From assembly GCA_022616555.1 (NCBI GenBank), contig JAKEEG010000084.1, forward strand, positions 1-33,298: DNA of 33,298 nt. Direction: 5' to 3'. The position numbers and the translations under genes are program-made. The notes beneath the pieces are model-generated. The model did no database searches. It saw only the letters and a list, made by a program, of their open reading frames with translations, and had not been told where the DNA came from. This document shows, piece after piece, positions 1 to 33,298 of this stretch. Position 1 is the first letter of the stretch, and each line of letters begins with the position of its first letter. The DNA comes from Ignavibacteriota bacterium (GTDB lineage: Bacteria > Bacteroidota > Ignavibacteria > UBA10030).

Positions 1-375
1 GAGCTTTGGTACGCCCGCGCAGACGCGGAATACAATCTCGGCAGAATACGAGAAAGCCTCGAGAGTTACCGCATGGTGCTGCGGCTCGACGCGAAGAATG
101 CCGAGGCGTGGCTCGACTATGGCGAGACTTTGTACGAACTTGGCGAGCTCTCCGAAGCCCAGAGCGCCTTGGAGCAATCCCTCACACTCAGCCCAGACTT
201 CGCTGCGGCGCATTACACGCTCGGCAAGACATTATTTTCACTCGGGCGCATCGAACAGTCGCTCAAGACATTTCATCGGGCTTTTGAGATTCACCCCGAC
301 TTGAAGACAGTATTCCGAGAAGAGTACCCCGAGCTGAAAAACTCCCGCGACTTCGCTAAGCTGCTGAAGAAATAG
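1..375 (+). CDS. TPR-repeat protein, C-terminal part (5' end outside window)
   Basis: Reading frame 1 is open from the first base to the TAA at 373-375 and gives 124 residues, so the gene begins upstream of the window. It shows about three tetratricopeptide repeats, with the usual Gly/Ala/Tyr/Leu spacing and Pro at repeat ends (for example AEAWLDYGETLYELGELSEA and AAAHYTLGKTLFSLGRIEQS). The last 25 residues are charged (FREEYPELKNSRDFAKLLKK). TPRs are protein-protein interaction scaffolds; no enzymatic domain is visible in this fragment. The first in-frame ATG, at 73, falls inside a repeat and is not the true start. Confidence 0.85.
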   Translation, partial: ELWYARADAEYNLGRIRESLESYRMVLRLDAKNAEAWLDYGETLYELGELSEAQSALEQSLTLSPDFAAAHYTLGKTLFSLGRIEQSLKTFHRAFEIHPDLKTVFREEYPELKNSRDFAKLLKK

Positions 376-416
376 CTTCTTTCCTTTTATACTATTCCGT
401 ATTTTGTTCATACTCT

Positions 417-473
417 GGCTCCTAAGCTTGCTTGGGAGCCAACCCTTTCGTTCTCAAGCAGAGCTTGGGAGCG
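417..473. repeat. Two adjacent palindromes upstream of aroE
   Basis: Hairpin 1 has arms GGCTCCTAAGC (417-427) and GCTTGGGAGCC (430-440) with a 2-base gap. Hairpin 2 has arms CGTTCTCAAGC (449-459) and GCTTGGGAGCG (463-473) with a 3-base loop. The two share the AAGC/GCTTGGGAG core, so they look like two copies of one repeat unit. There is no T-run after either. They lie where an upstream extension of the aroE frame (ATG at 404) would be, which argues that the extension is not coding. Confidence 0.7.
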
Positions 474-496
474 AGAATATCAACAACACAGCCCAT

Positions 497-1339
497 ATGT
501 TTTACGCCATCATCGGCAAGCCGATACAACATACGCGTTCACCGCTCATGCAGAATACCGCTCTTCGGGCAGTCGGGCTGACGCACGAATACCGCGCGGT
601 TGAAATCGACCCGGCATATCTCGAGCGCGATGTGCGTAAGTTGGTGACCGACGGCTGCGCTGGCTTTAATGTGACAATTCCCCACAAGCAAGCTGTGATT
701 CCGCTTCTCAGTGCAATCGACCCCGAAGCGAAAGCCATTGGCGCAGTCAATACCGTTATCGTTAAAAATGGCTCGCTCCGTGGTTATAATACAGATATAG
801 ACGGCTTCCGCTCATCACTGTTACCGCACAAAGAACAGATCCGCGGGAAGCACGCACTCCTTATCGGAGCCGGTGGTGCCGCTCGGACTGCGGTCTATTC
901 CCTGGTAAATGACTTTCATCTTACGCATCTCACAATCGCAGCGCGTACACCCGATAAAGCTCGCGTCCTTGCAAATACATTCTCGGAACGCGTGCCGATT
1001 TCCGTATGTTCATTTGAAGAGGCGGAGTTGCTCCCGGCAGTAAAGCAAGCGGCAGTGATTGTGAATTCAACTCCCATCGGCATGCACCCAAACACCAACG
1101 CATCGCCGCTCCCCGCAACGATGAAGTTCCATAACGAGCAGATTGTCTTTGACTTGATTTACACGCCTTTGCAGACTACATTATTACTCCGCGCTTCCGC
1201 CAACGGGGCAACCACCGTTAACGGACTGGAGATGCTCATCCAACAGGGCGCGCGGGCATTTGAGCTGTTTACCGGCAAACAGATGCCTATAGACATAGTA
1301 AAAGAAGCTGTGCTGAAATCATTATCACAAAGTAGCTGA
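497..1339 (+). CDS. aroE: Shikimate dehydrogenase (NADP-dependent)
   Basis: Reduces 3-dehydroshikimate to shikimate with NADPH in aromatic amino acid synthesis; cytosolic. The 280-residue length is typical. Visible motifs: the substrate-binding SPLMQN near residue 14; NVTIPHK with the catalytic lysine K64; NTDIDGF with the catalytic aspartate D100; the Rossmann glycine loop GAGGAARTA; NSTPIGM; DLIYTPLQT; and the C-terminal NGLEMLIQQGA. Start chosen at ATG 497 because the protein then opens with MFYAIIGKPIQHTRSP, as in the family. The frame stays open back to ATG 404, but that stretch is a palindromic repeat. No strong ribosome site precedes 497. The stop codon runs straight into a heptamer repeat tract. 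Confidence 0.95.
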   Translation: MFYAIIGKPIQHTRSPLMQNTALRAVGLTHEYRAVEIDPAYLERDVRKLVTDGCAGFNVTIPHKQAVIPLLSAIDPEAKAIGAVNTVIVKNGSLRGYNTDIDGFRSSLLPHKEQIRGKHALLIGAGGAARTAVYSLVNDFHLTHLTIAARTPDKARVLANTFSERVPISVCSFEEAELLPAVKQAAVIVNSTPIGMHPNTNASPLPATMKFHNEQIVFDLIYTPLQTTLLLRASANGATTVNGLEMLIQQGARAFELFTGKQMPIDIVKEAVLKSLSQSS

Positions 1340-1366
1340 GTACCAAGTAGAAAGTAATAAGTAGAG
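1331..1366. repeat. Heptamer-period tract, AGTAG type
   Basis: AGTAN units begin at 1339, 1346, 1353 and 1360, exactly 7 bases apart, with a further AGTAG at 1331 inside the last codons of aroE. The two or so bases between the cores vary. The same unit type recurs at 12223-12250. Confidence 0.7.
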
Positions 1367-1380
1367 ACCTCTGAAAAACT

Positions 1381-1467
1381 ATTTCTCGCAAAGACGCTAA
1401 GGACGCTAAGGCTTGTTTTAATTGGATTTTGCATCTTTGCGGACTCCGCGAGCTTTGCGAGAGAAAT
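1381..1467. repeat. Dispersed inverted repeat with GACGCTAAG direct units
   Basis: Outer arms ATTTCTCGCAAAG (1381-1393) and CTTTGCGAGAGAAAT (1453-1467) are complementary apart from a two-base insertion. Just inside the left arm is a direct repeat of GACGCTAAG. The layout matches a class of intergenic repeats I associate with many bacterial genomes (Ctcgcaaagacgc-type); it encodes nothing recognisable. Confidence 0.65.
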
Positions 1468-1501
1468 GTTTTGTAAATTTATCAGGAGTCTCAGGTAGTA
1501 T

Positions 1502-1536
1502 AACTCGAAACTGGAAACTCGTAACTCGGAACTCTT
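1502..1536. repeat. Heptamer tandem tract, AACTCGN x5
   Basis: Five contiguous 7-base units: AACTCGA, AACTGGA, AACTCGT, AACTCGG, AACTCTT. The first four bases are constant and the last positions vary. The tract ends 3 bases before the probable larE start codon, so it occupies the place of a ribosome binding site. Confidence 0.85.
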
Positions 1537-1539
1537 AAT

Positions 1540-2391
1540 TTGTTAAACAACGACCTACACATAAAGTATTTAAGCTTACAGTCGATTCTCCGCGAGATGG
1601 GCAGCGCCGCTATAGGGTTCTCCGGCGGCATTGACAGCACACTCCTCGTGCGCGCGGCTACGGACGTGCTCGGCGATAACGCGCTTGCCGTCATCGGCCG
1701 CTCGGAGACATATCCCACACGCGAGTTCGAAGAAGCCATCGCGCTGGCGGAAAGCTTCGGCTCGCGCTACCGTGTCGTCAACACAGAAGAAACCGATGAC
1801 CTGAAATTCAAAGAGAATCCCCCGGACCGCTGCTACTTCTGCAAGAACGAGCTCTTCGGCAAGCTTGGCGGCATCGCGCAGGAAGAAGGCATTCGCTGGA
1901 TTGCGGACGGCACGATTACCGACGACCTTGGCGATTTCCGCCCAGGCATGCGCGCTAAATCCGAAAACAACGTGCGCTCACCGTTGCTCGAAGCCGGGCT
2001 CTCGAAAGACGACGTCCGCCTCATCGCTCAACATTTGAATATCCCGACGTGGGACAAGCCATCGTTCGCTTGCCTCGCGTCCCGCTTCCCGTATGGATTT
2101 GGCATTACCAAGGAGAACCTTATGAAAATCGACGCAGCTGAAACATTTTTACGCGACCATGGCTTCCGCTTTTTCCGTGTCCGGCACCACGACGATAAAA
2201 CCGCACGCATCGAGCTTGGTAAACAGGACTTCCACCGCGTGTTCGACGACAACTTCCGGGCAGAATTGGTGGCGCATTTCAAAGGCATCGGCTATCATTA
2301 TGTCACACTGGACTTGCAGGGCTTCCGCTCCGGCAGCATGAATGAAACTTTGACCACAGAGCAAAAAGAAGAGTATCTCAAGGTAAAGTAG
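1540..2391 (+). CDS. larE: ATP-dependent sulfur transferase LarE (PP-loop)
   Basis: In known systems LarE adenylates and then thiolates the pyridinium dicarboxylate precursor of the nickel-pincer cofactor (lactate racemase family). The 283 residues include the PP-loop SGGIDS (28-33), a CxxC in PPDRCYFCK (C98, C101), SPLLEAGLSK, and W-DKPSFACLASRFPYG with C178 at the position of the LarE reaction cysteine. C98, C101 and C178 together resemble the three-cysteine LarE type reported to carry an iron-sulfur cluster rather than the single sacrificial-cysteine type; this is inference. The start is uncertain: TTG 1540 keeps a plausible N-terminal helix, ATG 1597 (residue 20) is the alternative, and neither has a good ribosome site. 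No larA, larB or larC is in the window. Confidence 0.9.
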   Translation: MLNNDLHIKYLSLQSILREMGSAAIGFSGGIDSTLLVRAATDVLGDNALAVIGRSETYPTREFEEAIALAESFGSRYRVVNTEETDDLKFKENPPDRCYFCKNELFGKLGGIAQEEGIRWIADGTITDDLGDFRPGMRAKSENNVRSPLLEAGLSKDDVRLIAQHLNIPTWDKPSFACLASRFPYGFGITKENLMKIDAAETFLRDHGFRFFRVRHHDDKTARIELGKQDFHRVFDDNFRAELVAHFKGIGYHYVTLDLQGFRSGSMNETLTTEQKEEYLKVK

Positions 2392-2418
2392 TCGGCTTTA
2401 TCCTTTCATCGGATTTTT

Positions 2419-2458
2419 ATACTTGCTGTCTCGGGATGGATCGTGACAGCCAAAGTAT
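2419..2458. repeat. Inverted repeat downstream of larE
   Basis: Arms ATACTTGCTGTC (2419-2430) and GACAGC plus AAGTAT (2445-2458) pair with a two-base bulge. No T-run follows, so it is only a weak terminator candidate for larE. Between it and the next gene a poor promoter-like pair, TTGACT (2480) and TAGCTT (2503), is spaced by 17 bases. Confidence 0.4.
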
Positions 2459-2552
2459 GCCACACCCCTCGCTCTGCGCTTGACTTTGCCTTCCCCATTC
2501 TGTAGCTTTGCACCTATCGAAGAACCAATCGTCAAGAATGAGAGGAAGGTAA

Positions 2553-5498
2553 GTGAAGTCGTTCCATTGGTTACTTGCTCTGCTTTTCTTTATCCCGCTT
2601 AGCGCATCTGGCCAAGTACTGCCGTTTCAGATTTATACAACAAGAGACGGACTTATTTCTAATTCAGCAGTTGCACTCCTACAAGACAGCAAAGGCTATC
2701 TTTGGATCGGATCTTATAACGGGTTCAGTATTTTCAACGGCTTCGAGTTCACAAACTACTCAACCTCTGAGGGTTTCCCTTCCGGCCACGTAGGCGCTTT
2801 TGCTGAGAGCAAACAATTCCCCGGCACAATGTGGATAAGCACCATTGGCGGCGGGATAGTACAATTTGCCGACGGAAAATTTCTGCAGTTTAAGCTCGGT
2901 TCGAACGAACAGCACAACCAGGTCGGAGCCCTTATGGAAGACAAGCGGGGCGTCCTCTGGTGCGGGACGAACAACGGCGTGTTCCAATTCAAGAACGGCG
3001 AGTTTACCCAGTTTGCCGCTTCCGATTCGATCGGCTCCGTGTTGCGTATCGAAGGAATAGGCGACAGCCTGATCTGGATCGCTTCGCGCGACCGTGGCGT
3101 GTTTTGCTACGCGGTTAGAGGAAACGACTTCGAGCGTATCAACACAGAACATATCTCTCAAGCCCTTCGCCATCGATCGTTCTTGATTGCCAAAGACTTC
3201 CAGGGAAACCTATGGATCACTGACCATGAACAGAAAATCCTCCAGGTAGTCGGCACCCGTATCGTTCGCATCATTACACTTCCGAACCCTCGATTTGGCT
3301 TTCAAGCATTCTTGCCGGACTGGAAAGGTAATCTCTGGCTTGGCACAGTAAAGGGGCTCTATAAAGTAGTTCCAGACACACCGCAAGTACACATTGTCCA
3401 GTACGGTCTAGAAAACGGCTTGCCAGAAAGCCTCGTACTTCCGGGTCTGGTTGACACAGAAGGCAACCTGTGGATCGAAAGCTTTAGCAAGGGGCTCGTC
3501 AAGCTGACGGACGAAAGCACCGTATCTTTCAAACTCACAGCTTCGCCGTACGTGATGAATAATTCTACAGCACGAGCGGACAGAAACGGCAGATTCTGGG
3601 TCGCTACGCCTGAAGGACTGTGGGAAATTTGGCAAACCACCGAAGGAAGTTGGCGCTCATACATCCACCCAACACCCGACGAGGGCAAATACGGTTTTTA
3701 TAATGCATTGTTCATCGATGCTCAAGGCTACCTTTGGACAAAATTCTGGAAAGGACAACTGCATCGCTATCGCGTTCACACACGTGTCAACCGGCATTCG
3801 CTATTACAACGTGTCACTGAATTTGAGCCGGGCGTTCACTACCCAACAAGTTTGTATAACTGTTTCACAGTCGACCGACATGGGCGCGCGTGGTTTGGAA
3901 TTGAGGACAGGGGCATTGCTATCCTCGACCCAAACCGACAGCAACCGCTGATTCGTTTTCTCAAGCCGGAGGATGGCCTTACAGACTTACGAATACGCGC
4001 CATGGTTGAGAATTCCGATGGGACAATGGTTCTCGGCGGAACGACAGGCGGCGTTTTCATGGTGCCGCTCTCATTACATTCATCAGATTCCATACGTCAA
4101 TATACGACAAAAGACGGTTTACCAACAAATGCCATCAACGCGCTATGGCAAGACCAAGGCGGCACGTTGTGGATCGGTATGCGACGAGGACAAATTGCCA
4201 CTTTGGTCAACGGAATCATTAATCCGAATCCTGAGGACTCGTTCATCCGCAACACAGCCATCTGGGGTTTCGGCGAGACACTAGACGGGAAGCTTTGGGT
4301 TGGGACACAAAAAGGACTCGTTACCCTCGACAAGGAGTCGTGCGCTATCTCCGCACAAAATATTGCATTGATAGGAAGCCCTGTGTACTCATGTGGCGAA
4401 ACAGAAGCCGGCCTTATATGGTTTGTTTCTGACGAGGGGTTTAAAGTCTTCGACCCGAAGCTCGTGAATACGACAGCCACTTCGTCACCCATCCACATCA
4501 CAAAATTCACTGTCGCAGGCAAGAATGTAGAGCACCAGTCAGGGCTTGAATTCCCCGCCGAAGAGAACAACTGCGTTGTTGAATTCGTCGGCATCTCCTA
4601 TCGTTCTGAACGAAATATCAGTTATGAATATAAGCTTGAACCGGCAGACGTTACGTGGAGCGCGCCGACGCGAAACCGTTCAGTGAGCTTCGCGGCCCTC
4701 CAGCCCGGCAGCTACCGATTCTTCGTACGAGCTGTGACTGGCGAAGGGCACGTGAGTACGGAAGCTGCTTCACTTGATTTTACCATCCTCTCCCCGTGGT
4801 GGCAAAGTTGGTGGTTCACGTTGACTGCAGGAATTTTCACTGTGAGTCTCGCAATAACATTCTATCGTTACCGCGTTCGGCGGCTGCTCGAACTTGAGCG
4901 GCTAAGAACCAGTATCGCCACCGACCTCCACGACGACATCGGCTCCACGTTAAGCAGCATTTCGGTATTAAGCGAAATGGCTCGCCGCGACGTATCAAAA
5001 TCCTCGAGCAAAGCAGCCAAACAGTTAGACCGCATCGGTTTGAGTGCCCGCACCATGCTTGACGCGATGGACGACATTGTCTGGACAATCAACCCAGAAA
5101 ACGATTCATTGAACAATGTGACTGCACGACTGCAAGAATTCGCCGTACAAGTATTTGAAGCACGAAAGATTAAATTCAAAGTACAGCTTCAAGAGCGCCC
5201 CACGCTCAAACTCTCGATGGAGAAACGCCGAAATCTCTACCTTATCCTCAAAGAAACGCTCAATAATGTCGTAAGGCATTCCAAGTGCCGCCGCGCCTCA
5301 CTCAAGATGCACGAAGCAGGCGGGATGCTGACTTTTACAGTCTCTGACGATGGCATCGGCTTCGCCTCCTCTGACCACACATTGGGTAATGGATTGACGA
5401 ATATGCGCAAGCGAGCCCAGGTAATTGGGGCGACACTTACGGTCGAATCGAAAAAGCGTAAAGGCACAACGGTATCGCTTGCACTGAAAACCACATAA
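2553..5498 (+). CDS. Membrane sensor histidine kinase with periplasmic beta-propeller and Y_Y_Y domain
   Basis: Probable envelope sensor of 981 residues. Order: signal peptide (1-20, ending SASGQ); about a dozen propeller repeats (LWIGSYNGFSIFNG, LWCGTNNGVFQF, LWIGMRRGQIATL and similar) to about residue 650, which would form one or two periplasmic propellers; a Y_Y_Y domain about 670-740 (SYEYKLEPADVTWSAP, LQPGSYRFFVRA); one membrane helix about 751-771; a HisKA_3 dimerisation helix with phospho-acceptor H793 in ATDLHDDIGSTLSS; and an HATPase domain with the N box LKETLNNVVRHSK, DDGIGF and GNGLTNMRKRA. Start is GTG 2553 behind the strong site AGAGGAAGG at 2541-2549. Partner regulator follows 72 bases downstream. 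Related propeller kinases in Bacteroidota often sense glycans; the ligand here is unknown. Confidence 0.95.
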   Translation: MKSFHWLLALLFFIPLSASGQVLPFQIYTTRDGLISNSAVALLQDSKGYLWIGSYNGFSIFNGFEFTNYSTSEGFPSGHVGAFAESKQFPGTMWISTIGGGIVQFADGKFLQFKLGSNEQHNQVGALMEDKRGVLWCGTNNGVFQFKNGEFTQFAASDSIGSVLRIEGIGDSLIWIASRDRGVFCYAVRGNDFERINTEHISQALRHRSFLIAKDFQGNLWITDHEQKILQVVGTRIVRIITLPNPRFGFQAFLPDWKGNLWLGTVKGLYKVVPDTPQVHIVQYGLENGLPESLVLPGLVDTEGNLWIESFSKGLVKLTDESTVSFKLTASPYVMNNSTARADRNGRFWVATPEGLWEIWQTTEGSWRSYIHPTPDEGKYGFYNALFIDAQGYLWTKFWKGQLHRYRVHTRVNRHSLLQRVTEFEPGVHYPTSLYNCFTVDRHGRAWFGIEDRGIAILDPNRQQPLIRFLKPEDGLTDLRIRAMVENSDGTMVLGGTTGGVFMVPLSLHSSDSIRQYTTKDGLPTNAINALWQDQGGTLWIGMRRGQIATLVNGIINPNPEDSFIRNTAIWGFGETLDGKLWVGTQKGLVTLDKESCAISAQNIALIGSPVYSCGETEAGLIWFVSDEGFKVFDPKLVNTTATSSPIHITKFTVAGKNVEHQSGLEFPAEENNCVVEFVGISYRSERNISYEYKLEPADVTWSAPTRNRSVSFAALQPGSYRFFVRAVTGEGHVSTEAASLDFTILSPWWQSWWFTLTAGIFTVSLAITFYRYRVRRLLELERLRTSIATDLHDDIGSTLSSISVLSEMARRDVSKSSSKAAKQLDRIGLSARTMLDAMDDIVWTINPENDSLNNVTARLQEFAVQVFEARKIKFKVQLQERPTLKLSMEKRRNLYLILKETLNNVVRHSKCRRASLKMHEAGGMLTFTVSDDGIGFASSDHTLGNGLTNMRKRAQVIGATLTVESKKRKGTTVSLALKTT

Positions 5499-5570
5499 CT
5501 ATGCGGTTGTGTTACACACATGAGTGCCGTATCGTGTGCAACAAACCCGCTTGTACGTTACCAGAGAGCA

Positions 5571-6206
5571 ATGAAAATCAAAGTCGCCATTTTTGAAGAC
5601 CATCCCGACCTCCGGGAAGGATTGAAGCAGTTGATTCAAAACACCCCGGGACTCAAATGCGTTGGGGCATGGGATAGTTGCGACTATTTAGTCATTCGGC
5701 TCTTGCAAAACGAACCTCATGTTGTGCTGATGGACATCGGCCTTCCGGGAATTTCCGGCATTGAGGGCGTGCGGCAGCTCAAAGCGCATTTTCCGGCCAT
5801 CGATGTTATCATGCTGACAGTGTACGAAGACGACGCAAAGATCCTTGATTCGATTTGCGCCGGTGCATCAGGATATCTTTTGAAGAAAACACCGCCGGCA
5901 CAAATCTTGGAAGCCATCAAGGAGATTCGCAACGGCGGCGCGCCAATGACGAGCAGCATCGCTCGCAAGGTCCTTGCGCACTTCCAGCACCACTCCCCAA
6001 ATCCGACTGCCGACTACCAATTGTCTGAGCGCGAACAGCAAGTCCTCGCTGACCTGGTGAAAGGCTTCAGTTACAAAATGATAGCTGAGAGCCAGTTCAT
6101 CAGCATCGATACAGTCCGTTCGCACATCAAGAATATTTATTCCAAACTTCAAGTCCATTCGAAGACAGAAGCCGTCGCGAAAGCGCTCAAATCGAAACTT
6201 GTCTGA
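5571..6206 (+). CDS. NarL/FixJ-family response regulator
   Basis: Cytoplasmic DNA-binding regulator of 211 residues. The receiver domain (1 to about 120) has the acidic pair ED (FEDHPDLREG), the phospho-acceptor D55 in VVLMDIGLPG, the Thr of MLTVYEDD and the Lys of GYLLKKTPP. A LuxR-type helix-turn-helix lies at about 150-206 (LSEREQQVLADLVKGFSYKM, IDTVRSHIKNIYSKLQVHSK). Start chosen at ATG 5571, because receivers begin MKIKVAIFEDH; the frame runs back to ATG 5520, but those 17 residues match nothing in the family. HisKA_3 kinases pair with NarL regulators, so the upstream kinase is the natural partner. The gap between them carries a 24-base motif also found at 6670 upstream of the rhodanese gene. 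Confidence 0.95.
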   Translation: MKIKVAIFEDHPDLREGLKQLIQNTPGLKCVGAWDSCDYLVIRLLQNEPHVVLMDIGLPGISGIEGVRQLKAHFPAIDVIMLTVYEDDAKILDSICAGASGYLLKKTPPAQILEAIKEIRNGGAPMTSSIARKVLAHFQHHSPNPTADYQLSEREQQVLADLVKGFSYKMIAESQFISIDTVRSHIKNIYSKLQVHSKTEAVAKALKSKLV

Positions 6207-6212
6207 CAACCT

Positions 6213-6587
6213 ATGGAACATCCACTTCTCCTTACCGCCGCCGCACTCGCTTTTATTGTGGGACTTGCGCATTCAGTTGCCGGCGAGATGTTTATTTTTC
6301 GAAACATTGTCAAAGATCAACTTCCCCCATTGAGAGGGAGCGCTGAGTTCACCTATCGTACACTTCGAGCGGTTTGGCACGTTGCCACTGCCGCCTTCTT
6401 TGGATTCATCGCACTGTTATTGCATCTCGCATTATCCATACAACAAAACTCTCTGGCGGAGTTCGTTCAACTTGTCTCCGCTGTCTCATTCCTCGTCTGC
6501 GCACTCATCATGGCAATCGGCACGAAGGGTAAACATCCGGGCTGGATTGCATTTTTCGTGATAGCCCTGTGTGTCTGGCTAGGGTGA
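6213..6587 (+). CDS. Small four-helix membrane protein, unknown function
   Basis: A 124-residue protein that begins 6 bases after the regulator stop and so is very likely co-transcribed with it. Four hydrophobic segments are seen: about 7-27, 52-74, 81-102 and 108-123. The first loop carries a charged stretch with RNIVKDQLPPLRGS. I do not recognise the family. The close spacing suggests, but does not show, a role with the kinase/regulator pair. Confidence 0.75.
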   Translation: MEHPLLLTAAALAFIVGLAHSVAGEMFIFRNIVKDQLPPLRGSAEFTYRTLRAVWHVATAAFFGFIALLLHLALSIQQNSLAEFVQLVSAVSFLVCALIMAIGTKGKHPGWIAFFVIALCVWLG

Positions 6588-6682
6588 TGCAGGTTTCCCT
6601 TTGCGTGCTTAACCTCTGCGTCCATTTCTAGTCGTTTCCGTCACTATACTAACGCAATTCCCCCTGTTCAAAACCACATATC

Positions 6683-6716
6683 TATGCGATTGTCACTACC
6701 GGCAGACAATCGCATA
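6683..6716. repeat. 12-bp perfect inverted repeat upstream of the rhodanese gene
   Basis: TATGCGATTGTC (6683-6694) and GACAATCGCATA (6705-6716) are exactly complementary, with the 10-base loop ACTACCGGCA. Eleven bases after the right arm is a run of six T. It could be a terminator for the kinase operon or a regulatory site for the gene at 6758. The left arm belongs to the motif shared with 5487-5510, and the loop plus right arm shares CTACCGGCAGACA with the small palindrome at 15048-15067. Confidence 0.6.
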
Positions 6717-6757
6717 TTACTGGGCATTTTTTCCACTTATCATTTTCTGGAGGTTGT

Positions 6758-7660
6758 ATGAAACGTTTAATCACAGTACTAAGCTGCGTTATACTTTTGA
6801 CGGCGGCAGCATCGAGCCAGAGTGCAAAGCTTATCTCGACAGACCACCTCGCTGCTATGATGAAGGAGAAAACCGTCAGCGTCGTCGATATGCGCTCGGA
6901 CATCGCCACGTATTTAAAAGGCCATGTTCCCGGCGCGGTGTACCTGCACTACGAAACACTGCGCCTTGCTGGCAACGGCGTGCCCGCCGACTTGATGACG
7001 GGCGAGGCTTATGCCGCATTGTTTTCGCGGCTTGGGTTTCGAATGGATCAACCGGTTGTGATCTACAGCGCCGGCGAAGCCAATAACTTCTACGCAACAT
7101 TCCTTGTGTGGATCCTCGACGGCTTCGGCCACCAGCATACGTTCCTGCTGGATGGCGGATATGAAAAATGGGCAAAGGACAACCACACCATCGAGAAAAA
7201 ATACCCAAAAGTGCGCGCAACAAACTTTCCCGCTAAACCATTCGAGCTGAAAATCGTTCGCCTCGACGCGGTGAAAAAAGCGATGGAGTCCAAGAGCGCG
7301 CTGCTTGTCGATGCGCGGCCTACGCCGCAGTTTGAGGGCAAGGAAGGCTTGCAGATGCGGCTCGGCAGAATCCCGGGCGCCATCAGTCACCCGTGGTCCA
7401 GCGACCTCAAACAAACGGAAACCGGAAAAGTCTTCAAATCCATTGCAGACTTGCAGGCGTCCTACGAGCAACAAGGCATAACCAAAGACAAGCACATCCT
7501 GGCATACTGCAATACAGGCACTGAGGCTTCGCATTTGTATTTCGCATTGCATACGCTGCTGGGGTACAAGCATGTTAAAGTGTACGTGCCGTCTTACACC
7601 GAATGGTCTGAGCGCGAAGAGCTGCCAATCGAAACCGGGCCGGCAGTAAAAGCCAATTAA
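6758..7660 (+). CDS. Exported tandem-rhodanese sulfurtransferase
   Basis: A 300-residue thiosulfate/3-mercaptopyruvate sulfurtransferase-like protein. An N-terminal signal peptide (1-20, LLTAAASSQS) points to the periplasm. Domain 1 (about 24-150) has VVDMRSDIATYLKGHVPGAVYL but has Ser104 where an active rhodanese loop would have Cys (IYSAGEANN). Domain 2 (about 165-285) has VDARPTPQFEG, RIPGAI and the loop YCNTGTEASH with C251, so it carries the active site, as is normal for tandem rhodaneses. The start at ATG 6758 has the site GGAGG 8 bases upstream. A single transcription unit is likely, since a long inverted repeat lies upstream. Confidence 0.92.
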   Translation: MKRLITVLSCVILLTAAASSQSAKLISTDHLAAMMKEKTVSVVDMRSDIATYLKGHVPGAVYLHYETLRLAGNGVPADLMTGEAYAALFSRLGFRMDQPVVIYSAGEANNFYATFLVWILDGFGHQHTFLLDGGYEKWAKDNHTIEKKYPKVRATNFPAKPFELKIVRLDAVKKAMESKSALLVDARPTPQFEGKEGLQMRLGRIPGAISHPWSSDLKQTETGKVFKSIADLQASYEQQGITKDKHILAYCNTGTEASHLYFALHTLLGYKHVKVYVPSYTEWSEREELPIETGPAVKAN

Positions 7661-7723
7661 GTGCTTTTGCGTCTTCGCAGCTGAGTTTTTTATTGAATAC
7701 ATGGAGTTCACAGGGGGACAACC

Positions 7724-9226
7724 ATGGATCATTTTCTCAAACAGTATGTGATACGCATTCTCGCGTCCATTGTGATCGCACTCTGGACCGGATGCAAGGG
7801 CGGGCCAATAGAAGAACTGGGTGATCCCGACGATACCCCCACGCTTGCAGACTGTTGGACTCCCATGGAGCCATCTTCGACGTCGCTCATCGTATACGTC
7901 AGCACAAGCGGGAATGACGCCAACGACGGATTAACAGAACAAACGCCGAAACAAACCATCGCGGCAGGATTTGCCCTCCTCCGCGATGGTTTTCCTGATT
8001 GGCTGTTGTTGCGGCGCGGTGATACGTTCACATTGGCCGCCACGTTCACTTGGAATAAGTCTGGCCCTGCCTCTGCAAGCGACGGGTGGATGCATCTCGG
8101 CGCGTACGGAAACGAAACCGACCCGCGCCCGGTGATCGACACAGGGGAGATCACTGCGTTCATGGTTAACCCCGGGTTTGGCTCCACAAAAATCATGCGC
8201 AACATCGCGTTCACGGATATCCATCTTCTTGCGTCCACAAGAATGAATAACCCTCCTGCCGCCACAACGTCAGCGCGAGGCATCCATCTGCTTGCCACGA
8301 ACTGGCAAGGCACCGGATATCCTTTTTCTAATGTGCTGGTTGAGAACATGAAATTTCAAGGCTACAGCATCGGCGTCGAGACAGCCTCAGGCACAGAAGA
8401 CCTCCTCGTGCGCAGCTGCATTTTTTATTATATCTTTGTGCCGGACGGCTCGACCGGCGGCGCCTTCGGTTGGATTGGCTCGCCCACTGGTGCGCTGTTA
8501 GAGAATAATATTTTTTATCAGATCCAATCATCAGACATTCCTGGCGTGGTGAACACAGCGTACTCGGGCTTCATGCATTCAGCATACATCACGGCGGATG
8601 CAAGGGACGTCGTTACCAGAGGCAACATCGTCATCAAAGCAACAGAAGCGTTTATGCAGCGCGCCGGCGGAATTTACTCACGAAACGTCGGCGCGCACTG
8701 CGCTGTAGCCGGGCTTCTCGGTCAAACGTGGGGTGTAACTCCGCCCCCGGGCGGCGTAGAGGTAACATTCGAGGAAAGCCTGTTACTGAACGCATTCGAC
8801 CAGCCCTTCTACCTTGGGAACACGGCAAACGGCATAGTGCGTGATAACCTGCTGGTGCGGGACCAACAAGGCACATACACATTTGGGGTTTCTTTAGTGC
8901 CAATCAACATTGCCGGGTCAGGCACGAATATCGGCGTGCATAATACAAACTTTTCCAACAACCACATGAGCGGCGCCATCGCGTGGAGCCAGTCGGACAC
9001 AGCAAGCTTTAGCGGGCTGACATTCACCGGCAACCAAGAGAACATCGGCACAGTCAATACAAACATCGGTACTTACCTCGCCAGCATCGGATGGACGGGA
9101 AGCACTGTCGATGATTGGGCGACGCAGTTGATGACACACGACCGCGCCAATTGTACCGAGAAGTTTGAAACAGCATCAATCATTAACTTTTATCGCACAC
9201 AAATGGGCCTGCAGCCATTGCCCTGA
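7724..9226 (+). CDS. Exported parallel beta-helix (pectate-lyase-like) surface protein
   Basis: A 500-residue protein. The N-terminal hydrophobic segment (9-22) ends in ALWTGC; C24 could be a lipidated cysteine, but Trp at -3 makes the lipobox atypical. After a Pro/Asp-rich linker comes YVSTSGNDANDGLTEQTPKQ, the usual opening of right-handed beta-helix proteins (DUF1565/pectate-lyase superfamily), then repeats with the rhythm of helix coils (for example FSNVLVENMKFQGYSIGVE, LLVRSCIFYYIFV, GALLENNIFYQIQS, VVTRGNIVIKAT). No catalytic residues could be assigned and no T9SS tail is present. The start has AGGGGG 8 bases upstream of ATG 7724. Confidence 0.8.
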   Translation: MDHFLKQYVIRILASIVIALWTGCKGGPIEELGDPDDTPTLADCWTPMEPSSTSLIVYVSTSGNDANDGLTEQTPKQTIAAGFALLRDGFPDWLLLRRGDTFTLAATFTWNKSGPASASDGWMHLGAYGNETDPRPVIDTGEITAFMVNPGFGSTKIMRNIAFTDIHLLASTRMNNPPAATTSARGIHLLATNWQGTGYPFSNVLVENMKFQGYSIGVETASGTEDLLVRSCIFYYIFVPDGSTGGAFGWIGSPTGALLENNIFYQIQSSDIPGVVNTAYSGFMHSAYITADARDVVTRGNIVIKATEAFMQRAGGIYSRNVGAHCAVAGLLGQTWGVTPPPGGVEVTFEESLLLNAFDQPFYLGNTANGIVRDNLLVRDQQGTYTFGVSLVPINIAGSGTNIGVHNTNFSNNHMSGAIAWSQSDTASFSGLTFTGNQENIGTVNTNIGTYLASIGWTGSTVDDWATQLMTHDRANCTEKFETASIINFYRTQMGLQPLP

Positions 9227-9252
9227 CAGAACTTCACTTCAACAAGTCAACG

Positions 9253-9618
9253 ATGGCTCGACCTAAGGCGTCTCCTATGTCTGAACTACTGAGTTTGACA
9301 GCCTTTTTTGGAACCTTGGTCTTGATTGCCGCAGCCGGAGGATTTTTTTCCAAGCAGATTGCACTGTGGCACTCGTTCGTTGTAGGAGGAATCATCGGTT
9401 GCAGCTTATTCGGCGCTGTCCTGATCCTGCCTCCACAGGAATTCGGGGTGAGCGCGGCCGCGCGAATTGCGGCTGTGCAAGGACTGGCCATGACGGCCGC
9501 GACGTTCACCGGTATCTGGCTCGGCAGGCAAGCCCGAAGGTATTGGAACAACGCCAGAGACCACCGCGCAATGCAACCCGAAGATGCTCAAGACACCCGA
9601 TATGAAAAAACACTGTAA
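9253..9618 (+). CDS. Small membrane protein, unknown function
   Basis: 121 residues with three hydrophobic segments (about 10-30, 38-58, 68-90) and a positively charged, then acidic, C-terminal tail (RQARRYWNNARDHRAMQPED). It begins 26 bases after the beta-helix gene stop and ends before a terminator, so it may be the second gene of that unit. ATG 9253 and ATG 9277 (MSELLSLTAF) are both possible starts and neither has a good ribosome site. Family not recognised. Confidence 0.6.
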   Translation: MARPKASPMSELLSLTAFFGTLVLIAAAGGFFSKQIALWHSFVVGGIIGCSLFGAVLILPPQEFGVSAAARIAAVQGLAMTAATFTGIWLGRQARRYWNNARDHRAMQPEDAQDTRYEKTL

Positions 9619-9669
9619 CGCGCCGCCTGAAACGTTCTATGCGTCCAAGCACTTCGAACACGTAGGTTA

Positions 9670-9698
9670 ACAGTGGGCGCATAAACCCGCTGTTTTTA
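9670..9698 (+). terminator. Rho-independent terminator
   Basis: Stem ACAGTGGG (9670-9677) pairs with CCCGCTGT (9686-9693) with one G-T pair and an 8-base loop, followed directly by TTTTATT. It ends the unit 7724-9618. Confidence 0.7.
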
Positions 9699-9835
9699 TT
9701 ATGAACTTTCGCATTTGTGAATTGCATTTGACATTTGGTATTGGTCGTTTGTAATTCGAACCCACCCTCCTTTGCACTTCTCCGAAATCTTCTTATCTTG
9801 AAAAGAATTTTCGATTCTACAATAAGGAGTATTTC

Positions 9836-10315
9836 GTGAAAATCGCAAAGAACTCGGTTGTCACCATAGACTACACACTCACAGACGACAACGGCCATGT
9901 CATCGATAGCTCTGAAGGCCAGGAGCCGCTTACATATTTGCACGGCGCCGGCAATATCATTCCCGGACTTGAAAACACGCTCGAGGGCAAAAATACAGGC
10001 GACGCGGTAAAAGTCTCCGTCCCTCCCGCTGATGGCTACGGCGAGTGGGATGAAAAGAAAATCACCCAAGTCTCCAAAAAGCAATTCACCGGCATCGAGA
10101 AATTGGAAGTCGGCATGGAATTCACCGTTGAAGGCGACAAGCACGATATGTATGTCACGGTCACCAAGATTGAAGGAGACAAAGTAACCGTCGACGCCAA
10201 CTACCCGCTTGCGGGCAAGACGCTGAACTTCGACGTCACTGTCAAGAATGTGCGAGCCGCTACACCGGACGAGATCAGCCACGGACATATTCACGGTCCC
10301 GGTGGACACCACTAA
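9836..10315 (+). CDS. slyD: FKBP-type peptidyl-prolyl isomerase, SlyD-like
   Basis: Cis-trans prolyl isomerase and chaperone, 159 residues, no signal peptide, so cytosolic. The FKBP fold is split as in SlyD: residues 1-70 (VVTIDYTLTDDNGHVIDSS, YLHGAGNIIPGLENTLEGK, GDAVKVSVPPADGYGEWDEK), an insert-in-flap domain about 71-125, then the FKBP closing strand LNFDVTVKNVRAAT. The short His-rich tail (HGHIHGPGGHH) recalls the metal-binding tail of SlyD and may bind nickel or zinc. Start is GTG 9836 with AAGGAG at 9824-9829. An inverted repeat AGAAT/ATTCT lies just upstream. Confidence 0.93.
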   Translation: MKIAKNSVVTIDYTLTDDNGHVIDSSEGQEPLTYLHGAGNIIPGLENTLEGKNTGDAVKVSVPPADGYGEWDEKKITQVSKKQFTGIEKLEVGMEFTVEGDKHDMYVTVTKIEGDKVTVDANYPLAGKTLNFDVTVKNVRAATPDEISHGHIHGPGGHH

Positions 10316-10319
10316 CACC

Positions 10320-10362
10320 ATTGCTAATTGTTGGATTGCCGATTGACGATTGTAGATTGAAA
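10320..10362. repeat. Heptamer-period tract, ATTG type
   Basis: ATTG begins at 10320, 10327, 10335, 10342, 10349 and 10356, a period of 7 with one step of 8. The last four units read GATTGNN. It starts 5 bases after the slyD stop codon. A looser tract of TTG units with steps of 6-8 lies at about 9715-9756, before slyD. Confidence 0.8.
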
Positions 10363-10397
10363 AGCATTAACATTATAACTTATCATTGGAGGCTGCT

Positions 10398-11460
10398 ATG
10401 CGCTTGGTACTGTTTTGTGTCGCCGCGTTGTTGGTTGTGCAAGTTTCGTCAGCTCAGATTACCGTTCAGCAATCGACCATGCAGGCCATGTTCAGCGCGG
10501 GGAACCCGCTCTCGATCGATCTCGGAACAAGCCCCACAGACACGACGCTCAACATCGGGTTGCAAGGGGCAAACCGCGTGTACGACTTCAGCATGGTCAG
10601 CTTTGAGCTGTATAAAGTCGATACCATAAAACAAGTCTCGGATATCCCGTACCTTGCCTCCAGATTCCCCGGCGAAGCGGTCACTCTCACGTTCGAAGAA
10701 GGCGAAGATTCGTTCGAGAATTCAATGATCATTTTTGAAAACGATGCGGCATACAATATCGGCAATTACGAACAAATCACCCCGGATTCGATTGTGGTCA
10801 CTCATGACGACCCCTACGAACTGTTTCTCAAATTCCCTATCACGTATAGCGATTCCGTTAAGAGTACCTCAACAATTACCGATTCGCTGTACGTCATGGG
10901 CGTACCCGATTCGGTACAATCCCATGTTATTCCGATCTATTACGTTGTGGACGGATGGGGAACACTCAAGCTTCCCGGCAATGAAGAATATCCCTGCCTC
11001 CGGCTTCGCTGGTACGAGGAGATACCGGATGAGAACCCAGAGACACCCGATTACCATTATTTGAGCTTCCGGTATGTTACCGAGAATGGCGTCTTTATCA
11101 TTATCGATTCACAAAACGACCAACCCTTCGAGGGTGAGGTTGCGCTCGACGGTGGAATTATCCTGTTCAGGAGCTCTGCTGTCACTTCTGTTTCGGACAA
11201 GTTTATTCCGGAACAGTTTACGCTGAGCCAGAATTATCCCAACCCATTTAACCCGCTGACCAATTTCGAATTTCGGATTGGCAAAACTAACCGTACACGA
11301 CATCTTCGGACGCGAGATCGCCAAGCTCGTTAACCGGGAACTCGCTCCGGGCATCCACCGCGCCACGTGGGACGCGACTGGCTTCCCGAGCGGGGTGTAT
11401 TTTTATACGCTGCGGGCAGGCGGCCATACACAAACGCGCAAGCTGCTGCTGGTGAAGTAA
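10398..11460 (+). pseudogene. Secreted T9SS cargo protein, frameshifted in the sorting signal
   Basis: The first frame (ATG 10398, GGAGG 6 bases upstream, stop at 11333) encodes a signal peptide (ending VSSAQ) and about 250 residues of an unrecognised acidic beta-rich protein. It then enters a type IX secretion C-terminal sorting domain, EQFTLSQNYPNPFNPLTNFE, and runs into a nonsense tail. The rest of the domain continues in the frame one base ahead (codon phase of 11278-11460): KLTVHDIFGREIAKLV, ELAPGIHRATWDATGFPSGV, YFYTLRAGGHTQTRKLLLVK. By comparison with normal sorting domains about three residues are also missing at the junction near 11275, which fits a deletion of 8 bases, though a 1-base insertion or an assembly error remains possible. 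As read, the protein would lack most of its secretion tail. Confidence 0.85.
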
Positions 11461-11491
11461 GCGGTCTGCAATACTGCTTCGTTAGTCTTTT

Positions 11492-11567
11492 TTCGTCCCG
11501 CCGCCCTGAGCTCGTCTCCCGAAGGGATGCCTTCGGCAGAAGGGTCGGTGGGACGAAGCGTTTTTTT
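11492..11567 (+). terminator. Terminator hairpin containing a split palindrome and a 22-bp insert
   Basis: Outer arms TTCGTCCC (11492-11499) and GGGACGAA (11550-11557), extended by further pairing, are followed by GCG and seven T (11561-11567), a good intrinsic terminator for the T9SS gene. Inside is CCCTGAGCTCGTC (11504-11516) and its expected partner GAAGGG (11539-11544), separated by a 22-bp unit at 11517-11538 that begins TCCCGAAGGGAT and is itself a palindrome (CCGAAGG, 4 bases, CCTTCGG). The uninterrupted form of the inner element is at 12067-12085. Confidence 0.8.
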
Positions 11568-11748
11568 GCTCGTGTGGGCTGGCATCCGAAATCGAGGCGA
11601 TGTGGGCAGGCAAGAATCAATCGAAGCGTTTAATTTCGATGCAAACCGAAAAGCTCTGCCTTTGAACTGCAACGTTATGCATCGAAATTACGGCAAGTGC
11701 AGCCGGGGTTGATTCGTGCGATTCGATTTCGGGAAGATTTCTTTGGTT

Positions 11749-11771
11749 ACTTTCTTTCTCGGAAAGAAAGT
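11749..11771. repeat. 10-bp perfect hairpin
   Basis: ACTTTCTTTC (11749-11758), 3-base loop, GAAAGAAAGT (11762-11771). Purine/pyrimidine asymmetric arms; no T-run after it. Function unknown. Confidence 0.6.
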
Positions 11772-12056
11772 GACTCAGCGAAGCGAATGACAATAGAACA
11801 CAGCCATATTACATTTTACGCTCCATCTAATCTCTTGTAAATCAACTCGTTATACGATTTTACATTTTCATTTCATTTTTCCCTTGACATTTTCATTTAT
11901 TGTAATTACATTATACTTGCGTAAAATACAGTGTGATAATTAACGTTGATGTACGCAGACGGGCCCAACACATGTGCACATCGACAACAGCAGATTCATC
12001 CTAATCACTGGCGTCCCCCTCAGCATCCCGCATCACGCATGCAGGGGCCTACGACA

Positions 12057-12095
12057 CGAATCCTTACCCTGAGCTTGTCGAAGAGTAAGGATTCG
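12057..12095. repeat. Hairpin carrying an uninterrupted CCCTGAGCTTGTCGAAG element
   Basis: Perfect 11-bp arms CGAATCCTTAC (12057-12067) and GTAAGGATTCG (12085-12095). The loop holds CCCTGAGCTTGTCGAAGAG (12067-12085), whose reverse complement recurs at 13866-13884 and which is split by an insert at 11504-11544. Confidence 0.7.
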
Positions 12096-12222
12096 GGCTC
12101 TGGATACTCTGGGTCGGACCCGCGGGGAAGTCGCCCGTTCCGGGTCGTGCCGAGTGAATCTATTTGTCGTCAACTCCTCTCTTGCCTCGGTGCGACGCCG
12201 ATTAGGGTTTAAAAAGAAAGTG

Positions 12223-12250
12223 AGTAGAAAGTAGTAAGTAGCAAGTAGAA
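12223..12250. repeat. Heptamer tandem tract, AGTAGNN x4
   Basis: AGTAG begins at 12223, 12230, 12237 and 12244, exactly 7 bases apart, each followed by two variable bases (AA, TA, CA, AA). Same unit as the tract at 1339-1364. Confidence 0.85.
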
Positions 12251-12323
12251 AGAGAACAGCAGAACATATCGCCCATGGCAATAGTAGCGCTCAGGAGCTC
12301 CATCAAGCCCTCGCGCGGATCCA

Positions 12324-12348
12324 CTCTCCCTTGATGGGATAGGGAGAG
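12324..12348. repeat. CTCTCCCT/AGGGAGAG hairpin
   Basis: Eight-base arms at 12324-12331 and 12341-12348 around TTGATGGGAT-type loop sequence. A related C-rich/G-rich palindrome type occurs at 25382-25402 and at 32202-32302. Confidence 0.55.
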
Positions 12349-12429
12349 GGTGAGTACTCCCCGGCAAAGGAATTACCTTATGGTAAAGAGAAGAGGTGTG
12401 TACACATGTCTGGCTACCTCGATTTCGGT

Positions 12430-12490
12430 CGCCCCTGCACAAAAACTCGTGCAGGCGACGTGCCTGTCCCTTTGGGAGCGCCACGTCGCC
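12430..12490. repeat. Two linked hairpins
   Basis: CGCCCCTGCAC (12430-12440) pairs with GTGCAGGCG (12449-12457) around AAAAACTC. The right arm then opens a second perfect stem, GGCGACGTG (12454-12462) with CACGTCGCC (12482-12490). The shared GGCG means the two stems are partly exclusive. Confidence 0.6.
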
Positions 12491-12502
12491 TTCCTAAGGC
12501 TT

Positions 12503-12534
12503 CTGACCTCTGATTACTGACCACTGACCTCTGT
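12503..12534. repeat. Heptamer tandem tract, CTGANNN x4-5
   Basis: CTGA begins at 12503, 12510, 12517 and 12524 and CTGT at 12531, exactly 7 bases apart (CTGACCT, CTGATTA, CTGACCA, CTGACCT). Confidence 0.85.
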
Positions 12535-12662
12535 CTTACCCCCTCTTGACATTATTGCAGTGAAATGGTACGTTTGGTGCGGCTTTCTTTACCACTCTCC
12601 CCAAGAGCGAAAACGATACCCATGCACCACTCACACTATCTCCCACTATTTCTGGAGGCGTT

Positions 12663-13064
12663 ATGACTCGTAGAAATTTTCTTGTACTCATCGCGGCCGG
12701 AATACTGTTTCTTGGCGGATGCGCTAAGAAAGAGTTTACGTTCCAGGACCTCGAGTCTGCTGCGGTGTACGGCTACACCGCCCAAAACGATAGCCTCGAC
12801 CTTGCACAGATCAACTACACAATTGTTGACGCGCAGGATGTCCAAGTCCTGACGTCGAACATCGACTTCAATATGGTACTCGACGGCAAGGATGTCGGCT
12901 CAGTTCCGAACGCTTATCTGTATCTCAAAGACAAGCACGGGAACGTTAAAACTTACTCCGTCGTACTTGCGTGGCAATATCTTCTAGACGGAAACAAGTG
13001 GGAGGAGCTGTATCTCGTGAACGAGCCCGCCAGCCAACTACTCCAACAACACATGCAACCGTAG
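12663..13064 (+). CDS. Small lipoprotein, unknown function
   Basis: 133 residues. The signal sequence MTRRNFLVLIAAGILFLGGC ends in a clear lipobox (LGGC), so the mature protein should be lipid-anchored at Cys20. The rest is mixed alpha/beta with no domain I recognise (residues 60-115 read VQVLTSNIDFNMVLDGKDVG and YLYLKDKHGNVKTYSVVLAW). GGAGG lies 6 bases before ATG 12663. The next gene starts 9 bases after the stop, with its own GGAGG overlapping the stop region, so the two form an operon. Confidence 0.8.
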   Translation: MTRRNFLVLIAAGILFLGGCAKKEFTFQDLESAAVYGYTAQNDSLDLAQINYTIVDAQDVQVLTSNIDFNMVLDGKDVGSVPNAYLYLKDKHGNVKTYSVVLAWQYLLDGNKWEELYLVNEPASQLLQQHMQP

Positions 13065-13073
13065 GAGGACGCC

Positions 13074-13720
13074 ATGACAACCAAACCTATTATGACATCT
13101 CACATTCGACAGCTCGTTGCCGCGGCGGTTGTCGTTGTTGCCGTCTGTGCACAACCGTACGCTTTCGGGCAAAACGCCGTTACTATCCACGGCGTAGAAC
13201 AACAACGGGAAGGCGATAACAACGCCGATCGCAATTGGCTGGAGTTTTTACGCGGAGAAGATATCGACCCGATCGTCTACACCTCGAAGACCGATATGGT
13301 CACTAAAATTTTAGGAAAGCTGGGACCGAACCAGTGCATCGGGGATTTATTTTGTACGGCCACGGAAACAAAGGGCTGTTCACAACCGGCAACGGGCAAT
13401 CCAACCAGTTTGCACAGTGCACGTACATAGACGGCAATGAGGCGGATTGGCAGCAAGCGCTTGCGCCGCTACGTGGAAGATTCTGTGCAGGTGCGACCGT
13501 GCGGCTAGTAGGATGCAATGTTGGAGCTGGACAAGAGGGTGCAAACAAGCTCCATGCCCTCGCACAGTATCTTGGCGTCGTCGTAAGGGGACCAGTTGAT
13601 CTTGTGGCGGGTCAGGGCCCTATCGAGCGGTGGCAAGAAGGCCGACCCGGAGTCGGTGCACAGGCGCCCGCGCCGTTAGAGCCAAATGACCGCGGCAAGG
13701 CAAAGCCTAAGCCGAGGTAA
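13074..13720 (+). pseudogene. Exported protein with a caspase-like (DUF4347-like) domain, frameshifted
   Basis: The first frame (ATG 13074, GGAGG upstream) encodes a signal peptide (to about residue 33, AFGQNA) and about 50 further residues, ending at 13430 in unrelated sequence. The frame of 13334-13720 continues with RGFILYGHGNKGLFTTGNGQ, WQQALAPLRGRFCAGATV, RLVGCNVGAGQEGANKLHAL and LGVVVRGPVDLVAG. This is the layout of DUF4347 and related caspase-fold/C80-like domains, with a His in YGHG and a Cys in LVGCN as the likely dyad. The second frame opens after a TAA near 13305, so the switch (-1, or +2) lies between about 13306 and 13345, close to the AAAATTTTA and GGGGATTTATTTT runs. The tail is Pro/Lys-rich. 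Mutation, sequencing error and recoding cannot be told apart here. Confidence 0.7.
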
Positions 13721-13755
13721 GTGGAAACTGGGGGGAGAAAGAAACTAACAGGCAT

Positions 13756-13787
13756 GTCACGACAACTCAGTTGTTATTTGTCGCGAC
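13756..13787. terminator. Hairpin after the caspase-like gene, possible terminator
   Basis: GTCACGACAA (13756-13765) pairs with TTGTCGCGAC (13778-13787) at 9 of 10 positions. No T-run follows, so termination is uncertain. Confidence 0.4.
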
Positions 13788-13865
13788 TCGTTTGATATTG
13801 CTTTCTCCTCTCTTGCTATTCTCCGCTCCGCCCTCTATCTTTTGCGCTGGATTAAAACAACACGA

Positions 13866-13884
13866 CCCTTCGACAGGCTCAGGG
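13866..13884. repeat. CCCTTCGACAGGCTCAGGG element next to a start codon
   Basis: Reverse-complement copy of the element at 12067-12085, with TCGACARGCTCAGG conserved. It ends 10 bases before ATG 13895 and its AGGGTGA could serve as the ribosome site of that gene. The motif is familiar as an intergenic repeat in many bacteria. Confidence 0.65.
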
Positions 13885-13894
13885 TGACAATAGT

Positions 13895-14341
13895 ATGGCA
13901 AACGTCGAACTCAAAACAAAACTAAACGACGCTAGCGTGGCGAAGTTTCTCGGCGCGGTGAAAGACCCGCAAAGGCGGAAGGATTGCCAGGCTGTCCTCA
14001 AAATCATGCAAGCGGCTACTAAGTCGCCGCCCAAAATGTGGGGCACGAGTATCGTCGGCTTCGGGACGTATCACTACATCGGCAAGAGCGGCCGCGAAGG
14101 CGATTGGATGCTGACCGGCTTCTCACCCCGCAAGCAAAACCTTACGCTCTATATTATGGCGGGGTTCAAGCGCTACCCTGCCCTCATGAAAAAGCTCGGC
14201 AAATATAAAACAGGCGTCGGCTGTCTCTATCTGAATTCGCTGGAAGATGTTCACGCTCCCACGCTCAAAGCGCTTGTTAAGGAGTCTGTAAAATTCATGA
14301 CAGCGCTTTCAAAAAAGAACCTGAAGGCTAAAAAGAAATGA
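13895..14341 (+). CDS. DUF1801 domain protein
   Basis: A 148-residue soluble protein that fits DUF1801 (YdhG-like) along its full length: MWGTSIVGFGTYHYIGKSG, DWMLTGFSPRKQNLTLYIMA, LGKYKTGVGCLYLNSLEDV, then a helix ending in a Lys-rich tail. These proteins have a small alpha/beta fold related to the frataxin-like/YdhG group; their biochemical role is not established. The gene stands alone between two repeat elements, and its ribosome site is supplied, if at all, by the upstream repeat. Confidence 0.9.
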   Translation: MANVELKTKLNDASVAKFLGAVKDPQRRKDCQAVLKIMQAATKSPPKMWGTSIVGFGTYHYIGKSGREGDWMLTGFSPRKQNLTLYIMAGFKRYPALMKKLGKYKTGVGCLYLNSLEDVHAPTLKALVKESVKFMTALSKKNLKAKKK

Positions 14342-14380
14342 TGTAGTATTGGAATTACGAAAACCCACCCAAAAAAAGCA

Positions 14381-14493
14381 TGTCATTCCCGAATGCTTCT
14401 ATCGGGAATCCAGGAGGTGTCCCGAAGGGATTCCTTCGGAAGATGCCCGCTTATGCCGTAGGCATTCCTACGGAAAAATCCGCGGGCATGACA
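14381..14493. repeat. 69-bp palindromic element interrupted by two 22-bp palindromes
   Basis: Ends TGTCATTCCCG (14381-14391) and CGGGCATGACA (14483-14493) are near-complementary. Aligned with the uninterrupted copy at 18299-18367 (69 bp), this 113-bp copy carries exactly 44 extra bases in two blocks of 22. Block 1 is 14420-14441 (TCCCGAAGGGAT...TTCGGAA; arms CCGAAGG and CCTTCGG around GATT). Block 2 is 14454-14475 (TGCCGTAGGCAT...TACGGAA; arms CCGTAGG and CCTACGG around CATT). Confidence 0.9.
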
Positions 14494-14521
14494 AATTTAT
14501 TTTTGTGATAATTATTACTCC

Positions 14522-14543
14522 ACTACTTAACTACTCAACTACT
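14522..14543. repeat. Octamer-period tract, ACTACT x3
   Basis: ACTACT begins at 14522, 14530 and 14538, 8 bases apart, separated by TA or CA. It ends just before the start of the next gene (14551) and replaces its ribosome site. Confidence 0.7.
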
Positions 14544-14550
14544 TAACAGC

Positions 14551-15033
14551 ATGAAGCCTAACCCAATAAAACCAATCCTCACCGCATGGCTCTTGGCGGG
14601 CACGCTAGATATCCTTGCGGCTTTCACACAGTATATGATCAAATCCGGCGGCAAAAATCCCATTGTCGTTTTGCAATTCATCGCGAGCGGCGCTGTCGGG
14701 CGCGAAGCAGCGTTCGCTGAGGGCTATGCGATGGCTGCGCTGGGACTGGCGTTCCATTATTGCTTTGCATTAGGCTGGACGTTGCTCTTTTATTTTGTGT
14801 ATCCTCGACTCAAATTCCTTTCCAAAAATCTCTACCTCACTGCGTTCGGGTATGGTATTGTCGTTTGGATTGGCATGACGCGCCTAGTGATTCCGTTAAG
14901 CCGCATCAATCAAGGGGAGTTTAACATTAGCAGAGCCTCTGTCGCCGCGGGGATTTTAATTGTATGCGTCGCACTGCCGATTTCGTTGGTGATTGGCAAG
15001 TATTACAATCGGGTCACGGAGTATTCTAAATAA
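14551..15033 (+). CDS. Four-helix inner-membrane protein, unknown function
   Basis: 160 residues with four membrane segments (about 8-28, 60-85, 97-118, 126-148). The first loop has YMIKSGGKNPIVVLQFIASG followed by AVGREAAFAEGYAMAALGL. This pattern recurs in uncharacterised bacterial membrane proteins (DUF1440/YagU-like is a possible relation), but I cannot assign a function. No ribosome site is visible before ATG 14551, where an octamer repeat sits. Confidence 0.75.
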   Translation: MKPNPIKPILTAWLLAGTLDILAAFTQYMIKSGGKNPIVVLQFIASGAVGREAAFAEGYAMAALGLAFHYCFALGWTLLFYFVYPRLKFLSKNLYLTAFGYGIVVWIGMTRLVIPLSRINQGEFNISRASVAAGILIVCVALPISLVIGKYYNRVTEYSK

Positions 15034-15040
15034 TTACGTC

Positions 15041-15112
15041 ACCCGAACCTGCCTACCGGCAGACATGCTTGTTTCGGGGTCTATACATATGATGCTGAAA
15101 CAAGTTCAGCAT
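15041..15112. repeat. Compound palindromic repeat with a 20-bp insert
   Basis: ACCCGAA (15041-15047) should pair with TTTCGGGGT (15072-15080) but is separated from CTTG by 20 extra bases, CCTGCCTACCGGCAGACATG (15048-15067), which contain the palindrome CTGCC-TA-CCGGCAG. A second stem, ATGCTGAA (15092-15099) with TTCAGCAT (15105-15112), follows. The core CTACCGGCAGACA recurs at 6696-6708. Confidence 0.65.
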
Positions 15113-15157
15113 GACGTTAGTCGACAGTATCGCTAAAAATCCTCGTCTTAATTTTAC

Positions 15158-15195
15158 AAAAAAACAAGCTGCCCGCCGAACGACGGGCAGCTTTT
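15158..15195 (-). terminator. Strong intrinsic terminator for the minus-strand small gene
   Basis: Perfect 10-bp stem AAGCTGCCCG (15166-15175) and CGGGCAGCTT (15184-15193). On the minus strand it is followed by G and seven T (the A-run 15158-15164), giving a textbook terminator 57 bases past the stop codon at 15251. TTAG on the other side would make it only weakly active in the + direction. Confidence 0.85.
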
Positions 15196-15250
15196 AGTTG
15201 ACTGAAGCATGAACCATCAACAGAGAGCGCTCCCCGTTGACGGGGTTCCC

Positions 15251-15454
15251 TTAGTCTTTCGAGCCGTGGCTCTTAGAACTGTGGGATTTGGAACCGCTGC
15301 TCTTGCTCCCCGAGCTCTTTGAGCTATGGGAGCCTTTTGAGCCACCGCTTGCGGACGCAGAGGCGTCGAGACCGATTCCGATTCCGACTCCCAACCCTCC
15401 GCCCGGAGCGATGCGTTGTTCCAGCGTCTCCAGTTCAAGATTTAGATGTTTCAT
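15251..15454 (-). CDS. Small LExLExR-motif protein with Ser/Gly/Lys/His-rich tail
   Basis: 67 residues from ATG 15454, preceded by a perfect AGGAGG with 8-base spacing. Residues 3-17 read HLNLELETLEQRIAPG, an L-E-x-L-E-x-R-x-x-P pattern like the N-terminal LEPR-type motif of planctomycete and related secreted proteins (role unknown). A glycine-rich hydrophobic stretch (GGGLGVGIGIGLDASASAS) and a tail of repeated SK(S/H)(S/G) tetrads follow, with no tryptophan and no cysteine. The frame also opens at TTG 15538, which has its own AGGAGG at 7-base spacing and would add 28 residues, so two starts may be used. The terminator downstream and the two ribosome sites support a real gene. It could be a precursor peptide or a small exported protein. 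Confidence 0.7.
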   Translation of the reverse strand: MKHLNLELETLEQRIAPGGGLGVGIGIGLDASASASGGSKGSHSSKSSGSKSSGSKSHSSKSHGSKD

Positions 15455-15976
15455 ACGTCTCACCTCCTGTTCGTTGTTTGGATATTCTCCTAGCCGAGAT
15501 CTCCAATGCGTGCAAGGAGAATCTGTATCGTAAGGCAAGCCATTCCCTCCTTTCGTATTAGGGATCGAGCAACATGTGCTGTCTGAGTCTAGAGTTATTT
15601 TACCAATGTGCGTTTAACAACAGCGTATGGCGGAGGTAGAGAGGATGCAACTGTGCAACGGACGCTTTTGTATCAAATTCATTTCTCAGCTCTTATCGGT
15701 TTTAACGCTCTTGGATTGGAAAGAGTTTCGTTGAGTTCAAAGAAAAATCTCGCACGAGCGCGAAAAAGTGTCACGGAAATGTACGAGTGTTCGCGTGAGT
15801 CGTCAGCTTTGCACATTGATTCGTGTCGTGTCTGACGTACGGCCGCGCGAAACGTCGCATGCAGCGGGGAAAAATGTAACGCGTACATAAGTTGTACACG
15901 CTGCATTCTGTGCTTGATATTCTCGACATCTCCCGTTATTATTTTAGCTGTTATGAGCGTTTAGGCAAAAGCATAT
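15455..15976. other. Leader and gap upstream of the small minus-strand gene
   Basis: The first 85 bases are the alternative N-terminal extension or leader of the minus-strand gene. From about 15560 to 15970 I see no gene with start signals, no tRNA and no clear palindrome. It must hold the promoter for the minus-strand gene, but no good -35/-10 pair stands out. Confidence 0.5.
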
Positions 15977-16047
15977 AACCGCAGAGGACACAGAGACCGC
16001 GGAGAAAATTTGCTTTTTTCTCAGCGTCCCTCGGCGACCTCAGCGGT
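15977..16047. repeat. Dispersed inverted repeat, AACCGCAGAGGAC type
   Basis: Left arm AACCGCAGAGGACACAGAGA... (15977-16006) and right arm ...GACCTCAGCGGT (16018-16047) are imperfectly complementary over about 30 bases, around AAATTTGCTTTT. The left arm also repeats CAGAG units. It resembles intergenic repeats found in many bacteria; a short remnant (AACCTCTGCGTCC) is at 6610-6622. Confidence 0.7.
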
Positions 16048-16088
16048 CGACGGTGTTTTTATCTCTCAATCATCTAACCGGAGCCGCC

Positions 16089-18212
16089 ATGTCAACTCGA
16101 GCCGCACTGCTGTTCGTGATTGCGTTGGCAATACTCACAATACCTTCAACAGCACAAATGACGAACGGAATACAACCGCCTGTCGCTGAGGTCAACCCCA
16201 CGACACTCGAAAAACACGGGCATCAGCGCGTCGATAATTACTTTTGGCTGAACCAGCGCGAGAACCCCAAAACCATCGACTACCTCAACGCGGAGAACGA
16301 TTATACCGACAAGGTGATGGAGCCGACGAAGGCGCTGCAGGAAAAACTCTTCGAGGAGATCAAAGGGCGCATCAAGCAAACAGACACGTCCGTGCCGTAC
16401 AAGCTGGACGATTACGTCTATTATACTCGCTTCGAGGAGGGCAAGGAATATCCCATCTACTGCCGCAAAAAAGCGGTCGGGGACGCGACTGAAGAGGTGA
16501 TGATCGACGCGAACGAACTGGCAAAGGACAAAGGCTACCTCGCCGTCTCAGGACGTGAAATTAGTGCCGAGCAGAACATCCTCGCGTTCGCGGTCGATAC
16601 CGTCGGAAGGCGCATCTACACGATTTACTTCAAAAACCTCGCGACGGGCGAAACGCTGAAAGACGAAATCCCGAACGTCACCGGCAACATGGCGTGGGCG
16701 AATGACAACAAGACGCTCTTCTATACGCGACAAGATGAGACCACCCTGCGGTGGTATCGCATCTATCGCCACACGTTGGGCTCCGACCCGGCAAAAGACG
16801 AAATTGTGTTTGAGGAAACGGACGACACGTTCAACTGCTTCGTCTTCAAAACGAAGTCCAAAAAGTACGTCATGATCGGCACGAACCAGACTCTCAGTTC
16901 AGAATATCGCTACCTTGACGCCTCGAACCCGAACGGCGCGTTCTCCGTTTTACAAGTGCGTGAGCGCGACCACGAATACAGCGCGGACCACTTTGAGGGC
17001 CACTTCTACATTCGAACAAATCTCAGCGCGAAAAACTTCCGGCTGATGAAAACTCCCGTTGCTAAAACAACGAAGGAGAACTGGCAGGAGGTCATCCCTC
17101 ACCGCTCGGACGTGCTGTTGACGCGGTTTGAGATTTTCAAGGATTACCTTGTGCTCGGGGAAAGAAAAAGCGGTCTAACGCAAATCCGCGTTATGCCGTG
17201 GAACGGCAAAGGCGAGCACTATTTGCAATTCGAAGAGCCTGCCTATGCTGCAAACCTGAGCACGAATCTGGACTTCGACACAAAGCTCGTGCGCTACACC
17301 TACAGCTCGCTCACTACGCCACTCTCAGTGTATGATTACGACATGGCGAAGCGCGAAAGAACGCTCCTCAAGCAAGAGGAGGTCCTTGGCGGCTACGACC
17401 AGAAAAGTTACCAAAGCGAGCGCCTGTACGCAAAGGCGACTGACGGCACGATGGTTCCCATTTCGCTCGTGTACCGCAAAGGCATGAAAAAAGACGGCTC
17501 GAATCCGCTCCTCCTCTACGGCTATGGCTCGTACGGCGCGAGCATTGACGCCGGGTTTAGCTCCATACGCGTAAGCTTGCTGGATCGCGGGTTCATCTTC
17601 GCCATCACTCATATTAGAGGCGGACAGGAGATGGGCAGGCAGTGGTACGAAGACGGTAAGCTTTTCAAGAAGAAAAACACGTTTACGGACTTCATCGACT
17701 GTGCACAGCATTTGGTGAACGAGAACTACACGAACCCCTCTCGCCTCTTTATACAGGGTGGCAGCGCGGGCGGGTTGCTCATCGGCGCGGTGGTGAATAT
17801 GCGTCCGGATCTGTTTAAAGGCGCCATCGCGCAAGTTCCGTTTGTGGATGTGGTCACGACGATGCTGGACGACACCATCCCGCTCACCACGAGCGAGTAC
17901 GACGAGTGGGGCAACCCGAACGACAAGCCGTATTACGAGTATATGCTCTCCTACTCGCCGTATGACAACGTGGAGGCGAAATCCTATCCCAACCTGCTCG
18001 TCACAACCGGCTTGCACGATTCGCAAGTGCAGTACTGGGAACCCGCAAAGTGGATCGCCAAGTTGCGCACGATGAAGAAGGATAACAATGTGCTATTGCT
18101 GAAAACGAACATGGAAGCAGGTCACGGCGGCGCATCCGGGCGTTACAAGCGTTACCGGGAGATTGCGTTCGAGTACGCGTTCCTGTTGCAACTGCTTGGC
18201 GTGACGTTTTAG
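16089..18212 (+). CDS. ptrB: Oligopeptidase B (S9A serine peptidase) with signal peptide
   Basis: Cleaves peptides after basic residues. The 707-residue protein has a signal-like N-terminus (MSTRAALLFVIALAILTIPS, then TAQ), an N-terminal strand region (HGHQRVDNYFWLNQRENPKT), a seven-bladed propeller about 90-430 and an alpha/beta-hydrolase domain. The triad is visible: S559 in GGSAGG, D644 in TTGLHDSQVQYWEP and H679 in EAGHGG. Other family blocks are YGSYGASIDAGFSSIR, ITHIRGGQEMGRQWYEDGK and SEYDEWGNPNDKPYYEYM. Start at ATG 16089 has GGAG 7 bases upstream; the frame extends to 16053 but that part overlaps the end of a repeat. An export signal is unusual, since the E. coli enzyme is cytosolic. 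Single gene. Confidence 0.93.
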   Translation: MSTRAALLFVIALAILTIPSTAQMTNGIQPPVAEVNPTTLEKHGHQRVDNYFWLNQRENPKTIDYLNAENDYTDKVMEPTKALQEKLFEEIKGRIKQTDTSVPYKLDDYVYYTRFEEGKEYPIYCRKKAVGDATEEVMIDANELAKDKGYLAVSGREISAEQNILAFAVDTVGRRIYTIYFKNLATGETLKDEIPNVTGNMAWANDNKTLFYTRQDETTLRWYRIYRHTLGSDPAKDEIVFEETDDTFNCFVFKTKSKKYVMIGTNQTLSSEYRYLDASNPNGAFSVLQVRERDHEYSADHFEGHFYIRTNLSAKNFRLMKTPVAKTTKENWQEVIPHRSDVLLTRFEIFKDYLVLGERKSGLTQIRVMPWNGKGEHYLQFEEPAYAANLSTNLDFDTKLVRYTYSSLTTPLSVYDYDMAKRERTLLKQEEVLGGYDQKSYQSERLYAKATDGTMVPISLVYRKGMKKDGSNPLLLYGYGSYGASIDAGFSSIRVSLLDRGFIFAITHIRGGQEMGRQWYEDGKLFKKKNTFTDFIDCAQHLVNENYTNPSRLFIQGGSAGGLLIGAVVNMRPDLFKGAIAQVPFVDVVTTMLDDTIPLTTSEYDEWGNPNDKPYYEYMLSYSPYDNVEAKSYPNLLVTTGLHDSQVQYWEPAKWIAKLRTMKKDNNVLLLKTNMEAGHGGASGRYKRYREIAFEYAFLLQLLGVTF

Positions 18213-18214
18213 CA

Positions 18215-18236
18215 GATTACGGATTGCAGATGGCAG
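18215..18236. repeat. Heptamer-period tract, GATTNNN x3
   Basis: GATT begins at 18215 and 18222 and GATG at 18229, spaced by 7, directly after the ptrB stop codon. Same unit type as 10320-10362. Confidence 0.6.
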
Positions 18237-18298
18237 CAAAATGCAAATCGTGAAAGTCGCTAAGTTTTCTGAGCGGATTTCAAAAAAATAACCCCTTG

Positions 18299-18367
18299 TG
18301 TCATTCCCGCATGTTTTAAGCGGGAATCCAGCAGGTGGATGCCCACTTAAAATCCGTGGGCATGACA
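18299..18367. repeat. 69-bp palindromic element, uninterrupted copy
   Basis: Ends TGTCATTCCCG and GGGCATGACA. Two inner stems, TCCCGC/GCGGGA and GCCCAC/GTGGGC, give a cloverleaf-like shape. This copy lacks both 22-bp inserts found in the copy at 14381-14493, and so defines the empty sites. Confidence 0.88.
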
Positions 18368-18397
18368 GTACATTTTTCTTCGCGTTTTCACGTCTTC

Positions 18398-18419
18398 TCC
18401 CAAAGGGATCCCTTCGGGA
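18398..18419. repeat. Stand-alone 22-bp palindromic unit
   Basis: TCCCAAAGGGAT followed by CCCTTCGGGA: a fourth copy of the 22-bp unit found at 11517, 14420 and 14454. With flanking C and G it makes a CTCCC/GGGAG hairpin, followed by CGGTTTTC, 25 bases before the next start codon. Confidence 0.8.
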
Positions 18420-18444
18420 GCGGTTTTCTTTCTTAAGGTAAATT

Positions 18445-18729
18445 ATGAAAACTCAATTACTTTTTATCATACTACTACTCTCCTGCTCCCTCCTCCTCAC
18501 GGGATGTTTTCCGGGCGGAGGGTATTATCACGAAGAACGGCAGGCGGGATTTTTCTCCGGTGTGTGGCACGGGTGGATCGCCCCAGCATCGCTCGTGTAC
18601 GGCTCCTTTGAGCCGAGCGTTCACATCTATGAGCCGAATAACACCGGCTGGTGGTACGATTTGGGATTCTATTTGGCCGTCATCGGTGGGTTCGGAGGAA
18701 TTTCCGTGTTGAGGAGGAAGAAAGGCTAG
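18445..18729 (+). CDS. Small lipoprotein with C-terminal membrane segment
   Basis: 94 residues: a lipoprotein signal ending LLTGC (Cys21), a short loop with FFSGVWHGWIAPASLVYGSF and EPNNTGWWYDLGFYLAVIGG, a glycine-rich membrane helix and a basic end (LRRKKG). The WHGWIAP...NNTGWWYDLGF pattern is shared by small uncharacterised lipoproteins of several phyla; no function is known to me. ATG 18445 has only a weak AAGG upstream. Confidence 0.8.
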   Translation: MKTQLLFIILLLSCSLLLTGCFPGGGYYHEERQAGFFSGVWHGWIAPASLVYGSFEPSVHIYEPNNTGWWYDLGFYLAVIGGFGGISVLRRKKG

Positions 18730-18810
18730 AGGCGTAATAAAATATTTTTTAAAATAGTCTGCACTTTCACAAATCAGCACCGTTTCACCTCTAACCACTG
18801 AGAGGTGTTT

Positions 18811-20747
18811 ATGAAACAATCTTCCCCCAACCAACAACTCCAAGTCTCTCCCCTTGACGAATGGACCGAACCAGAAAAATGGGTTTGGGAACAAGTCTCG
18901 CGGAGCAAAGTCGCTGATTTCAATGCTAAGCATAGTAAAAAACTTGACCCCAGAAAACCAGAGGGATGGACAGATGAAAGACTTGTAAGTCCGGAGTTTA
19001 TCGAAACAATACTTCTAACCGAATCATTCAAAAATATAATTCCTCGACAAGGTTTTTGGATCCTAGGTGCTTTGATTAAAAAACTTTGGACTTATCCTTT
19101 GCTCACTTAGTCTGTGCTTGTCAATTACAAGAATCGAGGATAGAAGCAAACCTTGATTTGAGTTTCTTAAAATCGGAGAAACCCATATCCTTTAGAGGGT
19201 CAGTTCTTTTAGAACACTGTGCAATGACCTTCGCGAATATCGAGGGACCTTTGAGTTTTGCCAATACAGAATCAAAATCGATTGATCTTAGGAGTGCAAA
19301 AATCAGTGGCATTTTGGATATGACCGGCACTAAGGTCAACGAATTACTTAATATGGATAAAATTATTGTGCAGAGTTCATGTTTTATGAGAGAGCACGCA
19401 GAATTTCATGATGTTGTACTTCGCAGTGCCCATATATTGGGACAATTAAGTATTCGGGACGTTATTGTAAAGGGCGAACTTAATCTAAATGGAGCTAACA
19501 TTGAAAGCGGTTTGATGATCCGTGAAAACACTGAACTTAAGGGGGTTGATTTACGTTCAGCAACTATCAAAAACCAAGTAACCATGTTCGGAATTAAGAT
19601 ACATGAGAATCTTTTCATGAATTCAACAATTGTAAAAGGGCACTTGTTAATAAATGAATTTGATGTAAGTCAGAATTTCGAACTTAGAACCGCCGTAATC
19701 CAAGGACAACTAAGCATGACCGATGTGGACGTTAAAGGACTTCTGAATATGAATGGAATTACCGTTAACAATGGACTACTCATACGAGGCAAGTCTTTTT
19801 TAAAAACGTTCGATTTATCAAACGCCACGCTTACAGGACAACTCGAAATTATCGGGGCAACTTTTTTAGATTTTGTAACAATGGAATCAATAACTGTTAG
19901 CCAGAATTTGTTTCTAATATTGGACAAATTTCAGAATGAGATCGATCTTATGAATATCAGCGTTGAAGGGAATTTACTCATTTCTGGAAAATCTTTACAA
20001 CAAATTAATCTAAGCGGGGCATCAATAAAGGGCGAATTGAATCTCGGTTATGGCTTAGAGTTGCCAATTTGGAAAGAAGAATCTAGAATTATTTTGAGGA
20101 ATACGAAGGTCGGTGCAATAAACGATGCGGGTGAAAAGGCATGGCCAGTCCACCTAGATCTACAGGGCTTCTCATATCATCGACTAGGAGGTATTACTGA
20201 TCAAGAAAATTTTTCTGGTAATTTCTCTATAGCAAATAGACCAGCATTGTGGTTTACAAGCTGGCTCGAAAAAGATGAAGCCTACTCCCCCCAACCCTAC
20301 CACCAACTTGCTAAAGTTCTAAATGATATGGGACAGTCAGACAAGGCCAACACAATTTTATATGCTGGCAAAAACCGAGAACTTAGAGAATCTTGGAAAG
20401 CAAAAAAAATTGGGAAATGGATATGGTTGAGCCTGCTGAGGTGGACAATCGGGTATGGCTATGGGTATAGATACTTTTTCTCTTTGTGGTGGGTGGTTGC
20501 AATAACAACGTTCGGAGTTTACGTCCTTTCGACGCTCGGGGATGCCACACCAAGCCTATTAACCACGATAGGGAGTAAAATTGCTTTTAGCCTAGATATG
20601 CTCCTTCCGATTATCGAGCTAAACGATGAATTCAAGATAAAAATCGTAACAGGCTGGCAACTTTACTATTTCTATTTCCACGAATTAATGGGCTTTTTGC
20701 TGGGTTCGTTTGTAGTGGCGGGGCTATCCGGTATAACTAAAAAGTAA
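18811..20747 (+). pseudogene. AT-rich beta-helical repeat membrane protein, frameshifted at an A6 run
   Basis: Frame 1 (ATG 18811 to 19110) gives a soluble N-terminus ending ESFKNIIPRQGFWILGALIK. The frame of 19086-20747 takes over with LDLSFAHLVCACQLQESRIE and 550 more residues. The family needs I-x-GA-I-x-x-x-LDLS to be continuous, so a -1 shift at AAAAAA (19078-19083) restores one protein of about 645 residues. The middle is a regular repeat of about 20 residues (GQLSIRDVIVKGELNLNGAN, GQLSMTDVDVKGLLNMNGIT), typical of right-handed beta-helical or pentapeptide-like proteins. The end has Trp/Tyr-rich membrane helices (about 540-565 and 620-640 of the joined protein). Base composition differs from the surroundings: 35% G+C at 19261-19320 against 53% at 17281-17340, which suggests horizontal transfer. 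Function unknown. Confidence 0.75.
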
Positions 20748-20781
20748 AACCAACAACTAACTGAGATGGGCATTTTTTCGC

Positions 20782-20837
20782 TTGACTAAATTGTAATATT
20801 TGTTTATTGTTGTAACAAATATTACATTCAAATACCT
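20782..20837 (+). promoter_or_regulatory. chrB promoter embedded in a 13-bp perfect palindrome
   Basis: TGTAATATTTGTT (20792-20804) and AACAAATATTACA (20814-20826) are exact reverse complements separated by TATTGTTGT. A sigma70-like -35 TTGACT (20782-20787) is followed after 17 bases by TATTGT (20805-20810), so the -10 box fills the loop between the arms. The palindrome ends 12 bases before ATG 20838. A dimeric regulator bound here would block the promoter; ChrB itself is a candidate. Confidence 0.7.
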
Positions 20838-21839
20838 ATGAAATGGCTCTTTCTCGTTCACCAGGTGCAGACGCCTAACTCGCGCGAGCGCGTGAAGGTC
20901 TGGCGGCTCACGAAAAAAGTCGGGGCTGTGCTTTACCGAAACTCCGTGTACGTTCTCCCCTACGCCAAGGAGCAATTGGAGGATTTCCAGTGGCTCTGTC
21001 AGCAGATTCGCGATTCGCAAGGCGAGGCGTCGTTCTTTATCACCGAAGCGAACAACGCCGCGGAAGACCGTGCATTGCATACATTGTTTGTGAGAACGAA
21101 AGAAGCTGAGTATCGCTCGATGCTCGAAACAGGAGAACAAATTCTCGACCGACTGCGCAGGACGCGGAGGGAAAAACGATTTACCGAAAACGCAATCAAG
21201 ACATTCACCAAGGAAATATCAGCATTGGAGGACGCGATGAATTCTGCATTAAAAACCGATTTTTTTGGATCGCCGCACGGAGGTAAAGTCCGCGCTCTGA
21301 TTACTCAAGTGAAAAAAGAACTCTTCGGCCCATCTGTACCGGTGTCTCTCCCCTTCAAAAAGCGGTACGACCTCAAAGATTACCGCGGCCGGACGTGGGC
21401 AACGCGTGAGCATATCCATATCGACAGGCTCTGCTCGTCGTGGCTCATCAAGCGCTTCATCGACCCCAAGGCGAAGTTTGTCTTTGCACCAGAACCCCGC
21501 CTGCCCGCGAACGCAATTCACTTCGATACGGTCGGCGGGGAGTTTAGCCACCGCGGGGAAGACTGCACATTTGAGACGTTACTCAAGTGCTTCCGCATCA
21601 AGAATCGCGCACTGGAATCAATGGCGGAAATTATCCACGACATCGACATGAAAGACAGAAAATTCAATCGCCCCGAAGCCGCAGGACTCGACGCGGTTGT
21701 ACGGTCGCTTTCCGCCCATTTGGATAACGATATGAAGGTGGTCGAAACGGGCTCCGTTATGCTCGACGCGCTGTACGAACGTCTTCAACAAAAGAAATCG
21801 AGAACAGGGTATGCGATCACTGCCCGAACACTTGAATAA
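20838..21839 (+). CDS. chrB: Chromate resistance protein ChrB
   Basis: 333 residues with both family parts: the ChrB N-terminal domain (MKWLFLVHQVQTPNSRERVK, VWRLTKKVGAVLYRNSVYVL), a helical linker about 95-175 and the C-terminal domain (TWATREHIHIDRLCSSWLIK, RFIDPKAKFVFAPE, HFDTVGGEFSHRGEDCTFET, HDIDMKD). In characterised systems ChrB acts as a chromate-responsive regulator of the chr operon and aids resistance. No chrA efflux gene follows here; the next gene encodes an exported protein. Start at ATG 20838 matches the family and is nearly leaderless behind the palindromic promoter. Its 3' end is partly repeated downstream. Confidence 0.92.
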   Translation: MKWLFLVHQVQTPNSRERVKVWRLTKKVGAVLYRNSVYVLPYAKEQLEDFQWLCQQIRDSQGEASFFITEANNAAEDRALHTLFVRTKEAEYRSMLETGEQILDRLRRTRREKRFTENAIKTFTKEISALEDAMNSALKTDFFGSPHGGKVRALITQVKKELFGPSVPVSLPFKKRYDLKDYRGRTWATREHIHIDRLCSSWLIKRFIDPKAKFVFAPEPRLPANAIHFDTVGGEFSHRGEDCTFETLLKCFRIKNRALESMAEIIHDIDMKDRKFNRPEAAGLDAVVRSLSAHLDNDMKVVETGSVMLDALYERLQQKKSRTGYAITARTLE

Positions 21840-21888
21840 TGATACAAAGACGGTGGAAATAGGCTCCGCAGTGCTCGACACGCTTTAC
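21814..21888 (+). pseudogene. Remnant copy of the chrB 3' end
   Basis: Read in the frame of 21811, these 25 codons (RSLPEHLNNDTKTVEIGSAV then LDTLY) match chrB codons 21702-21776 (RSLSAHLDNDMKVVETGSVM then LDALY) at 16 of 25 residues, 112 bases further on. The copy overlaps the last 26 bases of chrB in another frame and joins, in frame, to the next gene. It looks like a partial duplication or the end of a lost second chrB. Confidence 0.75.
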
Positions 21889-21921
21889 AACAAGCCCGGA
21901 ACAAAACGTGAGACTAAGAAG

Positions 21922-22524
21922 ATGAATTGGAAAGTACTTGTGTTCTCTCTCTTCGCCTTTCTCCCTTCAGCGTTTGGCCAATACTGCGGGACAGAGTACC
22001 AAGCACGGTTTTTAGTTCATGTTCAACAAATTCCTCCTGAAAGATCCACCGGCTTTGCAGGCTGGTTCATACTTCCCAATGTGATGAATACGGACCCCTT
22101 TCGAACCTATACTATGGCGGGAATGATCTTCCGTTCAGATAAACGGTGGCTAGAAACGATGGCAGGACTTCGACTAGATAACAAGGGAAAAACAGAAACG
22201 ACAATCGACGTTCGCGTGCTCGACCAAAGTCTGCCTTGGCTGGAGATCTTTACTGAAGTTGAGTATAGCTTGACCACGAGGCAATGGTACTTCTCCCCGA
22301 TCCTTACAACGTCGTTGTCAAGCGGAACAATCGGGATCAAGGCAGGAGCCGAATTCGACTTTTTTCTCCACCCCCAACGCACGAGCATTTTTTACGGGCC
22401 TCGCGTGAGCGTACATTTTCCCGTCTCCGAGAGTATCGTCCGAAATGTTGCTTTTGCAACAGCTTACAGGCTCCAGGTAAACGGAGAACCGGTGATTAGG
22501 CAGTATTTGCTGTTCAATTTTTAG
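21922..22524 (+). CDS. Exported protein of unknown function
   Basis: 200 residues starting at ATG 21922 with a clear signal peptide (MNWKVLVFSLFAFLPSAFGQ). The rest alternates hydrophobic and polar residues and ends RLQVNGEPVIRQYLLFNF, with an aromatic C-terminus as in outer-membrane barrels. I count roughly eight possible strands, so a small barrel is a reasonable guess only. The frame extends upstream to 21811 through the chrB remnant; the signal peptide decides for 21922. It shares a transcript with chrB in all likelihood. Confidence 0.7.
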   Translation: MNWKVLVFSLFAFLPSAFGQYCGTEYQARFLVHVQQIPPERSTGFAGWFILPNVMNTDPFRTYTMAGMIFRSDKRWLETMAGLRLDNKGKTETTIDVRVLDQSLPWLEIFTEVEYSLTTRQWYFSPILTTSLSSGTIGIKAGAEFDFFLHPQRTSIFYGPRVSVHFPVSESIVRNVAFATAYRLQVNGEPVIRQYLLFNF

Positions 22525-22603
22525 CCCCACCCCTACATAAAACACAGTAGTCAATAGTAACGAGTCACTCCATCTTCTGCAGTAGTTTTCAAAATACTCT
22601 CTC

Positions 22604-22740
22604 TTGCCGATTGTTTCCCGGCAACAGTCTTGCGTTCTTACACGCAGAAATTGAGACACCGTCTAACCGACGGGAAGTGAACAAACCCCCTTAGTTCATG
22701 AGGAGAGGGAACGGTGATGAAGCACGACCTAAGGGGGTTT
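22604..22740 (+). ncRNA. Candidate structured leader or small RNA ending in a terminator-like stem
   Basis: Four consecutive stems: TTGCCG/CGGCAA (22604-22624), TGCGT/ACGCA (22631-22646), CCGTC/GACGG (22659-22673) and a 12-bp perfect stem AAACCCCCTTAG (22683-22694) with CTAAGGGGGTTT (22729-22740) followed by ATTTAAA. The loop of the last stem has an inner TTCAT/ATGAA pair, an AGGAG (22701-22705) and a tiny frame ATG 22717 to TAA 22746 (MKHDLRGFI) whose codons lie in the 3' arm. The layout fits an attenuator or small RNA upstream of the receiver genes. It matches no riboswitch class I know. It may instead be only the terminator of the preceding gene. Confidence 0.45.
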
Positions 22741-22789
22741 ATTTAAACCGCTTCACCGAAAAGCATCTGAGCAAGCCCAGAGGTATGCC

Positions 22790-23197
22790 ATGAAAACGAT
22801 TCTGCTGGTCGAAGATGAACGAGACCTGTCCGACGTCCTCGGCATGGTCTTCAGCGAGGAAGGGTATGCTGTCTATCATATGCAGCAGGCGGAAGAGGCG
22901 TTGGAATTTTGCCTCCTCACAACTCCCGACCTTATCATTTCCGACGTTCAGCTGGGAGGCATGGACGGATTGGCATTCCTGAAAGTTGTGCGCGGTATTG
23001 GCCGGCTGCACCGGGTGCCGTTCGTGGTCGTGAGCGCAATGAACGACGCGTCGTTCGTCGGGATTGCAAAGGAATTCGGCGCGACGGCGTATTTCTCAAA
23101 ACCCTTTGACGTCGATGAACTTGTGGGAGCGGTGAACAGAATCCTGTCCCCGCAGAGAAAACACAAAAAATTGGTCTCGCTCAGACACGCGATATAA
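22790..23197 (+). CDS. Single-domain CheY-like response regulator, copy 1 of 3
   Basis: 135 residues, receiver only, no output domain. Key residues are present: the acidic pair E8/D9, phospho-acceptor D52 (LIISDVQLGGMDG), Ser82 in VVVSAMND and Lys104 in YFSKPFD. It should act by protein interaction or as a phosphate relay, cytosolic. The C-terminal extension is basic (SPQRKHKKLVSLRHAI). The terminator-like stem at 22683-22740 lies just upstream. Closely related copies follow at 23256 and 23710. Confidence 0.92.
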   Translation: MKTILLVEDERDLSDVLGMVFSEEGYAVYHMQQAEEALEFCLLTTPDLIISDVQLGGMDGLAFLKVVRGIGRLHRVPFVVVSAMNDASFVGIAKEFGATAYFSKPFDVDELVGAVNRILSPQRKHKKLVSLRHAI

Positions 23198-23255
23198 CGT
23201 GTCACGCGAGTTCATAATTCCAAACCATCATTCTCTGAGAAAACAAAAAATAACC

Positions 23256-23663
23256 ATGAAAACAATCCTGCTTGTGGAAGATGAACGAGGCCTAACCGAC
23301 GTGCTGCAAATGGTGTTTAGCAAGGAAGGATACCACGTGTATCGCATGCAAAGGGCTGAAGATGCGTTGGAATTTTGTCTCATGACCACTCCCGATATCA
23401 TCATCTCCGACATTAAATTGGGCGGGATGGACGGGCTGGCTTTCTTACAAATGGTGCGCGGTACTGAACGGCTACGCGATGTGCCGTTCGTGGTGATCAG
23501 TGCAACGGACAATTTGTCGTTTATCGGGATTGCGAAGGAATTCGGCGCCACGGCATATTTCTCAAAACCGCTCGATGTCGACGAGCTCGTTGAGGAAATC
23601 AACAATATCCTTTTGCCCCAGGTAAAAACTGAAGCACCGACTTCACACTGGCCGATAGTGTGA
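23256..23663 (+). CDS. Single-domain CheY-like response regulator, copy 2 of 3
   Basis: 135 residues from ATG 23256 (MKTILLVEDERGLTDVLQMV), the same length and opening as copies 1 and 3; the frame runs back to 23199, but that part is not shared. D9, D52 (IIISDIKLGGMDG), S82 and K104 (YFSKPLD) are all kept. It is 58 bases from copy 1 and 46 bases from copy 3, so the three are likely co-transcribed and arose by tandem duplication. The C-terminal tail (VKTEAPTSHWPIV) differs from those of the other copies. Confidence 0.92.
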   Translation: MKTILLVEDERGLTDVLQMVFSKEGYHVYRMQRAEDALEFCLMTTPDIIISDIKLGGMDGLAFLQMVRGTERLRDVPFVVISATDNLSFIGIAKEFGATAYFSKPLDVDELVEEINNILLPQVKTEAPTSHWPIV

Positions 23664-23709
23664 TAGTGTGACGGTATAGATCATTCCACAAAGAAAATCA
23701 CAAAATTCC

Positions 23710-24117
23710 ATGAAAACAATCCTGCTGGTCGAAGACGAGCCAAGCATAGCCGAAGTGCTGAAGATTGTATTCAGCAGCGAAGGATATACTGTATATCGCG
23801 TACAGACCGCTGAAGAAGCGCAGGAACTTTGCCTCACGATCATACCCGATATTATCATTTCCGACCTTAAATTAGAGGGAATGGACGGGCTGGCATTTCT
23901 GCAGATAGTGCGTGCTCACGAGAACTTGCAACTAATACCGTTTGTCGTGATCAGTGCAACGGGCGATCCATCGCTCGTTGGGGTTGCAAAGGAATTCGGC
24001 GCCACAGCGTACTTGTGGAGGCCATTCGATGACGAAGAACTTGTGGAAGTGGTCAGCCGCATTCTGATACCGCACAAGAAACACAGAACTTCAGTTTCAC
24101 TCTGGCCGTTGGTGTAA
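23710..24117 (+). CDS. Single-domain CheY-like response regulator, copy 3 of 3, Lys replaced by Arg
   Basis: 135 residues. D9, D52 (IIISDLKLEGMDG) and S82 are present, but the usually invariant lysine is Arg104 (AYLWRPFDDEEL, where the other copies have YFSKP). That lysine contacts the phosphoryl group and helps the switch, so this copy may be poorly switched or locked. The substitution also brings a Trp at 103. The TAA stop overlaps the terminator of the convergent phosphatase gene. Confidence 0.92.
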   Translation: MKTILLVEDEPSIAEVLKIVFSSEGYTVYRVQTAEEAQELCLTIIPDIIISDLKLEGMDGLAFLQIVRAHENLQLIPFVVISATGDPSLVGVAKEFGATAYLWRPFDDEELVEVVSRILIPHKKHRTSVSLWPLV

Positions 24118-24153
24118 AAAACCCTAATCCGAAGGCGTCCCGCCGAGAATTAG
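24116..24153 (-). terminator. Terminator of the minus-strand phosphatase gene
   Basis: CTAAT (24125-24129 region) pairs with ATTAG (24149-24153), and an inner stem GGCG/CGCC forms within. Read on the minus strand the hairpin is followed by GGG and six T (A-run 24116-24121). The A-run 24154-24161 on the other side gives no T-run for + transcripts. Confidence 0.6.
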
Positions 24154-24164
24154 AAAAAAAATAT

Positions 24165-25256
24165 TTACTCCCTCCTAATAATAACCAGCGACAAATCGTC
24201 GTTTCGATAGGCATCTCCGATAAACCTGTCTACCTCGTGGACGATCTCTTCGCCCAAACTCTGCGCTGTGCGTTTTTGAGAAGTGGAAAGCAAGTTCATC
24301 AACCGGTCGATACCAAAAAAAACGCCTTGCATGTTGCTCGCCTCTGTCACGCCGTCTGAATACGCTACGAACACATCGCCCTGCTTCAGCTCGGCGCTAC
24401 GCTCCGTGTAAGAGGTTGTGCCGACTAGCCCGAGCGCAGCTTCGCCTTTTGGCAACTGGTCGATTTTCCCTTTGCGGATAACGAGCGGCGGGTAATGTCC
24501 GGCGTTCACGTACCGCAGCGCGCCGGTATTCGGTTTTAGCTCAACGTACAAGAGAGATGCAAAAATGTTCGGCAGGCTGTCGCGGTGAAAAATCTCGTTC
24601 ATTTTCGCGACCAATTTGGCAAGCGAGCGCATATCCGGCGCGAGCGCCCGTACCGTCGCCTGAATCTTTGCCGTGAGCAGCGCTGCTTTCAGCCCCTTCC
24701 CGCTCACATCCGCCAGCGTCACCGCGGCGATGTTCTTTTCAAGTTCAAGATAGTCGACAAGGTCGCCGCCGACTTCGTTTGCCGGTCGGGTAAAAACCCA
24801 AAGTGACCATCCCGGCAGCGACTGGCTCCGCTCCGGCATGAGGGCTTGTTGAATTTTTCTGCCCGCTTCAAGCTCGTCGCGCGCGAGCAGTTTGTCTTTT
24901 AGCTCGAGCATCAACACCAACAGGATGAGCATACTGCCGAAAAAATCCAGATTGTCCACCTGTACTCCCTCGGCATTCATCTCCGGGTTGAAAAATACCA
25001 GCACAATTCCCAATACAAGAAGAATGCGGCGCCCGGGGGAGACTTTCAACAGCATACTTTTGAGAATCCACCATGCGAAGAAGAACGCGCTTTTGAAGAT
25101 GTTCATCTTCTTGAGGCGCTCCTTTTTTTCGGGGCTGATGTAAAATTCGCGGATGGCGCGCATATCCCGCACGAAGTTCGTCCCTAACGAGCCAGAGCGG
25201 AAATCGTCTCGTAGGGCATCGCGCAAGCGCTGGTCGGCAGATTGTTCATTACTCAA
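24165..25256 (-). CDS. Membrane-anchored SpoIIE/RsbU-type PP2C phosphatase
   Basis: 363 residues. A charged N-terminus (1-50) is followed by membrane segments at about 55-70, 76-90 and 105-118, a coiled link (ARDELEAGRKIQQALMP, as in RsbU proteins) and the SpoIIE domain from about 145. Metal-binding acidic residues are visible in NEVGGDLVDYLEL (D165), LADVSGKG (D183), YSDGVTEA and RNDDLSLVII. Such enzymes dephosphorylate serine or threonine on anti-sigma antagonists; no partner STAS or anti-sigma gene is in the window. Start is TTG 25256 behind AGGAAGG on the minus strand with 10-base spacing. It is convergent with the three receivers, and a receiver could control it in trans. Confidence 0.93.
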   Translation of the reverse strand: MSNEQSADQRLRDALRDDFRSGSLGTNFVRDMRAIREFYISPEKKERLKKMNIFKSAFFFAWWILKSMLLKVSPGRRILLVLGIVLVFFNPEMNAEGVQVDNLDFFGSMLILLVLMLELKDKLLARDELEAGRKIQQALMPERSQSLPGWSLWVFTRPANEVGGDLVDYLELEKNIAAVTLADVSGKGLKAALLTAKIQATVRALAPDMRSLAKLVAKMNEIFHRDSLPNIFASLLYVELKPNTGALRYVNAGHYPPLVIRKGKIDQLPKGEAALGLVGTTSYTERSAELKQGDVFVAYSDGVTEASNMQGVFFGIDRLMNLLSTSQKRTAQSLGEEIVHEVDRFIGDAYRNDDLSLVIIRRE

Positions 25257-25381
25257 GGCTATGATACCTTCCTGACTATAATAGTCAACATATCATACGG
25301 AAAAAATGCCGAATTGTTGTATGAATTTTTTAATGGTCAGAAGTTACCTCCTGCCTCATTTACTATAAAACCCCCTCTGTG

Positions 25382-25402
25382 TCTCCCCCTGTTAGGGGGA
25401 GA
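25382..25402. repeat. TCTCCCCC/GGGGGAGA palindrome
   Basis: Perfect 8-base arms around TGTTA in the divergent gap between the phosphatase and the DUF5916 gene (25257-25540). The rest of that gap is AT-rich and must hold both promoters; no strong consensus pair stands out. A small palindrome GAAAAATTTTTC lies at 25452-25463. Confidence 0.6.
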
Positions 25403-25540
25403 GCACTAATCTTCAGCATCACACAGAGATATTCTTAATTAACGATGGGCTGAAAAATTTTTCCAAAAACCGGTAACCTTTCTTGATTCTGACACGTAAA
25501 TTGACGAGCATTACATCACTCATTTTCGCCGGAGGCTGAC

Positions 25541-27715
25541 TTGAACCGTTCGTTGCGCCTATTTTTCGCCGTCATTGTACTTCTTGCCGTCACACACAAC
25601 TTGCTTGCCAGCGACCTGCGTACCTTAAACTCTTTGGAGCCAATGCGGCCGTTGCGCGCAGAAACAGCCCCTGTCATCGACGGCAAGCTGGATGACGCAA
25701 TCTGGCAGCAAGCGCCCTCAGTAACGGGATTCCGCTCGTTCATTCCCGATTTCGGGAAAGCAATACCGGAATCCACTATAGTCTATATGGCATATGACCG
25801 CGAAAATTTATATTTCGCGTTCAAGTGTCTCGACCCTACACCCTCAGAAATTAAGGCTGAGATCACCAGCCGCGACAACAATCGCAGTCACGATTTTGTC
25901 TGTATCAATCTGGATTCGTTCAACGACCAGCAGTCGCTGTACGCGCTGTATGTCAATCCGCTCGGGATTCAGGGTGATAGCCGCTTTGCTGCCGGCAACG
26001 AAGATTTCAGCGTCGACCTCATTTGGTATAGCGCCGGAGAAATTACCAGCGAAGGCTATAATGTGGAAATTCAAGTGCCCGTTAAAAGCATCCGCTACTC
26101 GGACGAAGAGCCAGTCGTGATGACCGTCTTCTTTGAGCGAAGAGTGAGCAAACGCTCGGAGCACGTCTCCTATCCCTCGCTCGACCCGGCCAAAGGTTAT
26201 CAATTTTTGACTCAGATGCAGCCGATCGTGTATCAAGACCTCGAGCCGTACAATTTATTCGAAGTCCTTCCGGCGGTAACGTACAGCCAGCGGTACCAAG
26301 CAGCTCAAGGCGAGCTTGCTAAAGACGAAGACAAAGGCGAACTGAGTCTTACAGTGAAGTACGGCATTACGTCCAACCTGACACTCGATGGGACGTACAA
26401 CCCTGACTTCAGCCAAGTCGAAGCAGATGCTGGGCAAGTGGATGTGAACTTGCGCTACGGACTGTTCTTTCCGGAGAAGCGGCCTTTCTTCCTTGAAGGA
26501 ACGGAAATTTTCAGTCTCTCGGCAACAGGCAACGCGCAGGTCGTTCATACGCGAACGATCGTTAATCCGCTCGTAGGAATAAAACTCTCAGGCAAAATCA
26601 GTGAGAAGAGCACTATCGCTGCGCTCTACGCGGTGGACGAGCTGCTGGACCCTCAGGGAAAACTCACTGGAGAAAAGGCAGTATTTCCGGTCGTTCGGTA
26701 TAAGCATGCATTGGGCGAGGACAGCTACATCGGCGGTATTTTTACGGGCCGAGAACTGAGCACTGGCGGAAACCGCGTGGCAGGCGCGGACGGCTTTCTG
26801 CGGCTTTCGGCTTCCGGTTACTTGACCTACCAGGCCCTTGCATCACAAACGAGCATTGAAAACCCCGACACAAAATTCGACGGACATGCGGTGACTGCGT
26901 ACTATAGTAACGAAACACGCGACCTTGACATTCAAATCGGCGCGTCGAAGCTGTCCCAAAATTTCTCCGCTGACGCGGGCTACGTGACGCGCACGGGAAT
27001 CGTTTCGTTCAACGGATTGGTGCGTCCTAAAATTTACCCGGAATCGCAAACAGTGCGACGCATTACTTTTACGCTGTATTCCGAGCAAATACTGGATGAC
27101 TTGAGCGACTTATGGGAAACATACAATTCCCTGACTATCAGTACTACGCTGAGGGGGGCACTCAGCGCAACCGCGCGCGCTATTTATTCAAACGAAATTT
27201 TCCTCGGCAATCGCTATAACACGAGCGGCTTTTTTTTCTCGGGGGGTGGGCAGTTCTTGAAGCAACTGAACGCCAGCCTAACTTATCAGAGGGGCCAAGC
27301 GATTTTCTTTTCTGCTACTCCGTTTCAGGGCAGAACAAGCCGGTTGACCGGGACGGTTATTTTCCAGCCATGGAACCAATTTGAAGCAAACGTCAGCATC
27401 ACGTACGTGGATTTTTACAAGGACTCAGACGGGCAAAAGATTTATGAGTACCCAATAACGCGCGGCAAGCTGACATACCAACTCAACCAATACCTCTTCT
27501 TCCGCGGGATCGCCGAATACAACAAATTCCGCCGCACGCTGTTGAGCGATTTCCTCGTTTCCTTTACCTATATTCCCGGCACGGTCTTCCATGCGGGGTA
27601 CGGCTCGCTCTACCAGCGCGCAAAGTGGGAGAACTCCGCTTATGTCAACGCAGACGATTTCCTCGAAACGCGCCGCGGGTTCTTCCTGAAGATGTCCTAT
27701 TTGTGGAGGATGTGA
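25541..27715 (+). CDS. DUF5916 outer-membrane protein with CBM9-like domain
   Basis: 724 residues. A signal peptide (1-23, HNLLAS) is followed by a CBM9-like carbohydrate-binding fold (about 35-235: APVIDGKLDDAIWQQAPSVT, VYMAYDRENLYFAFKCLDP, YNVEIQVPVKSIRY) and then a long region of alternating strands to the end (LSLTVKYGITSNLTLDGTYN, PDFSQVEADAGQVDVNLRYG, FFPEKRPFFLEGTEIF), the DUF5916 barrel signature. The last residues (FFLKMSYLWRM) are aromatic and strand-like, as expected for an outer-membrane barrel. Start is TTG 25541 with GGAGG at 25531. DUF5916 proteins are common in Bacteroidota and related phyla and are suspected of glycan or peptide handling; the role is not established. Confidence 0.92.
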   Translation: MNRSLRLFFAVIVLLAVTHNLLASDLRTLNSLEPMRPLRAETAPVIDGKLDDAIWQQAPSVTGFRSFIPDFGKAIPESTIVYMAYDRENLYFAFKCLDPTPSEIKAEITSRDNNRSHDFVCINLDSFNDQQSLYALYVNPLGIQGDSRFAAGNEDFSVDLIWYSAGEITSEGYNVEIQVPVKSIRYSDEEPVVMTVFFERRVSKRSEHVSYPSLDPAKGYQFLTQMQPIVYQDLEPYNLFEVLPAVTYSQRYQAAQGELAKDEDKGELSLTVKYGITSNLTLDGTYNPDFSQVEADAGQVDVNLRYGLFFPEKRPFFLEGTEIFSLSATGNAQVVHTRTIVNPLVGIKLSGKISEKSTIAALYAVDELLDPQGKLTGEKAVFPVVRYKHALGEDSYIGGIFTGRELSTGGNRVAGADGFLRLSASGYLTYQALASQTSIENPDTKFDGHAVTAYYSNETRDLDIQIGASKLSQNFSADAGYVTRTGIVSFNGLVRPKIYPESQTVRRITFTLYSEQILDDLSDLWETYNSLTISTTLRGALSATARAIYSNEIFLGNRYNTSGFFFSGGGQFLKQLNASLTYQRGQAIFFSATPFQGRTSRLTGTVIFQPWNQFEANVSITYVDFYKDSDGQKIYEYPITRGKLTYQLNQYLFFRGIAEYNKFRRTLLSDFLVSFTYIPGTVFHAGYGSLYQRAKWENSAYVNADDFLETRRGFFLKMSYLWRM

Positions 27716-27875
27716 TTCACCTCCGCAGTATGATGAAACTTTTTCCACTCTTAGCAGTCTAACCTCTGTCATTCGAAAATTTTGAGTGGCATCTAAAGAA
27801 AAATTCCTTATTATTGACACGTTCTGATTTGTTAGCTCCGCATGGAGTTTTATCACTGATAAACGAGGTCCACTC

Positions 27876-29066
27876 ATGCTTGCCCGACTAACAAAAAAAA
27901 CAACACTCCTCCTCGCGCTCAATATCATCCTTGGCAGCGCGTTGGCACTCGTGCTGTTTCTTCCCGAAGATAAGCAAATCATACTTTCTTCGCGCACATC
28001 GAATAAACCGGCAAACGACGATCTCTTCTCCTTCAATTATGCCGATTCCAGCCATTCATCTGTTCCCGGAAAATCGGATTATGCAGTCCCCAAAAATGAG
28101 CGCACCGATTATTTACGATCCATCCTTGATACTCTGTTCTTTGGCCGAAGGGGTGTCTCTGACGAGGAGAAGAGCATCCGCATCTTCCAATACGTTGCAA
28201 CGTCGATGAGGTTAAAAAATAATAACGGTACCGCCACCAGCATGTTGAAACAAGGCTACGCGTTTTGCTTCGGCAAATCAAAAGCCTTTACGACTCTGTG
28301 CCGCGTTGCCGGCATGCCTTCCCGCCAAGTCAGCTTCATGAATATCTCAAAGCTTTCAAGCCACGTGCTGAGTGAAGTGTTCTACGACAACGCCTGGCAC
28401 CTTTTTGACCCCACGTACGGAATATTCTTTTATTCCCGCCCGCAATACGACCGACAAGGCGCCGTGCTCTCGTTCCATGACCTCATCGAAAACGCCGAGA
28501 GCGGCTTTCCGATTCTCGGAGTTCCGAAGACCGGCGTCGGTTACTACAACCTCAACATGCGATACTCGCTTGTACGCACCGTTCTTGATAACGGCGATCA
28601 GCTCGATGACAATGGGATGTCCGTTGCCGCATACCGGAACGCCATCCGAACAGCGTTCCCCGTCGCCTATGGCAGCAGCGATTTGATTTCCTTCCCGGTC
28701 GATGCAAATATCTCAGCCGACAGCGAGCAATGGTTTGGGCAAGTGAACGGTTCCGCAAGCGACATGGGAGACTACGTGCCGCGATTTTCCGGGAGCCACT
28801 ACCTTGGACAGGCGAACCCGCCGGGGTTTCACACATGGCTCATTAAAACCAAACCGTTATCGACAATTCACATCGAGTATTATAGCACGGGAGCCAATCC
28901 ACCCGAGCTGATACTGGTCCCGTTGCGCGCCGCCAAAGTGATCGAAACTACACGTGAAGAAACCAAAACCACGTTTACGTTTTACACCGCCGGCCGCACC
29001 TCCATCGTCTCCATTTATTGCCCCGAAAAGCTGTTTACCGTTGACGCGATGCGTATTTTTCGCTAA
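27876..29066 (+). CDS. Exported transglutaminase-like (cysteine protease fold) protein
   Basis: 396 residues. The N-terminus has a signal anchor (9-30). A transglutaminase core lies at about 85-190 with the triad C131 (GYAFCFGKSKAFTTLCRVAG), H163 (SSHVLSEVFYDNAWHLFD) and D178 (FDPTYG). The C-terminal 180 residues are beta-rich with no assigned domain. Bacterial proteins of this type are more often peptidases or peptide cross-linkers than true transglutaminases. It probably acts in the periplasm. Start at ATG 27876, with GAGG 5 bases upstream. Confidence 0.88.
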   Translation: MLARLTKKTTLLLALNIILGSALALVLFLPEDKQIILSSRTSNKPANDDLFSFNYADSSHSSVPGKSDYAVPKNERTDYLRSILDTLFFGRRGVSDEEKSIRIFQYVATSMRLKNNNGTATSMLKQGYAFCFGKSKAFTTLCRVAGMPSRQVSFMNISKLSSHVLSEVFYDNAWHLFDPTYGIFFYSRPQYDRQGAVLSFHDLIENAESGFPILGVPKTGVGYYNLNMRYSLVRTVLDNGDQLDDNGMSVAAYRNAIRTAFPVAYGSSDLISFPVDANISADSEQWFGQVNGSASDMGDYVPRFSGSHYLGQANPPGFHTWLIKTKPLSTIHIEYYSTGANPPELILVPLRAAKVIETTREETKTTFTFYTAGRTSIVSIYCPEKLFTVDAMRIFR

Positions 29067-29086
29067 CATCCCACACAGGTAACATT

Positions 29087-29515
29087 ATGATGTGGGATAC
29101 ATTTATCGAACAAACGAACGTGTTCGCCGTGCTGACTGCCGGCGGCGCGTATTTTCTTCTCGGCGCGCTGTGGTACTCGGTGCTGTTCGGCAACGCATGG
29201 TCGCGGGGCCTCGAAGAACACGGCGTGGATATCGACGAGCCGACCGGTAAAGAAGCGGCCGTGAAGCTCCTGATCACCTTTCTTGGCAATTTCTTTGCCG
29301 CATTTGCCATGTCGTACCTTGTGTACTGGACTGGGTCGTACCGCTTCGCGTCCGGGCTCGCATTGGGACTTGTCAGCGGATTGTGTTTCAGCGCCGTGGG
29401 CATCGGTATCTCGTACGCGTGGGAAGGCAAGCCTTTAAAATTATTCCTCATCGACAGCAGTTACCACGTCATCGGCATTACTCTGACGGGAATTATTCTT
29501 TCTGTGTGGAAATAA
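29087..29515 (+). CDS. DUF1761 membrane protein
   Basis: 142 residues with four membrane segments (about 13-33, 60-82, 88-108, 120-139). The block YFLLGALWYSVLFGNAWSRG near the N-terminus and the later GLVSGLCFSAVGIGISYAWE are typical of DUF1761. The gene starts 20 bases after the transglutaminase stop, so co-transcription is likely. Function unknown. Confidence 0.85.
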   Translation: MMWDTFIEQTNVFAVLTAGGAYFLLGALWYSVLFGNAWSRGLEEHGVDIDEPTGKEAAVKLLITFLGNFFAAFAMSYLVYWTGSYRFASGLALGLVSGLCFSAVGIGISYAWEGKPLKLFLIDSSYHVIGITLTGIILSVWK

Positions 29516-29542
29516 CCACGAGCATTTTTGAGGAGTACGCAT

Positions 29543-29728
29543 ATGAAGCAAACATCTCTCATCGTTCCTCCGGACTTTCGCAAAGCACTGAACCGCGATA
29601 GGAAAGCGAAAGGCAACTTCGAAACAATGCCCCCTTCTCACAAGCGCGAATATATCGAGGCGATTGTGGAAGCCAAAAAAACCGGAAACGAGGCAGAGAA
29701 GAATTTCGCAGGCTGTTGCTATGATTAA
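29543..29728 (+). CDS. Short YdeI/OmdA-type protein (C-terminal domain only)
   Basis: 61 residues from ATG 29543, with AGGAG 7 bases upstream. The sequence LIVPPDFRKALNRDRKAKGN and FETMPPSHKREYIEAIVEAK matches the small C-terminal domain of YdeI/OmpD-associated proteins, where it follows a larger N-terminal domain. Here that larger domain is missing and the gene stands alone with its own ribosome site, so it is either a genuine short form or a decayed remnant. It ends KNFAGCCYD, with two adjacent cysteines. Confidence 0.75.
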   Translation: MKQTSLIVPPDFRKALNRDRKAKGNFETMPPSHKREYIEAIVEAKKTGNEAEKNFAGCCYD

Positions 29729-29868
29729 AGCGTACTCGCGTTAGCCACGTTGGGCACCCACCGTTTTATAAAGTAAACAATCCATAACACCTGCCCGCTT
29801 GAAACTCGCCGAACGTTTCGTTACGTTGATAGACAGTTTTAGCCTCTTTCCTCAACATCAGGCACACC

Positions 29869-30252
29869 ATGCACACATTCAAGAATGCCGTTTCGTGGTT
29901 TGAGATTCCCGTGAAAGACATCGCGCGGGCGAAACAATTTTACGAGCAGATTTTCGAAGCGCAATTACAGTCATTCTATATCGAGAACGTGCTCCAAATG
30001 GCGCTTTTCCCTGTCTCGGATGGAAGCGTGGGCGGTGCGTTGGTGGAAAATCAAAAATTCTATCACTCAAGCCACGAGGGGCCGCTTGTGTATCTCAACG
30101 GCAATCCAGACTTGCAGGCGGTCGTTGACCGCATAGAAGAGCACGGAGGGAAAATCCTCATCGCCAAACGGCAAATCAGTCCTGAACGCGGCTATATGGC
30201 GGTGTTCGAGGATAGCGAGGGAAACAGAGTGGCATTGCATTCAAGCAGATAA
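29869..30252 (+). CDS. VOC-family (glyoxalase-like) protein
   Basis: 127 residues forming one vicinal-oxygen-chelate module: VSWFEIPVKDIARAKQFYEQ, a middle strand LQMALFPVSD, VYLNGNPDLQAVVDRIEEHG and the closing RGYMAVFEDSEGNRVALHSS. The metal-binding positions are not complete enough to assign an activity; family members bind metals and include dioxygenases, isomerases and resistance proteins. ATG 29869 has no strong ribosome site. A methylglyoxal synthase lies two genes downstream, so a glyoxalase-like role is possible, but nothing else supports it. Confidence 0.85.
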   Translation: MHTFKNAVSWFEIPVKDIARAKQFYEQIFEAQLQSFYIENVLQMALFPVSDGSVGGALVENQKFYHSSHEGPLVYLNGNPDLQAVVDRIEEHGGKILIAKRQISPERGYMAVFEDSEGNRVALHSSR

Positions 30253-30289
30253 TCCTTGGCAATCACACCTATCTCTCAAAGGAGATTCT

Positions 30290-30712
30290 ATGAACTGGAA
30301 ACTCATTCTGTTGGTGTCGTGTCTCGGTCTGCTGATGAGCGTTCTTTCGATCTTCGGCCTCACGCAAGGCATTGAGCCGTTTCTTTGGGTTCCGATTGCG
30401 CTCGGTAGCGCGTATATCCTCGCCAGCAAACTGTCGTCGAAGCACTTTCTCGCCGGACTCATCGCCGGCTTCCTCATGGGCTTGATCAACGGCGTTATGC
30501 AAAGCAGCTTCTACGATACGTACATCGCGAACAACCCACAGATTGCCGAAAGCATGAATGCTCAACCCATACCCGGCGGCATGACCCCACAGCTTGTTTT
30601 CTTGATGAGTGGCCTTATCGTCGGCGTCGTCTATGGGATCATTCTAGGGTTATTGACATTTGGAGCTTCAAAAATTTTTAAGAAATCTGCCGAAACATCC
30701 ACACTAACTTAA
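30290..30712 (+). CDS. Small membrane protein, unknown function
   Basis: 140 residues with four hydrophobic segments (about 5-25, 30-47, 51-69 and 102-127) and a polar loop ([20 protein letters not shown]). ATG 30290 has AAGGAG 6 bases upstream. It ends 8 bases before mgsA, so the two are almost certainly co-transcribed. Family not recognised. Confidence 0.75.
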
Positions 30713-30720
30713 GGAAACGC

Positions 30721-31179
30721 ATGTCTTATAAAAAGATACACATGGCAAAGCATAAAAAAATTGCACTCGTTGCGCACGACAACAAAAAGCGCGATTTAAT
30801 GGAGTGGGTAAAGTACAACCGGGATACCCTCGCCAAGCACAAAGTCTTCGCTACTGGAACAACCGGCGCGTTTCTTGAGGAAGAGCTCGGCTTCGAAATC
30901 ACCAAGCTTCAAAGCGGGCCGCTGGGCGGCGACCAGCAAATCGGTGCAAAGATCGTGAACGGCGAGATCGATTTCCTCATTTTCTTCTGGGATCCGCTCG
31001 AACCTGCCCCGCATGACCCGGACGTGAAAGCGCTCCTGCGTATCGCCGTTGTTTGGAATATCCCCATCGCCTGTAACCGTTCTTCGGCAGACTTTATGAT
31101 TTCCTCCGACATCATGAAGGACACGTACGACCGACTCGTGCCCGACTACGACGAGTACCGGAACAGACCGATAAATTAA
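30721..31179 (+). CDS. mgsA: Methylglyoxal synthase
   Basis: Converts dihydroxyacetone phosphate to methylglyoxal and phosphate, a bypass of lower glycolysis. The 152-residue protein keeps the residues known in the E. coli enzyme at the same numbers when ATG 30721 is used: H19 (LVAHDNKK), D71 (PLGGDQQIG), H98 and D101 ([13 protein letters not shown]). Other family blocks are [25 protein letters not shown] and [21 protein letters not shown] precedes the start. It is followed by a strong terminator. No methylglyoxal detoxification operon is seen, apart from the VOC protein nearby. Confidence 0.95.
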
Positions 31180-31187
31180 TTTTGTAC

Positions 31188-31224
31188 GTAGGGGTTCAAT
31201 ATATTGAACCCCTACCATTTTTTT
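31188..31224 (+). terminator. Intrinsic terminator after mgsA
   Basis: A perfect 28-base palindrome spans 31188-31215 (GTAGGGGTTCAATA and its complement), followed by CA and seven T. It closes the unit ending with mgsA. Confidence 0.88.
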
Positions 31225-31258
31225 CGTACTATGACGACCGTTGAAACAAGGAATCCTT

Positions 31259-32161
31259 ATGTCCTCGCTACATAAATTTACCGTCGGGTTGGTGCAAATG
31301 TCGATGTCCGAGCATGCAAAGGACAACCTCGACAAAGGCATTGCCAAAATCGAAGAGGCGGCGAAAAAGGGCGCGAACGTCATTTGCCTGCCGGAGCTGT
31401 TCCGCTCGCAATATTTCTGCCAGAGCGAGGATGCGGGGTTCTTTGACCTCGCCGAGCCGGTGCCGGGTCCCACCACCGACGCTATAAGCGCGACAGCTAA
31501 GAAGCTTGGAGTAGTCGTCGTTGCGCCGGTGTTCGAGCGGCGCGCGGCGGGTATTTACCATAACAGCGCGGCAATTATCGATGCTGACGGCTCGATGGCG
31601 GGCTTCTACCGCAAGATGCACATCCCCGACGACCCGTCGTACTATGAGAAATTTTATTTCACTCCCGGCGATTTGGGATTCCAGGCGGTGAACACGAAAT
31701 TCGGCAAGCTCTCAACGCTGATTTGCTGGGACCAGTGGTATCCCGAAGGCGCGCGGCTTTCGTCGCTGCTTGGCGCGAGCGTACTCTTCTACCCCACGGC
31801 TATCGGCTGGCATCCAAGCGAGAAGGCAAAATACGGCAAGGCGCAACGGGAGTCGTGGCAAACCATCCAGCGCTCGCACGCCATCGCCAACGGCGTGTAT
31901 GTTGTGGTCGCAAACCGCACGGGACTCGAAAAAATTCTCCCCGGCACGGACGGCATACAGTTCTGGGGCTCGTCGTTTATCGCCGACCCGCAGGGTGTCA
32001 TTATCGCGGAAGCGTCTGTCGAGAAGGAAGAAACACTCATCGCCGAAATCGACCTGCATCATTTGGAAACCATCCGCCGCAACTGGCCTTTCTTGCGCGA
32101 CCGCCGCATCGACGCGTACCACGACATCACACTACGGTTTATTGACACATCGAAGAAGTAA
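31259..32161 (+). CDS. aguB: N-carbamoylputrescine amidase (nitrilase family)
   Basis: Hydrolyses N-carbamoylputrescine to putrescine, CO2 and ammonia. The 300-residue protein has the nitrilase triad E46 (CLPELFRSQYFCQ), K119 (YRKMHIPDDPSYYEKFYFTP) and C156 (LICWDQWYPEGAR). The blocks ATAIGWHP-like (YPTAIGWHPSEKAKYG) and the tail ETIRRNWPFLRDRRIDAYHD are typical of AguB. Start at ATG 31259 has AAGGA upstream; the frame extends to TTG 31241, which is part of the ribosome-site region. The next gene, aguA, makes its substrate. Confidence 0.95.
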   Translation: MSSLHKFTVGLVQMSMSEHAKDNLDKGIAKIEEAAKKGANVICLPELFRSQYFCQSEDAGFFDLAEPVPGPTTDAISATAKKLGVVVVAPVFERRAAGIYHNSAAIIDADGSMAGFYRKMHIPDDPSYYEKFYFTPGDLGFQAVNTKFGKLSTLICWDQWYPEGARLSSLLGASVLFYPTAIGWHPSEKAKYGKAQRESWQTIQRSHAIANGVYVVVANRTGLEKILPGTDGIQFWGSSFIADPQGVIIAEASVEKEETLIAEIDLHHLETIRRNWPFLRDRRIDAYHDITLRFIDTSKK

Positions 32162-32183
32162 GCTGATATGAAACCTCCCCCCT

Positions 32184-32302
32184 GTCCGTCAAAGGCGGAC
32201 TTCCCCCTCGGAGAGGGGGACAAAAAAATCTATGCTCATCTCTAAAATCTTCATTATGAATTTTGCAATCCTTCCCGAATACTTGTCCCCCTCATTGAGG
32301 GG
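32184..32302. repeat. Three palindromes between aguB and aguA
   Basis: GTCCG/CGGAC (32184-32200); TCCCCCTC/GAGGGGGA (32202-32220) followed by CAAAAAAA; and CCCCTC/GAGGGG (32288-32302). The first stem sits inside the outer C-rich/G-rich pair, as if inserted there. The 213-base gap holds nothing else recognisable besides the aguA start region. Confidence 0.65.
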
Positions 32303-32374
32303 TATAAAGGGGCTTGCCCTTTGTGGGAGGATATAAATTGTGCTAGCATGTCAACCTCTCGATAAACCTTTACC

Positions 32375-33298
32375 ATGATTTCTGAACACACATACCGCAT
32401 GCCTGCCGAGTGGGAACGCCACGAGGCGACCTGGCTCGGCTGGCCGCACAATCTGAGTGATTGGCCTGGCAAGTTCGCACCTATCCCGTGGGTGTTTGCG
32501 GAAATGATGCGCAAGATTTCCGAAGGAGAGCTTGTGCGCATACTCGTGCAGAATAAACAACTCGAGCAAAAAGCGCGGCGCGTGCTGGAGCGCTCGGGAG
32601 TCGACCTCTCGAAAATCGAATTCTTCCGCATTCCCACCGACCGCGGGTGGACGCGGGACTCGGGTCCGATATTTGCGCGTGCGGCGGACGGCAAATCGAC
32701 AATTATGCGATTCCGCTTCAACGCGTGGGCAAAATATCCCGACTGGAAGAACGACGTGAAGGTGCCCGAAAGCGCAGCTGCAAAGCTTAAAAAGCCTATC
32801 GTGCAGGTGAAGCACAACGGCAGGCCCATCGTCCTTGAGGGCGGCAGTATCGATGTTAACGGCACCGGGACGCTCCTCACAACTGAAGAATGTCTGATGG
32901 ATCCCACAGTGCAAGTCCGCAACCCCGGCTTCACCAAGCGGGATTATGAGGAAGTCTTCCGCACGTATCTGGGCATCACGAACACTATCTGGCTCGGCAA
33001 AGGGATTGCGGGAGACGACACGCACGGACATGTGGACGACCTCTGCCGGTTCGTCAATAAAAACACCGTCGTGCTGTGCGCGGAGAAAAACGGCGGCGAC
33101 ATGAACCACCGTCCCCTTGCGGAGAACCGCGAGCGGCTGCAGAGCGCGCGGCTGGAAGATGGCTCAAAGATTCAAGTGGTGGACCTACCCATGCCTGCGC
33201 CCGTCGTGTTCGACGGCCAGCGGCTCCCGGCGAGCTACGCGAATTTTTATATCGCCAACGCGGCGGTGATTGTACCCACCTTCAACGACCCCAACGAC
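32375..33298 (+). CDS. aguA: Agmatine deiminase, N-terminal 308 residues (3' end outside window)
   Basis: Converts agmatine to N-carbamoylputrescine and ammonia. The frame is open from ATG 32375 to the last base of the window. Family blocks: MPAEWERHEATWLGWPHNLS, PTDRGWTRDSGPIF, MRFRFNAWAKYPDWKND, VLEGGSIDVNGTGTLLTTEE and GDDTHGHVDDLCRFV, all characteristic of AguA (peptidyl-arginine-deiminase fold). The catalytic cysteine near the C-terminus lies beyond the window. With aguB it completes agmatine to putrescine; arginine decarboxylase is not seen. Confidence 0.95.
   Translation, partial: MISEHTYRMPAEWERHEATWLGWPHNLSDWPGKFAPIPWVFAEMMRKISEGELVRILVQNKQLEQKARRVLERSGVDLSKIEFFRIPTDRGWTRDSGPIFARAADGKSTIMRFRFNAWAKYPDWKNDVKVPESAAAKLKKPIVQVKHNGRPIVLEGGSIDVNGTGTLLTTEECLMDPTVQVRNPGFTKRDYEEVFRTYLGITNTIWLGKGIAGDDTHGHVDDLCRFVNKNTVVLCAEKNGGDMNHRPLAENRERLQSARLEDGSKIQVVDLPMPAPVVFDGQRLPASYANFYIANAAVIVPTFNDPND

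Follow-up and report, generated by a model that had tools for sequence, protein, structure and literature searches.

In a 33,298-nucleotide stretch of DNA from an Ignavibacteriota bacterium (contig JAKEEG010000084.1; hereafter, the window), we identified a short gene that probably encodes a precursor peptide with an 18-residue leader, for which we regard modification and cleavage as putative. Judging from the genes that accompany its homologues, we think there is a reasonably good chance that the leader is gripped by an RRE-like domain, cut by an M50 protease and coupled to export by an HlyD part, while the tail is modified by a ParB-fold protein.

The peptide gene is real. It runs on the reverse strand from an ATG at position 15454 to a stop at 15251 (15251..15454), encodes 67 amino acids plus stop (MKHLNLELETLEQRIAPGGGLGVGIGIGLDASASASGGSKGSHSSKSSGSKSSGSKSHSSKSHGSKD), and is flanked by a strong ribosome site and a terminator. 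The Shine-Dalgarno sequence AGGAGG (15463..15468, reverse strand), within AGGAGGTGA, lies 8 nt before the ATG, and a AGGAGGTGA-like core also precedes most of the homologous peptide genes. The initial annotation had proposed two functional starts, this ATG and a TTG at 15538. Both are indeed in one frame on the reverse strand, ending at 15251, with AGGAGG located 8 and 7 nt upstream, respectively, but only the ATG form is conserved, since five of seven homologues carry an in-frame stop one or two codons before the ATG. Neither the TTG nor the AGGAGG before it, on which the longer form relies (15536..15551, reverse strand), is conserved, and AGGAGG placed 4–11 nt ahead of a start codon occurs nine times in the window; the two-start model was rejected on these grounds, and the TTG is probably not used. 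The strong terminator described after the gene is present, slightly beyond where it had been placed (15166..15193, reverse strand), as a 12-bp stem followed by a U run (folding z = -4.7). The accompanying idea that the gene forms an independent unit holds in the window but not elsewhere, where the peptide gene adjoins, and normally lies just upstream of, a gene for an RRE-M50-HlyD fusion protein. Other features of the window include a palindromic repeat-like intergenic sequence at 15040-15120 (GCTGAAACAAGTTCAGCATGACG), a prolyl-oligopeptidase-like gene beside the peptide gene in divergent orientation (16053-18212), and three tandem single-domain response regulators (22790-24117, forward strand).

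The first 18 codons (15401..15454, reverse strand) encode the leader MKHLNLELETLEQRIAPG, an N-terminal M-x-x-L-x-L-E-L-E-x-LEQRIAP sequence that is near-identical in five phyla and under purifying selection. Its closest forms, from Ignavibacteriales, Bacteroidetes, Acidobacteria, Verrucomicrobia and Eisenbacteria MAGs, keep M(K/R)HLNLELE(K/T)LEQRIAPG nearly unchanged. Pairwise codon differences among eight leaders comprised 247 synonymous and 41 non-synonymous changes, so it is the protein sequence of the leader that is kept. The remainder of the gene (15254..15400, reverse strand) encodes a variable tail, made of a Gly-rich patch and then Ser/Lys/His repeats. Homologue tails are of the same low-complexity kind, most of them combining Gly with Ser/Thr and Lys/His, and are wholly different in sequence. 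A search with a profile built on residues 1-20 recovered the leader from 3 of 391 genomes in the window's class, 4 of 347 in an Acidobacteria set, 1 of 288 in a Verrucomicrobia set, and 4 of 47 in an Eisenbacteria set. A scan of named genomes placed it in Acidobacteria gp5 and gp18, Opitutia, Chthoniobacterales, Ignavibacteriales, Eisenbacteria and Bacteroidetes MAGs, and all leader-bearing records whose titles were inspected are MAGs. Searches of plasmids with the peptide and of viral contigs with its leader confirmed none. With a conserved leader and a variable core, the window peptide has a general hallmark of a RiPP precursor. The initial annotation had suggested, as one possibility, a modified-peptide precursor and had staked this on the existence of homologues with a conserved motif and a variable tail; such homologues exist, and together with the conserved partner genes described below they support the suggestion well.

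The peptide gene or genes adjoin a gene encoding a fusion of a PqqD/RRE-like domain, an M50 intramembrane protease and HlyD in all 12 other genomes found, and a gene for a ParB/sulfiredoxin-like protein follows in nine of them. Locus-versus-locus Blast recovered these same two genes downstream of each of the seven peptides outside the window, giving the operon order peptide, RRE-M50-HlyD, ParB-like in seven loci. The fusion protein is about 820 amino acids long. All seven members match Pfam M50 and HlyD, and the M50 part has invariant HE-x-x-H and N-P-x-x-K-x-D-G-Y-Y motifs; PqqD was matched in four of the seven (best E 3e-4), with a score of 20.3 against the Pfam cut-off of 23.4. The NCBIfam model daptide_HExxH (NF041824) covers residues 16-366, a span that includes the PqqD-like region, with an E of about 1e-61 and 207-210 bits, under its own cut-off of 300. 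Two genomes of the Acidobacteria set carry a diverged leader (...LEELEQRIAPS) and unrelated tails of the GYEGQPGNQG type, still beside RRE-M50-HlyD; the ParB-like gene is absent from both whole genomes. In one Eisenbacteria-set genome, RRE-M50-HlyD is surrounded by four leader-bearing genes, and the ParB-like gene survives near them only as an internally deleted remnant (locus L125, 7366-7497, reverse strand). A second RRE-M50-HlyD and ParB-like pair was seen in an Acidobacteria gp18 genome, its precursor lost off the contig end (L102, 3503-6786, reverse strand). The neighbour scans turned up no ABC exporter or TolC; at one locus (L066), an ABC_tran protein is encoded 2 kb beyond the operon.

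The window's own genome differs from these loci: the RRE-M50-HlyD gene is absent from the window and from the whole 98% complete genome, and the ParB-like gene was not found in that genome either. We therefore assign the window copy no processing route and regard it as an orphan precursor: a recent relic, or a gene with its partners in the unassembled ~2%. We see an even chance that the cassette came in by lateral transfer and then lost its operon, leaving this gene as a solo relic. This is favoured by the lack of partner genes in so complete an assembly, by the absence of leader matches from the genomes of its family that were sampled, and by the decayed ParB-like remnant of the Eisenbacteria genome. 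However, the gene keeps an intact leader, tail, ribosome site and terminator, and both partners would adjoin, so that a single assembly gap could hide the two of them.

The ParB-like protein, of about 340 amino acids, gave no Pfam or NCBIfam match when taken from the leader operons, and its profile found nothing in a PDB sequence search; a phage search with the protein gave no match. PHROGs returned a weak ParB-like match, and the M. nodulans homologue matched NCBIfam SerK with an E of 0.021. The top Foldseek matches were ParB, PadC, Srx, SbnI and the free serine kinase SerK (E 0.01-0.15), obtained with an AlphaFold model of pLDDT 41; as the full model is unusable and a trimmed one equally weak, we take this list as supporting only. 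The three sources agree in pointing weakly to a ParB/sulfiredoxin/SerK fold. The protein resembles SerK, SbnI and sulfiredoxin in an (N/D)GxHR motif region and in the Foldseek ranking, but differs from them in going with ribosomal peptides and in having no Pfam (ParB) match. Among the papers searched, none links a ParB-like protein to RiPPs.

Four alphaproteobacterial plasmids place the ParB-like gene after a gene for a peptide of 47-60 amino acids, which has a leader of the GA type (e.g., MRELTIDELTHVYGAG) and a repeat tail of Ser with Lys, Arg or Asn; genes for HlyD and a C39-ABC exporter adjoin. These double-glycine/GA leader peptides (M. nodulans, Paracoccus, Rhodobacter and Blastomonas plasmids) share with the LEQRIAPG peptides a similar Ser/Lys-type tail and a homologous ParB-like protein, but combine an MRxLxxxELxxVYGAG leader with the C39-ABC exporter in place of LEQRIAPG with M50-HlyD. 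Across these loci, the leader tracks with M50-HlyD, and the Ser/Thr-rich tail tends to accompany the ParB-like protein. The latter correlation is imperfect. A prediction made beforehand, that Ser/Lys tails and the ParB-like gene occur together, held in two Eisenbacteria-set genomes (G1073 and G1075). In G1069 the ParB-like gene is reduced to an internally deleted remnant, yet two of the four tails there are 23-26% Ser/Thr, and the window copy is a further exception, having a Ser-rich tail without a ParB-like gene.

Relatives of RRE-M50-HlyD are also encoded on alphaproteobacterial plasmids, with 25-31% identity over the protease part. They share an operon with giant genes in Pontibrevibacter (31.8 kb), Pseudosulfitobacter (38.8 kb) and Thalassospira (12.1 kb), as well as in Niveispirillum, Methylosinus and Alisedimentitalea; beside four other plasmid relatives, no giant was annotated within the stretch examined. 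All six giants carry a LEPR-type motif near the N-terminus (EPRVLLSAD, EPRFLLSAD, EPRILLSAD, EPRMMFDAA, EPRVLLNAD and EPRLLLAAD, the last, from Alisedimentitalea, just upstream of the annotated start), and the three tested all matched NF012209 (LEPR-8K) at 1e-7 to 1e-8. Several LEPR/giant operons (L105, L108, L111, L113 and L114) also contain HlyD and, variably, DUF3467, SecA/helicase- or prepilin-peptidase-annotated and TolC genes, gene sets that may form a giant-adhesin secretion system. The resemblance of the window peptide's N-terminus to LEPR-type signals, remarked on in the initial annotation, gains good support from these neighbours. Window-type leader and LEPR motif share E-x-R after a hydrophobic residue, within a hydrophobic-E-(P/Q)-R-hydrophobic pattern. 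They differ in that the LEPR-XLL motif continues LLxAD (LEPRxLLxAD) and the leader APG, and LEPR proteins span thousands of residues whereas the peptides here are short. Because the window peptide does not match the LEPR-8K model, we propose only that LEPR and LEQRIAP have a similar function, and claim no membership. Among the papers searched, we found none linking LEPR-XLL to RRE, M50 or HlyD.

The model we favour is a two-module system, in which RRE-M50-HlyD would act on the leader and the ParB-fold protein on the tail. By analogy with daptides, the RRE-like domain would grip the LELExLEQRIAP leader, the M50 domain would remove it at the inner membrane, and the HlyD part would couple release to export. 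Daptides set the precedent in that their leader is removed by an RRE-fused intramembrane peptidase (PMC10036551), a role proposed for MpaP. The ParB/sulfiredoxin-fold protein, encoded in most operons, would modify the Ser/Thr-rich tail, possibly by phosphorylation; this is a guess from the known Ser phosphorylation chemistry of SerK and SbnI (PMC12704722). The RRE-M50-HlyD type would also serve the giant LEPR-XLL proteins, and LEPR and LEQRIAP would therefore be versions of one leader signal. Alternatively, the leader could be a mere targeting signal of a secreted structural or adhesive peptide that stays unmodified, with the ParB-like protein as a regulator or chaperone. We consider this somewhat unlikely: the low-complexity S/K/G tails do resemble structural or matrix peptides, the LEPR relatives are giant surface-type proteins, and some precursor loci lack the ParB-like gene, but the ParB-like protein stays with Ser/Lys peptides even when leader and exporter are replaced.

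Among known systems, daptides (MpaA precursor, MpaP peptidase) come with a similarly short precursor, an acidic/Leu leader and an RRE-like plus M50 HExxH protease partner. In contrast, the protease of the leader operons is fused to HlyD and scores below the curated NF041824 cut-off, and the window peptide has no C-terminal Thr. No aminotransferase, oxidative decarboxylase, alcohol-dehydrogenase-type enzyme or methyltransferase of the daptide kind was found beside the window peptide, among the annotated neighbours or in Pfam scans of many neighbours, except for one weak methyltransferase match (L033). Judged by the curated cut-offs, the peptide does not belong to daptides, HxsA or LEPR-8K. The only NCBIfam match of the peptide is HxsA3 (NF038309; E 0.007-0.015, over the low-complexity tail), but it scores 16.2 bits against a cut-off of 65, the leader is unrelated and the scanned neighbours include no radical SAM protein, so that a place in the His-Xaa-Ser radical-SAM system is highly improbable. 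Even less credible is a spurious low-complexity reading frame, for which the repetitive tail and an open antisense frame would speak, and which is refuted by codon-level leader conservation across phyla, along with the ribosome site, terminator and conserved operon.

Under the favoured model, the LEPR-XLL motif, which is annotated on giant surface proteins without a stated role, gains a directly testable function, as the leader sequence recognised by an intramembrane protease that contains an RRE and has an export adaptor fused to it. The ParB-fold protein becomes a candidate peptide-modifying enzyme, one that accompanies Ser/Lys-rich tails even where leader and exporter are exchanged. A bolder version, which we consider distinctly unlikely, takes LEPR-type N-termini as leaders for an undescribed RRE-M50-HlyD route of processing and export, with cargo ranging from peptides of 50 residues to adhesins of 10,000, and casts the ParB/Srx-fold protein as a Ser/Thr kinase that turns peptides into silaffin-like phosphopeptides. 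If true, the LEPR-leader route and the ParB/Srx kinase would together define a new class of ribosomal peptide.
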